From positions 124,001 through 188,000 of the forward strand of contig NZ_OY764015.1 of assembly GCF_963667775.1 (NCBI RefSeq): DNA of 64,000 nucleotides, given 5' to 3'. The position numbers and the translations under genes are program-made. Below the pieces are notes generated by a model, which searched no databases, was not told the DNA's origin, and saw only the letters and a list, made by a program, of their open reading frames with translations. Positions within the stretch are counted from its first letter, which is position 1. Every line of letters starts with the position of its first letter. Origin of the DNA: an uncultured Trichococcus sp. Its GTDB lineage: Bacteria; Bacillota; Bacilli; Lactobacillales; Aerococcaceae. This document shows positions 1 to 64,000 of this stretch, piece after piece.

Positions 1-1152
1 GTGTTCTTTTCCGTCTATGCAGCCAGCTGCTTTGTGACGGTCGGGAAACTCTTCGCAACTTTGTTCGAAGTGCCTTACATCCCGATGATGATCGGCGGAG
101 CGGTGTTCGTCGTGTTCTACACGTTCATCGGCGGATTTTTGGCGGAGAGCGTCTCCGACTTTATGCAGGGCATCATCATGATCGTGGCTTTGGCTGTGGT
201 TTTGGTCGGAGGCGTGCTGTATGCCGGTGGGCCCGGAGCGGTCATTGATAACCTGCAGGGCATCCCTGGGTTCTTGGATTTCTTCGGCATCGCGACACCG
301 ACCTTGGTCAAAGGTGTGCAACAGGCTGATGGCGCGATGGCTGCCTTTGGACCTGCCGGCAGATACGGACTGATCACGATCGCATCGAGCATGGCTTGGG
401 GTCTTGGGTATTTCGGTATGCCGCAAGTGCTGTTGCGCTTTATGGCGATCCGTTCGGCTGATGAAATCAAGCAATCGCGCCGGATCGGGATCACGTGGAC
501 GACGCTCTCATTGAGCGCTTCCGTCCTGATCGGCCTGATCGGGCGCGCGATGTTCCCGATGGCCTTGACGACTGCATCGACTTCGGAAACGATCTTCATC
601 GAGATGTCGACGTTATTATTCCCGCCTCTGTTGGCCGGGGTCGTCATGTCAGGCATTTTGGCGGCGACGATCAGTTCCGCGGACTCGTATCTGCTGATTG
701 CCGCAAGTGCTTTTTCCAAAAACATCTACAAAGGCGTTTTGCGCAAGGATGCATCCGATCAGCAAATCATGGCGATGACGCGGATGATTTTGATCGTTTT
801 GGCGATCGTTGGAATCATCATCGCTTTGGATGAGAACTCAGTCATCTTTACGATCGTGTCTTTCGCCTGGGCAGGCTTCGGTGCGACATTCGGGCCGCTG
901 ATGCTGTTTTCCTTGTTCTGGAAAAAAACGACGCGTCAAGGCGCCATCGCCGGGATGTTGACAGGCGGAATCACTGTTTTCATCTGGAAACTTCTGATCA
1001 AGCCGCTCGGCGGCATGTTCGGCATCTATGAACTGTTGCCGGCATTCATCCTTTCTTGTGTGGCGATTGTGATCTTCTCCTTAATCGGGGAAAAACCGTC
1101 CGCTGCGATGGAAGAGGAATTCGAAATGGTGAGAAGCCAGTCGAAAGCTTAA
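1..1152 (+). CDS. putP: Na+:solute symporter, PutP-like (5' end outside window)
   Basis: C-terminal 383 residues of a sodium:solute symporter (SSS family), probably the sodium/proline symporter that imports proline with Na+ across the cell membrane. The visible part is almost wholly hydrophobic, with about ten membrane segments. The FIGGFLAESVSDFMQG stretch near residue 41 and FGPLMLFSLFWKKTTRQG near residue 298 are typical of PutP. Full members are about 500 residues, so roughly 110-120 N-terminal residues lie left of the window; the GTG at position 1 is an internal codon, not a start. A terminator follows directly. Substrate is inferred from family resemblance; another SSS substrate such as pantothenate is less likely. 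Confidence 0.8.
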   Translation: MFFSVYAASCFVTVGKLFATLFEVPYIPMMIGGAVFVVFYTFIGGFLAESVSDFMQGIIMIVALAVVLVGGVLYAGGPGAVIDNLQGIPGFLDFFGIATPTLVKGVQQADGAMAAFGPAGRYGLITIASSMAWGLGYFGMPQVLLRFMAIRSADEIKQSRRIGITWTTLSLSASVLIGLIGRAMFPMALTTASTSETIFIEMSTLLFPPLLAGVVMSGILAATISSADSYLLIAASAFSKNIYKGVLRKDASDQQIMAMTRMILIVLAIVGIIIALDENSVIFTIVSFAWAGFGATFGPLMLFSLFWKKTTRQGAIAGMLTGGITVFIWKLLIKPLGGMFGIYELLPAFILSCVAIVIFSLIGEKPSAAMEEEFEMVRSQSKA

Positions 1153-1171
1153 CACCTATGCTAAGCATCAA

Positions 1172-1202
1172 AGAAACAATCCATTTTGGATTGTTTTTTT
1201 GA
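1172..1202 (+). terminator. Rho-independent terminator of putP-like gene
   Basis: AACAATCC and GGATTGTT form a stem around a short ATTTT loop and are followed by a run of T, directly after the symporter stop codon. Confidence 0.85.
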
Positions 1203-1246
1203 TGCGCTCGAATATCAGGCGAAGGCATGAGCCAATATTCAAGCCT

Positions 1247-1379
1247 GTCCTCCGGTGAACCGGATGTTCGGCGGAGGACACTGCGAAATGCGGAACGCAA
1301 CTCCGACGAGCTGGGCCTCTCCGGAGCGTGACGGCAAATTTATCCTGAACTCCGGCCAAGTACCCGTTCGCCGGAGCTG
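1247..1379. repeat. Palindrome array, CTCCGG family, locus 1
   Basis: Three consecutive hairpins separated by about 20 bases. GTCCTCCG (1247-1254) pairs with CGGAGGAC (1272-1279); CTCCG near 1301 pairs with CGGAG near 1322; CTCCGGC near 1350 pairs with GCCGGAG near 1371. The same CTCCGG/CCGGAG architecture recurs at 10713-10884 and 12735-12893, always between genes. No ORF of believable content runs through it. Confidence 0.7.
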
Positions 1380-1521
1380 GGGACTTAATCTCAACCAATC
1401 CGAATGAGGCCAACTCTGGAGCCGAAGGATTTCAGCTATTTTGTGGATGATCCTGAACAACTATCACATGATCGTTCGGAAATGCCTGTTGAAAAAAATT
1501 ATGATTTTCTTTCCAAAATCA

Positions 1522-1550
1522 TTGACATATACGCTGTATTTGTATAGAAT
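1522..1550 (+). promoter_or_regulatory. Promoter of polyamine operon leader
   Basis: TTGACA (1522-1527), a 17-base spacer and TAGAAT (1545-1550). The predicted start near 1557 lies just before the structured leader. Confidence 0.8.
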
Positions 1551-1572
1551 TTAGCTTGCATAAATTGAATAT

Positions 1573-1757
1573 CTCTTATTAATAGCCGTTGAGACGAGGG
1601 GTCGAAGATACGGTGGCAAACCAATCAATCTAATTTTATTTTCAAGGATTGATATTGGGTGCCCAACCTGAGCGTAGGATTATCCAAGTCCTATGAGCAA
1701 TAAGAGGAAAAGCAGCTGATAGATATCGAAGCTTTCCTTTGGTTGGAGAGCTTTTTT
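1573..1757 (+). ncRNA. S-box-like (SAM-clan) riboswitch with terminator
   Basis: P1 is CTCTTATT (1573-1580) with AATAAGAG (1699-1706). P2 is CCGT/ACGG (1586-1589/1610-1613), capped by GAC/GTC with a GAGGG loop. The loop AGG (1597-1599) can pair with CCT (1667-1669), like the S-box pseudoknot. The P3 arm opens with GGCAAACC (1615-1622) and closes with GGGTGCCC (1657-1664), matching the GGCAACC and GGTGCC strands of the S-box SAM pocket. P4 is TAGGA/TCCTA (1675-1679/1689-1693). The 3' strand of P1 with the following GGAAAAGC can pair with GCTTTCC (1731-1737), which otherwise forms a terminator with GGAGAGC (1745-1751) plus seven T. So a folded aptamer should favour termination. Secondary structure is read directly; ligand SAM is inferred from the core motifs. 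The J1/2 and P2 sequences differ from the textbook S-box, so a variant class is possible. Confidence 0.6.
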
Positions 1758-1792
1758 TATGCCCATTTTTTATATCAAAGGGGGAAATCTAT

Positions 1793-3334
1793 TTGGCTGA
1801 AAAGGTTTTATTCAATTCAGACACTTATTTGGAAGGTCATTCCGACAAAATTACTTACCAAATTTCTAACGTTAAAGCAAAAAATATTACACATATCAAA
1901 ATGCCGCTTTTCGAAGCGCTTGTTAAATATGCGAAACAGGACGTTACGCCTTTCGATGTCCCTGGACATAAAATGGGTGCGCAGATGACGCCATTCAAGA
2001 TGGCGGTCGGTGATATGACGATGCAGATGGATGTAAACTCCATGAAAGAATTGGACTTGTTGAGCCATCCGCAATTTGTCATAAAAGAAGCACAGGAATT
2101 GGCTGCAAAAGCATACAATGCCGATCAGGCCTTTTTCCTGGTGAACGGTACTACTGTAGGCATCCAAGCGATGATCATGAGCGTTGTTGGGCCGAATGAT
2201 TCCATCTTGGTTCCCCGCAACTGCCATAAATCAGTGATGAGCGGGTTGATCCTGAGCGGCGCAAAGCCGATCTTCATCCAGCCCGAAATGGATTTGGCCT
2301 TCGGGATTTCCCACGGCATCTCCGTGGAACGCATCATCAAAGGCTTGGATGAAAATCCTCAAGCGAAAGCTCTTCTGGTCACTTATCCGACTTATTTCGG
2401 ATCTTTGAACGATCTGGAAACAATCTGTGATATCGCGCATGAACGCGGTGTCGTGGTCATCGTCGACAGTGCGCATGGCGCGCATTTGCCGTTCATGCCC
2501 GGAAAAATGAAGGATCCGATGAAAGCCGGAGCCGATGCGGTGACTTATTCCATGCATAAAACCGGCGGATCCTTGACGCAGAGTTCCTTGATGGTGATGC
2601 AAGGGGAGCGCATTTCCGCAACAAAATTACAAAAAGTACTGAACATGCTGCAATCGACAAGCGCAAACTACTTGCTGATGAGCTCCATAGACGCCGCACG
2701 CAGCGAGTTGGCGATGTACGGCAAAGACCGCTACAAAAAACTGCGCCCGATCGTCAGTGAAGCGATCGAAGCAATCGAGGCATTCGGCGATTACGAAGTG
2801 TTGAAAGCCGGCTACATCAAAGACAAATTCGACCAGACTTATGACTGGACAAAATTGGTGATCCGCGTCAATGACATCGGCCTTACGGGCTTCGAAGTCT
2901 ACACGATCTTGAAGCAAGAATACGGCATCCAAATGGAATTGGCTGAAGGCTACGTCGTGATGGCGGTCATCAGCACCGCCGACACACGCGAATCGATCGG
3001 CCGACTAGTCGACGCCTTGATGGATGTCCGCAGACGCTACAAAAAAGCGAGCCAACACTTCGATGCGCATGTGATGACTTGCAGCATCAACGAATTGGCC
3101 TGCAGCCCGCGTGATGCCTTCTATGCCGATAATGAAGTGGTCGGTATCGATGACGCGATCGGCCGCATCAGCGCCGATTCGATCATGATCTACCCGCCAG
3201 GAATTCCGTTGATCATCCCTGGTGAAGTGATCTCCGAAGCGGTCGTGCAACATTACCATTACTACAATGAAACGTTGGGCAACGTCCTGACCGAGGAAAA
3301 GATGCCTCATCAGATCAAAGTCCTGAAAGACTGA
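1793..3334 (+). CDS. speA: Orn/Lys/Arg decarboxylase (SpeA-like)
   Basis: PLP-dependent basic amino-acid decarboxylase of the fold-I group, 513 residues. It probably makes agmatine from arginine (or cadaverine from lysine) as the first step toward polyamines. The N-terminal PFDVPGHKMG motif is characteristic of the family. SMHKTGGSLTQSS carries the PLP lysine, about K256, and VDSAHGAH the cofactor aspartate. The start is taken as TTG 1793, seven bases after the ribosome site AAAGGGGGA; a start at 1739 would overlap the terminator, and the internal ATG near 1901 has no ribosome site. The next gene encodes agmatinase 48 bases downstream, which favours arginine as substrate. Expression is probably controlled by the leader at 1573-1757. 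Arginine versus lysine cannot be settled from sequence. Confidence 0.85.
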   Translation: MAEKVLFNSDTYLEGHSDKITYQISNVKAKNITHIKMPLFEALVKYAKQDVTPFDVPGHKMGAQMTPFKMAVGDMTMQMDVNSMKELDLLSHPQFVIKEAQELAAKAYNADQAFFLVNGTTVGIQAMIMSVVGPNDSILVPRNCHKSVMSGLILSGAKPIFIQPEMDLAFGISHGISVERIIKGLDENPQAKALLVTYPTYFGSLNDLETICDIAHERGVVVIVDSAHGAHLPFMPGKMKDPMKAGADAVTYSMHKTGGSLTQSSLMVMQGERISATKLQKVLNMLQSTSANYLLMSSIDAARSELAMYGKDRYKKLRPIVSEAIEAIEAFGDYEVLKAGYIKDKFDQTYDWTKLVIRVNDIGLTGFEVYTILKQEYGIQMELAEGYVVMAVISTADTRESIGRLVDALMDVRRRYKKASQHFDAHVMTCSINELACSPRDAFYADNEVVGIDDAIGRISADSIMIYPPGIPLIIPGEVISEAVVQHYHYYNETLGNVLTEEKMPHQIKVLKD

Positions 3335-3382
3335 TCAATCGAAACAACAATCAAATAGCATACAGTTGGAGGACGGCAGACA

Positions 3383-4240
3383 GTGAAAAATAACATGAAC
3401 ATCCAGACTTTTATCGGCTGCGAATCTTCATTTGAAGAAGCATCCACCGTATTATTCGGAATCCCATTCGACGGAACGACCAGCTTCAGGCCAGGCACGC
3501 GCTTTGCGATGCAGGCGATCCGCCAAGATTCATTCGGCTTGGAAAGTTATTCCCCTTATTTGGATCGCGATCTTGAAGAAGAGGCCATCCATGATGGCGG
3601 AGATCTGGATCTGCCTTTCGGCAACACAGAGCGCGTCTTGAGCGATATCGCAACCTACACAAAAGAAGTATTGGATAATGGCAAGAAATTTTTGATGGTC
3701 GGTGGCGAGCACCTCGTGAGCCTGCCTACCATCGAGGCTGCCTATGAAAAATACCCGGATCTGCATGTCATTCATATCGATGCCCATACAGATCTGCGTG
3801 AAGACTACATGGGCGAATCTTTGTCGCATGCTTCGGTCATCCGCCGCTGCTTCGACTTCCTGGGGGACGGCCGCATTTTCCAATTCGGTATCCGCTCCGG
3901 TTTGAAGGAAGAATTCGAATGGGCGAAAGAGCATACTTATATGGAGAAACTCACCATCGATACGCTGGCTCAGATTGTCCAGCAATTGAAGGATGTTCCC
4001 GTTTATGTGACGATCGATCTGGACGTTTTGGACCCTGGCACTTTCCCTGGAACCGGCACACCTGAGCCAGGTGGCATTACCTATAAGGAATTGTTGGCGG
4101 GTATCGCCGCATTGCAGGAATTGAACCAGATTGTTGCAGCCGATGTCGTCGAACTTTCACCGCAATATGATCCCTCAGGCGCTTCTACCGCTATGGCCTG
4201 CAAGACTGTCAGAGAAATGCTTCTGACGCTTACTAAATAA
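3383..4240 (+). CDS. speB: Agmatinase
   Basis: Agmatine ureohydrolase, 285 residues, hydrolysing agmatine to putrescine and urea with a binuclear Mn2+ centre. Ureohydrolase motifs are GGEH (about residue 107), HIDAHTDLR (about 131) and DLDVLDPGTFPGTGTPEPGG (about 211), with all metal-binding Asp and His residues present. Length matches the Bacillus SpeB type (about 290). The GTG start at 3383 follows GGAGGAC with good spacing; an ATG 12 bases later is an alternative. It lies 48 bases after the decarboxylase and is followed by a terminator, so the two genes look like one operon. No spermidine synthase or SAM decarboxylase gene is in the window. Confidence 0.92.
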   Translation: MKNNMNIQTFIGCESSFEEASTVLFGIPFDGTTSFRPGTRFAMQAIRQDSFGLESYSPYLDRDLEEEAIHDGGDLDLPFGNTERVLSDIATYTKEVLDNGKKFLMVGGEHLVSLPTIEAAYEKYPDLHVIHIDAHTDLREDYMGESLSHASVIRRCFDFLGDGRIFQFGIRSGLKEEFEWAKEHTYMEKLTIDTLAQIVQQLKDVPVYVTIDLDVLDPGTFPGTGTPEPGGITYKELLAGIAALQELNQIVAADVVELSPQYDPSGASTAMACKTVREMLLTLTK

Positions 4241-4255
4241 AAGAATAAACTATTG

Positions 4256-4285
4256 GACCTTGGACATAACCAAGGTCTTTTTTTT
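4256..4285 (+). terminator. Terminator of speA-speB
   Basis: GACCTTGG (4256-4263) pairs with CCAAGGTC (4270-4277), followed by eight T. Confidence 0.9.
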
Positions 4286-4309
4286 GCCCAGATTTCCGAA
4301 TGAAAATAT

Positions 4310-4361
4310 TTACATTAAAATGTAATGAAATTACGTGTTCCTCACACGTTCGTGTTAGGAA
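4310..4361. promoter_or_regulatory. Palindrome cluster upstream of gltA
   Basis: Three inverted repeats sit between the speB terminator and the gltA promoter. TTACATTAAAATGTAA (4310-4325) is a perfect 16-base palindrome. GTAAT-GAA-ATTAC (4322-4334) overlaps it. TTCCTCACACG and CGTGTTAGGAA (4338-4361) form a third. They lie 130-180 bases upstream of the -35 box, so they may be operator sites for a nitrogen or carbon regulator. No exact GlnR/TnrA spacing (TGTNA-N7-TNACA) was seen. Confidence 0.4.
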
Positions 4362-4489
4362 ATGTATCACAAACTTTACGTATCCATATGCTTGTGAAAT
4401 CCTGTTATAGCGAATGTTTTTATCGAAGTTAATATTATTACTATCAAAAAAAATATGCAACTAATTGTGAAAAAATGCATTAAAATAGA

Positions 4490-4518
4490 TTGTAATTAAA
4501 TGAGAATTTGATTATAAT
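4490..4518 (+). promoter_or_regulatory. Promoter of gltAB
   Basis: TTGTAA (4490-4495), 17-base spacer, TATAAT (4513-4518), 35 bases before the gltA ATG. The ribosome site AAAGTAGGG lies at 4537-4545. Confidence 0.75.
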
Positions 4519-4553
4519 ATCAGAATAACAAAATAGAAAGTAGGGACGCCGAA

Positions 4554-7500
4554 ATGAATAGTTATACTCCTCCACAAAAGCAAGGAATGTATGATCCCGC
4601 CTACGAGCATGATGCATGCGGTATGGGATTTGTCGTTGATATCAACGGGAATGGTTCTTATAAATTAGTCTCTGACGCTTTGGATTTATTGGAAAATATG
4701 GAGCATAGGGGCGCTTCCGGCGCTGATGCCAAAACAGGTGACGGAGCAGGTATCATGGTGCAGATCCCTCATCATTTTTTCAGCAGGGAGTGCGACGTCC
4801 TAGGGATCCATTTGCCTAAAAAAGGCGACTATGGAGTAGGGATGCTCTTTGCCCACAAATATGAAGATCTACGTCACGAACAAATGAGAATGGTGGAAGA
4901 GATCATTACTTCCGAAGGTCAAAAAGTGTTGGGTTGGCGTGAAGTTCCGATCGACAGTTCCGAAATCGGTGTGACTGCTAAAGCAGCCATCCCACGTTTT
5001 ATTCAGGTCTTTGTCGGTAAAGGAAATCCTGAAATGACTGAAATGGATTTCGAACGTAAATTGTTCGTCATCCGTAAATTATCCGAAAAACAAATCGTAC
5101 CGATGAGCGAAAAAAGAGGCGGCTCGTTCTATTTTGCCAGCTTCTCTTCGAAAACGATCGTCTATAAAGGGATGTTGACTGCAGAACAATTGCGTAACTT
5201 CTACCTTGATCTGACGGATTTGGACTTCACATCCGCTTTGGCGATGGTCCACTCCCGCTTCAGTACGAATACCTTCCCGAGCTGGGAAAGAGCCCATCCG
5301 AACCGTTACTTGATCCACAACGGCGAAATCAACACAATCCGCGGCAACATCAACTGGATGCGCGCCCGCCAAGGCAGCATGTCCCAGGATCTGCTGGATG
5401 TGAGCGAAAAGATTTATCCGATCGTCGACGAAACAGGGAGCGACTCTTCCCAATTCGACAACAATCTGGAATTCCTGTATCTGAACGGCCGCTCATTGCC
5501 GGAAGCTGTCATGATGATGGTTCCTGAGCCTTGGGAAAAGAACAAAACGATGTCGAAATCCAAAAAAGATTTCTACAACTTCAACAACTTCCTGATGGAA
5601 CCATGGGATGGCCCAGCAGCAATGGGCTTCACGGACGGCGAAATCGTCGGCGCAGTATTGGACAGAAACGGTTTGCGTCCTTCCCGTTACTATGTGACGA
5701 AAGACGACCGCGTCATCCTTTCGTCCGAAGTAGGGGTCGTAAATGTGAATCCGGAAGATGTCGCCTATAAGGGCCGTCTGGAGCCAGGCAAGATGCTGTT
5801 GATCGATACGAAGCAGAAACGGATCATCTCGGATGAAGAAATCAAGGAAACGGTCGCCGCTAAACAGCCTTATGGAAAGTGGGCTAAGAAACATATTTCC
5901 AAAATGAAGGATTTTTCGCCAGCCCCAACAACAGCAACAGTTGCTCCTGAAGAATTGCTGCACCAACAGAAAGCTTTCGGCTATTCATTCGAGGACATCC
6001 AGTTGTTGATCAAACCGATGGCCGTTACAGGCACTGATTCAGTCGGCGCAATGGGGATCGATTCTCCGTTGGCAGTCTTATCGGACAGACCGCAGATGCT
6101 GTATCTGTACTTCAAACAGCTATTTGCGCAAGTTACGAACCCTCCTATTGACGGTATCCGCGAGGAAATCGTTACTTCCGACACGATGCTTGTCGGAAAT
6201 TGCGGAAACCTGTTGGATCCGGATAATGCGGACACGCATGCCATCTACTTGGATAGCCCGATTTTGACGGATTCTGAATTGGCGAAAATCAAAGCACTGC
6301 AGGACGACAAATTCAAAACGGTCACACTTTCCCTTCTATACCGCGTCGAAGAAGATGCAAAAGGGATGGAAAAAGCTTTGGAACGTCTTTTCCGTGCGGC
6401 TGATAAGGCCATTGCTTCAGGCGCCAATATTCTGGTCCTGTCCGACCGTGGCGTGGACGCTGAATGGGCAGCCATTCCGGCTTTATTGGCTGTTTCCGGT
6501 CTGCACCATCATTTGATCCGTGAAGAAACGCGTACGAACGTAGGCCTTGTGCTGGAGTCCGGTGAACCAAGAGAAGTGCATCACTTCTGCGCATTGGTCG
6601 GATACGGCTGTAACGCGGTCAATCCATATTTGACTTACGCGACCATCCGCGAGCTTGCTGAAGAAGGCTTGTTGGACGGATTGGATGCTGAAGCAGCGGA
6701 AGCGAACTACATCCACGCGGCTGTGCACGGCATGTCCAAAGTATTGACCAAAATGGGTATCTCAACGATGCGCAGCTATCACGGTGCCCAAATTTTTGAA
6801 GCACTGGGAGTCAACAGTGAAGTTGTTGCGAAATACTTTACAGGAACGCCTACCCGCATCGAAGGAATCGGTCTGCAGGAAATTGCCACCGAAAACAAAA
6901 TGCGCCATGAGAGTGCCTATAAAGCTACAGCTCCTTACAGCGAAACGCTGGGTGTAGGCGGCCATTTCCAATACTCGGCTATGGGTGAAGAGCATCTGTA
7001 CAATCCGAGCACAATCTACCGTCTGCAGCAAGCGACCCGCCAAGGGGACTATGAACAATACAAAGAATTCTCTCGTGAACTCAATGCCGACACGAATGCG
7101 TATACGCTGCGTCAACTGATGCAGTTCAAGCCGAATGTTCAAGATGCGATTCCGATCGAAGAAGTCGAATCGGCTGAAAGCATCGTGAAACGCTTCAAGA
7201 CCGGCGCGATGTCCTACGGTTCGATCAGTATCGAAGCCCATGAAACATTAGCGATCGCAATGAACCGTCTCGGCGGCATGAGCAATTCGGGTGAGGGTGG
7301 AGAAGATCCGCGCCGCTTCGAGTTGGATGAAAATGGAGATTCCCGCAACAGTGCCATCAAGCAAGTCGCTTCCGGACGTTTCGGCGTAACGAGCCACTAC
7401 TTGGTGAACGCGAAGGAAATCCAGATCAAGATGGCCCAAGGTGCAAAACCGGGTGAAGGCGGACAATTGCCAGGACCGAAAGTGTATCCTGAAATCGCCA

Positions 7501-9131
7501 AAACGCGTGGCTCCATCGCGGGTGTAGGCTTGATTTCACCGCCTCCGCATCATGATATCTATTCGATCGAAGACTTGAAAGAATTGATCTTCGACTTGAA
7601 GAATGCCAACCGTGATGCACGCATCAACGTGAAGCTGGTTTCCGAAGCCGGCGTCGGTACGATCGCTGCCGGTGTTGCGAAAGCAAATGCCGATACGATC
7701 CTGATCAGCGGCTATGACGGCGGGACAGGTGCAGCACCGAGAACCAGCATCCGTAACACCGGCTTGCCGTGGGAACTGGGCTTGGCTGAAGCGCACCAAA
7801 CATTGGTGTTGAACAAATTGCGTGACCGCGTCCGCGTCGAAACGGACGGGAAATTGTTGACTGGCCGCGATGTTGCGATCGCCTGCTTGTTGGGTGCCGA
7901 GGAATTCGGTTTTGCGACAACACCGCTTGTGGCTATCGGCTGTGTCATGATGCGTGTCTGCCACCTGAACACATGTCCAGTGGGTATCGCTACGCAGGAT
8001 GAAACGTTGCGCAAAAACTTCCAAGGCAAACCGGAATACGTCGTGAACTTCATGATGTTCGTCGCCGAAGAATTGCGTGAAATCATGGCGAAGTTAGGCT
8101 TCCGCACCATCAACGAAATGGTCGGACGCAGCGACAAGCTGAAAATGAAAGAAAATGTGAAGCATTGGAAAGCCAAGACAGTCGATCTGTCCAGCGTATT
8201 GTACCAGCCCTATGCAGCGCCGAATGTCGGCAGATACAACATGACCGAGCAGGACCATGAATTAGAGAAAACATTGGATATGCGCCGTCTGTTGCGGATC
8301 GTGAAACCGGCCATCGAATCGAAGAAACGTATCGTCGCGAAATCAGCCATCCAAAATATTGACCGCGTTGTCGGAACCATCATCGGCAGCGAAATATCGA
8401 AAAAATATGGTGCTGAAGGTTTACCGGAAGATACGATCCAATTGACCTTCGTGGGCTCGGCAGGACAAAGTTTCGGCGCATTCATTCCGAAAGGGATGAC
8501 ATTGACGCTGGAAGGCGATTCGAACGACTACATCGGTAAAGGATTGTCCGGTGGTAAAATCATCGTACGCGTACCGAATGAGGCCACATTCTCACCTGAA
8601 GAAAACATCATCACCGGTAACGTCGCTTTCTATGGCGCAACCAGTGGAAAAGCATACATCAACGGAATCGCCGGAGAACGTTTCTGCGTCCGTAACAGTG
8701 GCGTGGATGCAGTCGTTGAAGGGATCGGCGATCACGGCTGTGAATATATGACTGGTGGAACGGTTCTGATCATCGGAAAAACCGGCCGTAACTTCGCTGC
8801 CGGGATGTCTGGCGGGGTCGCTTATATCCTTGATTTCGATGAGAACAATCTGAACATGGAAATGGTCAGTGCAACAACAGATCTTAACGACGCAGAGCAT
8901 GACACGATCAAACGCATGCTGCAGGAACATATGATTTATACAGGAAGTCCAAAAGCGCAAAGCATCTTGGCTAATTGGGATCAGATGAAATCCCGCTTCA
9001 CTAAAGTCATTTCCAACGACTACAAGTTCATCCTGGAGAACATCGAAGTAGCGAATCAAATGGGCATCACCGGTGAAGAGGCAATGCGTTATGCCTTTGA
9101 TGAGCGCTACAAGCCAGTTGCGACAAACTAA
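4554..9131 (+). CDS. gltA: Glutamate synthase large subunit
   Basis: NADPH-dependent glutamate synthase alpha subunit, 1525 residues. It transfers the amide of glutamine to 2-oxoglutarate to give two glutamates in the cytosol. The N-terminal class II glutaminase domain has its nucleophile at C22 (EHDACGMGF); the 21 residues before it are expected to be cleaved. The central and FMN-binding synthase domains follow, with the 3Fe-4S cysteines C1130, C1136 and C1141 in [15 protein letters not shown]. The C-terminal part is the glycine-rich beta-helix domain ([34 protein letters not shown]). Length fits the family (about 1500). The small subunit starts 14 bases downstream, so the two are one operon. 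The name follows Bacillus use; the E. coli homologue is called gltB. Confidence 0.97.
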
Positions 9132-9145
9132 GGAGGAGGGATAAG

Positions 9146-10627
9146 ATGGGAAAAATTACTGGATTCAAGGAATATAGCCGTTCCAATTATGAAAAGATTT
9201 CTCCGGAAGTCCGCATCAAAAATTGGGACGAGATGCGTGAAGAAACATCAGAAGAAAAAATCCGGACCCAAGCGGCCCGTTGTATGAGCTGTGGCATTCC
9301 GTTCTGTTCAGCAGGCATCATGTTGCCGAACGGGGCGTCCGGTTGCCCGCTGCACAATCTCATCCCCGAATGGAATGACATGGTGTACCGTGGCCAATGG
9401 CAAGAAGCGTACGAACGTTTAGCCTTGACTAATCCGTTTCCGGAATTTACAGGACGTGTCTGTCCTGCTCCATGTGAAGGATCTTGTACAGTTGGACTGA
9501 TCGGTGAGCCCGTTACGATCAGCAGCATCGAATACGAAATCATCGAACATGCTTTCCAGAATGGTTGGGTAAAACCGGCCAAAGCCCCGGCAACCGGCAA
9601 GCGTGTTGCGGTTGTCGGCTCCGGTCCTGCCGGCCTTGCGACTGCGCATTACTTGACTTCAGTCGGGCATGCTGTAACGGTCTTCGAAAGAAGCGATCGT
9701 CCAGGCGGCTTATTGATGTATGGTATCCCGAACATGAAATTGGATAAGGACATCATCCAAAGAAGATTGGATATCCTGGAAGAAGCTGGCGTGGTATTTA
9801 TCTGCAACACCGAAGTCGGCAAAGACATCAGCTCGCAGGAATTGGTCGATACGTATGATGCAGTCGTCCTTTGCGGCGGCGCAACCCGCGCCCGTGGCAT
9901 CGATGTTGAAGGCAATGACGCAAAAGGCGTGCATATGGCCATGGACTTCCTGACTGCAAACACACAAAATATCCTTGCGGGAGAACCGCAGGAAAGCACA
10001 ATCACTGCCAAAGACAAACACGTCATCGTAATCGGTGGCGGGGATACCGGTACCGACTGTGTCGGCACTTCCATCCGTCATGGCGCGAAGAGTGTGCATC
10101 AATTCGAGATCATGCCGAAAGCACCGGACAAACGTGATGCAAACACGAATCCATGGCCGGAATGGCCTAAAAAGCTGAAAACCGACTACGGCCAAGAAGA
10201 AGCGATCTACTTGACCGGTGCTGATCCGCGCAGCTATGAGATCAACACGACCAAATTCGAGAAGAATGAGGCAGGCGAAGTGACGGCTGTCCATACTGTC
10301 CAGATCGAATGGAAACGTGATGCGTTAGGCAGAATGAATCCAGTTCCTGTCGAAGGAACCGAGAAAGTCTGGAAAGCGGATCTGGTTCTGCTGGCGATGG
10401 GCTTCACCGGTCCAGAAGATACGATTCCGGATGAACTAGCTTTGAAACGCGATCTTCGCAGCAATATCCAAGCAACAGAAACCGACTACAAAACGAACGT
10501 GGAAAAAGTCTTTACATGCGGCGACATGCGCCGTGGCCAAAGTTTGGTCGTATGGGCGCTGCAAGAAGGAAAACTAGCCGCAGGCGAAGTGGACCGTTTC
10601 TTGTCAGGCGATACAGCCATCTATTGA
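9146..10627 (+). CDS. gltB: Glutamate synthase small subunit
   Basis: NADPH-dependent glutamate synthase beta subunit, 493 residues. It takes electrons from NADPH through FAD and passes them through 4Fe-4S clusters to the large subunit. Cysteine motifs RCMSCGIPFC (about residues 46-55) and VCPAPCEGSC (about 108-117) serve the iron-sulfur clusters. The FAD-binding VAVVGSGPAGLATA lies near residue 152 and the NADPH-binding VIVIGGGDTGTDC near 295. A strong AGGAGGAGGG ribosome site precedes the ATG. E. coli calls this subunit gltD. Confidence 0.96.
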   Translation: MGKITGFKEYSRSNYEKISPEVRIKNWDEMREETSEEKIRTQAARCMSCGIPFCSAGIMLPNGASGCPLHNLIPEWNDMVYRGQWQEAYERLALTNPFPEFTGRVCPAPCEGSCTVGLIGEPVTISSIEYEIIEHAFQNGWVKPAKAPATGKRVAVVGSGPAGLATAHYLTSVGHAVTVFERSDRPGGLLMYGIPNMKLDKDIIQRRLDILEEAGVVFICNTEVGKDISSQELVDTYDAVVLCGGATRARGIDVEGNDAKGVHMAMDFLTANTQNILAGEPQESTITAKDKHVIVIGGGDTGTDCVGTSIRHGAKSVHQFEIMPKAPDKRDANTNPWPEWPKKLKTDYGQEEAIYLTGADPRSYEINTTKFEKNEAGEVTAVHTVQIEWKRDALGRMNPVPVEGTEKVWKADLVLLAMGFTGPEDTIPDELALKRDLRSNIQATETDYKTNVEKVFTCGDMRRGQSLVVWALQEGKLAAGEVDRFLSGDTAIY

Positions 10628-10642
10628 TAATAGTTGGAAAAA

Positions 10643-10676
10643 CCGAAGCAACGGGGAATCGTTGCTTCGGTTTTTT
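10643..10676 (+). terminator. Terminator of gltAB
   Basis: CCGAAGCAACG (10643-10653) pairs perfectly with CGTTGCTTCGG (10660-10670), followed by six T. Confidence 0.93.
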
Positions 10677-10712
10677 GGCATCGATGTTGGTTCGGCGGGC
10701 TAAGTGTGTGCC

Positions 10713-10884
10713 CAGCTCCGGCGAGGGTGCCCTGGCCGGAGCTGAGAGAAGAACGTTACCGCCACATCCGGCGAGCCGGCCTTCGCCGGAGAAGGGCTCG
10801 GAATAATGCCCTCAGCTGCGGCGAGGCGCCGCTTACCGGAGCCGCAACCTTACCGGAGGCCCTCCTCGGAGCGTGGGCCTCCGG
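10713..10884. repeat. Palindrome array, CTCCGG family, locus 2
   Basis: At least four hairpins in a row. CAGCTCCGGC...GCCGGAGCTG spans 10713-10744 with an inner AGGG/CCCT. TCCGGCGA...TCGCCGGA spans 10767-10790. A GCGGCGAGGCGCCGC unit lies near 10817-10832. CCGGAGGCCC (10853-10862) pairs with GGGCCTCCGG (10875-10884). Local GC is far above that of the flanking genes. It fills the gap between the gltAB terminator and the next promoter. Confidence 0.75.
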
Positions 10885-10960
10885 ATAACGCACATTCGAC
10901 TGCAAGCTCTGTCAGGGACGTAAAGCTGTTGGGGTGTGCTGAATAAACCCGTATGTTGAA

Positions 10961-10992
10961 TTGCAAAATATACCTCAAAAAAATGGTATAAT
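10961..10992 (+). promoter_or_regulatory. Promoter of membrane protein gene
   Basis: Perfect TATAAT (10987-10992) preceded by TGG, giving an extended -10 element. The nearest -35-like hexamer TTGCAA (10961-10966) is 20 bases upstream, longer than ideal. Confidence 0.55.
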
Positions 10993-11057
10993 AAAAACAA
11001 CAAATCCAAAAGTGGATTTAAAAGGAATATTTGAAGGAAAAGAAAGGGTGCTAAGTT

Positions 11058-12644
11058 GTGAAAAATTGGAAAAGTGTGGCGATTGCCTATGGCTTGCCGG
11101 CAGTTGTTCTTTTAGGATATTGGTATTCAGCCTTGACCCCGGTATCGATCCAGTCGCCGGAGTTTTGGACGAATATGTTTTTGTATTTGGTCGCTAGTGC
11201 AGCATTGATGAATGTTTTGGATCGGTCGAAAGCCGATAGCGTCAACAAAATTACCGGAGCCATCATCGGAATCAGTATTGTTTTCTTGATTGGCGGGATG
11301 CTTTTTGGCTCCCAGATTTTCAGGGCCAAAGACTATGCTACCTTGATTACGCACACGGAAGGCGATTTTGAGGAGGACCTGACAATCACGGATCCTTCGC
11401 AGATACCGACGATCGACCGCGATATGGCGGAGCGTCTGGGAAGCCGCAAACTTGGCGAAGTCCTTAATTTGGTTTCGCAATTTGATGTCAGCACGGAATA
11501 CACGCAGATTGCTTATAAAGGCGATTCGGTCCGTGTTTCGCCATTGGAATACGTCAGTTTTTTCCGTTGGTGGAATAACCGCGCCGATGGAATCCCGCAT
11601 TATGTGACCGTCGATATGGTGACGGGGGACTCTGAGTTGGTCAATCTTGAGAAGAATATCCACTACTCCCATTCCGGATTTTTCGGGGATGACATCACGC
11701 GGCATATCTTTTTCAACTATCCGACCGTGATGTTCGAAAACCCTGTCTTTGAATTGGATGAGGAGGGCAATCCCTATTACATCGCGCCCATCGTTGAAAA
11801 GAAATTCAGCTTTATGGGACCCAAGGAAGTTGTCGGCGTTTTCGTCGTGGATGCTTCCTCCGGCGAAATCACGCGCTACAGTGTTGCCGATGTGCCGGAT
11901 TGGGTGGACCGCGTGTTCCCGGCGAATATGGTGATGACGCAAATCAATTACAACGGGCAATACCAAAGCGGATACCTGAACAGCGTCATCAGCAAAAAAG
12001 GTGTCATCCAAAATGCGCAAGGCTACAACTATATCATACTGAATGACGACTTGTACCTCTACACCGGTCTGACTTCGGTAGCATCGGACGAATCGAATAT
12101 CGGTTTTGTGCTGGTCAATTCCAGAACCAAGGAATCGAAACGCTACAACATCAGCACCGCGACCGAATGGAGTGCCATGGATAGCGCCCAGGGGTCGGTG
12201 CAGGAAAAAGGCTACATCAGCACCTTCCCGCTTTTGTTCAATATGGAAAACAAGCCGGTCTATCAGTTGTCCTTGAAGGATGATGCCGGTTTGATCAAAA
12301 TGTACGCCTTCGTTAATGCGACGAACTATCAGAAAGTCGGGACCGGCAACTCCTTGGCTGCTGCATGGAACGCCTATACCGGTGGCGTCGTGAGCGCACC
12401 GGAAGATGATGAAGAAGCAGTGGAAGAGGTCGTCGAGACCGAGACAATCAGCGGTGCCATCACCGCCATGGAATCAGTCGTCATCGGCGGCGAAACGACT
12501 TACTACTTCACGCTGGAAGGCGATGCGGAAACCATCTACATCGCGAAAGTATCCATCGACAAGCAGTTGCCGTTCATCAAAGCCGGCGACAGCGTGACGA
12601 TGGAAGTGGACGGCGCTCGCGTCGTATCCATCATCAAACAATAA
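11058..12644 (+). CDS. Membrane-anchored protein of unknown function
   Basis: 528 residues, function not recognised. Three hydrophobic segments occur near the N terminus (about residues 6-24, 36-50 and 70-88). A long soluble part follows, rich in Y, V and D, with extended beta-like stretches. The acidic linker EDDEEAVEEVVETE near residue 455 leads to a C-terminal domain of about 65 residues (SGAITAMESVVIGGETTYY onward) that looks like a small beta-barrel, possibly OB-like. The topology suggests a cell-surface or cytoplasmic domain anchored by the N-terminal helices; the side is not clear. GTG start at 11058 follows GAAAGGG. It is a single-gene unit with its own promoter and terminator. Confidence 0.75.
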   Translation: MKNWKSVAIAYGLPAVVLLGYWYSALTPVSIQSPEFWTNMFLYLVASAALMNVLDRSKADSVNKITGAIIGISIVFLIGGMLFGSQIFRAKDYATLITHTEGDFEEDLTITDPSQIPTIDRDMAERLGSRKLGEVLNLVSQFDVSTEYTQIAYKGDSVRVSPLEYVSFFRWWNNRADGIPHYVTVDMVTGDSELVNLEKNIHYSHSGFFGDDITRHIFFNYPTVMFENPVFELDEEGNPYYIAPIVEKKFSFMGPKEVVGVFVVDASSGEITRYSVADVPDWVDRVFPANMVMTQINYNGQYQSGYLNSVISKKGVIQNAQGYNYIILNDDLYLYTGLTSVASDESNIGFVLVNSRTKESKRYNISTATEWSAMDSAQGSVQEKGYISTFPLLFNMENKPVYQLSLKDDAGLIKMYAFVNATNYQKVGTGNSLAAAWNAYTGGVVSAPEDDEEAVEEVVETETISGAITAMESVVIGGETTYYFTLEGDAETIYIAKVSIDKQLPFIKAGDSVTMEVDGARVVSIIKQ

Positions 12645-12661
12645 AAACAATCGGAAGAAAG

Positions 12662-12696
12662 GTCCGCCTCACATTTTGGAGGCGGGCTCTTTTTTT
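12662..12696 (+). terminator. Terminator of membrane protein gene
   Basis: GTCCGCCTC pairs with GAGGCGGGC around an ACATTTTG loop, followed by a T run. Confidence 0.88.
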
Positions 12697-12734
12697 GTTG
12701 TTCGTTTGTTGGTGACTGCAAGGGTGCTTTGCCG

Positions 12735-12893
12735 GAGGAGGAAAGCGAAAAAAAGATGATCACCTCCGACCACGGCGGCTTCGCCGGAGTTCGTCCGCCC
12801 ACAACAAAGTTTCCTCCGGCGAACATTCGCTCACCGGAGTTGAACTGTCCGGCGCAATAGCGTTCTCCGATGAGGGCGCCCTCACCGGAGCTG
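12735..12893. repeat. Palindrome array, CTCCGG family, locus 3
   Basis: Several CTCCGG/CCGGAG units in the 386-base gap before the tocopherol-cyclase-like gene. They include a CTCCG...CGGCTTCGCCGGAG unit near 12765-12790, CTCCGGCGAA...CACCGGAG near 12812-12839 and CTCCGATGAGGGCGCCCTCACCGGAG at about 12865-12890. The last contains GAGGGCGCCCTC, closely like the GAGGGTGCCCT core at locus 2. Confidence 0.7.
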
Positions 12894-13030
12894 ATATTCA
12901 AAAAACAATCATCGGCTATACAATCGGATCAAACAAAAAATGATTGATCTTCAAATGCAAAAAATTGACGGAACAAGGGCTGTTGTTGCATAGTAAAGAA
13001 AAGAATGCATGAGAAAGGAAGCGCTGCGCC

Positions 13031-13999
13031 ATGGCGAACAAAGTGACCCATCCGATCCTGTTTCAAGGCGATTTGAAAAAGCAAGGTCCCTATTTTGAAG
13101 GATGGTATTTCAAGAGTGTTTCGGCTGATGAAAAGACTGTCCTCAGCCTGATTCCGGGAATATCCCTTACCGTTGAAGATCCGCATTGTTTTATCCAATA
13201 TTCCTATGTCCACGTCGGAGAAACGCTCGGAAAAGAGTTGCGGACCGGCTACATCCGCTACCCCTTGTCTGCGTTCAAATGCAACCGGAGTCCCTTTGTG
13301 CTGAAAGTCGGCAACAGCGTCTTTTCGGAAACGCTCGTCAGTGTGCACTTGGAAGAGGATGATTTCCGGATCGAAGGCATCCTGAAGTTGGGGCCTTTCC
13401 AAGCGATCAAACGGACACCGACGTCGCCATCCATCATGGGTTTCTTTGCCTATATCCCGAACATGGAATGCTATCACGGCGTCATCAGCATGAATCACGC
13501 CATTGATGGAACGGTGGCGATCGGGAACAAAACCGGTGATTTTACAGGCGGCAAAGGCTACCTTGAAAAGGACTGGGGGACGTCTTTCCCGCAGGAATAC
13601 GTCTGGATCCAATGCAATCACTTCCGGGATGAGGGAACGAGTCTCTTTTTCTCGGTGGCGAAAATCCCTTTTCGGGGTTCTTCGTTCGAAGGGTTCATCT
13701 GCAACTTTATCGCAGATGGGTTCGAATATCGTTTTGCGACCTATAACCGCAGCAAATTCACTTTGGGCCTGTTGACCGATGATCGGATTGAAATCGAAGT
13801 TTCCCACGCCTCCGCCTCCCTCACCATCTGCGCGGAAGTGCTCCACGGAGGGACTTTGCTGGCGCCTACTCAGCAGGGAATGGATAAGTTGATCAAAGAA
13901 GCCCTGTCCGGCATCGTCACAGTCGACTTCAGCGACAAAAAAACCGGGAAAACTTACCACGATGTCGGGAATGTGGCCGGCATAGAAGTGGTACGCTAA
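13031..13999 (+). CDS. Tocopherol cyclase-like family protein
   Basis: 322 residues, resembling the tocopherol cyclase family found in plants, cyanobacteria and scattered Firmicutes. The N-terminal HPILFQGDLKKQGPYFEGWY and the YLEKDWGTSFPQEYVWIQCN stretch near residue 178 are typical. No signal peptide or membrane segment is seen. Tocopherol is not expected in this organism, so the bacterial role is unknown; a lipocalin-like lipid or small-molecule function is only a guess. The ATG follows GAAAGGA. The YjbQ-family gene follows after 32 bases, suggesting co-transcription. Confidence 0.75.
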   Translation: MANKVTHPILFQGDLKKQGPYFEGWYFKSVSADEKTVLSLIPGISLTVEDPHCFIQYSYVHVGETLGKELRTGYIRYPLSAFKCNRSPFVLKVGNSVFSETLVSVHLEEDDFRIEGILKLGPFQAIKRTPTSPSIMGFFAYIPNMECYHGVISMNHAIDGTVAIGNKTGDFTGGKGYLEKDWGTSFPQEYVWIQCNHFRDEGTSLFFSVAKIPFRGSSFEGFICNFIADGFEYRFATYNRSKFTLGLLTDDRIEIEVSHASASLTICAEVLHGGTLLAPTQQGMDKLIKEALSGIVTVDFSDKKTGKTYHDVGNVAGIEVVR

Positions 14000-14031
14000 A
14001 CGTTCTACAGAGCAGGAGGGAGGAAAAGGAA

Positions 14032-14439
14032 ATGAGCAAAAATTTGTTCACTTACCGCATCCAGACGAGCGGAAAGCAGTCGTTGACGAATATCGATGTC
14101 TATCTCGAGGATGCTCTGGCGAAAAGCGGCGTGAAGGACGGTATCGTAGTCGTATTTTGTCCGCATACGACCGCCGCCATCACAATCAACGAAAACGCCG
14201 ACCCGGACGTGCAGAAGGACATGAATTGGGGATATGCGGACACTTTTCCGATCAAGGGAAGCTACAGGCACATCGAAGGCAACTCCGATGCCCACATCAA
14301 GACATCCTTGACCGGTGTCAGCGAAACAATCATCGTGACGGAAGGGCGGATGCTCCTCGGCACGTGGCAAAGCATTTATTTCTGGGATTTCGATGGCCCA
14401 CGCAACCGCAAATTCCACGTGAAGATCCTCGCCGGATAA
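14032..14439 (+). CDS. YjbQ family (UPF0047) protein
   Basis: 135 residues, full length for the YjbQ/UPF0047 family, some members of which have thiamine-phosphate synthase activity. The conserved core is VVFCPHTTAAITINENADPDV (about residues 38-58), with GNSDAHIKTSL and GTWQSIYFWDFDGPRNRKFHV near the C terminus. The conserved His residues of the active pocket are present. It has a very strong ribosome site (AGGAGGGAGG) and follows the tocopherol-cyclase-like gene closely. The physiological role in this family is not settled. Confidence 0.85.
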   Translation: MSKNLFTYRIQTSGKQSLTNIDVYLEDALAKSGVKDGIVVVFCPHTTAAITINENADPDVQKDMNWGYADTFPIKGSYRHIEGNSDAHIKTSLTGVSETIIVTEGRMLLGTWQSIYFWDFDGPRNRKFHVKILAG

Positions 14440-14491
14440 ACGTTGGATTTGTATCTTGAGCATAATGTTTCGAATTCGAGATAATAACCTG

Positions 14492-14497
14492 TATAAT
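14492..14497 (+). promoter_or_regulatory. -10 box of NUDIX gene
   Basis: Perfect TATAAT 32 bases before the ATG; the matching -35 region (TTCGAA at 14469-14474) is weak. Confidence 0.5.
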
Positions 14498-14528
14498 GTA
14501 AGAAAAACAAGCGGTAGGTGAATGCACA

Positions 14529-15149
14529 ATGCTGGAGGATATCAAAAAAATATTTGCGGAATATGATCCGGAGCCGATCGGGGAGCAGCGCCACTTTTCC
14601 GTCCTGATCCCTTTGATCAGTGTGGACGGGGCAGTTCATATTCTTTATGAGGTGCGGGGTGAGCATATCTCCCAACCTGGGGATACGTCCTTCCCGGGCG
14701 GCGCAGTGGAGCCGGGGGAAAGTTTCGAAGCGGCGGCGATTCGGGAAACAATGGAAGAATTGAACTTAAAGAGCGAAAACATACAGATTTTGGGGGAAAT
14801 GGACTATATCATGAATGATCGCGCGATCATCCATTGCTTCGTCGGGGAAATCAGCGGTGTGCACAAGGAGGATATCCGTTTCAACAAAGAAGTCCAGGAA
14901 ATCTTTACGGTGCCGCTGCAGTATTTCATGGACAACCGGCCGACCTATTATTCTTCAACGGTCCGGTTGGAGCATCCCGATGATTTTCCGTTTGAGTTGA
15001 TTCCAAACGGGAAAGACTACAAATTCAGGGTCGGTGTCCATTGTGTGCCGTTCTACCACCTTGAGCATCATCGGCTCTGGGGATATACCGCGAACCTCAC
15101 CGACCGCTTCATCAACATACTGGAGCAAAATGAGCAAACGACAAAATAA
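14529..15149 (+). CDS. NUDIX hydrolase, CoA-pyrophosphatase-like
   Basis: 206 residues. The NUDIX box GAVEPGESFEAAAIRETMEEL (about residues 58-78) has the full GX5EX7REUXEE pattern, with the metal-binding glutamates intact. Before it, SQPGDTSFPGGAVEPGE resembles the H-GQ-(V/I)-FPGG signature of CoA/NADH pyrophosphatases such as the NudL/YeaB group, but with SQPGD in place of HxGQ. It is likely to hydrolyse CoA or a related nucleotide diphosphate in the cytosol. The ATG follows GTAGGTG. It has its own -10 box and terminator. The exact substrate is inference. Confidence 0.85.
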   Translation: MLEDIKKIFAEYDPEPIGEQRHFSVLIPLISVDGAVHILYEVRGEHISQPGDTSFPGGAVEPGESFEAAAIRETMEELNLKSENIQILGEMDYIMNDRAIIHCFVGEISGVHKEDIRFNKEVQEIFTVPLQYFMDNRPTYYSSTVRLEHPDDFPFELIPNGKDYKFRVGVHCVPFYHLEHHRLWGYTANLTDRFINILEQNEQTTK

Positions 15150-15198
15150 GCATGAAGAGGCTGACTCGCTATGGTATGCCAGCTTTTTCATGCTTTTT
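15150..15198 (+). terminator. Terminator of NUDIX gene
   Basis: GCATGAAGAGGCTG pairs with CAGCTTTTTCATGC across a 15-base loop and is followed by TTTTT. The remaining bases to 15396 hold no recognisable gene. Confidence 0.75.
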
Positions 15199-15396
15199 GG
15201 TGCAGAATCTGCAGTTGTCTGTATTCCCGGTGCTCTGTCGGTGCGAATAGTCGAGAGTCTACACTTATGTCAGTTGAAAAACTACCGGTAACCGCAAAAG
15301 ACCTGAGAGATCGCTCGTTTGTCGGGCATTAGCCCAGGACGGCATTCAGAACACCCGAGAGCAAGATTTTAAGTTGAAAAAATAAGCAGAGCTACC

Positions 15397-15834
15397 TCAA
15401 ATGCTGAAAATATAATCTCGATATCTTTCGAAGCTCTCATGCACGCTTGGTTGGACTTTCTTCAACGAAACAGGGCGTCCAGCCTCGTTCAGGAAACAAT
15501 GTTGGCTTTTGCCGGTCGTGCGCAACTCGCCGGTCGCAACGTCGATGACGCGATAAGCAAGACTCAATTTGATGCCGTTGTACGATTCGATTTCAGGCAG
15601 GACATAGACGGAATCGCCATAGCGGACCATCGACTTGTATTGGGCATCGACTGTCAGTACCGGACTGACGATGCCGTTCGCTTCCAGGTTTGCGTAATTT
15701 GCACCGATCTGATCAAGAAAGTCGATGCGGGCTTCCTCGAACCAACGGATGTAATTGGAATGGTGGATGATTTTCATCTGATCTGTTTCATAGTATTGGG
15801 CGATGTGGATATAGGGTTTCATTTCATTTTTCAA
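15397..15834 (-). CDS. Acyl-CoA thioesterase, 4HBT (YbgC/FadM) family
   Basis: 145 residues with the hot-dog fold signature YYETDQMKIIHHSNYIRWFEEARIDFLDQIG. Within it, the Asp-x-Met...H-H-x-N-Y pattern is the catalytic motif of the 4-hydroxybenzoyl-CoA thioesterase/YbgC group. It hydrolyses acyl-CoA or acyl-ACP thioesters in the cytosol. The start chosen is TTG at 15834 (MKNEMKPYIHIAQ), six bases after AAGGAGGA; the ATG four codons later is 18 bases from that site, too far. The gene stands alone on the minus strand, convergent with the NUDIX gene. Confidence 0.85.
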   Translation of the reverse strand: MKNEMKPYIHIAQYYETDQMKIIHHSNYIRWFEEARIDFLDQIGANYANLEANGIVSPVLTVDAQYKSMVRYGDSVYVLPEIESYNGIKLSLAYRVIDVATGELRTTGKSQHCFLNEAGRPVSLKKVQPSVHESFERYRDYIFSI

Positions 15835-15965
15835 AAAAGTTCCTCCTTGCGGCAGCAGGCAGCTCAGCTGTCTGCCGATAAGAAAAAGGAGCAGAAATCT
15901 GCTCATTAAATTATATTCTACTCTTTTTTTCCCGAGAGTCCAACAAATTATTCAACCGGATACGC

Positions 15966-16005
15966 AAAAGCCTTGCGTTCGTGTCTGAACGAACGCAAGG
16001 CTTTT
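15966..16005. terminator. Hairpin between thioesterase and pyc
   Basis: A perfect 16-base stem: AAAAGCCTTGCGTTCG (15966-15981) and CGAACGCAAGGCTTTT (15990-16005). It sits 7 bases past the pyc stop on the minus strand and serves as its terminator. Confidence 0.9.
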
Positions 16006-16011
16006 CGGCTT

Positions 16012-19000
16012 TTATTTTGCTTCTATCTCGATCAAGAGATCTCCGGCTTCGATCTGATCGCCGTCGATGACATAGATCTGATCAACGACACCACTGATAG
16101 TGGAACGGATCATCGTTTCCATCTTCATCGCTTCAGTGATCACGACTGGATCGCCTTGAGAAACGCGGTCGCCGCGTTTGACGAGAACTTCCAATACAGA
16201 ACCCGGCATTGTTGCGCCGACGTGTTCTTTGTTGGTAGGCTCCGCTTTTTTGCGGATCGCTTTCGTACTTGTGATGGACATATCTTTTACTTCAATCTCA
16301 CGGCCTTGGCCATTCAGTTCGAAGTAAAGGATACGCATCCCGTCCGAATCAGGTTCACCGATCGAGTTCAATTTGATGATCAAAGTTTTTCCTTTTTCGA
16401 TCTGAACTTCAATCTGTTCGCCCATACGCATACCGTGGAAGAAAGTAGGGGTGTCAAGTTTTGTGACATCGCCGAACTTGTCATAGACTGCAACGTAATC
16501 CAGGAAGATTTGCGGGTACATCAGGTAGCTGATGACATCCTCATCGCTAGCTGTACGCTGGATTTTTTCCTCCAGCTCGGCTTTCAAAGCCACGAAGTCG
16601 ATTGGCTCACGCAGGCTGCCTGGTCGTTCTGTGATGGCTTTTTTGCCTTTCAGGATGATTTCCTGCAATCTCTCGGGGAATCCGCCTGTCGGTTGGCCCA
16701 AGTCACCTTTGAAGAAGCTGATGACGGATTCAGGGAAGTCGATGGTTTCGCCTTTTTCGTAGACATCTTCTTCATTCAGTTTGTTTTGGACCATGAAGAG
16801 GGCCATATCGCCGACAACTTTTGAGGATGGGGTCACTTTCACGATGTCGCCGAACATTTTGTTGACGTCAGCGTACATTTCTTTGACTTTATCCCACTCG
16901 TCGTTCAAGCCGACAGCATTCGCCTGTTGTTGCAGGTTCGTGTATTGTCCGCCCGGCATTTGATGGTCGTAGACTTCTGTTGAAGTCGTCTGGATGCCGC
17001 CTTCGAATTCTTCATAGTAGTCACGGATATCTTCCCAATAACGGTTGATTTTGTGCACGTTATGGATGTTTATTTCCGGCGCGTGCTCAGAACCTTCCAA
17101 TGCATAGAACAAGCTGCTCATGCTCGGTTGGCTGGTCGTACCGCTCATGGCACTCATGGCCACGTCTACAATGTCGACACCGGCTTTGATCGCTTCTGAG
17201 TAGGTATAGATGCCGTTTCCGCTTGTATCATGCGTGTGCAGATGGATCGGCAGGTCGACGGTATCCTTCAATTCGCTGATCAGACGGTAGGCCGCTTGCG
17301 GTTTCAGAAGTCCTGCCATATCCTTGATCGCGATGACGTGTGCGCCCAGTGATTCCAGCTCTTTGGCCATCTCTTTGTAGTATTGGATCGTGTATTTCGT
17401 TTGTGTCGGATCATTGATATCGCCAGTGTAGCAGATGGCCGCTTCAGCGATCTTATCGTTGTCGCGCACGTACTGGATGCTTCTTTCCATTTGTTTCGTC
17501 CAGTTCAAGCTGTCGAAGATACGGAAAACGTCGATCCCGTTTTTAGCGGCAAGTCTGATGAACTCTTCCAAACCGTTGTCCGGATAGTTTTGGTATCCGA
17601 CAGCATTCGATCCACGGAACAGCATCTGCAATAAAGTATCCGGCATCTGCGAGCGCAGTTTCTTCAATCGTTTCCAAGGATCTTCGCTCAGGAAGCGGTA
17701 GGCAACGTCGAAGGTAGCTCCTCCCCACATCTCGGATGAGAACAATTGCGGAATGGCTGCTTGCGTTTCGGCTGCGATGGCTTGCATCTCGTTTGTGCGG
17801 ATGCGGGTAGCCAATAAACTTTGGTGTGCATCACGGAAAGTTGTGTCCGTCAAAAGCACACGGTTCTGGTCCTTGATCCATTCGCTCACGGCTGCAGGGC
17901 CTTTATCATCCAAAATATGTTTGGCTGTAATGATTTTTTGTTCCGGAACGACAATATCAGTCGGGATTCTCGGCTTATCATAGAATTTCTTGTGGCCTTT
18001 TTGGACGCCCGGGAAGCCGTTGACTGTAATGTTGCCGATATACTGCATTGTTTTGTTACCGCGGTCGCGTGTTTTAGGGAATTCGAACAGTTCCGGTGTC
18101 GTGTCGATGAAAGTCGTTTTCGCATCACCTGACACAAAAATCGGGTGCGTAATGACGTTGTACATGAACGGGATGTTCGTTTTCACGCCACGGATACGGA
18201 ATTCGATCAGGGAGCGTTCTGTTTTGCGGACAGCTTGTTCGAATGTCGAAGCATGCACGCATAGTTTAACCAACAAGGAGTCGAAGAATGGTGTTACGAC
18301 TGTACCTTGGAAGCCGTTGCCCGCATCCAAGCGGATACCGAAGCCGCCTGGAGAGCGGTAAGTATTGATTTTTCCGGTATCAGGGAAGAAATTGTTCAAC
18401 GGATCTTCCGTTGTGATCCGGCATTGGATAGCTGCCCCGATCAACGGGATATTTGCCTGTTGCGGGATACCGATTTCTTTATGCAAATCTTGTCCTTGTG
18501 CGATCAGGATCTGTGATTGCACGATATCGATTCCTGTAATCAACTCTGTGATTGTGTGCTCCACTTGGACACGCGGATTCACTTCGATGAAGTAGAATTG
18601 ATCGCCTTCCAAAAGGAATTCAACCGTTCCGGCATTCACGTAGCCGACGTGTTTCATCAATTGAAGAGCAGCATTACAGACTTCATGGCGGACTTCATCC
18701 GACATGGAAACGCAAGGTGCCACTTCGACAACTTTTTGATGGCGGCGTTGCACCGAGCAATCACGTTCGTAAAGGTGAACGATGTTGCCATGCTCATCCC
18801 CTAAAATCTGGATTTCGATATGTTTAGGATCTTGGATGTATTTTTCGACATAAATTTCGTCGCTGCCGAATGCAGCCAAAGCTTCGCTGCGGGCTCTTTC
18901 GAAACCTTCGCGGGCTTCTTGTTCGTTGAAGGCCATACGCATACCGCGTCCGCCGCCGCCTAAAGCCGCTTTGATCATGATCGGGTAGTTGTAGGTTTCC

Positions 19001-19452
19001 GCAAACGCAATGACTTCGTCGATGTTTGCGACGGGACCGTCCGAACCAGGGATCGATTGGATGCCGGCTTCCACAGCGGCAACTTTTGCTTTGATTTTAT
19101 CGCCAAAAATGTCCAGATGCTCCAAAGAAGGGCCGATGAATTTGATGCCTTCTTCTTGGCAACGTCTAGCGAAGTCGATGTTTTCAGATAAGAAACCATA
19201 TCCAGGATGAATGCCGTCTGCACCGGAATCTTTAGCGATGCGGATCAGGTCTTCGATGTCCAGATAGGCGTCGATAGGCTTTTTGCCTTTTCCGACCAAA
19301 TAGGCTTCATCTGCTTTAAAACGGTGCACAGAACCTTCATCCTCTTGCGCGTAGACGCCAACAGTAGGGATTCCCAGTTCAGTCAGTGCACGAAATACAC
19401 GTATCGCAATTTCGCCGCGATTTGCAACCAAAACTTTTTTCAATATTTCCAC
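16012..19452 (-). CDS. pyc: Pyruvate carboxylase
   Basis: Biotin-dependent carboxylation of pyruvate to oxaloacetate with ATP and bicarbonate, 1146 residues, the usual length for the single-chain enzyme. The N-terminal biotin carboxylase domain has the ATP-grasp glycine loop KAALGGGGRGMRMA (about residues 160-173). The carboxyltransferase domain carries TDTTFRDAHQSLLATR (about 540) and GSNAVGYQNYPDN. The C-terminal biotinyl domain has EAMKMETM with the biotin lysine at about K1110. The reaction refills the TCA branch that supplies 2-oxoglutarate for GltAB and oxaloacetate for aspartate. The gene is divergent from the gcv operon. Confidence 0.97.
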   Translation of the reverse strand: MEILKKVLVANRGEIAIRVFRALTELGIPTVGVYAQEDEGSVHRFKADEAYLVGKGKKPIDAYLDIEDLIRIAKDSGADGIHPGYGFLSENIDFARRCQEEGIKFIGPSLEHLDIFGDKIKAKVAAVEAGIQSIPGSDGPVANIDEVIAFAETYNYPIMIKAALGGGGRGMRMAFNEQEAREGFERARSEALAAFGSDEIYVEKYIQDPKHIEIQILGDEHGNIVHLYERDCSVQRRHQKVVEVAPCVSMSDEVRHEVCNAALQLMKHVGYVNAGTVEFLLEGDQFYFIEVNPRVQVEHTITELITGIDIVQSQILIAQGQDLHKEIGIPQQANIPLIGAAIQCRITTEDPLNNFFPDTGKINTYRSPGGFGIRLDAGNGFQGTVVTPFFDSLLVKLCVHASTFEQAVRKTERSLIEFRIRGVKTNIPFMYNVITHPIFVSGDAKTTFIDTTPELFEFPKTRDRGNKTMQYIGNITVNGFPGVQKGHKKFYDKPRIPTDIVVPEQKIITAKHILDDKGPAAVSEWIKDQNRVLLTDTTFRDAHQSLLATRIRTNEMQAIAAETQAAIPQLFSSEMWGGATFDVAYRFLSEDPWKRLKKLRSQMPDTLLQMLFRGSNAVGYQNYPDNGLEEFIRLAAKNGIDVFRIFDSLNWTKQMERSIQYVRDNDKIAEAAICYTGDINDPTQTKYTIQYYKEMAKELESLGAHVIAIKDMAGLLKPQAAYRLISELKDTVDLPIHLHTHDTSGNGIYTYSEAIKAGVDIVDVAMSAMSGTTSQPSMSSLFYALEGSEHAPEINIHNVHKINRYWEDIRDYYEEFEGGIQTTSTEVYDHQMPGGQYTNLQQQANAVGLNDEWDKVKEMYADVNKMFGDIVKVTPSSKVVGDMALFMVQNKLNEEDVYEKGETIDFPESVISFFKGDLGQPTGGFPERLQEIILKGKKAITERPGSLREPIDFVALKAELEEKIQRTASDEDVISYLMYPQIFLDYVAVYDKFGDVTKLDTPTFFHGMRMGEQIEVQIEKGKTLIIKLNSIGEPDSDGMRILYFELNGQGREIEVKDMSITSTKAIRKKAEPTNKEHVGATMPGSVLEVLVKRGDRVSQGDPVVITEAMKMETMIRSTISGVVDQIYVIDGDQIEAGDLLIEIEAK

Positions 19453-19508
19453 CTCGCCAATTTATTAAATTCAGAAACATTTCTTATACATTGATTAAAA
19501 ATGATTCG

Positions 19509-19635
19509 TGATTTCCGCCAAAAGATGAAAATTTGGCGAGAGAAATCAATTATATCTTTTTAATTATTCATTTTACACATTATTCTGCTTGTTTACAACT
19601 ATCTTTTTAAGAATTGATTAATAATTGGCGGAAAT
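19509..19635. repeat. CCGCCAA-type inverted repeats in pyc-gcv divergent region
   Basis: TGATTTCCGCCAAA (19509-19522) pairs imperfectly with TTTGGCGagaGAAATCA (19532-19548), and a further ATTGGCGGAAAT lies at 19624-19635. The core matches the hairpins at 28.3 and 29.6 kb but is less GC-rich. It may be an operator of pyc or a decayed copy of that repeat family. The rest of the 19453-19897 gap is AT-rich, with no gene seen. Confidence 0.5.
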
Positions 19636-19897
19636 GCTGTTTTTGGACAAAATACGAACGATTTTTAAAAATGATATTAATAACGTAAGCATATTTTTCG
19701 TAATTAAAAATATTACATGCTATTATGAGGTTTGTTTTACGCCTAATGCGAACAATCTTTCGTGAGAGGGTTTTGCTCATTTTCTGTGCTAAAATAGATA
19801 ACAAAGGGAAGTGAAGCGGTTACACGTTAATGGGACGGTGAGCCGAAAAACAGTCGTAAAAAATGCGAAATTGAGGAAAGAAAAGGGGGATTTGTAC

Positions 19898-21013
19898 GTG
19901 AGTGAACCAAAGAAAGGCAAACGCACGCCATTATTTGAATATTACAAAGCGAACGGCGTGAAGCTGATCGATTTCGGTGGATGGGAGATGCCGATCCAAT
20001 TTTCCGGTATCCTTGCCGAGCATGAGGCTGTCCGTGAACGATCCGGGCTGTTCGATTGTTCGCATATGGGAGAAATCGAAATATCCGGAAATGCAGCAGA
20101 AAGCTACCTGAACAAGCTGTTGACGAATGACGTCAGCGTCATGACAGTCGGGCAAGCCCAATACAATATCATGTGTTATCCGGATGGCGGCGCAGTGGAT
20201 GATGTCATCCTTTTCAAAATGGATAATGAACGCTACCTGTTGGTCTGCAATGCTTCCAACACGGATAAAGTCTACGCATGGATGCAGGAGAACAACGGAT
20301 CGGATGCGATGCTCAACAATATCTCTGACAGCATCGGCTTGCTCGCTTTGCAAGGGCCGGCAGCCATCACTATTTTGAAGAAACTGACTGACACCGATCT
20401 GGATGCCATCGGAAATTACCATTTCATCGAGGATCAGGAAGTGGCGGGCATTCCGCATGTCCTGATTTCCAGGACGGGATATACCGGTGAAGACGGTTTT
20501 GAATTGTATCTGGAGGGAGGACAGACCGCTTTATTGTGGGAAAAACTGTTGGCCGCCGGAGAAGCCTGTGGGGTGTTGCCATGCGGACTTGGTTCCCGGG
20601 ATACGCTCCGGTTGGAAGCGGGTATGCCGCTCTACGGGCATGAACTGTCGGCACAAATCACTCCGTTGGCAGCCGGTCTGGGATTTGCTGTCAAAACAAA
20701 AAAAACGAGCGATTTTATCGGAAAGGCGGCCTTGGCGACAATCCGCGAGAAGGGATTAACCGAAAAAATCATCGGTTTCGAAGCCACCGAGAGAGGGATT
20801 CCGCGCGAAGGATACAAAGTCTTTTCAGCGGATGGGGCAGAAATCGGCGTCGTAACTTCCGGAACACAATCACCGACTCTGAAGAAAAGTATCGGGATGG
20901 CCTTGGTGAAGTCGGAAGCAGCCGCTATCGGCACAGAAATCCAGATCGAAATACGCAACAAACGCATCCAAGCGACAATCATTCAAAAACCGTTTTACAA
21001 AAGAAATAAATAA
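19898..21013 (+). CDS. gcvT: Glycine cleavage system T protein (aminomethyltransferase)
   Basis: 371 residues. It moves the methylene group from aminomethyl-lipoyl-GcvH to tetrahydrofolate and releases ammonia. The family opening TPLFEYYKANGVKLIDFGGWEMPIQFSG is followed by SGLFDCSHMGEIEISG and the TGYTGEDGFELY motif near residue 195. The start is GTG 19898, after AAAAGGGGGA; an in-frame ATG 29 codons upstream (19811) lacks a ribosome site and would add a tail not typical of the family. That leaves an untranslated leader of about 100 bases. It is the first gene of gcvT-H-PA-PB, which together break glycine into CO2, NH3 and methylene-THF. Confidence 0.93.
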   Translation: MSEPKKGKRTPLFEYYKANGVKLIDFGGWEMPIQFSGILAEHEAVRERSGLFDCSHMGEIEISGNAAESYLNKLLTNDVSVMTVGQAQYNIMCYPDGGAVDDVILFKMDNERYLLVCNASNTDKVYAWMQENNGSDAMLNNISDSIGLLALQGPAAITILKKLTDTDLDAIGNYHFIEDQEVAGIPHVLISRTGYTGEDGFELYLEGGQTALLWEKLLAAGEACGVLPCGLGSRDTLRLEAGMPLYGHELSAQITPLAAGLGFAVKTKKTSDFIGKAALATIREKGLTEKIIGFEATERGIPREGYKVFSADGAEIGVVTSGTQSPTLKKSIGMALVKSEAAAIGTEIQIEIRNKRIQATIIQKPFYKRNK

Positions 21014-21071
21014 GCACTTATATTAATGTAAAAAATAATAAACCAGCGCACTGCGCGGAAGGATGATCAAA

Positions 21072-21467
21072 ATGGCAGACCACAAAAATTTTTATTACAC
21101 AAAAGAGCACGAATGGGTAGAAAAAATCACGGATGAAACAGTACGCATCGGCATCACGGAGCATGCGGCGGAACAATTGGGCGACATCGTGTTCGTTGAT
21201 TTCGTGGCCGATCTGGATGCGGAATTGGCCAAAGGGGACGAAGCGGTCACGGTCGAATCCGTAAAATCCGTCTCGGAAGTCTATGCGCCGGTTTCCGGCA
21301 CGGTGACCAAACAGAATGAGGCTTTGGCTGATGCACCTGAAACCGTCAATGCAGAACCGTTTGCAGGCGGCTGGATGTACGAGATGAGCTTGAGCGATGC
21401 CAATGAATTGGATGAGTTGTTGAGCTACGACGAATACGAAGCATTCGTGGCCGAGGAGGAAGCATAA
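21072..21467 (+). CDS. gcvH: Glycine cleavage system H protein
   Basis: 131-residue lipoyl carrier protein that shuttles the aminomethyl group among the P, T and L proteins. HEWVEKITDETVRIGITEHAAEQLGDIVFVD is the family N-terminal signature, and the lipoylated lysine is K65 in VESVKSVSEVY. The ATG at 21072 is used because GGAAGG lies nine bases before it; an ATG at 21063 overlaps that ribosome site. It lies 58 bases after gcvT and 1 base before gcvPA. Confidence 0.95.
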   Translation: MADHKNFYYTKEHEWVEKITDETVRIGITEHAAEQLGDIVFVDFVADLDAELAKGDEAVTVESVKSVSEVYAPVSGTVTKQNEALADAPETVNAEPFAGGWMYEMSLSDANELDELLSYDEYEAFVAEEEA

Positions 21468-21468
21468 A

Positions 21469-22824
21469 ATGACTGAGGAGCAATTCCGTTATTTACCGGA
21501 TACAGCCGAAGACGAAAAAGAAATGCTGGCTGTCATCGGGGTCGAAAGCATGGAGGACCTGTTCACGGATATCCCTGAAGAAATCCGTCTGAAGGAAGAA
21601 CTGGCGATTCCGGCTGCCGTCTCCGAATCGGAACTTTTGAAGCAAATGAAAGCTTTGGCCGAAAAAAACGTCAGCGCCGGGCAGATGCCGATTTTCATGG
21701 GCGCCGGCACCTACGATCATTACATACCGAGCGTGGTCGATGCAGTGATTTCGCGCTCCGAATTCTATACGGCCTATACGCCCTATCAAGCGGAAGCCAG
21801 TCAAGGGGAGCTGCAGGCGATTTTTGAATTCCAATCGATGATCAGCGAATTGACCGGGATGGAAGCGACAAACTCTTCCTTATATGATGGATTCGCTTCC
21901 TTGAGTGAGGCGGTCGGTTTGGCCGCTGCCGTCACGAAACGGAACGAAATCGTGCTTTCGCAGGCGGTCCATCCGAACGCCCGTGCCGTTATCCATGCCA
22001 CCGCAAAAGGTCGCGGACTGGATGTCATCGAAGTGTTGACGGAGAAGGATGTCACCAACTTCAATGTCACGCGATGCTTGACGACGCCGGATACCGCTGC
22101 GATCGTAGTCCAGTATCCGAATTTCTTCGGATCGGTCGAAGATTTGGCTGTCGTCAAAAAGATCGCCGAAGACAAAGGCGCACTGTTGATCGTGATGGCC
22201 AATCCGTTGGCGCTGGGAATCCTCGAAGCGCCCGGCAATTTGGGTGCGGATATCGTCGTCGGCGACACGCAGCCGTTCGGTTTGCCGATGTCATTCGGGG
22301 GACCGCACTGCGGTTACTTCTCCGTGAATCAAAAGCATATCCGCAAAGTTCCCGGCAGAATCGTCGGGGAAACCGTGGATGCGGATGGAGAGCGCGCCTT
22401 TGTGCTGACGCTCCAAAGCAGGGAGCAGCATATCCGCCGCGAAAAAGCGACCTCCTACATGAGTTCGAACCAAGCCTTGAATGCGTTGGCTTCCGCTGTT
22501 TGCATGGCGGCTCTCGGGAAGCAGGGCGTCCAGGAAATGGCGCAGCTGAACGTAGATAAAGCGGCTTATTTTGCCCAGGCATTGCAGGATAAAGGCTTCG
22601 CGATCCTGAACCAGTCGCCGTTCTTCAATGAATTCGTCATCGATCTGCCATTTCCGGCCGAAGTAGCGAATCAGGCTTTGCTGGAGGCGGGCATCATCGG
22701 CGGTTACAGCTTGGCGGAAACCTATAAAAAGCCGAATCAGTTGCTGGTTTGTGCCACCGAAAAACGCACGAAGGAAGAAATCGACCGATTCATTGCGGTA
22801 TTGGAGGGTATGAACTATGCGTAA
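21469..22824 (+). CDS. gcvPA: Glycine dehydrogenase (decarboxylating) subunit 1
   Basis: 451 residues, N-terminal half of the split P protein, which decarboxylates glycine and loads the aminomethyl group on Gcv[20 protein letters not shown] at the N terminus and [16 protein letters not shown] near residue 78 are typical. [21 protein letters not shown] and the [13 protein letters not shown] stretch follow. The PLP lysine is not in this subunit, as expected. It starts 1 base after gcvH, preceded by GAGGAGG, and overlaps gcvPB by 8 bases, so it is translationally coupled. Confidence 0.95.
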
Positions 22825-24265
22825 AACGAAAAATGTGATCTTTGAATTAAGCCGTCCGGGTCGCGTCGGCTACAGCCTGCCGAAGAGCGATGTCCCGAAA
22901 ACGGATTTCAAAGCCAGACTGCCGGAGCATCTCGTCCGCAAACAACCTGCAGAACTGCCGGAAATCAGTGAACTGCAACTGATGCGCCATTACACCAACC
23001 TTTCCCAGGATAATTTCGGCGTGGAAAACGGTTTTTATCCGCTGGGATCCTGCACGATGAAATACAATCCGAAAATCAATGAGGTAACCGCCCGCTTGGA
23101 CGGTTTCGCCAACATCCACCCCTATCAACCAGTGGAGACCGTCCAAGGCGCGCTGCAATTGATGCATGAGCTGCAGGAAGATCTGGCCGTCATCACCGGC
23201 ATGGACGGCGTTTCCCTGCAGCCTGCAGCTGGTGCGCACGGCGAATGGACCGGATTGATGATGGTGCGTGCTTACCATGAAAAGAATGGCGATCTCCAGC
23301 GCACAAAGGTTTTCGTGCCGGATAGTGCCCATGGAACCAATCCATCCAGTGCCCACATCGCGGGGTTCGATGTGGTAAGCATCCCATCGACCGCTGAAGG
23401 TTTGGTCGATCTCGAAGCCTTGCGCAATGCAGTAGATGACCAGACTGCCGCCTTGATGCTAACGAATCCGAATACGCTTGGCCTGTTCGAACGCGACATC
23501 GTCCAGATCGCGGAAATCATCCACGGAGCTGGGGGATTGCTGTATTACGACGGAGCGAATCTGAACGCCATCCTCAGCAAAACGACGCCGGGCACTATGG
23601 GTTTCGATATCGTTCACCTGAATCTGCACAAGACATTCAGCACACCGCATGGCGGCGGCGGACCGGGAGCCGGTCCGGTAGGCGTAAAAGCACATCTCAA
23701 GGAGTTCCTGCCGATCCCGAGAGTGGAGCAGACGGAAGCAGGCTATGTGCTGAACAGTGACCATCCCGCTTCGATCGGGCCAGTCAAAGGTTATTACGGC
23801 AACTTCGGCGTCCTAGTGCGGGCATATACCTACATCCGCACGATGGGTCCGGTCGGCTTGCGCAAAGTTTCTGAGAGCGCCGTATTGCATGCAAATTATT
23901 TGCGCAAGCTTCTAGAGAACGATTTCGACACGCCGTACCCGGTCATCTGCAAGCACGAATTCGTCCTCTCCGGCAACCGCCAGAAGAAAGGTGGCGTGCG
24001 GACTTTGGATATGGCCAAACGCTTGCTGGATTACGGCTATTACGCTCCGACCGTCTATTTCCCGCTGATTGTTGAGGAAGCGCTGATGATCGAACCGACG
24101 GAAACCGAAAGCAAAGAAACGCTCGATGACTTCGCGGACGCGCTGATTGCGATCGCGCGCGAAGCCGCCGAAACACCGGAAACCGTCACACAAGCCCCGC
24201 ATCATACATCGGTCAGACGACTGGATGAAGTGCGCGCCGCAAGAGTGATCAAGGTGAAATACTGA
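22817..24265 (+). CDS. gcvPB: Glycine dehydrogenase (decarboxylating) subunit 2
   Basis: 482 residues, C-terminal half of the split P protein. The PLP lysine is at about K272 in [20 protein letters not shown], the hallmark motif. [21 protein letters not shown] near the N terminus is also typical. It pairs with GcvPA to form the active decarboxylase. It is the last gene of the operon; no lipoamide dehydrogenase (L protein) gene is in the window, so that subunit must be elsewhere. Confidence 0.96.
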
Positions 24266-24281
24266 TTTGTTTTCATAAAGA

Positions 24282-24329
24282 GAACAGCCCCCGCTTATCC
24301 ATTGAGCAATGGATCGGCGGGGGCTGTTC
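24282..24329. terminator. Bidirectional terminator between gcv operon and HesB-like gene
   Basis: GAACAGCCCCCGC (24282-24294) pairs with GCGGGGGCTGTTC (24317-24329). An inner ATCCATTG/CAATGGAT stem makes the hairpin nearly continuous. It serves converging genes. Confidence 0.85.
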
Positions 24330-24345
24330 GTTGTTTGCGCAGTGA

Positions 24346-24675
24346 TTACTGTGGCACAGTCTGTTCCAACAACAGGTTCATATTCAGGAAGCCGCGCTCG
24401 CTTTTCAGTTGGAAAGCACGCTTAGTGGCGTTGAAGTCAACGACATTGTCGCTGTCGAGGAAAACCAGTGCCCATTTTTGAGCAGGAACAGGTCCGATGT
24501 TCGTTTCGATCACGGCATCGTATTCCGCCATTCCGGCATCATTGACCTTCAGCATGAAGATGCCGGTGCTTGGGCAGCCGCAATCTTCGCCGACTGCGTA
24601 GAACAGGCTGATGTCCTTAAGGTCATAGCGTTTTTGGATTTCCGCGATGGCGGAATCGGTAAAATTGAATTTCAT
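24346..24675 (-). CDS. HesB-like iron-sulfur biosynthesis family protein
   Basis: 109 residues. MKFNFTDSAIAEIQKRY followed by GEDCGCPSTGIFMLKV and the C-terminal GFLNMNLLL matches the small Firmicute proteins related to HesB/IscA (iron-sulfur cluster biosynthesis family). It has the CGC pair but lacks the C-terminal CGCG motif of true A-type carriers, so direct cluster binding is uncertain. The ATG at 24675 follows AAAGGGA; the longer upstream reading has no ribosome site. A promoter lies at 24758-24785. Confidence 0.75.
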   Translation of the reverse strand: MKFNFTDSAIAEIQKRYDLKDISLFYAVGEDCGCPSTGIFMLKVNDAGMAEYDAVIETNIGPVPAQKWALVFLDSDNVVDFNATKRAFQLKSERGFLNMNLLLEQTVPQ

Positions 24676-24757
24676 ATTGTGATCCCTTTCTTTCTGTATG
24701 TTAACCGCAAGCGACCGTTCGGGGAAACTGCCTATCCGGTTCTGTTTTCTTACTATA

Positions 24758-24785
24758 AGTATACGGAAAATCCTCATAAAAACAA
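24758..24785 (-). promoter_or_regulatory. Promoter of HesB-like gene
   Basis: On the minus strand, TTGTTT (24785-24780), 16-base spacer and TATACT (24763-24758). Confidence 0.6.
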
Positions 24786-24860
24786 GAAAAGCCATCTTCC
24801 GGAAAGTTGTCAATAACATTTTTGCAACCCTTCGCGATGCCTCTCTAGCGGATTGTTCTT

Positions 24861-24889
24861 TTTACATCACTGGCCAACTTTGGTAGAAT
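24861..24889 (+). promoter_or_regulatory. Promoter of chromate-type transporter pair
   Basis: TTTACA (24861-24866), 17-base spacer, TAGAAT (24884-24889). Confidence 0.7.
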
Positions 24890-24933
24890 CAAGGGTATAT
24901 GAGTTGAAAATAATGAAGAGGTGGGGAGAGTCT

Positions 24934-25512
24934 TTGGCAAATCAAGAAAAGTCGGCCCGATTGTTTTGGATACTGTTCAAATCAACGTTTGTGCTGAGCG
25001 CATTTACCTTCGGCGGCGGGTATGTCATCGTGCCGTTGATGCAAAAAAAATTCGTGGAAGAACTCAAGTGGATCGATTCGGATGAAATGTTGGATCTGGT
25101 GGCCTTGGGGCAATCCGCGCCGGGTGCGATTGCCGTCAATACGTCCATTTTGGTCGGCTACCGGATGGCGGGTTTGTTGGGGGCTTTGGTGACGGTCTTC
25201 GGGACGGTCACGCCGCCGCTTATCATCATCACAGTCGTGTCTTATTTTTATATGAATTTCCGTGAAAATCCGGTTGTGGATGCATTGATGATCGGAATGC
25301 AGGCCGGTGTGGCGGCGGTCATCGTCAATGTTGTCATCGGCATGGTCAGCGGAGTCGTCAAACAGCGGGACATTGTGAACACGTTGTTGCTTCTTGCAGC
25401 ATTTATCGCATCCTATTTCTTCGAAGTTCATGTTGTGCTGATCATTTTCTTGGCGGGACTGATCGGTTTCATCAATCTGAGCTACAAGGCGAAGATGGGG
25501 GTGGGCAAATGA
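24934..25512 (+). CDS. Chromate transporter family protein, subunit 1
   Basis: 192 residues from the TTG start at 24934, which follows AGGTGGGGA; the upstream in-frame ATGs have no ribosome site. Short-chain CHR family protein, with the CHR motif FTFGGGYVIVPLMQKKFVEE near residue 22 and GQSAPGAIAVNTSILVGYRMAG near residue 55. About five membrane segments. Such proteins work as pairs in the cell membrane and export chromate in some bacteria; other anions are possible. It overlaps the second subunit by 4 bases. Confidence 0.88.
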   Translation: MANQEKSARLFWILFKSTFVLSAFTFGGGYVIVPLMQKKFVEELKWIDSDEMLDLVALGQSAPGAIAVNTSILVGYRMAGLLGALVTVFGTVTPPLIIITVVSYFYMNFRENPVVDALMIGMQAGVAAVIVNVVIGMVSGVVKQRDIVNTLLLLAAFIASYFFEVHVVLIIFLAGLIGFINLSYKAKMGVGK

Positions 25513-26072
25513 TCTATTTAGAATTGTTCTGGTCCTTTTTCCAGATAGGGTTATTCACGATCGGTGGTGGCTATGCGTCCTTGCCGCTGATAAGAAATGA
25601 AGTCGTCGTGAACCAAGGATGGTTGACGATGCAGGAGTACACGGACATCATCACAATTTCGCAGATTACGCCAGGACCGATCGCCATCAATTCGGCGACT
25701 TTCGTTGGGACAAAAGTGGGTGGTTTTGCGGGAGCGGTGGTTGCGACACTGGGTACGGTCACGCCTTCAATCATCCTTTCACTGATTTTGGCATGGGCTT
25801 ATTACAAGTACCGTGACATCAAAATCATGCAGGGGATCCTCGGTGGGCTTCGTCCTGCAGTCGTGGCTTTGATTGCTGCAGCAGGACTGGCGCTCTTTGT
25901 GGCAGCCTTATTCCAATCGGGCGGGACAGCGATCGGTGGAATCACCGTCAATTTCCTTGCCGTGGCAATCTTCCTTGCGGCACTCTATGCGCTCCGGACC
26001 ACGAAAATCGATTCGATCTGGCTGATATTGATCTCGGGAGCTGTGAGCATTCTTATCCGTTTATTTAGCTGA
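25509..26072 (+). CDS. Chromate transporter family protein, subunit 2
   Basis: 187 residues, the partner of the preceding short CHR protein. IGLFTIGGGYASLPLIRNEVV near residue 12 and ISQITPGPIAINSATFVGTKVGG near residue 50 are the paired CHR motifs. About five membrane segments. The ATGA overlap with the upstream gene shows translational coupling. The two halves resemble the two domains of a long-chain ChrA. Confidence 0.88.
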   Translation: MIYLELFWSFFQIGLFTIGGGYASLPLIRNEVVVNQGWLTMQEYTDIITISQITPGPIAINSATFVGTKVGGFAGAVVATLGTVTPSIILSLILAWAYYKYRDIKIMQGILGGLRPAVVALIAAAGLALFVAALFQSGGTAIGGITVNFLAVAIFLAALYALRTTKIDSIWLILISGAVSILIRLFS

Positions 26073-26147
26073 TAGGGTGTATAATGCAAAGATAGCCTAT
26101 TCGCTTTATTCAGATTCATCTAGCTTCAGTTTAGAAAGGAACTTGTC

Positions 26148-26717
26148 ATGGCTTCAAATCATACAGCTAAAGAATTTCAATCGAAACAAAATTTTCCGAA
26201 AAAGTGGCACGGCCTGAAGCCATCACGCTTCGCGAAGTACCGCAGCTGGATCAACAGCGGCAACCCGGGGATTTGCGGGACGTATTGCAGCGCCGTGCTG
26301 GTGCATGATGCGGTTCTGCAGAAATACAAGCATTCCCTTGATAAGGATGCGTTGCTGGCAGGCTTGCTGACGGTCGTTGACAAATTTCTGCCCTACAAAG
26401 GGACCTTCTTCTGGGATGTGCAGCACGGACTGAAAGCCTTGCTGGCGGATATTCCGGACTGGACCGTAAAATCGGGCCTCATCACGGAAAAAATCGTTCC
26501 GGCCTTGTTGGATCGCCCGGACCCGGTGCCTGTCATAGTCGGAACGACGCGGCTGTTCAACAGCAAGTACAAAAACCATTGGGTGGTCGTCTATGCATAC
26601 GGCTACAACGAAGACGGAAAGCTTTACTACAAAGCTTACGATAACCACGGCCGTTATCAGGCCGTTTTGCCGGCATCGCAGACGATCGGTTGTGTCTGGC
26701 TGGAAGAAAAAAATTGA
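26148..26717 (+). CDS. C39-like (papain-fold) peptidase family protein
   Basis: 189 residues. Probable papain-fold protein of the peptidase C39-like group: ICGTYCSAVLVHDA (about residues 42-55) offers the catalytic Cys, KNHWVVVYAYGY (about 143-154) the His and AYDNHGR (about 165-171) the Asp/Asn. No signal peptide is evident and length is near that of single-domain members. The substrate is unknown; family members cleave peptides or only bind them. RBS GAAAGGA precedes the ATG. The gene lies 30 bases before gor. Confidence 0.65.
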   Translation: MASNHTAKEFQSKQNFPKKWHGLKPSRFAKYRSWINSGNPGICGTYCSAVLVHDAVLQKYKHSLDKDALLAGLLTVVDKFLPYKGTFFWDVQHGLKALLADIPDWTVKSGLITEKIVPALLDRPDPVPVIVGTTRLFNSKYKNHWVVVYAYGYNEDGKLYYKAYDNHGRYQAVLPASQTIGCVWLEEKN

Positions 26718-26747
26718 GAATACTACAGATAGTAACGGAGGAAAATA

Positions 26748-28097
26748 ATGAGGGAATATGATTTTATAGCCATCGGAGGAGGCAGCGGCGGCATCGCGAC
26801 GATGAACCGTGCGTCAGAATACGGTGCCAAAACAGCTGTTATTGAAGGAAATTTATTGGGGGGAACCTGCGTGAACATCGGGTGCGTACCGAAAAAGATC
26901 ATGTGGTACGCCTCCCAAATATCCGAAGCGATCCACAAATACGGACCGGATTACGGGTTCGATACTGGCGCGCATAAAATCGATTTCCCGACCTTACTGA
27001 AGAACCGGGATGCCTACGTCGAGCGCTCCCGCAACTCCTATCAAGCGGGCTTCGAACGCCGCAATGTCGATGTGATCGAAGGCTTCGCCAAATTCGTCGA
27101 CAACCATACCGTTGAAGTGAACGGGGAACTGATCCGCTCCAAGCATATCCTGATCGCTACCGGCGCAAAACCGATCCGCCCACGGATTCCTGGCGCTAAA
27201 CTCGGCGACGTTTCCGACACGTTCTTCGAATGGACCGAATTGCCGGGCAAAGTCGCGGTAGTCGGTGCGGGCTACATCGCGGTCGAATTGGCGGGCGTTT
27301 TGCACAATCTGGGCGTGGATACGCATCTTTACGTCCGCTACGAGTCGCCCTTGCGCAAATATGATGACATCATCATCGAAGGCTTTATGCAGGAAATCGA
27401 AAAGGATGGCCCGACCTTGCACACGCATGCCGCATCAAAAGCTGTCGAAAAGAATGAGGACGGCACTCTTACGCTGCATCTCGAGGACGGCAGATCGGAA
27501 GTCTTCGACAAGATCATCTGGGCGATCGGTCGGACCGCCAACATCGACGGTCTGAACATTGAAGCGACGGATGTGAAGGTCAGCGACAAAAAGTTCATCA
27601 TCGTCGATGAGTACGAGAACAGTTCCGTTGAAGGCATCTATGCAGTCGGGGATGTAACCGGCAAGAACATGCTGACGCCGGTAGCGATCGCGGCCGGCCG
27701 TAGGTTGTCGGAACGCCTTTTCAACAACAAACCGAACGAGAAATTGGACTACGACAACATCCCGACCGTTATCTTCAGCCACCCACCAATCGGCAGCGTC
27801 GGATTGAGCGAAAAAGATGCCTTAGAGAAGTTTGGCGCCGATCAGGTGAAAGTATATAAGTCAACCTTCGCATCGATGTACACGGCCGTTACAGCCCACC
27901 GACAGCTAGTTAAGATGAAACTGGTCTGTGCAGGAGAGAACGAACAAGTCGTCGGCCTCCACGGCATCGGCTACGGCGTCGACGAGATGATCCAAGGCTT
28001 CGCGGTGGCCATCAAAATGGGCGCCACCAAAGCCGACTTCGACAACACCGTAGCCATCCATCCGACCGGAGCGGAAGAGTTTGTGACTATGAGATAG
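26748..28097 (+). CDS. gor: Glutathione-disulfide reductase
   Basis: 449 residues. NADPH-dependent reduction of oxidised glutathione in the cytosol. FAD-binding [16 protein letters not shown] is followed by the redox-active pair C41 and C46 in [16 protein letters not shown](P)-binding [15 protein letters not shown] lies near residue 172, and the C-terminal dimerisation domain carries [12 protein letters not shown] with the catalytic His-x4-Glu. A strong GGAGGAAA ribosome site precedes it. In Lactobacillales the glutathione may be imported or made by GshF; neither is visible here. Confidence 0.92.
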
Positions 28098-28104
28098 AGC
28101 GAGA

Positions 28105-28203
28105 TGAATCGCGGTAGGGGACGAGCACTAAGAGGACTAACACGAAGCGGACGCTCTTTGTCCGCGTGTGATAGTCAGCTTAGGCGGAATCCCCTGCGAT
28201 TCA
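28105..28203. repeat. Large nested hairpin after gor
   Basis: Outer arms TGAATCGC-AGGGG (with a 3-base bulge) and CCCCTGCGATTCA (28191-28203) enclose CTAAG/CTTAG, ACTAACAC/GTGTGATAGT and a central GCGGAC/GTCCGC stem. The whole forms a single long hairpin of about 100 bases starting 8 bases after the gor stop. A 14-base direct repeat, AGAGCGAGATGAAT, occurs at 28096-28109 and again at 28219-28232, flanking it. Confidence 0.65.
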
Positions 28204-28250
28204 GAACGCGTTTAATAGAGAGCGAGATGAATGCGCGACAGAACGCGCGA

Positions 28251-28393
28251 GTTTCCCCGCCAAAAACCGTTTTGGCGGGGAAACTGAATACACTTCACAG
28301 TGAGATAGCCCGCCAAGCGTATTTTGGCGGGCTATTTCAGATGATATAGAGGTCATTTAACCCGCCAAAACGGATTTGGCGGGTTAAATGACC
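28251..28393. repeat. Array of CCCGCCAA...TTGGCGGG hairpins, locus A
   Basis: Three separate hairpins share a core but have different outer stems. GTTTCCCCGCCAAAA pairs with TTTTGGCGGGGAAAC (28251-28284). ATAGCCCGCCAA pairs with TTGGCGGGCTAT (28305-28335). GGTCATTTAACCCGCCAAA pairs with TTTGGCGGGTTAAATGACC (28351-28393). Outer arms differ between copies but always remain paired. Confidence 0.8.
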
Positions 28394-28505
28394 TACAACC
28401 CAACCAAATAATCCGAACCACCTCAGGATTCCGAAAAAAAGTTCATGAATGTGAAGAGCAAACACACCGCTTACGCGCATATTATATTCGAAAATAAATA
28501 TCGAG

Positions 28506-29411
28506 GTGATCACTATCGCGTACAAGGAACGGACGAAGTCGAAGCTTTTGAACATTTATCAAATCTTGTTTTCACGCATGTATTTGTCAAACGATGACTA
28601 CTATTATTATCTCAATTTACTAAAAGGATTCGAAGGAGAGATGCGTTTCGATGAATTAATTGAAAAACTGAAAGAGTATTGTTTGATTCTTAATGATCTA
28701 CAATTGGAAATCCGGAGGTCTTCTTTCCAAATCGATGCCTTGCTGATCTTTTCCGGAAAAATAATATTATGCGAAATAAAAAACTATGAAGGGGTGCATT
28801 ATTGGGGAAAAGATAAGTTCACCAAACAGAACGGAATAGCCATGGAGAATCCTGCTTTACAGCTTCAGAAGACACGAGTTCGGCTGGAATTGCTTCTTCT
28901 GGAGTTGGGCTGCAAGATGGAAGTAGAGGCCTTTGTAGTCTATGTCAATCCGCAATTCACATTGCTGGGTGCTCCTGCTGATGAGCAGTTATTACTGCCG
29001 ACCCAGATTTCTGGATATTTTGGAAATCTGCATACGGGCGCCAAACCGACTGCGGAACAGATAAAATTGGCGGATGCACTTGTAAAACTCCACAAGCCTG
29101 ATTATCCAAGCAAAATGCCGGAATATCGTTACGACCAGTTAAGAAAAGGAATCCCTTGCACCGCCTGCGGTACTCTCTTGGAAACATTCAATGGCCATCG
29201 TCAATCATGCGCGAACTGCGGAAAGAAAGTGAATGTCAAGAACGCGATCAAAACCAGCATATCGGATTTCCGCTTGTTGTTTCCGAATGAACCGGTAACA
29301 TCATCCCGCATAACGGATTGGTGTGGAACTGGACGGAGGGATCGCATCTTTCGGATTTTGAGGGAGGAATTTGTTGCGAAAGGGAGCGGAAAAACGCGTT
29401 ATTACGTATAG
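28506..29411 (+). CDS. NERD domain protein with C-terminal zinc ribbon
   Basis: About 300 residues. The N-terminal half is a nuclease-related domain (NERD): GFEGEMRFDELIEKL, IDALLIFSGKIILCEIKNYEG with the D-(x)n-ExK pattern of PD-(D/E)XK-like nucleases, and QKTRVRLELLL. The C-terminal CTACGTLL...CANCGKK near residues 219-239 is a four-cysteine zinc ribbon. Function is unknown; DNA processing or defence is plausible. Start is unclear: GTG 28506 overlaps the only ribosome-like site (GAGGTGATC), which would better serve the ATC codon at 28515. The gene is framed by hairpin arrays on both sides. Confidence 0.75.
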   Translation: MITIAYKERTKSKLLNIYQILFSRMYLSNDDYYYYLNLLKGFEGEMRFDELIEKLKEYCLILNDLQLEIRRSSFQIDALLIFSGKIILCEIKNYEGVHYWGKDKFTKQNGIAMENPALQLQKTRVRLELLLLELGCKMEVEAFVVYVNPQFTLLGAPADEQLLLPTQISGYFGNLHTGAKPTAEQIKLADALVKLHKPDYPSKMPEYRYDQLRKGIPCTACGTLLETFNGHRQSCANCGKKVNVKNAIKTSISDFRLLFPNEPVTSSRITDWCGTGRRDRIFRILREEFVAKGSGKTRYYV

Positions 29412-29521
29412 TATTGTGAGCAAAATTTATATAGATCGATCAATCTGATTCGTGAAGTTGTTTCACGGGCGAAGCCCCGCATTTAATTCTGTCTGGGAAT
29501 TGAGTTTGGGCTCAAAAATAA

Positions 29522-29653
29522 CCCGCCAAAATCAAATTGGCGGGGAAAATCAGCTCCGAAAACTACGGGAAAACCCGCCAAAATTACCTTGGCGGGGCAA
29601 AACGCCCCTAGACAACATGGGATTCCCCGTCAAAGCCGTTTTGACGGGGAATC
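29522..29653. repeat. CCCGCCAA hairpin array, locus B
   Basis: CCCGCCAA/TTGGCGGG at 29522-29544 and again at 29574-29596. A variant GATTCCCCGTCAAA/TTTGACGGGGAATC (29621-29653) has both strands changed together, so pairing is kept. It lies in the 376-base gap between the NERD gene and the P-type ATPase. Confidence 0.8.
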
Positions 29654-29682
29654 TCGCTCGAAAACCGACAAAAGAATCGAAA

Positions 29683-29716
29683 CCCGCACTCGCACCCGCA
29701 CCCGCACCCGCACACG
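29683..29716. repeat. Hexamer tandem repeat CCCGCA
   Basis: About five copies of CCCGCA (second copy CTCGCA), a simple short repeat between the hairpin array and the ATPase terminator. Confidence 0.8.
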
Positions 29717-29737
29717 AACGCAAGAAAACCCACAAAG

Positions 29738-29774
29738 AAAACCCCGCCACGACCATAAGTCGCGACGGGGTTTT
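29738..29774 (-). terminator. Terminator of P-type ATPase
   Basis: AAAACCCCG...CGAC (29738-29753) pairs with GTCG...CGGGGTTTT (29759-29774); on the minus strand it lies 14 bases past the ATPase stop and ends in TTTT. Confidence 0.85.
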
Positions 29775-29787
29775 CCATATTCATTTA

Positions 29788-32460
29788 TTATTCTTTGATC
29801 TGGTTCACTTTTTTGTCGTATCCGATGCCGCGCAAGATTGCTTTCATGATCTCTACGAATGGGATGACCGACAATGCAGCAGCAATAACAATCAGCCATT
29901 GCTGTAGGGTCATGTCATAGATTCCGAAGATTGTGTTCAACCCGGGAACGAATGCGACCATCAGCATCAATGACAACGACAGCAAGATTGCATAGTTGAA
30001 CATTTTGTTGCCGAACGGGTTAATAGAGAACAATGATTTGAAGACTGATTTACAGTTGAATGCATGCGACAATTGGATGAATCCTAATGTCAGGAAGGCC
30101 ATTGCTTCACCGATGTGGAGTTCAAAACCATAGTAGCCAGTCGCCAACCAGAATACGAACAACGTGATACCACCTTCGTAGATACCTTGGTAGATCATGC
30201 TGGTGAATACGCCGTTCGAGAAGAAGTTGGAAGAACGGCCACGAGGCGCTTGTTCCATAACATCTTTCTCAGCTTCTTCCAAACCTAAAGCAATAGCAGG
30301 GAATACGTCCGTAACCAAGTTGATCCACAGCAAGTGGATTGGTTCAAGGATCTGCCATCCCAAAACAGTAGCGATGAACAAGGTCAATACTTCACCCAAG
30401 TTGGCGGAAAGCAAGTATTGGACCGCTTTTTGGATGTTTGCGAAAACTTTACGTCCTTCTTCGACCGCGTGAACGATTGTTGCGAAGTTATCATCAGCCA
30501 ATACCATATCGGAAGCGCCTTTGGATACTTCCGTACCTGTGATACCCATGCCGATACCGATATCAGCTTGTTTCAATGATGGCGCATCGTTTACGCCATC
30601 ACCAGTCATGGCAACCACTTTGCCGTTATCTTGCCATGCTTTAACGATACGTACTTTGTGCTCAGGAGAAACACGAGCGTATACAGAGTAGTTTTGAACC
30701 GTGCGCAAGAAATCATGATCAGAGATGTCATTCAATTCAGCACCAGTGATGACTGATTCAGCAGTAGTGTTCTTATCCAAAATGCCTAAACGTGTTGCGA
30801 TAGCGGAAGCAGTGTCTCTGTGGTCACCCGTAATCATTACTGTACGGATACCGGCTTGTTTAGCTTGAGCGATCGCTTGTTTAGCTTCCGGACGCTCAGG
30901 ATCGATCATACCGATCAGGCCAGCAAAGACCAAATCCGTTTCAACTGCTTCAGTCGTCATTTTTTCAGGTACAACAGCGACGTTTTTGAATGCCATGGCC
31001 AACACGCGCAATGCTTGGATAGCCAAGCTGTGGTTGATTTCCAGTATTTCTTTTCTGTCAGCATCCGTAATCGGTGAAATGACGCCAGCTTTGATGATAT
31101 GCGTGCAGCGTTTCAACAATTCATCAGGAGCCCCTTTTGTAGCGACCATGAACTGGCTGCCATCCGGGTGGATCGTTGACATCAATTTGCGGTCTGATTC
31201 GAAAGGAACTTCACCGATACGCGGCATGTCAACCAATTTAGCGGAAAGGTCGAAACCTTTTTCCAAACCGTATTGAACCATTGCTGTTTCAGTAGGGTCA
31301 CCGATCAACGATTTGTCATTGGCGATTTTTGTGTCGTTCGCCAAATTCATGATTTTCATGACAGGCAATTCCAAGTCGATGTTTTCATGGGCATCGTGGA
31401 CTTGGCCATCGTAGTAAACTTTTTCGATCGTCATTTTGTTTTGAGTCAATGTGCCGGTTTTGTCGGAACAGATGACTTCAGTACCACCCAACGTTTCAAC
31501 AGCCGGCAATTTACGGACAAGCGCATTTCTGCTTGCCATTTTTTGCGTACCCAACGCCAGGATGATCGTCGTGATGGCAGGCAAACCTTCAGGAATAGCC
31601 GCAACTGCTACGGAAATCGAAACCATCAACATATCCAACCAAGGACGGCCATTGAATCCGAATCCGATGATGAACATCAATATGGCGATGACCAAAATCA
31701 GAATCGTCAAAGATTTACCCATCTGATCTTGGTTGATCTGAAGTGGTGTTTTCTTTTCTTCAGCGTTTTGCAGCATGTTCGCGATATGTCCGACTTCCGT
31801 GTTCATCCCTGTAAGGACGACGACACCTTCTGCACGGCCATAAGTTACGTTAGTGCTTGAGAACGCCATGTTCTTGCGGTCACCCAAAGCAGCATCGGTT
31901 TCAACGTCGCGCAAGTCTTTTTCGACCGGTACAGACTCACCCGTCAAGGCAGCTTCTTCGACTTTCAGTGAATTGACATCGTAAAGGCGGATATCTGCAG
32001 GAACAACATCTCCGGCTTCCAATACGATGATGTCACCAGGCACAAGCAATTCGGACTTGACTTGGACGACTTCTCCGCCACGTCTTACGTTGGCAAGCGG
32101 TGAAGCCATTTTCTTCAAAGCTTCGATCGCTTCTTCGGCCTTGTTCTCCTGGAAGACACCCAAGAAAGCGTTGATGATAACAACAGCCAAGATGATGATG
32201 GCATCAGCGATTTCATGACCGATAGTACCAGAAATGATAGCTGCAGCCAATAAAACGAGAATCATGAAATCCTTGAATTGATCCAAGAACTTTTGCAAAG
32301 TGGTGCGTTTTTCACCCGCTTCCAGTATGTTCTCGCCATACTCAGCCAATCTCTTCGCGGCTTCTTCTTTGGTAAGTCCATCTCTAGTCGAGTTAAGTTC
32401 AGCTAAGACTTCCTCTTCCGTTTGCGCGAAGAACGCTTTATTCAGTTGTTCTTTTGACAC
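29788..32460 (-). CDS. Cation-transporting P-type ATPase, Ca2+/Mn2+ type
   Basis: 890 residues, P-type ATPase of type IIA. Cation_ATPase N-terminal domain (residues 1-75), actuator TGES near residue 174, phosphorylated D333 in CSDKTGTLTQNKM, hinge TGDGVNDAPSLKQADIGIGMG near 605, and ten membrane helices. The M4 motif AAIPEGLPA and M6 NLVTDVFPAIALGLE carry the E, N and D ligands of site II as in Ca2+ pumps. The yybP-ykoY riboswitch upstream points to Mn2+ control, so Mn2+ (or Mn2+/Ca2+) export is likely, as for lactic-acid-bacterial pumps under the same riboswitch. The ATG is preceded by GAGAGGGGC. Confidence 0.93.
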   Translation of the reverse strand: MSKEQLNKAFFAQTEEEVLAELNSTRDGLTKEEAAKRLAEYGENILEAGEKRTTLQKFLDQFKDFMILVLLAAAIISGTIGHEIADAIIILAVVIINAFLGVFQENKAEEAIEALKKMASPLANVRRGGEVVQVKSELLVPGDIIVLEAGDVVPADIRLYDVNSLKVEEAALTGESVPVEKDLRDVETDAALGDRKNMAFSSTNVTYGRAEGVVVLTGMNTEVGHIANMLQNAEEKKTPLQINQDQMGKSLTILILVIAILMFIIGFGFNGRPWLDMLMVSISVAVAAIPEGLPAITTIILALGTQKMASRNALVRKLPAVETLGGTEVICSDKTGTLTQNKMTIEKVYYDGQVHDAHENIDLELPVMKIMNLANDTKIANDKSLIGDPTETAMVQYGLEKGFDLSAKLVDMPRIGEVPFESDRKLMSTIHPDGSQFMVATKGAPDELLKRCTHIIKAGVISPITDADRKEILEINHSLAIQALRVLAMAFKNVAVVPEKMTTEAVETDLVFAGLIGMIDPERPEAKQAIAQAKQAGIRTVMITGDHRDTASAIATRLGILDKNTTAESVITGAELNDISDHDFLRTVQNYSVYARVSPEHKVRIVKAWQDNGKVVAMTGDGVNDAPSLKQADIGIGMGITGTEVSKGASDMVLADDNFATIVHAVEEGRKVFANIQKAVQYLLSANLGEVLTLFIATVLGWQILEPIHLLWINLVTDVFPAIALGLEEAEKDVMEQAPRGRSSNFFSNGVFTSMIYQGIYEGGITLFVFWLATGYYGFELHIGEAMAFLTLGFIQLSHAFNCKSVFKSLFSINPFGNKMFNYAILLSLSLMLMVAFVPGLNTIFGIYDMTLQQWLIVIAAALSVIPFVEIMKAILRGIGYDKKVNQIKE

Positions 32461-32507
32461 AGTATTGCCCCTCTCTTAACCTGAATGTAGTAGCGTTAAA
32501 ATGAAAA

Positions 32508-32558
32508 GAGACCTATGCATAAAATTGTCCGTCAGACAACACTGTATGCATAAGTCTC
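32508..32558 (-). terminator. Riboswitch-controlled attenuator
   Basis: On the minus strand GAGACTTATGCATA (32558-32545) pairs with TATGCATAGGTCTC (32521-32508), enclosing an inner TTGTC/GGACAA stem and followed by TTTT. It uses the 3' strand of aptamer P1, so aptamer and terminator compete. Confidence 0.8.
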
Positions 32559-32644
32559 ACTATTTAAGGTAACACCAGCAGATAGGATTACTCTACTTAT
32601 TGTTGATGGTACCACAGCCTTGTACTGCTAGTTACTCCCCTATG
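32549..32644 (-). ncRNA. yybP-ykoY (Mn2+) riboswitch
   Basis: Read on the minus strand, P1 CATAGG (32644-32639) pairs with CTTATG (32554-32549). P1 runs into the conserved GGGGAGTA loop on the 5' side and GTGAGAC on the 3' side, the hallmark of the yybP-ykoY element. The second conserved loop is ACCATCAACA near 32606-32615. The class senses Mn2+ and usually turns the downstream exporter on when metal is bound, here by blocking the attenuator. Confidence 0.8.
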
Positions 32645-32671
32645 GAGATATTCAGTTTAACACTCGGACTA

Positions 32672-32700
32672 ATTATATCGACAAAAGCAAGGAATCGCAA
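32672..32700 (-). promoter_or_regulatory. Promoter of riboswitch-ATPase unit
   Basis: On the minus strand, TTGCGA (32700-32695), 17-base spacer, TATAAT (32677-32672). Confidence 0.8.
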
Positions 32701-32736
32701 CAATTTATTGCCGAAAATGAAAACATTTAAAAAAAA

Positions 32737-32776
32737 GGACACATTTCCGCATCAATCGGAAATATGCCCATTTTTT
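32737..32776 (-). terminator. Terminator of NCS2 permease gene
   Basis: GGACACATTTCCG (32737-32749) pairs with CGGAAATATGCCC (32757-32769); T runs flank both sides, so it may act in both directions. Confidence 0.85.
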
Positions 32777-34239
32777 TAAATCAATGCCAAGATGATGAAG
32801 TTGGCCAGGAATAAAGCCGAAGTGAACCAGACGATCGGGTGGATTTCGTACGCTTTTCCTTTGACGACTTTCACGATGCAGTAGAAGAAGAATCCGGCTG
32901 CGATACCGTAGGAAATGCTGTAAGAAAGACCCATGAAGATGGATGCGAAGAAAGCAGGGATTGCATCTTCCAGGTCATGCCAGTTGATTTCCGCGAACGA
33001 ACCCATCATCAAAATACCGACGAGGATCAAAGCTGGAGCCGTTGCGGCAGCAGGCACAACACCAATCAGTGGCGCGAAGAAGGCACTGATGATGAACATG
33101 CCGGCAACAACTACCGCAGTCAAACCAGTACGTCCGCCAGCGCCGATACCAGCGGCACTTTCTACATAAGTAGTCGTATTGGAAGTACCGAAAATCGAAC
33201 CGATGACCGTACCGACTGAATCGGCGAACAAGGCTTTATCCATTTTCGAGCTGAATCCGGAGCCTTCTTCAAGCGCTTTTTCATCTTCAGCAGAGAAGAT
33301 GCCAGTGCGACGGCCGGTTCCGATGAACGTACCGATTGTGTCGAAAGTATCGGAAAGGCTGAAAGCAAAGATGGTCATCAATACCAAAGGCAATTGGGAA
33401 GCATCAGAGAACAGGGACAGAAGACCTTCCGATCCGAAAGCGGCACCGAATGTTACGCCTAATTCTGAAATGGCAGTCGAAAGCGAGTTTGCTTGCAGGC
33501 TTGCTGTTGAAATATCAACAACACCCATCGGGATGCCCAACAACGTTGTTGCAACGATACCGATCAAAATTGCGCCGCGCACGTTCTTGACCATCAACAC
33601 AGCTGTGATGACCAAGCCGATCAAAGCCAATAAAGCCGGCATTTGCGTGAAATCAACCAAAGCAGGGACGATGCCGCCGCCTGTCATGACCGATCCGACA
33701 CCGCCAGCGAATGTTTCCGCGGTTGCATCATAAGGAGCGCCATTGATGGCTGTGATCGAACTGGCATCGGAAGTGAATTCCAAAAAGCCGGCATTTTTGA
33801 TTCCGATATAACCGATGAAGATGCCGATACCGCCGCTGATTGCGTGCTGCAGGCTCTCTGGGATTGATTTGATGATCATTTTTCTGACTTTAGTGACCGT
33901 GATGAAAACGTTGAGCAACCCACAGATGAAGACCATGGCCAAAGCTTGTTGCCAAGAAAATCCAAGTGAGAAGACGACAGTATAAGTGAAGAAAGCGTTC
34001 AGGCCCATACCCGGTGCCAAAGCATAAGGTACGTTGGCGAAAAGGCCCATCACCAATGTGCTTACTGCAGCGGAAATGATGGTTGCCAAGAAGACTGCTT
34101 GGCTAGGCATCCCGGATAAAGCAAGGATTGCCGGATTGACGAAGATGATATACGACATTGCGAAGAAAGTTGTGATCCCCGCAACGACTTCTTTGGAAAC
34201 CGTTGTATCGTGTTCTTTGAGTTTAAAGAAATTTTCCAT
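32776..34239 (-). CDS. NCS2 family purine permease (AzgA/PbuG-like)
   Basis: 487 residues. Cell-membrane purine/H+ symporter, probably for hypoxanthine/guanine or adenine. The N-terminal FFKLKEHDTTVSKEVVAGITTFFAMSYIIFVNPAIL and the NVPYALAPGMGLNAFFTYTVV motif are those of the AzgA/PbuG/PbuO branch of NCS2, rather than xanthine or uracil permeases. About 12-14 membrane segments. The ATG at 34239 follows GGGAG; an ATG six codons upstream would hide that site. No purine riboswitch was seen in the 95-base leader. Single-gene unit with its own promoter and terminator. Confidence 0.9.
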   Translation of the reverse strand: MENFFKLKEHDTTVSKEVVAGITTFFAMSYIIFVNPAILALSGMPSQAVFLATIISAAVSTLVMGLFANVPYALAPGMGLNAFFTYTVVFSLGFSWQQALAMVFICGLLNVFITVTKVRKMIIKSIPESLQHAISGGIGIFIGYIGIKNAGFLEFTSDASSITAINGAPYDATAETFAGGVGSVMTGGGIVPALVDFTQMPALLALIGLVITAVLMVKNVRGAILIGIVATTLLGIPMGVVDISTASLQANSLSTAISELGVTFGAAFGSEGLLSLFSDASQLPLVLMTIFAFSLSDTFDTIGTFIGTGRRTGIFSAEDEKALEEGSGFSSKMDKALFADSVGTVIGSIFGTSNTTTYVESAAGIGAGGRTGLTAVVVAGMFIISAFFAPLIGVVPAAATAPALILVGILMMGSFAEINWHDLEDAIPAFFASIFMGLSYSISYGIAAGFFFYCIVKVVKGKAYEIHPIVWFTSALFLANFIILALI

Positions 34240-34333
34240 TTTGAAAAGATCTCCCATCTGAATTTTTTTCGGCAGCGACAGGAAACAGATACAATAAATG
34301 ATTTCAAATGCATTCCTTGCTTGCCACTCGACT

Positions 34334-34362
34334 ATTATAACCAATCACCCTAAGGCTTGCAA
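34334..34362 (-). promoter_or_regulatory. Promoter of NCS2 permease gene
   Basis: On the minus strand, TTGCAA (34362-34357), 17-base spacer, TATAAT (34339-34334). Confidence 0.8.
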
Positions 34363-34576
34363 TAAATAAGTGAATGATTTAATCGTTTTGTTAGTTTAAT
34401 GTTCGTGATTTGCTTGATTGAGTAATGAAAGCGGTTCAAAAATACTACTATTACTTCTTAACGTTAGCATTTCAGGAAAATAGGATCTTTTTCGGTAAAT
34501 CTGCCTGAGCAGGAAAGTGGGTGATATGCTAAAATGGAAAAGAGCGAAACAGTCTGAAAGTAAGAGGGTGATGAGC

Positions 34577-35287
34577 GTGAAAAACGAAGTGTTTGTGGTG
34601 GGCGATGTCCATGGGGAGATCACGATGCTGAAGAAATTATTGGAAATGTGGGATTCGGAGAAACAACAGCTGATTTTTATCGGCGATCTGGGGGACCGCG
34701 GCGAGAATTCGAGAGCTTGTTTTCTGCTGGCGAAAGAGCTTGTGGAAAAGCACGGTGCCATCTATCTGAAGGGCAATCATGAAGCTATTCTGCTTAATTT
34801 TATTGCGGAGCCGGAGGAATACGCGGGCAATTATTTCCTGAACGGCGGATTGGGTTCGCTGGAAAGCTTTCTGCATGAGCATGTCAACGAGGAGTATTCG
34901 CCTACTGAAATCGCGTTGATGATGAAACATTACTACAAGGATCTACTCGCTTTTTTGGCTGAGCTTCCTTTGTACTATGAATGGGAACAATACGTGTTCG
35001 TCCATGCCGGTGTAAATCTGGGCAAAAAGGATTGGCACGACAGCTCCGAAGAGGACTTCCTCTGGATCCGCGAACCGTTCCACAAAAAGAAGAACCGCAC
35101 CGGCAAAACGATCGTGTTCGGGCATACCCCGACCTTTCACCTGCACGGCGACAACGACCGTTCGGATCTCTGGATTTCGGACGGCAAGATCGGCATCGAT
35201 GGCGGGGCCGTCTACGGAGGCTCGCTGCATGGCGTCGTGTTCGACAAAAACGGAATGAAAGAAGATTATATCGTACAAAAAAGATGA
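34577..35287 (+). CDS. Metallophosphoesterase (Ser/Thr phosphatase-like)
   Basis: 236 residues. Calcineurin-like phosphoesterase with GDVHGE (about residues 9-14), GDLGDRGENS, GNHE and, near the C terminus, FGHTPTFH; all metal-binding residues of the PPP-type core are present. It may act as a protein phosphatase or on dinucleotides such as Ap4A. The start is GTG 34577, eight bases after AGAGGG; an ATG at 34571 is too near that site. It lies 48 bases before tex and may be co-transcribed with it. Confidence 0.85.
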   Translation: MKNEVFVVGDVHGEITMLKKLLEMWDSEKQQLIFIGDLGDRGENSRACFLLAKELVEKHGAIYLKGNHEAILLNFIAEPEEYAGNYFLNGGLGSLESFLHEHVNEEYSPTEIALMMKHYYKDLLAFLAELPLYYEWEQYVFVHAGVNLGKKDWHDSSEEDFLWIREPFHKKKNRTGKTIVFGHTPTFHLHGDNDRSDLWISDGKIGIDGGAVYGGSLHGVVFDKNGMKEDYIVQKR

Positions 35288-35335
35288 GGTTGCCGAAACG
35301 GCAGCCCCATCCGAAAGGCAGGAGTTTTTAACAAA

Positions 35336-37519
35336 ATGACAGAAACAGCACAACAAATCGTTTTGGACTTGGTGAAAGCCGAGCTGAACCAATTCAGACC
35401 CGCACAGATCGAGAAGGTACTGCAATTATTGGAAGAGGGCAACACCGTCCCTTTCATCGCGCGCTACCGGAAGGAAGCGACCGGATCGCTCGATGAGGTC
35501 GAGATCCGCGAAATCGAAGAGCGCCATCAGTACGCGACGAACCTGCACAAACGCAAGGAAGAAGTCATCCGCATCATTGAGGAACAAGGCAAACTGACGC
35601 CGAAACTGCGCGCCGACATCGAACGCGCCGATAAGATGCAGCGCGTCGAAGACCTGTACCGTCCCTATAAACAAAAGCGCCGCACGAAAGCAGCCATCGC
35701 CCGCGAAAAAGGCTTGGCGCCGTTTGCCGAGTGGCTGATGAACGGGCCGATGAACGGATCCCTATCAGTAGAAGCGAAAGCCAAGGAATTCCTTAATGAA
35801 GAAATGGAACTTGCTACTATAGAAGACGTTTTGGCTGGAGCCCACGAAATCATCGCCGAAATCGTCAGCGACGAACCGGCTTACCGCGAACACATCCGCG
35901 AGTTCACGCGCAAAAACGGCCAGGTCGTCAGCACGGTGAAGGATGCCGAGAGCGACGAAAAGGGCGTCTTTGAGATGTACTACGATTTTTCCCAAGGTGT
36001 GGCCACGGCCGTACCGCATCGCATCCTGGCCATGAACCGCGGCGAAAAAACCGGCATCCTGAAGGTTGCGATCGCGGTCGATGAGGAGAAAATCTTCGCT
36101 TACTTGGCGAAAAAGGTAGTGAAGAACCCGAACAGCATCGCCGCGCCGTACGTGAAAGCCGCCTATGAAGACAGCTACCGCCGTTTCATCGGACCGGCCA
36201 TCGAACGCGAACTGCGCAATGAACTGACCGAAGCCGCCGACGCGCAAGCGATCGACGTCTTTGGCGACAACCTGCGCAACCTCTTGCTGCAGCCGCCTTT
36301 GAAAGGCAAAGTGGTGCTTGGTTTGGATCCGGCTTACCGTACCGGCTGCAAGTTGGCGATTGTGGATGCGACCGGGAAAGTGTTGGCGAAGAGCGTCATC
36401 TACCCGCACAAACCGGCCAACCAGGAAAAACGCGCCGCAGCCGGTCCGGCATTCCGCAAAATGCTGCAGGACTACAAAGTCGAAATGGTCGCCATCGGGA
36501 ACGGAACCGCCAGCCGCGAATCCGAGCTGTTCGTCTCCGAGCAGATCAAGCAGGTGCCGAATACGGTCTATTACGCGATCGTCAATGAAGCGGGCGCTTC
36601 GGTTTATTCCGCCAGCGACATCGCCCGTGAGGAATTCCCGGACTTCCAGGTTGAAGAACGCAGTGCCGTCAGCATCGCGCGCCGCCTGCAGGATCCGCTT
36701 GCCGAATTGGTCAAAATCGATCCGAAATCGGTCGGTGTCGGCCAATACCAGCATGACGTTTCCCAAAAACAGTTGGGCGAACGCCTGGACTTCGTCGTCG
36801 AAACCGCCGTCAACCAAGTCGGCGTCAACCTGAACACAGCCAGTGCGCCATTGCTGCAGCACGTTGCCGGCCTGAACAAAACAATCGCGAACAACATCAT
36901 CGCTTTCCGCGAAGAGAACGGCGCCTTCGACAGCCGCCAACAATTGAAGAAAGTGCCGCGTCTCGGCCCGAAAGCTTTCGAACAATCGGTCGGCTTCATG
37001 CGCATCGCCGGGGGCAAGAACATCCTCGACAACACCGATATCCATCCCGAATCCTATCCGGCCGCCAAAGAAGTGCTGGCGTTGGCCGGGCTCGGCTTGA
37101 AGGACATCGGTACCGAACAAGCCCGTGAAGCGCTGGGAGCGTTGGATCGCAGCAAAGCCCGCGAAGCAACCGGACTCGGTAAGGAAACGCTGCAGGACAT
37201 CATCGCTGGTTTGACGAAACCGGGCCGAGATCCGCGCGATGACATCGCCCAACCCTTGCTGCGCCAGGATGTGCTCTCGATGGAAGATTTGAAACCGGGC
37301 ATGGAACTGCAAGGGACCGTCCGCAACGTCGTCGACTTCGGCGCCTTTGTCGACATCGGCGTCAAACAGGACGGCATGGTCCACATCTCCAAGCTCAGCA
37401 ACCGCTTCGTCAAGCACCCTTCCGATGTGGTCGCGGTCGGCGATATCGTAACCGTTTGGGTCGATCATGTCGACACGAACAAAGGCCGCGTTGCCCTGAC
37501 GATGCTGCCGCAAAAATAA
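35336..37519 (+). CDS. tex: Tex, S1 RNA-binding transcription accessory protein
   Basis: 727 residues, usual length for Tex. N-terminal helical region with PFIARYRKEATGSLDEVEIREI, YqgF-like RNase H domain around GLDPAYRTGCKLAIVDATG (about residue 330), helix-hairpin-helix repeats around VGVNLNTASAPLLQHVAGLN (about 500), and a C-terminal S1 domain (GMELQGTVRNVVDFGAFVDIG, about 655). It binds nucleic acid in the cytosol and influences transcription. The antisense reading of this gene is open for 621 codons, a codon-bias effect. RBS GGCAGGAG precedes the ATG. Confidence 0.95.
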   Translation: MTETAQQIVLDLVKAELNQFRPAQIEKVLQLLEEGNTVPFIARYRKEATGSLDEVEIREIEERHQYATNLHKRKEEVIRIIEEQGKLTPKLRADIERADKMQRVEDLYRPYKQKRRTKAAIAREKGLAPFAEWLMNGPMNGSLSVEAKAKEFLNEEMELATIEDVLAGAHEIIAEIVSDEPAYREHIREFTRKNGQVVSTVKDAESDEKGVFEMYYDFSQGVATAVPHRILAMNRGEKTGILKVAIAVDEEKIFAYLAKKVVKNPNSIAAPYVKAAYEDSYRRFIGPAIERELRNELTEAADAQAIDVFGDNLRNLLLQPPLKGKVVLGLDPAYRTGCKLAIVDATGKVLAKSVIYPHKPANQEKRAAAGPAFRKMLQDYKVEMVAIGNGTASRESELFVSEQIKQVPNTVYYAIVNEAGASVYSASDIAREEFPDFQVEERSAVSIARRLQDPLAELVKIDPKSVGVGQYQHDVSQKQLGERLDFVVETAVNQVGVNLNTASAPLLQHVAGLNKTIANNIIAFREENGAFDSRQQLKKVPRLGPKAFEQSVGFMRIAGGKNILDNTDIHPESYPAAKEVLALAGLGLKDIGTEQAREALGALDRSKAREATGLGKETLQDIIAGLTKPGRDPRDDIAQPLLRQDVLSMEDLKPGMELQGTVRNVVDFGAFVDIGVKQDGMVHISKLSNRFVKHPSDVVAVGDIVTVWVDHVDTNKGRVALTMLPQK

Positions 37520-37532
37520 TGAGGAATAAGTG

Positions 37533-37997
37533 ATGAACGAACAAGAACTGCAGCAGTTGGTGGAACACATTTCGAGTACCGTTTTCCAGAAACCGTTCCG
37601 CCACCGCGCGACCTTCAACCGCCGCCTCAAGACGACAGGCGGGCGCTACCATCTGGGAAGCCACGATTTGGATTTCAATCCGTTGGTACTGGAGTTGCAC
37701 GGAATGGAAGAACTGGAGAAGGTCGTGAAGCACGAACTCTGCCACTACCACTTGCATCCGGAAGGCCGGGGTTATCGGCACCGGGATGCCGATTTCCGGA
37801 ACTTGCTGAAGGAGAGCGGGGGAAGCCGCTTCGTCAAGGACCTTCGTCTTGCACCTGCTGAGGGGGCTGCATCAGGACCAATGTGGCTGTACCGTTGCAG
37901 TGCCTGCGGACAGATGTATCCGCGGAAGCGAAGGATCGATCTGAAGAAGTATGTCTGCGGGAAGTGCAGAGGAAAACTGCGATTGAGGATTGAATAA
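37533..37997 (+). CDS. SprT family metalloprotease-like protein
   Basis: 154 residues, SprT-like. VKHELCHYHLH (about residues 67-77) supplies the HExxH zinc motif. The C-terminal CSACGQMYPRKR...YVCGKCRGKL is a CxxC/CxxC zinc ribbon, as in the Bacillus YdcK/SprT proteins. The role in bacteria is not established; eukaryotic relatives cleave DNA-protein crosslinks. It lies 13 bases after tex with GAGGAA before the ATG, so it is probably co-transcribed with tex. Confidence 0.88.
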   Translation: MNEQELQQLVEHISSTVFQKPFRHRATFNRRLKTTGGRYHLGSHDLDFNPLVLELHGMEELEKVVKHELCHYHLHPEGRGYRHRDADFRNLLKESGGSRFVKDLRLAPAEGAASGPMWLYRCSACGQMYPRKRRIDLKKYVCGKCRGKLRLRIE

Positions 37998-38011
37998 AAC
38001 CATAACAATGC

Positions 38012-38055
38012 TAAAAGCCTTGGGAACCTATGTTCAGGGATTCCCAAGGCTTTTT
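38012..38055 (+). terminator. Terminator of tex-sprT
   Basis: AAAAGCCTTGGGAA pairs with TTCCCAAGGCTTTT across a loop of about 14 bases, ending in TTTTT. Confidence 0.88.
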
Positions 38056-38100
38056 CATTTATAAATTTAGTTGGATAAGGGCGCATGTGGCATCAAGCGT

Positions 38101-38661
38101 TTAATTGTGGTAACGTACGAATGCTGCTCTGACTTCATCTGGAGGAGTTGCAAACTTTTCTTCCATCCATCCCTGAATAGTGCCAGCTAGGGTGTAAGTG
38201 AATATCCTCGCATCGGCAGAAATTTGTTTCTCTGTTAAATTAACGATTGGAGTCCAGGTAGTTATCAGATTCTGATGAATCGTATCCAAGCTTTTGAGAA
38301 TGATCCTTTTTTGAACATCATTTTGGAAGCATAACGAAATAGCCCGCCGATTTTGATAGATATAATCGAAAACAGTTATATCAGAGGCGTTCATCGATTT
38401 TCTTTGAGTCAGAGGATAGCCTTTGAAACTGTTTCTTACTGATTCAGCGAATCCATCCAACAGTTCTTGGGTTATATCATCGAGAAGATCGAACTTATCA
38501 TAATAATGATTATAGAAAGTCGTTCGGTTATAGTCGGCGGTTTCCACTATATCTTTTACGGAGATGCAAGCAAAACTTTCCGTTTCCAATAAGCGCATCA
38601 ATGCATCCTTGAATAAATGCTTAGTTCGCCGCGCACTTTTGCTGTTTGATTCATTTAGCAT
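38101..38661 (-). CDS. TetR/AcrR family transcriptional regulator
   Basis: 186 residues. N-terminal helix-turn-helix of the TetR family: RTKHLFKDALMRLLETESFACISVKDIVETADYNRTTFYNHYYDKFDLL. The C-terminal ligand domain is of the TetR_C_7 type seen with dihydroxyacetone kinase regulators (YQNRRAISLCFQ stretch). Its ligand is unknown. The ATG at 38661 follows GAGGAGG. A palindrome, GACACTT-N7-AAGTGTC, lies 53 bases upstream and is a probable autoregulatory operator. No target gene is adjacent; the next feature is an insertion sequence. Confidence 0.85.
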   Translation of the reverse strand: MLNESNSKSARRTKHLFKDALMRLLETESFACISVKDIVETADYNRTTFYNHYYDKFDLLDDITQELLDGFAESVRNSFKGYPLTQRKSMNASDITVFDYIYQNRRAISLCFQNDVQKRIILKSLDTIHQNLITTWTPIVNLTEKQISADARIFTYTLAGTIQGWMEEKFATPPDEVRAAFVRYHN

Positions 38662-38713
38662 GGAAAAAAACCTCCTCAAAATCAATAGATTCCTCACGTA
38701 TGTTGATTAAACC

Positions 38714-38734
38714 GACACTTTGGGTACAAGTGTC
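38714..38734. promoter_or_regulatory. Candidate TetR operator
   Basis: Inverted repeat GACACTT (38714-38720) and AAGTGTC (38728-38734) separated by 7 bases, upstream of the tetR-type gene. The rest of the 38735-39200 gap is AT-rich with no gene seen. Confidence 0.5.
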
Positions 38735-39199
38735 CATTTTTTTAACAACTCATCAGAATCTGTGGATTGTATAAAAAAACAAATGATTTAAAATAAAGAC
38801 ATAAACAAAGCACACCAAAACTAAGCTGGAAACTCAATCAGCTGGTAACCTTCATCAGTACTACCATCCAACACCGACCGTCAACGGTCATCTTAACCTT
38901 TATCGGTTCAAACTCCTAACTTTTAGATCAACCAAAACAACTCAAAACCATCTTAAAATTCATCAATTAGTTTATCTTCTATGCATTTCAACGAAAAAAG
39001 CTATTCAACGAATCAATACACACCATCAAATATTTCACCTAATCCTGAATTATTCATACTACCCGAAACTTTGACATGAACAACCCTAATCCAGCTGCAA
39101 TATTGGATTTTTGGCAGAGTTGTTATTTTTACACTTTCAAAACGTCTCTTAGAGACAAAAAAAAGCACGGGGTGCGATTGATATTGTGTTTTTGGGCAT

Positions 39200-40625
39200 A
39201 CTAGCCCCTTTGTTCGAACGGAAATTTTAAAAAATGGGACGGCATCACCAAGATAAGGACTGAATCTGCCGCAGGATATGAAAAAATTCGTCTTGGTAGA
39301 CATGATGGGTGCTGAGTTTTAGCATCATGCGTCTTCCGCTGTGGATCAGTTTCCCAGCAATCTTGAAAAACCGAAGACGGATACTCTGTATCTGTAGGCC
39401 TTTGGCCTTTTCCGGGAAAGCTAGTGTACGCATGAAATTGTTGATGTTGTAGGAAAGCAAGCTGACCATCATGCGAATGGCATTCTCCAAGAAATGAGAG
39501 CTGTCTGTCTTATCAAAGAAGAAGCCACTCTTAGCTTCCTTGATGAAATTCTCCATCGTACCTCTCTTCCAATATGTTTGGTAGATTTGTTCAGCCGAGA
39601 CCGTATCGGATAGATTGGTGATAATGAATTCATGGTGGAAAATCAGTTCATTAGCTGCCCTGACGGAACGGATGCAAATCCTACGGTCATGCTTCCAAGT
39701 GCCGGCTTGATAGCGAGTCGAGTAGAAATGTTCTTCTCGCTGACTCCACTCGGTCTCATCCCCAATTTGAACAAACGCTTCCGCCATCTTGAATAAGCGG
39801 CGATTTCGCTTGAGTCGAATGACGTACTGATGCTCTTTTTCTTCACAGAGATCATACAGTTCCGGCGCTGCAAAGCCACTATCTGCGCGAACAAGAACGG
39901 TGCTGACTGGAACAGTCTGATTATAGTGTTCAAGAAGCGGATTCAAAAAATCGGCTGCTCCGGTTGAGCAGTATGTGTTTCCGGAACGTAGTTCCGCCTT
40001 CAGAAAGTCCTTGGTCAGACCATCGAAGGCAACGAGCGGATGGTATCCGGTTGTTTGATAATGTGTGTTGAAGGCCGTTTCTTCTTGATCGCCGTAAGTG
40101 TCACTATATGTGGAATCCAAATCCAATACCATTTCTGTTGCATTACGTTGTATACGTACCTTATCCAGCATCGCTTGATTGAGCGCTTGTAGCTGCAAAA
40201 GTGCATCGGGACTCTCACTAATGCGATCCCAAAAACGCGAAAGCGAAGGTTGTGAAGCCAATGTGCTCTTTTCAAGCATCTGCTGGAAGAAAGGATCATG
40301 ACGTAAGATGTTGGCAGATGCATCGGTATCATAGCCTGCAATTAATTGGAAAATCAGTTGTTCAAGAATGGATTCATTCGAATGGGTAGGTGAAAGACGA
40401 GAGTCTTCAAAATGAAGCTCTTTCTCCATCAACTGTTCGAATCCTATTGAATGAAGGAATTCTTTGACCAGAATAAGGCCAGAATCTGTAGTCAAATTAC
40501 CTCCGGTATTTGTAACCGTCATTTTTGCATTGAAATTTAGAGTGTTTTCGTGTAAAGTTGCCATTGAGAGAACCCCTTTCTTTGGTTGTTGGTCGTACAT
40601 TAACCATAACAGATAGGGGTTCTTT
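39200..40625 (-). mobile_element. IS1380-family insertion sequence
   Basis: Single transposase gene with flanks. Candidate ends are weakly similar inverted repeats: AGCCCCTTTGTTCGAACGG at about 39203 and, read inward on the other strand, AACCCCTATCTGTTATGG ending near 40622. The true ends and target duplication could not be fixed by eye. A hairpin TTCACACC/GGGTGTGAA lies just outside the right end (40628-40648). Confidence 0.6.
39245..40564 (-). CDS. IS1380-family transposase
   Basis: 439 residues, apparently intact DDE transposase. The N-terminal LTTDSGLILVKEFL and LSRFWDRISES stretches match the family. VLDLDSTYSDTYG carries the first Asp, VLVRADSGFAAPELYDLCE the second and ENFIKEAKSGFFFDKTDSSHFLENAIRMM the Glu. 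It catalyses cut-and-paste movement of the element. The ATG at 40564 follows AAAGGGG. No frameshift is visible, so the element may be active. Confidence 0.93.
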   Translation of the reverse strand: MATLHENTLNFNAKMTVTNTGGNLTTDSGLILVKEFLHSIGFEQLMEKELHFEDSRLSPTHSNESILEQLIFQLIAGYDTDASANILRHDPFFQQMLEKSTLASQPSLSRFWDRISESPDALLQLQALNQAMLDKVRIQRNATEMVLDLDSTYSDTYGDQEETAFNTHYQTTGYHPLVAFDGLTKDFLKAELRSGNTYCSTGAADFLNPLLEHYNQTVPVSTVLVRADSGFAAPELYDLCEEKEHQYVIRLKRNRRLFKMAEAFVQIGDETEWSQREEHFYSTRYQAGTWKHDRRICIRSVRAANELIFHHEFIITNLSDTVSAEQIYQTYWKRGTMENFIKEAKSGFFFDKTDSSHFLENAIRMMVSLLSYNINNFMRTLAFPEKAKGLQIQSIRLRFFKIAGKLIHSGRRMMLKLSTHHVYQDEFFHILRQIQSLSW

Positions 40626-40904
40626 TTTCACACCTTTTGGGTGTGAACTAGAAAGACAAAATATGTTGGAAGACTAACGTTTCAAGACGTTTTCTGAAAA
40701 TCTATGAATAATTCAGGCTAATTAATACTTCCAAAAATAATAATAACTTAGTAAGTGAAGGATACCTACTTACCAACTGTAAGATTATTTCCCACAGGGC
40801 AAAAATAAACATGTGCTTAAAAAATAATTCGTATTGATTTCATTATAATCTGTTTTTAATTATTTGTACATTGATAAGCGCCAGCGAAATATTGTTTATT
40901 AAGA

Positions 40905-41020
40905 GCAGAAACTCTATTTTTGAGTGGACAGGATCCGGGAGACCCAGCCCATTGACAAATGGAGTTGTTGCTGAATGAAGCGATTTCAATAAGAGGGAAG
41001 TCGCCTCATAAACAACAACT
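40905..41020 (+). ncRNA. Structured leader upstream of flp pilin gene (unclassified)
   Basis: Several hairpins precede the pilin gene. ACTC/GAGT lies near 40910-40925, GGGAGACCC near 40937, and CCATT/AATGG at 40949-40962. A nested pair follows: AGTTGTTG (40963-40970) with CAACAACT (41013-41020) enclosing GCGATTTC (40980-40987) and GAAGTCGC (40997-41004). It ends 37 bases before the ATG. No known riboswitch consensus was matched; it could be a regulatory leader or an mRNA-stabilising structure. Confidence 0.4.
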
Positions 41021-41057
41021 ACATTAAATAAGAGGATAGAAAGAGGAGGAAATTATC

Positions 41058-41228
41058 ATGGAAACTATGAAAAGATTGTTCACCGAAGAAGAAGGACAAG
41101 GTTTGGTGGAATATGCATTAATTATTGCGATTATTTCATTAGTAATTGTAACTGCAGGACCTAAAATTGCTCAGGCTATCACTACTAAATTTACTGCTAT
41201 TGGCACTTCAATTTCCACAGGTAAATAG
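41058..41228 (+). CDS. flp: Flp family type IVb pilin
   Basis: 56 residues. A short positively charged leader ends in Gly (TEEEG), then the mature protein begins QGLVEYALIIAIISLVIV, with Glu at +5 and Tyr at +6 as in Flp pilins. One hydrophobic helix follows. The prepilin peptidase encoded downstream should cleave after that Gly, and the mature pilin polymerises into the Tad pilus. The ribosome site AAGAGGAGG is very strong. A terminator follows, so pilin mRNA should be more abundant than that of the assembly genes. Confidence 0.93.
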   Translation: METMKRLFTEEEGQGLVEYALIIAIISLVIVTAGPKIAQAITTKFTAIGTSISTGK

Positions 41229-41250
41229 TTGGAATTATATATTTTAAAAA

Positions 41251-41283
41251 AAAATCCCGCTTTTATCAGCGGGATTTTTTTCT
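41251..41283 (+). terminator. Terminator after flp
   Basis: AAAATCCCGC (41251-41260) pairs with GCGGGATTTT (41269-41278), followed by further T. Confidence 0.9.
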
Positions 41284-41382
41284 AAAAACCTCCGATATAT
41301 TATCCGTAAATAATACAGCAATCATAAAATAATAGTTAATTTATCTGAATAAATACCTAAGTACATGAAGGGAGCGATTATT

Positions 41383-41955
41383 ATGGTTACGGGAAACAAT
41401 GCACTGCTGCTGCTGCTCGTCGCGGCATCGGGATTTTTTGATCTGAAGGAACGGAAAATCCCGAACAAAATCACCTTTACGGGCATTCTCATCGGCCTCC
41501 TGTTCAACATCATCACAGGAGGGTGGATGGGGTTGCTGCAAAGTCTACTCGGTATGTTCGCCGGCTTGGCGATCTTTTTCCTGCCGTTTGTGATGGGTGG
41601 CATGGGAGCTGGGGACGTCAAGTTGATGGGTGCCATCGGCGCCTTGATGGGCTGGAAGTTCTCGGTTATGACTGCGCTATACTCGGCAATTGTGGGAGGA
41701 ATAATGGTTCTGATTCATCTGCTCTATACAGGCAAACTCCGCGAAACTATGAAGAAAATGCTATACGCATTGATAAATATGCTGCTTCAGTTCTTCATAC
41801 GATTAGGATACAACGAAACGGTTTATAAGGTGCAAAAAAAATACTCCAAGAATGGACAGGATTACAAAAAAATCTATATCCCTTATGGCGTGGCCATTGC
41901 AGGCGGAACCGTCTTGGTGCTGATTGCTTATAAACAAGGCTTTCCCATTTTTTGA
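41383..41955 (+). CDS. Prepilin peptidase, TadV/CpaA type
   Basis: 190 residues, A24 aspartic peptidase. The two active-site Asp are in FFDLKERKIPNK (about residue 19) and MGAGDVKLMG (about 71, the GxGD motif). About five membrane segments. It cleaves Flp and TadE/TadG-like pseudopilin leaders in the membrane. The ATG at 41383 lies after GAAGGGAG; an ATG six codons earlier overlaps that site. The C-terminal part past residue 120 is longer and more basic than minimal TadV. Confidence 0.9.
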   Translation: MVTGNNALLLLLVAASGFFDLKERKIPNKITFTGILIGLLFNIITGGWMGLLQSLLGMFAGLAIFFLPFVMGGMGAGDVKLMGAIGALMGWKFSVMTALYSAIVGGIMVLIHLLYTGKLRETMKKMLYALINMLLQFFIRLGYNETVYKVQKKYSKNGQDYKKIYIPYGVAIAGGTVLVLIAYKQGFPIF

Positions 41956-41973
41956 TCGGAGAGGGTGAATAGT

Positions 41974-42375
41974 TTGGATATTTTATCTAAATTCAAAAAA
42001 AGTCAGAAAGGGCAAGCTATGGTTGAATTTGCGTTAGTGCTTCCGGTACTGTTGATTCTGGTTTTGGGATCCATTGATGCGGGTTGGCTGTTGTATGCGA
42101 AAATATCCACAACGGCAGCCGCGCGGGAAGCGGCAAGGGCAGTGTCCGTATTGGGTAAAACCGAATATGGCCAATTCCAATCAATAGCCGATGCCAAGGC
42201 AACGACAGTACCTGGGAACGAAGTAGTCAGTGTGACTCCGGATAGCTATACTGAAGGCGCTAAAATGACGGTTACAGTGACGACAAGCGTGACCCCGTTA
42301 GTAGGATTTCTGCCAACATCGATTATCCCAAATCCTGCAACCATAGTAAGCGAAGTCAGTATGCGTCTTGAATAA
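41974..42375 (+). CDS. TadE-like pseudopilin
   Basis: 133 residues from TTG 41974, eight bases after GAGAGGG. The KKSQKGQAMVEFALVLPVLLILVLGSIDAGWLLYAK stretch is the TadE-like domain: a Gly-Gln junction for prepilin peptidase, Glu at +5 of the mature form and one hydrophobic helix. A soluble beta-rich tail follows. It is probably a minor pseudopilin of the Tad pilus. The next gene starts 57 bases downstream. Confidence 0.88.
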   Translation: MDILSKFKKSQKGQAMVEFALVLPVLLILVLGSIDAGWLLYAKISTTAAAREAARAVSVLGKTEYGQFQSIADAKATTVPGNEVVSVTPDSYTEGAKMTVTVTTSVTPLVGFLPTSIIPNPATIVSEVSMRLE

Positions 42376-42432
42376 TAACACGAATTTTCGATTCTAAAAG
42401 AAGTTCAAGTAAAAGAAAGAGGGTGAACCTGA

Positions 42433-43146
42433 ATGAAGACAAAGAAAAGGATTTGGATCATTACAGGCATCTTGGCGCTGCTCACAACCGGAATGATTTA
42501 TCTCTATCTGAAGCAAGTTGAAGCATCCGCCCAAGAGAATCAAGTCGAAATGAGCGAAGTCGTTGTAGCACTCACTGCCATTCCGTCACATGTGAAGGTC
42601 ACTGAGGATATGCTAGAAATCAAAGAAATACCTAGTGAAGCCGTTCATGCTGATACCTACACATCAATAGCTGATGTAGTCGGGGGAACGACAACAACTG
42701 AACTGATTGCAGGCGAACAAGTCTTGACCGAACGGATAGTGGCGACTGACGAAGAAGCAACATTGGCCTACCGGATTCCGGAATCAATGCGTGCAATCAC
42801 AGTAGCAACCAGTGAGGTGGATGGCGTCGGGGGTTACGTGATGACAGGTGATAAACTGGATATCATGGTTTCTTACACGCCGGCTGAAGGACAGCAGATT
42901 GTCTATACGCAACTGCAGAACATCGAAGTCTTGGAACGGGGACCGAATGCCGGCGAAGTTGACACTTCCGGATTGGGAGTACCTACTTCGTTGACTTTGC
43001 TGGTAACTCCGGCTCAAGCGGAAGTTATCGCCTACGGTAACTTGAACGGAACCTTCTACTTCACATTGCGAAATCCGGCCGATACTGCTTGGCAGGACCT
43101 GGGCGGCTATGGAACGGATAACTTTGATTCTTGGAGAGAGCGGTGA
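42433..43146 (+). CDS. cpaB: Flp pilus assembly protein CpaB/RcpC
   Basis: 237 residues. One N-terminal membrane anchor (about 7-26), then an SAF domain (VVVALTAIPSHVKVTEDMLEIKEIPSEAVHADTY), then the RcpC/CpaB domain (MRAITVATSEVDGVGGYVMTGDKLDIMVSY). In Gram-negatives it works with the secretin; here there is no outer membrane, so it probably acts outside the membrane, perhaps at the wall. RBS GAGGGTGA precedes the ATG. It ends just before tadZ. Confidence 0.9.
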   Translation: MKTKKRIWIITGILALLTTGMIYLYLKQVEASAQENQVEMSEVVVALTAIPSHVKVTEDMLEIKEIPSEAVHADTYTSIADVVGGTTTTELIAGEQVLTERIVATDEEATLAYRIPESMRAITVATSEVDGVGGYVMTGDKLDIMVSYTPAEGQQIVYTQLQNIEVLERGPNAGEVDTSGLGVPTSLTLLVTPAQAEVIAYGNLNGTFYFTLRNPADTAWQDLGGYGTDNFDSWRER

Positions 43147-43151
43147 GAAAA

Positions 43152-44321
43152 GTGAATAAGATGAAATTATTATTATTGGCGGACTCGGAAACCGAACGTC
43201 TGGAAATCACGGAGATGCTGAAAAACATCGATTACATCCACTTGGCCGGCGATTCAATCGATGAGAACAAGACTTGGGAATCATTGGAACGGGCAACGGT
43301 CGACATCCTTTTGATGGGATCAAGTTTTAACGGTTCAAGGTATGCTTTTGCGGAGAAAGTGTCGAACCAGTTTCCACATACCAGCATCATCATGGTGGAA
43401 ACGGAACTCTTGGAAGAGACGATGCATAATGCCTTGTTCGCTGGAGCCAAAGATGTCCTGGTCAAACCAATCGATCCGGAGAAATTGATGAATGCCATTT
43501 ATCGGATCCATCAATTGCAAGAACGCAACGTCGTCACGAAGTCAGAAACCCCTCAGAAGAAAATTCGAAAGAGGGAATTAGGCCAAGTATATACGGTCTT
43601 CAGCACTAAAGGTGGTGTCGGAAAAACTTTCGTCTCGATCAACTTGGCGGCTTCCCTGGCGAAGAACCCAGAAAAACGCGTGGTTCTGGTCGATCTGGAT
43701 TTGGACTTCGGCAATGCGGCACTTGCTTTGAACCTTTACCCAAAATTCACCATTACGGACGTCATTGATGATATCCGCCACATGGACAGTGACCTGATCG
43801 AAAGCTATCTCATCCCGCATGAATCAGGCATCAAAGTTCTACCTGCTAATCTGCAGCCGAACATGAACGACTTCATCAATGCAGAGCATATCCATGTCAT
43901 CCTCGAGGCATTACGCGAATCATTCGACTATATAATCGTCGATATGCCAGGAAGATTCGTTGAAACGATCATGCCCGCTTTGGCTTTGGCTGATCAACTT
44001 CTAGTCATCACCACCCCTGAACTCTCCGCTGTCCGCAACATCAAAGTGTTGCTGGTCACCTTGAAAGACCTCAATTTTCCACAATCAAAAATCCGGATTG
44101 TCCTGAATAAAGAAGATTTAAGAGGGGAAATCAAGAAAAATGACGTGGAGACGACCCTTAACAAAAAGGTTGATGCTTCCATCGGCTTGGATTACCACCG
44201 GGTGTTGTCCTCCTTGAATAGAGGGGTACCGCTGGTTTACGAGTATCCGAAAAATACACTGTCCAAAAATTTTGAAAAAATGTGCTCGAAATTTATTCAG
44301 GATGAGTTGTTGAAGGCCTGA
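43152..44321 (+). CDS. TadZ/CpaE-like pilus localisation ATPase
   Basis: About 389 residues. The N-terminal atypical receiver-like domain (LLLLADSETERLEITEMLKN) leads to a MinD/ParA-like ATPase with deviant Walker A STKGGVGKTFVSINLA near residue 155, VDLDLDFGNAALALNL, and DYIIVDMPGRF as Walker B region. It positions the Tad machine at the membrane. Start GTG 43152 is preferred for the GGTGAG upstream; ATG 43161 and ATG 43131 are alternatives. Confidence 0.9.
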   Translation: MNKMKLLLLADSETERLEITEMLKNIDYIHLAGDSIDENKTWESLERATVDILLMGSSFNGSRYAFAEKVSNQFPHTSIIMVETELLEETMHNALFAGAKDVLVKPIDPEKLMNAIYRIHQLQERNVVTKSETPQKKIRKRELGQVYTVFSTKGGVGKTFVSINLAASLAKNPEKRVVLVDLDLDFGNAALALNLYPKFTITDVIDDIRHMDSDLIESYLIPHESGIKVLPANLQPNMNDFINAEHIHVILEALRESFDYIIVDMPGRFVETIMPALALADQLLVITTPELSAVRNIKVLLVTLKDLNFPQSKIRIVLNKEDLRGEIKKNDVETTLNKKVDASIGLDYHRVLSSLNRGVPLVYEYPKNTLSKNFEKMCSKFIQDELLKA

Positions 44322-44359
44322 AAACCAACATGCATTGATTGCAAGAGGAGGTTGTGACC

Positions 44360-45754
44360 ATGAATCTGGGCACATACGGAAATTTCAGTTTCTCAGGGAT
44401 AACGAATGCAGAAGAAAAAGAAGAAAGCCAAAGCGGTCTTGTGAAAAGAAGACGTGATTTGGATGAATTGGCCTATGAAGTGCTGCAGATCGTCATCGAC
44501 CAGCTTCCGCCCACAATGGAAGCGGATGATATCTCGGAGCAAAAAAAAACCCAAGAAAAAATCAATGATATCATCAGCAACATCATCTTTGAACAAAAGC
44601 GCCACCTGTCATTCGCCGACAAGCAAAAAGTGAATCAGGCCGTCATGAATGAGGTCTATCAGTTCGGACCGATCAGTGATCTGCTGAATGATGATACCAT
44701 CACGGAAATTATGGTCAATGGACCACTGGACATCTTCGTTGAGAGAAAAGGAAAAATCATCAAAACAGAGAATGAGTTCCGGGATGATAAACACGTGATG
44801 CATATCATCGACAAAATCATTTCGCCATTGGGAAGACGGGTGGATGAAAGTTCGCCTTTAGTGGATGCGCGCCTACCGGACGGATCACGGGTGAACATCA
44901 TTATCCCGCCATTGGCAGTCAAAGGACCTTCCATAACAATCCGGAAATTTTCCAAGGACCCTTTGACGACGAACGATTTGATCACATTCGGAGCCTTGAA
45001 CGGCGACATTGCCGAATTCCTGCGTCTCTGCGTAAAAGGCCGGATCAATGTCTTGGTTTCAGGTGGAACTGGCTCCGGGAAGACGACTTTACTGAATGTG
45101 CTCTCCAGCTACATTCCCGAAGATGAACGGATCGTCACCATCGAGGATGCGGCTGAGGTGCAACTCCAGCAAGCGCATGTCGTGACGTTGGAGTCCCGCC
45201 CAGCGAATATCGAGGGAAACGGCAGAATCACCATCCGGGATCTCGTCGTCAACTCGCTACGGATGCGTCCGGATCGGATCATCGTCGGCGAGGTTCGTGG
45301 CGGGGAGGCTTTGGATATGCTGCAGGCGATGAATACCGGCCATGATGGATCATTGACGACCATCCACGCGAATTCACCGCGGGACAGTCTTTCCCGACTG
45401 GAAACGATGGTGATGATGTCGGGTGTTGAATTGCCATCCCGGGCGATCCGCGAACAAGTCGCTTCAGCCATCGACTTGATTATCCAGGTTGAACGCATGG
45501 TGGACGGCAGCCGCAAGGTAACCAAAATCAGCGAAATCATCGGTCTGGAAGGAGAAGTCGTCACTCTGCAGGATATTTTCCTTTTCCACCAAATGGGTTT
45601 CGATGAACACGGTAATGTAAAAGGGAAGCATAAAGCGACCGGCATCATGCCTGGCTTTATGGAAAAAATAAAGGCGCATGGAGAGAACATTCCGCCTAGC
45701 CTTTTTAAACCGGTAGGCACGCCAAACACGGACCCTTTCAGAAAGGGGCTGTAA
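44360..45754 (+). CDS. tadA: Pilus assembly ATPase TadA/CpaF
   Basis: 464 residues. Secretion ATPase of the TadA/CpaF type that powers pilus extension. N1 region YQFGPISDLLNDDTITEIMVNG, Walker A VLVSGGTGSGKTTLLN (about residue 233), Asp box IVTIEDAAEVQLQQ, Walker B region RPDRIIVGEVRGGEALDMLQAMNTGHDGS and the His box TIHANSPRDSLSRLE are all intact. ATG 44360 follows AAGAGGAGG; a start at 44339 would place the ribosome site inside the gene. Confidence 0.95.
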   Translation: MNLGTYGNFSFSGITNAEEKEESQSGLVKRRRDLDELAYEVLQIVIDQLPPTMEADDISEQKKTQEKINDIISNIIFEQKRHLSFADKQKVNQAVMNEVYQFGPISDLLNDDTITEIMVNGPLDIFVERKGKIIKTENEFRDDKHVMHIIDKIISPLGRRVDESSPLVDARLPDGSRVNIIIPPLAVKGPSITIRKFSKDPLTTNDLITFGALNGDIAEFLRLCVKGRINVLVSGGTGSGKTTLLNVLSSYIPEDERIVTIEDAAEVQLQQAHVVTLESRPANIEGNGRITIRDLVVNSLRMRPDRIIVGEVRGGEALDMLQAMNTGHDGSLTTIHANSPRDSLSRLETMVMMSGVELPSRAIREQVASAIDLIIQVERMVDGSRKVTKISEIIGLEGEVVTLQDIFLFHQMGFDEHGNVKGKHKATGIMPGFMEKIKAHGENIPPSLFKPVGTPNTDPFRKGL

Positions 45755-45755
45755 C

Positions 45756-46715
45756 ATGGAAACGCTACTGATGTTGTTTATTTTCGGGACGGTATTGCTT
45801 GTTTTCTATTCAGTTTATTTATTGCTTTTCGAACAGCGGTCCACAATCAAAAACCGCTTGAAACAAACCGGCAAATCACTTGATGAGTATCATCAGGAAC
45901 AGGAAAGAAATCAAAAAGGCTTGTTGAAGGGCCTTCTCCAAAAAGCAATCCGTTTTGCGGAAGGATCGAACTACTATGCACGGATCAAGACCAAATTGTT
46001 ACAGGCATACATCAAGATGAAACCGATCGAGTTCATCGAAATATCCATCATGGCCGGGCTGTTTCTGGGTATGTTGATTTGGCTGAGTTCAGAAAATCTA
46101 ATCCTAGCGGTGTTCGGACTTGTGTTAGGCTTCCGGGTGCCGGAACTGCTTTTGGAATCGATCCGTAAGAAGCGGGCAAAACAGTTGAATGACCAACTGC
46201 CGCAAGCGCTCAGTCTGATTTCGAATGGGCTGCGGGCGGGTTTCAGCTTTTCACAGGCGATGGCGGTCGTTGGCCGCGAGATGGAGGCGCCGATAGCGGA
46301 TGAATTCGCGAAAGTGTTGCGCGACAATTCTTATGGTAAGAATATGGATGAAGCTTTGCTGGAACTGGGCAAACGGACAGACGACGAGGATCTGGACATC
46401 TTCATCACGACCTTGTTGATCCATCTGCAGGTCGGAGGGGATCTTTCGGAAATATTGGACACGATTTCGGAGACCATCCGGGAACGTGTCAAACTGAAAG
46501 GCGACATCCGCACGATGACTGCCCAAAGCCAGATGTCGGCCGTCGTTATCGGCATCCTTCCGATTGCGATTGCAGCCGTGATGTTTGTCCTCAATCCGAG
46601 CTATATCGGATCGCTCTTTTCGGATCCGCTGGGTTTGATGATGGTAGGGGCGGCGGCTGGGATGATGCTTTTAGGAGCTTTCTTGCTGACTAGGATTGTG
46701 AAAGTGAAAATATAG
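45756..46715 (+). CDS. tadB: Tad pilus inner-membrane platform protein TadB
   Basis: 319 residues. Type II secretion F-domain protein: membrane segments near residues 4-24, 95-125 and the last 60 residues, with the T2SSF domain (LPQALSLISNGLRAGFSFSQAM near residue 148). It forms the membrane platform with TadC on which the TadA ATPase acts. It begins 1 base after tadA. Confidence 0.92.
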   Translation: METLLMLFIFGTVLLVFYSVYLLLFEQRSTIKNRLKQTGKSLDEYHQEQERNQKGLLKGLLQKAIRFAEGSNYYARIKTKLLQAYIKMKPIEFIEISIMAGLFLGMLIWLSSENLILAVFGLVLGFRVPELLLESIRKKRAKQLNDQLPQALSLISNGLRAGFSFSQAMAVVGREMEAPIADEFAKVLRDNSYGKNMDEALLELGKRTDDEDLDIFITTLLIHLQVGGDLSEILDTISETIRERVKLKGDIRTMTAQSQMSAVVIGILPIAIAAVMFVLNPSYIGSLFSDPLGLMMVGAAAGMMLLGAFLLTRIVKVKI

Positions 46716-46727
46716 GAGGGAACCCAA

Positions 46728-47645
46728 ATGGAAATCATAGTATATGTCTCTTTGTTTCTGACCAGTTCCCTCGTTTTCTATCTTCTCTACGAAGCGGTGC
46801 TGATGCCAAAGCAGGTGGTGAAAGAACGGCTGGACAATGTGAAGGTGATGGCGGACACACGGGATGCCTTCGACGAAGAGATGCGAGAATCCTTTGCTGA
46901 ACGGGTCATCGATCCGGTCTATGAACGGATGATCCAAGCGTTGGGAAATCTGGCACCGTCATCGATTAAAAAACAATACGAGCAGCTGTTGAACAGCAGT
47001 GGAACACAAGGTACGATGAAGTTCAACAACATCATCGCAATCCAGTTGATGTTGGGGCTGTTGTTGGCCTTTGGTACGCATTTCTTGATGAGGCTCACAG
47101 AACAGCCGACGAATGGAATATATGTATTTTTGGCTGGTGCAGCGGGTTTCCTGTTGCCCTATTCTTCTCTGAAAACAAAATCCAGAAAAAGGATCGAAGC
47201 AATCGAATATGCCTTGCCGAGTTTTTTGGATGTGCTGTATGTCAGCGTAGAAGCGGGTCTGGCATTTGATATGGCCATCTATCGTACCACGGATAAGGTG
47301 AAAGGTCCGTTGAGTGAAGAATTGCTGTTCACGATGAACGAAATCAGCAAAGGCAGAGGCCGTTCTGAGGCGCTTCGGGAAATGGTTAAACGGACACAGG
47401 TTTCGGATTTGGCAACGTTCGTGACATCCATCATCCAAGCCGAAGAGATGGGTTCGAATATCGGAAACGTACTGCGGATTCAGGCAGATACGATGCGTGT
47501 CAACAAACGGCAACGGGCAGAAACGCAGGCGGCAAAAATCCCGACCAAGATGCTCTTCCCGATTGTATTCTTTATGTTTCCGGCATTGTTCGTCGTCATT
47601 CTTGGACCAGCCGTATTGAACATCATGGAAACATTGATGAAATAA
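46728..47645 (+). CDS. tadC: Tad pilus inner-membrane platform protein TadC
   Basis: 305 residues, second F-domain membrane protein. IEYALPSFLDVLYVSVEAGLAFDMAI (about residues 162-187) is the conserved TadC core, with SIIQAEEMGSNIGNVLRIQADTMR after it. Membrane segments are at the N terminus, in the middle and at the C terminus. RBS AGGAGGG precedes the ATG, 12 bases after tadB. Confidence 0.92.
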   Translation: MEIIVYVSLFLTSSLVFYLLYEAVLMPKQVVKERLDNVKVMADTRDAFDEEMRESFAERVIDPVYERMIQALGNLAPSSIKKQYEQLLNSSGTQGTMKFNNIIAIQLMLGLLLAFGTHFLMRLTEQPTNGIYVFLAGAAGFLLPYSSLKTKSRKRIEAIEYALPSFLDVLYVSVEAGLAFDMAIYRTTDKVKGPLSEELLFTMNEISKGRGRSEALREMVKRTQVSDLATFVTSIIQAEEMGSNIGNVLRIQADTMRVNKRQRAETQAAKIPTKMLFPIVFFMFPALFVVILGPAVLNIMETLMK

Positions 47646-47671
47646 ATAACGTCAGAAAGGAGGCGTGCAAT

Positions 47672-50167
47672 ATGCGTGCGAAAAATGCCTTCACATGGAT
47701 CTTTTTGAGCATCTTCATCGGATGGTTCATCCTGCCTAGGGAAGCGACGGCTGTAACGACTGCTTCCGAGCGAATCGCGGTATCCCTCATCATCGACACT
47801 TCCGGCAGCATGGCCGAAACGGATCCCAATCACTTGCGGAAAACAGCCGCTGATATTTTCGTGGATATGCTCAGCCCGGAAGATCATGTGGGCATCGTTT
47901 CCTTTGCGACGGAAGCCACCGAATTGGTTCCGATGCAGCAAGTAGGGGATGCCGCAAACAAACAGACCATCAAAAACACGTTGGCCGCGATAACCGAAGT
48001 CAATGGGAACACGAATTACCGGGCTGCACTCGAAAAAGCCGAGGAGCAGTTGGGAAGCATCGCTGATCCGGCAGTACGCAAAGTCATCCTCTTCTTGACT
48101 GATGGAGTACCGGAACCCGACTATGCGCTCCGGGAGGATACGTCTTTCATGACGACATATATGGACTCTGTCTGGCAGACGACCGCCCGGTTGGGGCAAA
48201 AGGGTATCGCTGTCTATGCGGTTGGTTTCGGTACAGTCGACACCAGCATTCTGCAGCGCATCGCCACGGACACAAGAGGAGAAGCTAAATTTTTGGGTAG
48301 TGCTGGCGATATTGCTGTCAATTTCGTTGATGTGCTGCGGACGTTGAAGAATCGGCAAGGGTTTTGGAATGAGGGGATTGCATTATCTGGTGAAACGGTC
48401 ATTCCGTTTCAGTTAGACGGTTATACTTCCCAAGTAACGATGGCCGTCACTTATGAAACCGCCGGAGCGGATGTCTTCATTCGGCCTGTCAACAGTGAAG
48501 CCGGGAATGATCGAATCAGTATCCAGAAGAACGAGCAGTACAGCATCCTTACGATGAACCAAACCGAAGAGGAACTCGCAGGCGACTGGGAGTTGGTCAT
48601 TACTGGAACCGGCAACGCGCAACTGTTCGGGGATAAAGATCTGACGTTGAAATCATGGATGATCAGCCCACAAGCAAACACGCAGGTGCCAATTGATGAG
48701 CCGATTGACCTTAGCGTGGAAGTTGAAGGTGAATTGAGTGATGAAATGGTCGTTCAGGTTGTTGTTTCAAAAAATGGGGCTGCCGAATTCGAGACCATCC
48801 CATTAATCTTGGAAAAAGGCCAATATGTCGGAACTTACGATAATGTCGATCAATCCGGTAACTATGTCCTGGAAACGCAAATCATCAGCGGAGATACCGT
48901 CATCACGAGCAGCTCTGTTTCGGTTTCCGTCCAACAACTTCCTGTCCTGAAAAGCGATAAAGAGCTGGATGGTGACATCTTCAAAATCGGTGAGAGTCAA
49001 ACGATCACTGGGTATTTGGAATTGGATGACCAGCCTCTCGATGCTTCGCAAAGAATAGGCATCAACAGCCTTAACTTGGTTACAACTTATTCCGATGGGC
49101 GTCAGGAAATCATCCCGATGCTGGATAGCGGTCCGGAATCGGGAGCAGACGAAACCGCAGGAGATGGCTATTATACCGCTGACTTACCTCTGTCCGAAGT
49201 GGGACACTATGAGGTTTCGCTTATCGCGCAAGGAACCACTCCTGAGGGGAACTTCACGTTGCAGGAAAATATCGGCGACCATCAAGTTATTCCAGTCGGG
49301 GTAGTCTCGGGAAAAGTTACGGATGAAGCATTGTATACAAGACCGGGCAATACAATCAGTGTTCCGGTTCAGCTGCGGAATGATTCAATAAGAAGCGAGA
49401 CTGTTCTGCTTTCGGTCCCATCTGATGAGATTTCAGCGGATGAACAAAGCATCACTCTGAGTCCTGGAGCGGAACTAATAACGGAAATGGAACTCTTGGT
49501 AGATAATGGTGTGCCTTTGGGTACGCAACAAATATCCATCAAGATGCAGGCTGAAGATCCCTTGACTCAAGTGCAGCCATCGATTGAAGCGGAGTTCCAA
49601 TTGTTGTCAGGTTCGGCTTTCAATCAGAAAAAAGTGCAAGATTTCTTGATGAAAAATGGTTTGCTTGTCGCTGCGACTCTATCCATACCATTAATCGTAA
49701 TTGTCGTTGGACGTTTGATTTATGCATTGAAACTGAAACAAGCGCTAAGAATCAGTAGAAGCTTGATTTATTTCAAAACGAATGACTCTGAGAGCCACGA
49801 GGAATGGATTTTGCCAAAAAAAGCTGATACACAAGTAATCGCGTTCGGTGGAGCGGACAAAAATGCCGCCTTATTGTTGGAAGGGGCTAAAATCCCTTAT
49901 CGGATGATTGTGAAGGTAGAGACAAGTCCAGCTCGCTTCAAATGCTGGGAAGGATATCGGGCGCTATCAAAAGCGTATATACCGGTGCATATCAAGATCG
50001 AAACGACACCACCCGGCATCTTCAAACTGGACGGTGAAGTCCATACCAGCAAAGAGATTTTCGACCAGGATGTTTTTGAATCCGGCGGGTATCGATTCAT
50101 TTACAAAGCAGAAAAAGCTGTGGCCGAAGAAAATAAAGCCAGAAACGTATTGGAAGGTAAGATGTGA
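47672..50167 (+). CDS. Secreted, membrane-anchored VWA-domain protein
   Basis: 831 residues. An N-terminal signal peptide (residues 1-27, ending near EATA) is followed by a von Willebrand A domain with MIDAS motif IDTSGSMAE (about 42-50) and LFLTDGVPEPD near 148. Long beta-rich, probably Ig-like, extracellular domains run from about 230 to 650. A single membrane helix lies at about 662-682, and a cytoplasmic tail of about 150 residues follows. It lies 26 bases after tadC with AAAGGAGG before the ATG, inside the Tad operon, where it may be a tip adhesin or a surface partner of the pilus. VWA proteins occur in other Tad loci, but the large size and C-terminal cytoplasmic part are notable. Confidence 0.85.
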   Translation: MRAKNAFTWIFLSIFIGWFILPREATAVTTASERIAVSLIIDTSGSMAETDPNHLRKTAADIFVDMLSPEDHVGIVSFATEATELVPMQQVGDAANKQTIKNTLAAITEVNGNTNYRAALEKAEEQLGSIADPAVRKVILFLTDGVPEPDYALREDTSFMTTYMDSVWQTTARLGQKGIAVYAVGFGTVDTSILQRIATDTRGEAKFLGSAGDIAVNFVDVLRTLKNRQGFWNEGIALSGETVIPFQLDGYTSQVTMAVTYETAGADVFIRPVNSEAGNDRISIQKNEQYSILTMNQTEEELAGDWELVITGTGNAQLFGDKDLTLKSWMISPQANTQVPIDEPIDLSVEVEGELSDEMVVQVVVSKNGAAEFETIPLILEKGQYVGTYDNVDQSGNYVLETQIISGDTVITSSSVSVSVQQLPVLKSDKELDGDIFKIGESQTITGYLELDDQPLDASQRIGINSLNLVTTYSDGRQEIIPMLDSGPESGADETAGDGYYTADLPLSEVGHYEVSLIAQGTTPEGNFTLQENIGDHQVIPVGVVSGKVTDEALYTRPGNTISVPVQLRNDSIRSETVLLSVPSDEISADEQSITLSPGAELITEMELLVDNGVPLGTQQISIKMQAEDPLTQVQPSIEAEFQLLSGSAFNQKKVQDFLMKNGLLVAATLSIPLIVIVVGRLIYALKLKQALRISRSLIYFKTNDSESHEEWILPKKADTQVIAFGGADKNAALLLEGAKIPYRMIVKVETSPARFKCWEGYRALSKAYIPVHIKIETTPPGIFKLDGEVHTSKEIFDQDVFESGGYRFIYKAEKAVAEENKARNVLEGKM

Positions 50168-50168
50168 G

Positions 50169-50513
50169 ATGGAAAAACTAATCAATGAAAGAACCGGAGA
50201 AATAATTTTGGATGATCTCCAGACAGCAGACACTTTCTACACCCGTTTTCGGGGATTGATGGGCAGACCATCAATCCCTGAAAATACGGGACTGATGATT
50301 AAACCGTGCAATAGTGTCCATTGTTTTTTTATGAAATTTCCGATCGATGTGATTTTTTTGGACAAAGAGAATCGGGTCGTGCATGTTGCAGGAAATATGA
50401 AGCCTGGAAGCATATCACCGATTGTCAGGAAATCGTATTCCGTTATCGAAGCGAATGCAACAGTATTTCAAAAAAACATCAAGATTGGAGACATCGTTCA
50501 AATGCAATCATGA
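50169..50513 (+). CDS. DUF192 family protein
   Basis: 114 residues, full-length DUF192. ADTFYTRFRGLMGRPSIPENTGLMIKPCNSVHCFFMKFPIDVIFLD contains the family core (F-R-x-G-L-M-x-R and C-x-x-V-H-x-x-F-M). No signal peptide is seen here, although many members are exported. Function is unknown. It starts 1 base after the VWA gene stop and lies before the TadG-like gene, so it is probably part of the Tad operon. Confidence 0.88.
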   Translation: MEKLINERTGEIILDDLQTADTFYTRFRGLMGRPSIPENTGLMIKPCNSVHCFFMKFPIDVIFLDKENRVVHVAGNMKPGSISPIVRKSYSVIEANATVFQKNIKIGDIVQMQS

Positions 50514-50555
50514 ATTCAAGAAAGATTCCAAAATCAAAGATGGGGTGAAGAAGTG

Positions 50556-51461
50556 ATGATGAAAATATTCAAAAGATTGCGTAGGGAAGAAGACGGTCAA
50601 TCTCTGATCATGGTTGTTTTACTTTTAGGTGTATTACTGAGCTTCTCTGCTCTTATCGTTGATGTTGGTTTACTTTATGCTGAAAAGTCAAAACTCCAAA
50701 ATGCGGCCGATGCTGCAGCGTTGGCAGGGGCACAAGTTTTGCCAAACAAGACATTGGCTCAAGGCTTTGTGGAGACATATGCAGGCTCAAATGGTGTTCC
50801 CGCTTCAGACATTTCAAACATATCATATCCTGGGGGAGAAAATAAACAAATAAAAGTTGAAGTGGAAAGTGAGGTCCCCTATATTTTCGCCAATTTCTTG
50901 GATTTGGTCGGGACAGGCACAACAGTTACGGCCAGTGCGACTGCAGAGAAAGATTTTGAGTGGAACGGAGAGGCTTTGCCGTTCATAAATTTGGATGATG
51001 ACTATATAGCCGATCCTAAGATAGTGGCCTGGGAAAAAACGGGACCTGGAGATTTTGAGAGTCTTTGGCCGACTGAATACGAATTGTTCAATGGTGATAA
51101 GGATGATGACCATTCAAAGACATACTTCACTATAGATTATTCAAATGGTATTTCGGTAACGAAAGGGACTGTCGCAACCATTAAGCAAGAAGTTGGCTAT
51201 ATTTATGAACAAAAAAAGCCTGTATACATCTTCAGTTTATCTAGTGCTGTTATTAAAAGCGGAAAATATAACAGTATCAAAAACAAAGACGTCATACCTT
51301 TATCGGATTTGATTCTCCTCAGAGTCACTTTTGACAGCTATGATTATAGTGGGAAAACACTTTTTTTAACAGTCACAGAAGTGTATGACATTAAAAATGG
51401 AGTATTTCCAACTGAGTACTTGAATAATGATTCTGAGGGAAACTCTCACTTGATCGAATAA
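50556..51461 (+). CDS. TadG-like pilus assembly protein
   Basis: About 301 residues. The N-terminal EEDGQSLIMVVLLLGVLLSFSALIVDVGLLYAEKSKLQNAADAAALAGAQ is the putative Flp pilus-assembly TadE/G-like domain. It has a prepilin-type Gly-Gln junction, one hydrophobic helix and the AADAAALAGA motif. The remaining 200 residues are soluble and not recognised. GTG 50553, ATG 50556 or ATG 50559 could be the start after GGGGTGA. Last gene of the Tad locus; no clear terminator follows before the tRNA promoter. Confidence 0.85.
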   Translation: MMKIFKRLRREEDGQSLIMVVLLLGVLLSFSALIVDVGLLYAEKSKLQNAADAAALAGAQVLPNKTLAQGFVETYAGSNGVPASDISNISYPGGENKQIKVEVESEVPYIFANFLDLVGTGTTVTASATAEKDFEWNGEALPFINLDDDYIADPKIVAWEKTGPGDFESLWPTEYELFNGDKDDDHSKTYFTIDYSNGISVTKGTVATIKQEVGYIYEQKKPVYIFSLSSAVIKSGKYNSIKNKDVIPLSDLILLRVTFDSYDYSGKTLFLTVTEVYDIKNGVFPTEYLNNDSEGNSHLIE

Positions 51462-51539
51462 TAACTTTAAATAATGAGAGGATATTTCGTTTAACATGAT
51501 TATATACAACGCCATTGATAAATATATTATCAATTTTCG

Positions 51540-51568
51540 TTGACACAAAACCATTTCAAACGTATAAT
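51540..51568 (+). promoter_or_regulatory. Promoter of tRNA-Leu
   Basis: Consensus TTGACA (51540-51545), 17-base spacer, consensus TATAAT (51563-51568). Confidence 0.92.
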
Positions 51569-51583
51569 GAAATAGTTGGTTTT

Positions 51584-51667
51584 GCGGTCATGGCGGAATG
51601 GCAGACGCGCCAGCTTGAGGGGCTGGTGGGAGTATCTCCCGTGGAAGTTCGAGTCTTCTTGGCCGCA
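51584..51667 (+). tRNA. tRNA-Leu (GAG)
   Basis: 84-base class II tRNA. Acceptor GCGGTCA pairs with TGGCCGC plus discriminator A. Anticodon stem CCAGC/GCTGG holds loop TTGAGGG, giving anticodon GAG. The variable arm is long (GTGGGAGTATCTCCCGT), and the T loop is TTCGAGT. The CCA end is not encoded. A tyrosine integrase gene follows on the other strand, so the 3' half is a probable attachment site (attL) of the prophage to the right. Confidence 0.96.
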
Positions 51668-51685
51668 TTGATATAACAATCTTTT

Positions 51686-51731
51686 AGAGGGTTTTCAACG
51701 TCATTATGATGTTGGGAACCCTCTTTTTTTT
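51686..51731. terminator. Terminator between tRNA-Leu and integrase
   Basis: AGAGGGTTTTCAACGTCA pairs with TGATGTTGGGAACCCTCT (two mismatches), followed by eight T on the plus strand; it can serve both converging genes. Confidence 0.85.
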
Positions 51732-51737
51732 GAAAAA

Positions 51738-51759
51738 TACCGACTAAATACCGACTAAA
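51738..51759. repeat. Direct repeat TACCGACTAAA x2, candidate integrase arm site
   Basis: Two adjacent copies of the 11-mer TACCGACTAAA overlap the integrase stop codon and lie 70 bases from the tRNA end, a position typical of arm-type integrase sites. Confidence 0.5.
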
Positions 51760-52927
51760 TTTTCCGATGAAGAATAGCGTCCGTTTTTTGCATGATTTTT
51801 AAGGCGGATTCTTGTGTTTGATGCGTGTAATGTTTTGTCATTTCCTCAGTCTCATGCCCCATAAAATCTCTCAAGTCATCTCCATTCACATCTGCAATAT
51901 CGGCAGCAGTCGCGAACATATGCCGCAACATGTGCGGATGCATCTTGATCTGGCATGCCGCTTCGACTTTGCGCATGGCTTCATTCATCACCTCCAAATA
52001 ATAAGGCTTTCCGGTTTCCGGGCTGATGAAGATAAAATCATTTTGATTCAGAATGGTGTTGAACACTTTCTTTATTTTCTTGCAACGTTCGATCTGCTCA
52101 TGTAAGAGCTTCGCCGCCTTAGCGTTTACAACAACCATCCGTTTGCTCTTTTTAGTTTTTGGTTTATTTCCTTCCGGGTAGTTCCTGGAGATGGAGGTAT
52201 GCAAATTTATTTGAGCATATTCCTTTCCGTCGCGTTCAAAAAAATGAATGGCATTCAGTCGGATGCCGTATATTTCACCACGTCGTGCTCCGAATGTCCC
52301 CAGATAAACCATTGTGAACCGATCCCTCGGCAAGATTCGTTCTGCAGTCTCGATGAAAGTGTAATAATCTTCCATATGGACGATCTTTTCTTTTGGTTCG
52401 TATCCTTCACGGACAAGGTTTACCTTCAACAACCGGTTTTTATCCAGGTAGTCTTCCTCAACAGCATCATTCAGAATCATCATAAAATGGCTATGGAAGC
52501 CTTCCATCGTGGACTGGCTGTAGTTATGCTCTTTGTACTGCTGATTGATCCAATGTTGATAATCCAATCTGGTTAACTCCGAGAGTTTCAAATCCCCAAA
52601 TTCTTCTTTGAACTTTTTAAAACGATCATCATTTACCGACAATGTATTTTTATTCCAAATTCCGGACGCTAGTTTGAATTCCCGCAGTTGCGCATAGTAT
52701 TGCACAACGGTTAATGCCGCTTCACCTCGCTGCAGTTGATCGTTCTCCAGCTTATACTGTTGATCATTATAAATTGACTTAGCCTCAGCTAAATTATTGA
52801 TTCCAGATTTACTGAATTCCTTTTTTATTCCGTTTGTGAAATAACTAAAACGGACTTGATACTTGGGACCTTTTGCAGTTTCATATTTATAGATTCCAGG
52901 AAATTTTGTTTTTATTCTTTTTGTCAT
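51755..52927 (-). CDS. int: Tyrosine-type phage integrase
   Basis: 390 residues. N-terminal AP2-like arm-binding domain (KYQVRFSYFTNGIKKEFSKSG), SAM-like core-binding domain, and a catalytic domain with Arg in GTFGARRGEIYGIR (about 220), HPHMLRHMFATAA (about 334, the H-x-x-R box), MGHETEEMTKHYTHQ with the His and nucleophilic Tyr (about 367). All catalytic residues are present. It catalyses integration and excision at the tRNA-Leu site. The ATG at 52927 follows GAAGGAGA. Confidence 0.95.
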   Translation of the reverse strand: MTKRIKTKFPGIYKYETAKGPKYQVRFSYFTNGIKKEFSKSGINNLAEAKSIYNDQQYKLENDQLQRGEAALTVVQYYAQLREFKLASGIWNKNTLSVNDDRFKKFKEEFGDLKLSELTRLDYQHWINQQYKEHNYSQSTMEGFHSHFMMILNDAVEEDYLDKNRLLKVNLVREGYEPKEKIVHMEDYYTFIETAERILPRDRFTMVYLGTFGARRGEIYGIRLNAIHFFERDGKEYAQINLHTSISRNYPEGNKPKTKKSKRMVVVNAKAAKLLHEQIERCKKIKKVFNTILNQNDFIFISPETGKPYYLEVMNEAMRKVEAACQIKMHPHMLRHMFATAADIADVNGDDLRDFMGHETEEMTKHYTHQTQESALKIMQKTDAILHRKI

Positions 52928-53046
52928 TGTAGTTTCTCCTTCCGCTGCCGGGCAGGGCGCTGCTTAAGGAAATTTGGCATCAACTCCTTTCGTGTGATAG
53001 AATGATTGTACACAAAAAGACCTTGATTAAAGGCGCTTTTTCGATA

Positions 53047-53088
53047 AACACCACTTTCGCTTTGGTCGGGGAGAGTGGTGTTTTTTAT
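53047..53088 (+). terminator. Hairpin cassette boundary A
   Basis: AACACCACT (53047-53055) and AGTGGTGTT (53074-53082), then T on the plus strand, with an 18-base loop containing CTTTGG. It lies at the 3' end of the methyltransferase gene, whose direction is opposite. It resembles hairpins at 55760 and 56333. Confidence 0.65.
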
Positions 53089-53993
53089 TATGCATTTAGA
53101 ATTTCTGTTGATTCAATTTCAGATGGTTCTTCAAATAATACTTTGTCCCATGATTCTACTTTAGTTTTTTCATTGTGGAATAAGTATTCTTTTTCTTTTC
53201 GAACGCGATTAGCAGAGTATCTTAATAAGTATTCTTTTTGAATAACGCCTGTATAGATTTCTGCAATTCTTTGGTGATAATCGTATGTGGTAATCCAATA
53301 GTAATTTTCCATAGATTTTATATTGTTGGCCAAAAATTCGTGGGCCTGGTCATCAAAGAAATTTGTATAAAGACTCTGCCCTTGCTTGTAGTAGGGTGGA
53401 TCAAAGAAGATAAATAGATTCTCTTTACTTTGATTCTTCAAAACATCCGCAATCAAAACTGAAGCATCAAGATTATATAACTGAATATCGTCCTTGCATT
53501 CAGCAATCGCTTTAATCTTAGAAATTAATTTTGGCTTGATGAATCGGCAGTCAATCTTGTCTTTTGCTTCTTGATTATAGCCACCAATAGGGCCCCCTAG
53601 AACGATGCCTGATCGGTTGGTTCTGTTCAAAAAGAAAGTCGCAAGTGCCAATTCGAGTGAATATGTCTTATCAAACCGTCTTTCGGAATGAATTTGCTTC
53701 TGATTATACCACTCGTCCATTGTGACTGGTGTATCTTGAATTAATCGGATAAATTCTTCAGTATCATCAAGGATTGCCTTCCAAATAGAATAGATTCCCG
53801 CATCATAATCATTCAGAATGATACCATTTACTTTCTTAGACAGAAGCAATTCGATGGCGACGCCAGCCCCCCCGGAGAACGGCTCGCAGTATATTGCATT
53901 TTCTATATTATTAATTTCCAACAAGTGTTCTACAAAATTAGATAGCTGTGTTTTTCCTCCTGGATATCTCAGTGGAGATTTTGTAACTGGCAT
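53088..53993 (-). CDS. D12-class DNA adenine N6-methyltransferase (Dam-like)
   Basis: 301 residues. MPVTKSPLRYPGGKTQLSNFV, SAM-binding CEPFSGGAGVAIELLLS (about residues 37-53), DYDAGIYSIWKAI, and the catalytic DPPYY motif (near residue 200) define the D12/Dam class. It methylates adenine N6 at an unknown site. ATG 53993 follows GAGGTGA. The AAA/TOPRIM gene ends 22 bases upstream, so the two form an operon. It sits just inside the prophage after the integrase, where cargo genes are common. Without a classical restriction enzyme it could be an orphan methylase or the protecting half of a two-gene system. Confidence 0.88.
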   Translation of the reverse strand: MPVTKSPLRYPGGKTQLSNFVEHLLEINNIENAIYCEPFSGGAGVAIELLLSKKVNGIILNDYDAGIYSIWKAILDDTEEFIRLIQDTPVTMDEWYNQKQIHSERRFDKTYSLELALATFFLNRTNRSGIVLGGPIGGYNQEAKDKIDCRFIKPKLISKIKAIAECKDDIQLYNLDASVLIADVLKNQSKENLFIFFDPPYYKQGQSLYTNFFDDQAHEFLANNIKSMENYYWITTYDYHQRIAEIYTGVIQKEYLLRYSANRVRKEKEYLFHNEKTKVESWDKVLFEEPSEIESTEILNA

Positions 53994-54015
53994 TATTATC
54001 ACCTCGTCTTTACTT

Positions 54016-55698
54016 TTATTCGAAATATTCATCAATCAGCGATATAGGAACATTGAATCCTTTTAACAAAACATGTTTAATGGATTTGATTAAAGATTCT
54101 TCAAATTCTTCGACTTCAGATAAGTGCGTTTTTTCCCATATTTTAAATGGATTATCTTTTATTGATCCTTTTACAACTTTTTGGATAGCATCACTTTTGT
54201 AAAATGTTTTAAATTGTGTTCTCACAATTCCAGCTTTATTAGTACCTGTTTTTCTATATTCATCTACTATAGATTCCAAGTCTATTGTATCAGAATTATT
54301 TGGGAAATTAATACAAGTTACTGTGTTGTTTAATGTTCTTTCAAAAATGGGTTTTGTTAATCCATGAACATTCGTTCTCCAATATTCATTTTCACGTTGT
54401 AAATTATACAACGTCTCAAATATTAATTGATCAGGCGGAAGATTACTTGGTAACTTAATGAAATTTTTAAATTCTGAAGGAATTCCTTTATCTGCATCCA
54501 GCACTACTATGCTTTTTGTCATAAATTCAGGGATTTTTTCTTTTCTTAAAGTTAGTAATTGATCACCGCCCAATGTTGTATGTGATTTGTTTAGAAGCCT
54601 TGTTAATTTTCTTTTTCTAATTAGCGCATTGAAAAATTCAGCGGCTTCATCATCCTCAAAGTATATGTTTATAGGAGGGAATTTAATTTCGTTATTAACT
54701 TGTTTAGTCGTTACATTAATATCAGCATCTATATCTGCCCAACTAAAATCATTCATAACTTGAATTGATCCAAAAGTATCAGATAAATAAATAGTTTTGT
54801 AATTCAATAAATCTTTCTGCTCATAAACTGCTTGTATTAAAGTTGGAGAGTGGCTTGTCATGATAACTTGAATTCCATATTCTCTGCTTACTTTTCTTAA
54901 TAGGTTAAAAAACTCTACTTGAGCGGCTGGAAATAGTCCTGCATCTGCCTCGTCAATCAAAAGAATCCCACCACTGTAGTTACTAAATTCTTTCTTTAAT
55001 TTAACGAATGATAGTATCGCTTTAACAATCTGCCCAACGTTATCTTCACCTACAGAAATTGATTGATAATCATATTTTTCGTTGTGTGTCGCAAGGGACT
55101 CTAACTCACCGGTAGTCGAGTCGATAAAAGCGTTCTTTTGTAACAAAATTTTGTTGGCGAACGAAAGAGCGAGGTCTTCGTTTTCTTCTATGTATTCATT
55201 ATTTGTTTTTTCATACTTTCTTGTGGCTATTGGAGTTAATCTGTTTACACTCAAATAAATCACTGGCAGAGTTATATTTCGGTCATTATTTCCGCGTAAA
55301 ACAGGTCGGCTTTTCAATCTGTCCTTTGAATTGTAAATTTTTAAATTTAGCTTATCTTTTAATTTGTTTTCTAATCCATCGAAGACGATTAAATCTACAT
55401 CCATTGTTCCTGGTAAGTCATGCTCTTCAGAAAAACGGAAGTGCTCACTAAATAAGCTGCTATAAGGTTTTCCTAGTAATGTTTTGTATTGATTGAGTGT
55501 ATTTCTTTGAACGGGTTCTACGCTATAGTCTGTTGTAAAGCTAAAAATCTGCGCAATTATACCTAGAATTGTGGATTTTGAAGTGCCATTTTTCCCACAA
55601 ATTAAAGTAATTCTTTCTCCAAAAGTAATGTCAATGTTTTCTAAGCCCCTAAACTTATTTATATGCATTGACTTAATTTTAGATATTTTTTTTGACAT
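54016..55698 (-). CDS. AAA ATPase with TOPRIM-like C-terminal domain (OLD-like)
   Basis: 560 residues. N-terminal ABC-type AAA domain: INKFRGLENIDITF, Walker A GKNGTSKS (35-42), Walker B ILLIDEADAGLFPAA (about 245-259) and the H-loop MTSHSPTLIQ (about 280). The C-terminal part has IYFEDDEAAEFFNALI (about 347) and SIVVLDADKG (about 398). This is the E...DxD arrangement of a TOPRIM nuclease fold as in OLD proteins, though the first motif is EDDEA rather than VEGxSE. It probably cuts DNA or RNA when activated by nucleotide or invader signals. It is the first gene of a pair with the adenine methylase. TGGAGGC lies before the ATG. Nuclease activity is inference. Confidence 0.8.
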   Translation of the reverse strand: MSKKISKIKSMHINKFRGLENIDITFGERITLICGKNGTSKSTILGIIAQIFSFTTDYSVEPVQRNTLNQYKTLLGKPYSSLFSEHFRFSEEHDLPGTMDVDLIVFDGLENKLKDKLNLKIYNSKDRLKSRPVLRGNNDRNITLPVIYLSVNRLTPIATRKYEKTNNEYIEENEDLALSFANKILLQKNAFIDSTTGELESLATHNEKYDYQSISVGEDNVGQIVKAILSFVKLKKEFSNYSGGILLIDEADAGLFPAAQVEFFNLLRKVSREYGIQVIMTSHSPTLIQAVYEQKDLLNYKTIYLSDTFGSIQVMNDFSWADIDADINVTTKQVNNEIKFPPINIYFEDDEAAEFFNALIRKRKLTRLLNKSHTTLGGDQLLTLRKEKIPEFMTKSIVVLDADKGIPSEFKNFIKLPSNLPPDQLIFETLYNLQRENEYWRTNVHGLTKPIFERTLNNTVTCINFPNNSDTIDLESIVDEYRKTGTNKAGIVRTQFKTFYKSDAIQKVVKGSIKDNPFKIWEKTHLSEVEEFEESLIKSIKHVLLKGFNVPISLIDEYFE

Positions 55699-55759
55699 TT
55701 AAACGTGCCTCCATCCTATGCTATAATAATCCAAAGGCATTTTAGGATGTCTGCTATCA

Positions 55760-55801
55760 CCCTCACTCCTTACCGTCCAAAGTAGGGGAGTGGGGGTTTT
55801 T
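55760..55801 (+). terminator. Hairpin cassette boundary B
   Basis: CCCTCACTCC and GGGAGTGGGG around a loop with CCAAAG, then TTTTT on the plus strand, between the ATPase and lipoprotein genes, both of which run the other way. Confidence 0.65.
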
Positions 55802-55803
55802 GT

Positions 55804-56271
55804 TCATTCGTTTACGTATGTCACGGATATATCGGCAATTGCACCGATAGGCTCCTTGTTTTCACCCAATAGCTTTGTTATGTTATCTATCAATAATGTC
55901 TTATTACCATCTTCAAAAGAATAGCTATCATCTAAGCTGTAAACATCCGTACTATTCATTATTCGTTGCACATCATCATTAATTGGAAAATCCAATATAG
56001 ACAGCAGTTCTTCTATTGACTGCGGACTGACACTTGTTATGTGTACGTATTCAATTTTACCTTCATCCTCAAATATCGAATCAAATTCATTCCAGAATAC
56101 AACATCCATCAATCGACCATTCACGGTAGCTGGTTCCGATTCCAAGGGATATTCGATTCCTGTTTTCTCCTGGAGTTCTTCCGCTAATTCTAATGCTGAA
56201 GAATTACTTGCGTTTGTTCCACAAGCAGCCAACGATAGTGCCGCTATGATAAACAATCCTATCTTTTTCAT
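55804..56271 (-). CDS. Small prophage lipoprotein, candidate superinfection exclusion factor
   Basis: 155 residues. Signal peptide with lipobox LAAC (MKKIGLFIIAALSLAACGTN), so the mature protein is lipid-linked on the outer face of the cell membrane. The mature part is acidic, with no recognised domain. It lies in the lysogeny module between integrase and repressor, as does the superinfection-exclusion lipoprotein Ltp of Streptococcus phage TP-J34; similarity of sequence to Ltp was not shown. Expression from a prophage outside the lytic genes fits a lysogenic conversion role. GAGGGAAC precedes the ATG. Confidence 0.75.
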   Translation of the reverse strand: MKKIGLFIIAALSLAACGTNASNSSALELAEELQEKTGIEYPLESEPATVNGRLMDVVFWNEFDSIFEDEGKIEYVHITSVSPQSIEELLSILDFPINDDVQRIMNSTDVYSLDDSYSFEDGNKTLLIDNITKLLGENKEPIGAIADISVTYVNE

Positions 56272-56304
56272 TTTGTTCCCTCCAATAAATGATATAATAA
56301 TTCT

Positions 56305-56322
56305 ATACCAATCTATTGGTAT
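56305..56322. promoter_or_regulatory. Palindrome upstream of lipoprotein gene
   Basis: Perfect inverted repeat ATACCAAT-CT-ATTGGTAT, 34 bases before the start. It differs from the repressor operators at 57.1-57.3 kb, so another regulator may bind it. Confidence 0.45.
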
Positions 56323-56332
56323 TTTTTGGATT

Positions 56333-56374
56333 AATCCCGCTCAGGCCGCCAAAGCTTAGGAGTGGGATTTTTTA
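56333..56374 (+). terminator. Hairpin cassette boundary C
   Basis: AATCCCGCTC and GAGTGGGATT around a loop with GCCAAAGC, then a T run on the plus strand, between the lipoprotein and ImmA-like genes. Confidence 0.65.
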
Positions 56375-56737
56375 TTTTGGGAATTCAGCAAATTTCACAT
56401 CTTTTCCCATACCGATTTTAAATTCTTCTACCAGTTGAGTGTAGTTATACACGCCGCCATTTTCCGCGATTACTTGTCTAATCATGAAATCATTAGCTTC
56501 AGATTCCATTTTGATTAGATATATCGGTTTCTTATACAAACACACATAGTCAGCGTGATCTAATGCGTGTTTCAGTTCGTGGTAAATCACCATTTTAATT
56601 TCATTTTCTGATAAAGCGTTATTCACAAACATAGTTTTTAAATCATTTATAAAGCATCCCTTAGACTCCATTTCAATGAACTCTAATTTGATACCCAATT
56701 TATAAAGACTCTCCTTTATCTCTAACAATAAATTCAC
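56372..56737 (-). CDS. ImmA/IrrE family metallopeptidase
   Basis: 121 residues. HELKHALDHADY (about residues 69-80) gives the HExxH zinc motif, with ESEANDFMIRQV supplying the third ligand Glu further on. In ICEBs1 and related phages ImmA cleaves the repressor to start induction. It lies 1 base downstream of the repressor gene, so it is the expected anti-repressor partner. Start: ATG at 56737, with AGGTGA inside the repressor end. Confidence 0.85.
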   Translation of the reverse strand: MNLLLEIKESLYKLGIKLEFIEMESKGCFINDLKTMFVNNALSENEIKMVIYHELKHALDHADYVCLYKKPIYLIKMESEANDFMIRQVIAENGGVYNYTQLVEEFKIGMGKDVKFAEFPK

Positions 56738-56738
56738 C

Positions 56739-57068
56739 TCACTTAGAACTTAGTCTCCCTTGCATAAAAGCCCTGATAGCATCTTTGTCGATTTCAGTTA
56801 GAGGTTTCCCGTCGAAGCTCATTGCGTTGTCGAGTATCTCATCCAAATCTTTAGACGATTCATGCATGTCGGTTTTTCCCTCTCTCCCAACTAAATAATC
56901 CAGAGTCACGCCGAAATAATCAGCCACTTTTGTCAAATTTTCGGTTGTTGGGCTTTGGTTTTTCCACTTATAAATAGCATTTTCGCCAAAACCTAAGTCG
57001 ATGGCGACAGTCTTCAGGTTCTTTTTTTGTTTTTCAGCAAGAAATTTTATTCGTTCAAATGTTGTCAT
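56739..57068 (-). CDS. CI-like phage repressor (XRE family)
   Basis: 109 residues. The N-terminal XRE helix-turn-helix is RIKFLAEKQKKNLKTVAIDLGFGENAIYKWKNQSPTTENLTKVADYFGVTLDYLVGR. A short C-terminal tail lacks a LexA-type self-cleavage domain, consistent with control by the adjacent ImmA-like protease. ATG 57068 follows AAAGGAAC; the longer 152-residue reading from further upstream runs through the operator region and is rejected. It probably binds the palindromes at 57100-57117, 57132-57150 and 57261-57279. Confidence 0.9.
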   Translation of the reverse strand: MTTFERIKFLAEKQKKNLKTVAIDLGFGENAIYKWKNQSPTTENLTKVADYFGVTLDYLVGREGKTDMHESSKDLDEILDNAMSFDGKPLTEIDKDAIRAFMQGRLSSK

Positions 57069-57099
57069 ATCAATGTTCCTTTCGAACGAACAAATAAAA

Positions 57100-57150
57100 A
57101 GTATCCAACAGGGTATATATACGTTGACAAAAGTATCCATATGGATTATT
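57100..57150. promoter_or_regulatory. Repressor operators O1 and O2 with rightward promoter
   Basis: O1 AGTATCCAACAGGGTATA (57100-57117) and O2 AGTATCCATATGGATTATT (57132-57150) share TATCC-N4-GG(A/G)TA. The rightward promoter TTGACA (57124-57129), 17-base spacer and TATTAT (57147-57152) overlaps O2. Confidence 0.7.
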
Positions 57151-57258
57151 ATTTGTTCATAAGCTAATTGGTAAGCAAAAAAGCAGATTAAAAACACCTA
57201 ACAAGCGTTGGGGAACGTCTCTAAAATGGTGGTTTATATGGTTATTTGCTATGTCTAA

Positions 57259-57287
57259 ATAGTATCCTATTGGATAATTTTTGTCAA
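57259..57287 (-). promoter_or_regulatory. Leftward promoter overlapping operator O3
   Basis: On the minus strand TTGACA (57287-57282), 17-base spacer and TACTAT (57264-57259), overlapping O3 AGTATCCTATTGGATAATT (57261-57279). It faces the rightward promoter at 57124, so their transcripts overlap for about 95 bases. Confidence 0.65.
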
Positions 57288-57355
57288 CGAATAACATAGC
57301 TCTAGCTAACCATTTAGCTTATTTATTTTAACATTTGCAAAGGAGGTATAGTGAA

Positions 57356-57547
57356 ATGCCAGAAACATTAGCGTTACGTCAAAAAATTTTAATTCATTTG
57401 GAGGAGAAGAACATCCCGCAAAGGCACTTAGCCTTGTTAATCGATGAGAATCCGCAGTACCTGAGCGAGGTTCTTAATGGTAAAAAAACAGGTCCAAAGG
57501 CAAATGAAATGCTGCTTACTATCGTCAAGGTGTTGGGAATCAAATAA
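57356..57547 (+). CDS. Small XRE-like DNA-binding protein, possible Cro
   Basis: 63 residues. LALRQKILIHLEEKNIPQRHLALLIDENPQYLSEVLNGKKTGPKANEMLLTIVKVLGI fits a helix-turn-helix of XRE type. First rightward gene after the switch, the usual place of Cro or an early regulator. AAGGAGGT precedes ATG 57356. Confidence 0.75.
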   Translation: MPETLALRQKILIHLEEKNIPQRHLALLIDENPQYLSEVLNGKKTGPKANEMLLTIVKVLGIK

Positions 57548-57562
57548 GGAGGGAGCAATAGC

Positions 57563-57829
57563 ATGAACGAAACTAAACTGCTAGACCTGGCAAAGCAAAC
57601 AATTGCGGACTGTTCTGATATCCGCTGCTTCGATCCAGAAACAAATGCAGACACTGGTGTAGGGATGGCGTTAAGTGAACGGATCAAAATTATTCATCAG
57701 TTCGATGATGGAAAGCTGTACTTGTTCGAGGACAAAGCAGACACGCTTAATGATCTGTTTGAAGTAACAGAAGATATTCTGATTGGATTTCAGTCGTTGC
57801 TTGGATGCATGAAGGAAATGGAGGTGTGA
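57563..57829 (+). CDS. Hypothetical prophage early protein
   Basis: 88 residues, not recognised. Mixed alpha/beta composition, acidic, no membrane segment. AAGGAGGG ribosome site; 15 bases after the HTH gene and overlapped in spacing with the next small gene, so it is in the early operon. Confidence 0.75.
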   Translation: MNETKLLDLAKQTIADCSDIRCFDPETNADTGVGMALSERIKIIHQFDDGKLYLFEDKADTLNDLFEVTEDILIGFQSLLGCMKEMEV

Positions 57830-57834
57830 TAGGG

Positions 57835-58056
57835 ATGAAAGAAGAAACGAAGAGCGTGCTTAACCTTTTGGAAAATATTGTTGAACCAGCCACTGAACCA
57901 AGAATCTTTATGGGGGACAAAGAGCAGCTCGGTAGAGTAACTGATCAAGTTATTTCAATATTTGAAACCGAAAAAATGACGTATGCGGATACATACGCCA
58001 CCTTAAGATTCATTGCGCAGACACTCAAATACAAGCAGGAGCAAGTTAATTTATAG
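57835..58056 (+). CDS. Hypothetical prophage early protein
   Basis: 73 residues, not recognised; helical, acidic. ATG 57835 lies eight bases after GGAGGTG, itself inside the end of the preceding gene. Confidence 0.7.
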   Translation: MKEETKSVLNLLENIVEPATEPRIFMGDKEQLGRVTDQVISIFETEKMTYADTYATLRFIAQTLKYKQEQVNL

Positions 58057-58072
58057 AAAAGGGTGGATCGAG

Positions 58073-58249
58073 ATGTACAAAAAAATAAAAATGGATATCC
58101 AATTAAAAGGTATTCAAGAAATGATAGATAAATCGAATCGACTTGTTGAAATTCTGGAGGAAGCAAAGGCGATTCAAAAAGAACTTCAAGAGATGGAAAT
58201 TGATATTGCTTTTAATTCTTCCGAATCCGGGAGACGGGAGGATATTTAA
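58073..58249 (+). CDS. Hypothetical coiled-coil prophage protein
   Basis: 58 residues, probably one long helix (MIDKSNRLVEILEEAKAIQKELQEMEID) able to form a coiled coil. ATG 58073 follows AAAAGGGTGG. Its last 38 bases overlap, tail to tail, the minus-strand gene that follows. Confidence 0.65.
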   Translation: MYKKIKMDIQLKGIQEMIDKSNRLVEILEEAKAIQKELQEMEIDIAFNSSESGRREDI

Positions 58250-58886
58250 TCATTAATTTTATCAAAATCGCTTGGATAAATATTTCGAGATAAGCCTTTA
58301 ATTCTTCTAGCGATAAGCTTTCTTCATCCTGATCCCAGTGAGTGAATCCATTTCCGAACATGCGCACAACATCTGCAGAAATGAACGAATGCTGGTCATC
58401 TTTGAAATATGTTTCGATTGATCTATTTAAGTTATTTTTTGAAATATCTGCTTTTGACGCCAGTTCAAATGACAAAGCGTAGTCCTTGATCAATATTTCC
58501 ATCGCTGAGCGATAACCCATCCCGGCTAACTCGATGTGATTCATCTGTTCAGCCGCGTAGGCTTGATTATAAATGTTGACAAATCTCGGTGATAAAGTTT
58601 CGATCTTTTCGTCAAAGATCTGTGATCGCGCTGAAGGGTATTCACTCACGATTGATCCAGCTTTCTCGGCAACAGTTTGCAAAGTGAAGGAGTGCTTATT
58701 ACAAGCGGTACATCTATGTTTAATTCCAATAAAATTCAAACTATCTAAAGTTTGCACGAACAACAATTCATTCACTGGATTATTAGAAACAGCACAATGT
58801 GGGCACAGTGACGGTATTTGAATCGATATGGTTGTAGTGATTGTATAACTGTTGTTATTAAAAGGAACCCGTTTATAAATATTCAT
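58212..58886 (-). CDS. DUF4145-like protein with N-terminal zinc ribbon
   Basis: 224 residues. CPHC...CTAC (about residues 28-31 and 60-63) gives a four-cysteine zinc ribbon. YNQAYAAEQMNHIELAGMGYRSAMEILIKDYAL near residue 108 is the DUF4145 core. Function unknown; the domain occurs with restriction and other defence proteins. It is the only minus-strand gene inside the rightward early region, so it is probably expressed independently, for example in the lysogen. AGGGGTGAT precedes the ATG. Confidence 0.75.
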   Translation of the reverse strand: MNIYKRVPFNNNSYTITTTISIQIPSLCPHCAVSNNPVNELLFVQTLDSLNFIGIKHRCTACNKHSFTLQTVAEKAGSIVSEYPSARSQIFDEKIETLSPRFVNIYNQAYAAEQMNHIELAGMGYRSAMEILIKDYALSFELASKADISKNNLNRSIETYFKDDQHSFISADVVRMFGNGFTHWDQDEESLSLEELKAYLEIFIQAILIKLMIKYPPVSRIRKN

Positions 58887-59025
58887 AAAATCACCCCTAT
58901 TAATTAGATTAGCTATAAAGCAAAACGTACCAAAACTGGATTAACAGTCCATACATACTAATATACAGGATAAGTATTGGGAGCTCAATGCAATAATCAC
59001 AATATAGTGCTTTGGAGGTGATTCT

Positions 59026-59217
59026 ATGTGGGAAACCATTGAAAAAATATTGAAAGAAAAGAATTTGAACCAGGAACAGTTGGCGAAGAGAATGAACGTT
59101 CATTCCGGCACCGTTTCAGATTTGAAGCATGGCCGAATCAAGAAGCCCAGCTTCGAGTTGATGTGCAAGATTGCCGATGCATTGGAAGTCAGCTTAGACG
59201 TATTCAGAAAGGAGTGA
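59026..59217 (+). CDS. Small XRE family regulator
   Basis: 63 residues, complete XRE helix-turn-helix (LKEKNLNQEQLAKRMNVHSGTVSDLKHGRIKKPSFELMCKIADALEVSLD). Very strong site GGAGGTGATT before the ATG. Likely a Cro-like or early regulator. Confidence 0.88.
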   Translation: MWETIEKILKEKNLNQEQLAKRMNVHSGTVSDLKHGRIKKPSFELMCKIADALEVSLDVFRKE

Positions 59218-59222
59218 TCAAC

Positions 59223-59516
59223 ATGGAAATACACTTCGATGGCCAAACAACAGAGGAATTCTTCAAGTGGATGGCTGCAAAAATTCAAGATGTGACCATT
59301 CCGATGGTAAAGGAAAGCGTTGAAGAAAGCTTGTTCGATGAAGAGCTGCTGAACCGGAAGGAAGTATCCAAGCGGATCTTGAACTGTTCCGTCGATACGG
59401 CGGACAAGTATTACTTGTATCAACCAGGCTTCCCATACTGCGAACGAGGCGGGGAGCGGCTTTATCCGAAAAAAGCAGTAGAGAAATGGATTCAAAAAAA
59501 TACCAAATATAACTGA
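59223..59516 (+). CDS. Excisionase-like DNA-binding protein
   Basis: 97 residues. The C-terminal half, LLNRKEVSKRILNCSVDTADKYYLYQPGFPYCERGGERLYPKKAVEKWIQKN, resembles the winged-helix excisionase/DUF771-like proteins common in siphovirus early regions. It may act in excision or regulation. AAAGGAGTGA precedes the ATG, 5 bases after the previous gene. Confidence 0.75.
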   Translation: MEIHFDGQTTEEFFKWMAAKIQDVTIPMVKESVEESLFDEELLNRKEVSKRILNCSVDTADKYYLYQPGFPYCERGGERLYPKKAVEKWIQKNTKYN

Positions 59517-59554
59517 GAAACGGCCGGGCAGGGCGCATCACAGGAGGAAGACAC

Positions 59555-59680
59555 ATGAAAATATTTACAAACGAGTTTGAGGAAGTTTTGACCAAAGCTA
59601 TCGGCTGCGGCTTGGTGATCGGATTGGTTGTCCTGGTCTTTGGGATTGTCGGAGGAATAGAACAGGGGTTGATCTGGTGA
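59555..59680 (+). CDS. Small single-pass membrane protein
   Basis: 41 residues: a 14-residue polar start, then IGCGLVIGLVVLVFGIVGGI as one membrane helix, then a short tail. CAGGAGGA lies before the ATG and its stop overlaps the start of the next gene (GTGA), supporting translation. Function unknown. Confidence 0.7.
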   Translation: MKIFTNEFEEVLTKAIGCGLVIGLVVLVFGIVGGIEQGLIW

Positions 59681-59937
59681 AGATAGATTTGAACCACAAC
59701 ATCGGACTCCTGCGGTGGATCCTGACCCGGGAGCAGATCGCTTATGAATTCATCGGGTTCGGAAACATCTGTATCCGCTGGGAAATCGAAAAGATATCAG
59801 CGCCGGTCCTGCTATTCGACTATCGCTGCAACATCCTGAAGTACTGCAACCGATACGCAGAACTGAATCAAGCGGACCAGGAGCGGTTGAAGCAAGTGTT
59901 CGAGGAATACCACTACAAGAAACCAACATGGGAGTGA
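59677..59937 (+). CDS. Hypothetical prophage early protein
   Basis: 86 residues from GTG 59677, which overlaps the stop of the small membrane protein. No recognised domain; mixed content with several aromatic residues. Confidence 0.7.
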   Translation: MKIDLNHNIGLLRWILTREQIAYEFIGFGNICIRWEIEKISAPVLLFDYRCNILKYCNRYAELNQADQERLKQVFEEYHYKKPTWE

Positions 59938-59939
59938 GA

Positions 59940-60170
59940 ATGATGAATGAGAAAGAAAAATACGTCGGGTTACTTCTTCAGCTAGAATTTGCCGAAAATT
60001 CCCATCGGGACATGCTGATTTTAGCAGCGAAGTATCAAGCTGATGCGGACAGAGCTGCAAGACAAGCGCGTGCTTTCGAACTTAGAGCGGTTAGATTGCA
60101 ACGGCAGCTGGAAAAATTGGAAGGGGAAGGGATCAATGAGTTTAGCATTACTGTCAAATGTATTGAGTAA
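59940..60170 (+). CDS. Hypothetical helical prophage protein
   Basis: 76 residues, largely helical with an Ala/Arg-rich stretch (AAKYQADADRAARQARAFELRAVRLQRQLEKLEG cut into heptad-like spacing). GGGAGTGAG precedes the ATG pair. It overlaps the next gene by 35 bases. Confidence 0.65.
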   Translation: MMNEKEKYVGLLLQLEFAENSHRDMLILAAKYQADADRAARQARAFELRAVRLQRQLEKLEGEGINEFSITVKCIE

Positions 60171-60402
60171 ACGCGGCATCACGCACAAACAAAGCAAGGC
60201 AGACCGTAATTTCGTACAAGTCTATGAATTGATAGATGGTCGGTCGGTTCCGGTGATGCAGGTAAATATCGTTGATGGCTCATTTTTAGAAATGCCGCAT
60301 TATGCTGGCTTAACTGACAAGAACAAGCGGACGCTAGTTGATGCGAAATCGGAGTACAAGTGGAGGTTTGAGGTTTCAAGCGTGGTACAAAAAAACCACT
60401 GA
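60136..60402 (+). CDS. Hypothetical prophage early protein
   Basis: 88 residues, not recognised. ATG 60136 follows AAGGGGAAGGG, located inside the preceding gene, with a 35-base overlap in another frame. Both readings have plausible start signals, so real overlap is likely. Confidence 0.6.
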   Translation: MSLALLSNVLSKRGITHKQSKADRNFVQVYELIDGRSVPVMQVNIVDGSFLEMPHYAGLTDKNKRTLVDAKSEYKWRFEVSSVVQKNH

Positions 60403-60473
60403 TCGCCGGCAAGCAAAATCAGTGGCAATGAAATAAATAATTCACGGTGATTATATCACGGAAAGGAAAAATC

Positions 60474-62450
60474 ATGAAGAAAATCAAAATCAATAAAATT
60501 TCTTATGAAAATTTCAAAGGCATCAAATCATATACGTTAAATCTGGCGGGGAATAACGCCAGTGTCTCCGCTGGTAATAATATCGGAAAGACTAGCCTGT
60601 ATGACGGCTTCTACTGGTTACTGTTCGACAAAAACAGCCAGGAGCAAGCGCAATTCAAGGTCAAACCGTTCAATGCTGCAGGCGAAGATATCCTGGGTAC
60701 AGATACGATTGTGGAGGCCGAATTGGAAATTGATGGCGAACGCGTGCTACTCCGGAAGGAAGTCCTGGAGAAATGGTCCCATCCAAAAGGGAGTATCGAA
60801 AAGGTTCGCGGAAAAGATGTGAAGAAATACTTCATCAACGGCATTCCGGCCAAGACAAAGAAAGAGTACACCGATTTTATCAGCACCATCATTGATGAGC
60901 AGTCGTTCAAATTGCTGACGAATCCCGCGTTCTTCGCTTCAAAAGGTTGGGATGAGCGCAGAAGGGTAGTAATGGACCTGGTGGATGAAATTTCCATCGA
61001 TGACGTCATTGCATCCGATCCTGACTTTGAAATCCTGCGTGATGACCTGAAGGCTAATTCTTTGGACGAATACAAGAATGGCCTGAATTATCAACTGAAG
61101 GACTTGCAAAAGAAAGAAAAGGACATCAGTACCCGAATTGACGAGGCAAGCAAGAGCGTCCCGGAGACTAAAGAATCCAAGGCTGATTTGGAACTAAAGC
61201 TGCAGCGGTTGGATGATGAGTACCGATCCTTGCAAAAAGAAGAGTCAGATATAAAAAACGGCGGTATTGTGGCGAAAATCCAAAAAGAGATTGAAGCCAT
61301 CCAGGCGCAAATCGCTGAAGAACGGATTAAATATTCTCAAACAAATCAGTTCAGTGTGATCAGTCTCCAGGACAGTCTAAATGAATTGAGTGGGAAGTAC
61401 CGTGCTGCCGAAGAAAACCTGTATGAAACGACGACGCAAATCGAGCGTCTGGAAAAGCATATGGCATCCGAGAAAGAACGTCGTACCATCTTGCTTGATC
61501 AATATCACTCGGAGAAGAACATCACGTTCGATGAACATCGGTCCGTGTGCGCTATGTGTGGGCAAGAATTGCCGGCTGATCAAATCGACAAAATGAAAAC
61601 GAAGTTCAACGCGGAGAAATCCGACAAACTGATGCGGATTATTGCGGAGGGCAACCAAATCAAAGATACCTTGGAGGTAGCGGAGAAACAACTAGTCGAT
61701 TTAAAGGCGTCCAAATCCGAGTTCACTGAGAAGTTTATGAAATTAAAGGCTCAAGGACAAGGAATGAAGGCGGATATCGAAAAAATGAACGCTGAGAACG
61801 GCGATTACACAGATACCGAAGAGTATGCCGCTTTAGTCCAAAAAGGCCTAGATCTCCAAGCCAAAATTACCAACGAACAAGAGAGCAAACAGGAAGTCAT
61901 TTCCTCCATCCGGGAGAAACTGGAATCCATTGCCGAGCAAATGATTGGTACGAACGATGCGATTTCACTGGTCAATCTGGCCAACACTCAAAAGCGCCGG
62001 GTACAGGAGTTGATTGATCAGCGAAAAGAAATTGTGAATGCGTTCAATGAAAAGCAAGGCAAGTTGTTCCTGGCAGAGGATTTCTTCAGAACACGAATCA
62101 AGCTGCAGGAAGAGAAGGTAAACCAGCTCTTTGAAATTACTAAGTTTGTGTTTTTCGGCCTAGATGGAACCGGTGAAGAAAAGGAAATGTGTAGCATCAC
62201 TGTGAACGGTAGTGACTTCCACACCAATTTGAACAACGCAGCACGAATCAATGCAGGGCTTGATATCATCAACACGCTATCAAAAGCCTATGGGATTGCG
62301 GCGCCGATCTTCATCGATAACGCCGAAGGGGTCAACAAGCTATTTGAAACACAATCACAGATGATCAGTTTGATAGTTTCCACTGATCCGGCATTTAAAG
62401 TTGAATCAAAAATAATGGATGATGACGTTTTGAATATGGAGGTTATATAA
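60474..62450 (+). CDS. SMC/Rad50-like prophage ATPase
   Basis: 658 residues. Walker A GNNIGKTS (34-41) in an ABC/SMC head, long coiled coils (about 200-350 and 375-520), a central CAMCGQEL (C359, C362) like one half of a Rad50 zinc hook, and a C-terminal Walker B-like APIFIDNAEGV (about 610). In it the usual catalytic Glu after Asp is replaced by Asn. It lies in the recombination block with RecT and probably helps process DNA ends. ATG 60474 follows GGAAAGGA. Confidence 0.85.
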   Translation: MKKIKINKISYENFKGIKSYTLNLAGNNASVSAGNNIGKTSLYDGFYWLLFDKNSQEQAQFKVKPFNAAGEDILGTDTIVEAELEIDGERVLLRKEVLEKWSHPKGSIEKVRGKDVKKYFINGIPAKTKKEYTDFISTIIDEQSFKLLTNPAFFASKGWDERRRVVMDLVDEISIDDVIASDPDFEILRDDLKANSLDEYKNGLNYQLKDLQKKEKDISTRIDEASKSVPETKESKADLELKLQRLDDEYRSLQKEESDIKNGGIVAKIQKEIEAIQAQIAEERIKYSQTNQFSVISLQDSLNELSGKYRAAEENLYETTTQIERLEKHMASEKERRTILLDQYHSEKNITFDEHRSVCAMCGQELPADQIDKMKTKFNAEKSDKLMRIIAEGNQIKDTLEVAEKQLVDLKASKSEFTEKFMKLKAQGQGMKADIEKMNAENGDYTDTEEYAALVQKGLDLQAKITNEQESKQEVISSIREKLESIAEQMIGTNDAISLVNLANTQKRRVQELIDQRKEIVNAFNEKQGKLFLAEDFFRTRIKLQEEKVNQLFEITKFVFFGLDGTGEEKEMCSITVNGSDFHTNLNNAARINAGLDIINTLSKAYGIAAPIFIDNAEGVNKLFETQSQMISLIVSTDPAFKVESKIMDDDVLNMEVI

Positions 62451-62708
62451 ATGGCAGACACAGTTGTTATAAAAGTGAAGTATACAGAACCAAGCGGATA
62501 TGACTATGGTCGTAGAGAAATTTTAGAAATTGATGGCATTGAAGTTATGGAAGTTGGCCCTTTGTCGGAATGTCCTGAAGATGCAATTTTAGAACGCGAC
62601 TTGATAGGGCCAAATGATTTTTCTAGATTGCTTGAAAATTTTATCAAACAGCATAACGGAAAAAAAGTGAAGTTCGAAACTGAAGAAATTAACGAGGAGG
62701 AAGAATAA
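62451..62708 (+). CDS. Hypothetical acidic prophage protein
   Basis: 85 residues, very acidic C terminus (ETEEINEEEE), no recognised domain. It starts directly at the stop of the SMC-like gene and ends 1 base before recT. Perhaps a partner of the recombination proteins, by position only. Confidence 0.75.
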   Translation: MADTVVIKVKYTEPSGYDYGRREILEIDGIEVMEVGPLSECPEDAILERDLIGPNDFSRLLENFIKQHNGKKVKFETEEINEEEE

Positions 62709-62709
62709 A

Positions 62710-63765
62710 ATGACAAATCAAGTAGCAACAGCATCCACATTCCAAACGAAACTGGCGAAGGTGAACAACACATACTTGCCGATGATCACGGACCAGCTGC
62801 AAGGCAACGGCATGAACATGAGCAATTATCAAAAACAATGTGTGATGAGCGCCATTGCAGAAATCAACAACACGTTGGAGGCTCAGTCGTTAGCCATTAA
62901 TTCGGTGGACCAGCAAACACTGACCCAAATCCTGCTTCAGGTCGCATCCCTTCAGCTGAACGCAACAGCGACACCACGCGAAGTTTATTTCCAGACACGC
63001 AAGAAAAAAGTTGGAAACGAATGGACCACGCAGCTTGAAATGGGAATCGAAGGCGACGGAAACGATAGCATCCTGTCACGTTTCGGCCGGGACGTTCAAA
63101 CGGTCCATAAATTTTGGGAAGTGCGAGAGAACGACAAATTCACGTATCCACGCATGAAGGGTTTGGAAATGACACCGCCTGAGTGGGAGCCGGCGGGAAC
63201 AGGTAAAGTGGTGCGCATCGTTTATCCAATCACCAAGGTGAATGGAGATGTTGAATATCTGATTGCAGAACGTGAAGATGTTGCCCGGAACCTAATTGCA
63301 CATATCAGCAACAGCATGATGAACGAAACCTTCGGCATTGCGGAAAGTCGGTACAAAGCGACCGATGCTCAAAAAACGCAGATCGATGCAAAAAAACGTG
63401 AACTGAAAGATCAACTGAAAGGAATGTCCTTGGAGGCAATCCTGGATGCACCGGAATTCGATAAATATATCAGTCCAGCCTGGAAAGAAGGGCAGTCGCG
63501 TGAAAGCATGATCGTCAGAAAGATGCGCAACAACCTCACGAAGAAGTATCCGAAGAACTTTGAAAATGCCTATGTTGCCATGACATACGAAGAAGCTACA
63601 AATGAAGATCTGAAACGACTGAAGAAGGATGTAACGGAGACGGCGAATGTCATTGAATTTGAAGATGTGATTGTCCACGACGAACCTGCAGCGCTTGATC
63701 AGCAGGATGAAACGAGAGAAGAACCAGTTCAAACTGAAGCATTTCCAGATGCAGATCCGTTTTGA
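62710..63765 (+). CDS. recT: RecT family single-strand annealing protein
   Basis: 351 residues. The core (LPMITDQLQGNGMNMSNYQKQ, LLQVASLQLNATATPREVYFQTRKKK) fits the RecT/Redbeta-type group. It anneals complementary single strands in phage recombination. The C-terminal tail is acidic, as in other members. Upstream gene spacing is 1 base, RBS GAGGAGGAA. The partner exonuclease is not seen; the SMC-like ATPase may replace it. Confidence 0.85.
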   Translation: MTNQVATASTFQTKLAKVNNTYLPMITDQLQGNGMNMSNYQKQCVMSAIAEINNTLEAQSLAINSVDQQTLTQILLQVASLQLNATATPREVYFQTRKKKVGNEWTTQLEMGIEGDGNDSILSRFGRDVQTVHKFWEVRENDKFTYPRMKGLEMTPPEWEPAGTGKVVRIVYPITKVNGDVEYLIAEREDVARNLIAHISNSMMNETFGIAESRYKATDAQKTQIDAKKRELKDQLKGMSLEAILDAPEFDKYISPAWKEGQSRESMIVRKMRNNLTKKYPKNFENAYVAMTYEEATNEDLKRLKKDVTETANVIEFEDVIVHDEPAALDQQDETREEPVQTEAFPDADPF

Positions 63766-64000
63766 TTGATATTAAAGTCTTTGGCTCCGGGAGTTCTGGG
63801 AATGGCTATCTGATCGATGATGGCCGTTCTCAAATCTTGATAGAATGTGGCGTTAAATTCGAACTGGTTAAACGCAAAATGAAGTTTGATCTATCAAAAG
63901 TGGCCGGAATGGTAATCAGCCATGAACACGGGGACCACAGCAAAGAAATTAAGAAAGTTTTGGGCACAACTGCAATTGATATTTATGCCAGCGCAGGTAC
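63762..64000 (+). CDS. Metallo-beta-lactamase fold protein (3' end outside window)
   Basis: First 79 residues. KVFGSGSSGNGYLIDDG and VISHEHGDHSKEI carry the MBL-fold start and the HxHxDH zinc motif, as in YycJ-like phage proteins. The TTG start overlaps the recT stop (TTGA). Such proteins are often found next to phage RecT and may be nucleases. Confidence 0.8.
   Translation, partial: MIDIKVFGSGSSGNGYLIDDGRSQILIECGVKFELVKRKMKFDLSKVAGMVISHEHGDHSKEIKKVLGTTAIDIYASAG

Follow-up and report, generated by a model that had tools for sequence, protein, structure and literature searches.

The closest described RNAs are spermidine riboswitches, a class reported by Salvail, Balaji, Roth and Breaker (2023, Cell Reports, PMC10853860) with 13 variants of the SAM-I fold, among them elements from Trichococcus ilyis, T. 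flocculiformis (a 134-nt element) and Trichococcus sp. ES5. The leader of the T. ilyis gene named 'ldcC' is an OFF switch, in which spermidine causes early termination with a T50 of about 214 µM, and SAM, MTA and a decarboxylated-SAH analogue are inactive; the response was diminished or lost in the mutants M1–M5 of this leader. The T. ilyis leader was employed in termination and reporter assays, in which the reporter was regulated, and in-line probing was done on the RNA of Oceanobacillus damuensis (PMC10853860).

We analysed a stretch of 64,000 nucleotides from an uncultured Trichococcus sp. (the window). Its aptamer matches that of T. ilyis everywhere except in distal P3. The features of the class, as given in PMC10853860, were found here as well: a SAM-I-like four-helix aptamer, a changed J1/2 and an altered P3 loop (judged against the legend of Figure 1), a terminator with OFF layout and an association with polyamine genes, all in the same genus. 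The gene name given there is ldcC, whereas the window carries a speA-like gene with a metK-like start, followed by an agmatinase gene; between the window RNA and the class as described there, we found no testable difference. Taken together, the comparison indicates that the element very probably fits the spermidine riboswitch class and is not a SAM sensor, in agreement with a suspicion in the preliminary description that it might be a variant with another ligand. Spermidine binding and switching are ascribed to the window RNA because it is near-identical to relatives assayed by others. The riboswitch itself is, by that paper, already known and tested from the same genus.

A search with the Rfam SAM riboswitch model RF00162, as proposed in the preliminary description, matched the element end to end on the forward strand with 44.8 bits (E 5.5e-07 for the window), against a gathering score of 44.4. 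Genome-wide, at E up to 10, this model gave two matches, the variant, 0.4 bits above the gathering score, and a canonical copy with 80.9 bits. The SAM-I-like fold described earlier held up, in that all pairings of P1 to P4 can form and L2 has the potential for a pseudoknot (Table 1). The leader was also predicted to fold more stably than its dinucleotide shuffles (z −2.83; 2 of 200 shuffles equally good). The riboswitch structure at 1573–1706 is real.

Table 1. Features of the riboswitch leader and the genes behind it, in window coordinates
Feature	Position	Strand	Basis
Sigma-70-type promoter-like site, TTGACA-17 nt-TAGAAT	1522..1550	+	11 of 12 consensus matches
Aptamer, very probable spermidine riboswitch (SAM-I fold variant)	1573..1706	+	RF00162 match; letter-identical in G010
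P1 5′ strand	1573..1580	+	pairs with 1699–1706
J1/2 position 11, U (conserved G in SAM-I)	1583	+	aptamer alignment
P2 with internal loop, L2 GAGGG (1596–1600)	1586..1613	+	fold and alignment; possible pairings 1586–1589/1610–1613 and 1593–1595/1601–1603
P3 with enlarged internal loop A47 A48 / G87 (1619–1620 / 1659)	1615..1663	+	strands GGCAAACC/GGGTGCC; possible pairings 1615–1618/1660–1663 and 1621–1630/1647–1658
J3/4 CCU, pairing potential with L2 AGG (1597–1599)	1667..1669	+	fold and alignment
P4	1673..1695	+	pairing 1673–1678/1690–1695
P1 3′ strand, common to antiterminator	1699..1706	+	fold
Antiterminator, 1699–1713 with 1731–1744, one A bulged in core	1699..1744	+	predicted duplex −11.4 kcal/mol
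Intrinsic terminator, then T run	1728..1754	+	−13.1 kcal/mol
GGGGG ribosome binding site, 8 nt before TTG start	1780..1784	+	read from sequence
First 26 decarboxylase codons, metK-like	1793..1870	+	DNA match, weak PF00438
speA-like PLP decarboxylase, Orn/Lys/Arg family, 513 aa, TTG start	1793..3334	+	PF01276, 264 bits
speB, agmatinase, 285 aa	3383..4240	+	TIGR01230, 291.4 bits (cut-off 174.3)

A terminator switch, as had been proposed, is present, the terminator competing with an antiterminator. Since the antiterminator occupies the 3′ strand of P1 as well as the terminator's left arm, the two states are mutually exclusive. Their predicted fold energies are close, with −55.2 when P1 was forced and −54.0 when the antiterminator core (1705–1713/1731–1738) was forced. 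Scanning the leader for terminators gave one hit compared with 0.4 in shuffles; the promoter scan is weak on its own, with one site found versus 1.5 in shuffles. By sequence and folding, we found the terminator/antiterminator arrangement of an OFF switch, as in the spermidine class. We hold with high confidence that the element is a spermidine OFF riboswitch on speA-speB, a metK-fused remnant of a longer operon, in a genome where spermidine is probably made by a route free of SAM. At low spermidine, the P1 3′ strand would pair with the terminator's left arm, letting transcription proceed into the genes; with spermidine bound, P1 would be held and the terminator would form, which would halt the production of agmatine and putrescine, from which spermidine is made.

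Of 13 Trichococcus genomes, 11 gave a match to the variant, nine of them above the gathering score, and the two genomes lacking a match are 63% and 51% complete. Across the 11 leaders, two positions differ outside distal P3, both in G009, the genome remotest from that of the window (G000) within the genus. Between these two genomes, speA has a dS of about 2, with synonymous sites near saturation, and the aptamer shows one difference outside the distal part of P3. This near constancy bears on the idea that the element is a decayed S-box of a former metK gene that regulates nothing and is kept merely as a leader. The low Rfam score would fit such decay, and the metK-like start of the decarboxylase gene (see below) suggests that the leader came with metK; however, a nearly constant aptamer despite that speA divergence, the retention of both terminator and antiterminator, and the regulation of a reporter by the T. 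ilyis leader (PMC10853860) speak against it, and we regard it as extremely unlikely.

Beyond the genus, we searched with a covariance model built from eight Trichococcus aptamers. Across the class, four of 398 genomes were matched, namely the window's own, G550, and two in which the match reads as an ordinary SAM-I element on metK. Within the Bacilli family of G550, 45 of 261 genomes were matched, of which 29 reached at least 85 bits and 16 scored 30–48 bits; two of the weaker matches (G399 and G745) were read by eye as ordinary SAM-I elements on metK, and all 16 were excluded from the counts. The 29 candidate members in a single family provide a larger comparative set for the change from a SAM pocket to a spermidine pocket, although some may be among the 13 variants of PMC10853860.

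The 29 strong family matches and the eight Trichococcus aptamers were fitted to the model as an alignment of 37 aptamers, 36 of them distinct. In this alignment, 94.6% of cells were paired and 15 of 35 pairs changed on both sides, compared with means of 85.0% and 10.9 pairs in shuffles and with 37.8–47.6% and 2–7 pairs in slid controls. The number of pair types was not above that of shuffles (171 of 500 as high). Covariation of the helices, a check on the proposed fold, was found for P2 (two of four outer pairs changed on both sides), P3 (10 of 14 pairs; 87.8% of cells paired) and P4 (three of six pairs; 100% of cells paired), but not for P1, in which six of eight pairs never vary and the closing pair is lost in seven of 36 sequences. 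Three middle pairs of P3 are broken in 14–15 of 36 sequences, and the J3/4 CCU is invariant in 37/37 aptamers. As the aptamer is nearly invariant within Trichococcus, the covariation signal comes from the other family and depends on a model-fitted alignment; Trichococcus alone was uninformative, with one pair changed on both sides and 54 of 500 shuffles as high.

Departures from the S-box consensus, as had been noticed earlier, were found at position 11 and in the P3 loop. The window element shares with SAM-I (S box, RF00162) the P1–P4 architecture, the L2–J3/4 pairing and the terminator layout, but G11 is replaced by U and the internal loop of P3 contains an extra A and an extra G. Position 11 is U in 36 of the 37 variant aptamers, A in one and G in none, and A47, A48 and G87 of the P3 loop are invariant in all 37. 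As a control, we used 30 canonical RF00162 loci, a set limited to fetched, high-scoring loci that were the best match per genome; position 11 is G in 29 of them, the G of the remaining one is displaced by an inserted base, and all 30 carry the P3 pocket strand GCAAC, where the window reads GGCAAACC instead. The window element reaches the gathering score of SAM-I, but lacks both G11 and GCAAC. In the solved SAM-I structure, the bases at these J1/2 and P3 positions contact SAM. The Figure 1 legend of PMC10853860 agrees with this role. One element outside the class (L047 83–182 in G038, 46.5 bits with RF00162) has A at position 11 together with an ordinary P3 with GCAAC, so a change of G11 alone is no proof; this element could be a degenerate copy or represent a different variant.

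These departures argue against the view that the element is an ordinary SAM-I riboswitch, sensing SAM as an indicator of polyamine synthesis. Its S-box-like fold and switch layout, and a score just above the RF00162 gathering score, would be compatible with such a sensor, and the preliminary description had inferred that the SAM level gates agmatine/putrescine synthesis. However, G11 is replaced and the P3 loop enlarged in 37/37 aptamers, no SpeD was found in 13 Trichococcus genomes, and the T. ilyis leader answers to spermidine and not to SAM or MTA (PMC10853860); the idea of gating by SAM was abandoned, and we consider an ordinary SAM-I riboswitch highly improbable here. The same paper states that the changed positions coordinate portions of SAM that are absent from MTA, which would fit a variant with MTA or decarboxylated SAM as its ligand. 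Yet MTA and an analogue of decarboxylated SAH (not decarboxylated SAM itself) were inactive there. Moreover, the window's genome contains no SpeD that we could find and no SpeE above the cut-off, so neither MTA nor decarboxylated SAM is expected by the usual route. A sensor of these compounds hardly comes into consideration, and a spermidine sensor is preferred.

Directly behind the switch lies a polyamine decarboxylase gene, as the preliminary description had it (Table 1). Its product would be an arginine decarboxylase, judging from the adjacent speB and the related operons, whereas PMC10853860 has lysine decarboxylase. A second decarboxylase of the Orn/Lys/Arg type, 32% identical over the matched stretch, lies elsewhere in the genome (G000:C1:349676-350299), and two decarboxylase matches were present in each of the 11 Trichococcus genomes drawn.

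The decarboxylase gene appears to begin with a scrap of metK left from a longer operon, for which DNA similarity and location are stronger evidence than the protein domain match. Aligned without gaps, the metK-like stretch is identical at 49–59 of 78 nt to 18 operon metK genes and at 36–51 to six other metK genes, one housekeeping metK (G088, 51/78) overlapping the low end of the operon range; none of 20000 codon shuffles reached the best metK match. TTG stands at the aligned start in 14 of the 18 operon metK genes, as in the window speA, and in none of the six others. At the protein level, the N-terminal SAM synthetase domain PF00438 matched positions 2–23 weakly (12.3 bits, E 0.56 genome-wide); a 60-residue piece gave 14.6 bits and E 0.049, an E value equalled by an unrelated family, and the whole decarboxylase protein gave no match to PF00438. 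The MetK-like start motif EGHxDK was present in 4/4 Trichococcus control loci and in none of 19 fetched Lactobacillales loci outside the genus. In 84 of 89 matching genomes outside Trichococcus, the alignment starts at query residue 27 or later, and the remaining five begin at residues 3, 5, 17, 22 and 24, three of them with stops read through; three of these five early starts are among the 19 loci checked for EGHxDK, with G039 and G202 outside that set. The gene now appears to use the ribosome binding site and TTG start of metK. Such a scrap explains how an S-box-type leader reached a polyamine gene.

Related operons were then compared at 21 of the 29 strong riboswitch matches. Behind the G550 riboswitch lie open frames that were taken to be metK, speA, speD, speE and speB; SpeD was identified by Pfam (148.2 bits) and the others were named by eye and by mutual similarity. 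The order metK-speA-speD-speE was found at 18 of the 21 loci, 15 of which also have speB; three loci, all from genus g221, have only speA-speB within the stretch fetched. By eye, these three trimmed loci retain a few bases resembling a metK start, and their speA has its own ATG. Trichococcus likewise has only speA and speB behind the switch, but with about 26 metK-like codons in frame with speA. The Trichococcus SpeA is 57–67% identical to the operon proteins (21 loci) and SpeB 72–80% (18 loci), compared with 41–43% for SpeA against eight Lactobacillales homologues of the 19 fetched. In a SpeA tree, whose only members without a riboswitch were these eight, the 32 riboswitch-linked sequences were split from them at 100/100, suggesting transfer between families; the fork joining Trichococcus to the nearest operon SpeAs has a support of 82/67. 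An old S-box lineage on speA in Lactobacillales was also considered and found unsupported, as the eight SpeA homologues compared are only 41–43% identical and EGHxDK was not found in the 19 fetched loci.

From these comparisons, we propose an ancestral operon of the form riboswitch-metK-speA-speD-speE-speB. In an ancestor of Trichococcus, all of metK except its first ~26 codons would have been removed, with the remaining piece joined in frame to speA, and both speD and speE would have disappeared; the direction of change, from full to trimmed, is inferred from parsimony. A single trimming event for Trichococcus and g221 is unsupported by the SpeA tree, in which the three trimmed loci group with the full operon of G877; the SpeB tree instead places Trichococcus beside g221 (83/89). 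It is likely that the three SAM-linked genes metK, speD and speE were stripped at least twice, each time in genomes with the NspC route, and that the switch derived from a SAM riboswitch was kept, the Trichococcus cut fusing 26 metK codons to the decarboxylase and so fossilising the origin of the leader at metK. The operon comparison suggests a regulator that outlived the pathway of its ancestor, which it could do because the end product, and not SAM, is read. A metK remnant, a trimmed operon or a SAM-free route behind this switch was not found in searches of open-licence papers; the passages of PMC10853860 examined are silent on a metK remnant, and the term 'n-terminal' is absent from its main text.

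The preliminary description had reasoned that SAM is the aminopropyl donor for spermidine, a rationale that fits this genome poorly. SpeD was above the cut-off in none of the 13 Trichococcus genomes, with one 12-bit match in G009, and the best SpeE match in the window's genome reached 16.7 bits against a cut-off of 22.9. In contrast, nspC was above the cut-off in 12 of the 13, the exception being a genome 51% complete. Beside nspC in the window's genome lies a saccharopine-dehydrogenase-like gene resembling carboxynorspermidine synthase (431.7 bits, cut-off 800). The lack of a SpeD match together with the presence of nspC indicates that spermidine in Trichococcus is probably made without SAM. 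The likely route, judged from gene content, leads from arginine through agmatine and putrescine to carboxyspermidine, with the saccharopine-dehydrogenase-like protein and NspC probably converting putrescine to spermidine with no need for SAM.

In the family of G550, nspC was above the cut-off in 10 of the 29 strong-match genomes. It was present with 3/3 trimmed versus 3/18 full operons (Fisher p 0.015, kinship ignored), and a rule that nspC presence means a trimmed operon fails on those three full operons. These are L141, L143 and L152, where no speB was found downstream of speE within the stretch; as their genomes hold both a full operon and nspC, both routes to spermidine may coexist.

Other SAM-linked elements were seen in the window's genome. 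One of its two metK genes is preceded by a SAM-III element (SMK box, RF01767; L052 1416–1491, C1 near 508300; 57.6 bits), which is likewise linked to SAM but belongs to a different Rfam family and a different locus; one genome thus contains three types of element, SAM-I, SAM-III and the spermidine variant. The second, diverged metK (L053 1489 onwards, C1:2960568) adjoins a radical-SAM-like protein and a small protein, which, at a guess by eye, is Memo/AmmeMemoRadiSam-like. The genome's single canonical SAM-I match (L050 1913–2023, C1:2840412-2840522) precedes a short open frame of unknown function, with no methionine gene closely behind by eye. Elsewhere, in two members of the family, G055 and G015 (L045 and L046), what seems to be the same 120-nt RF00162 match (52.6 bits) precedes a 139-aa frame of unknown function.
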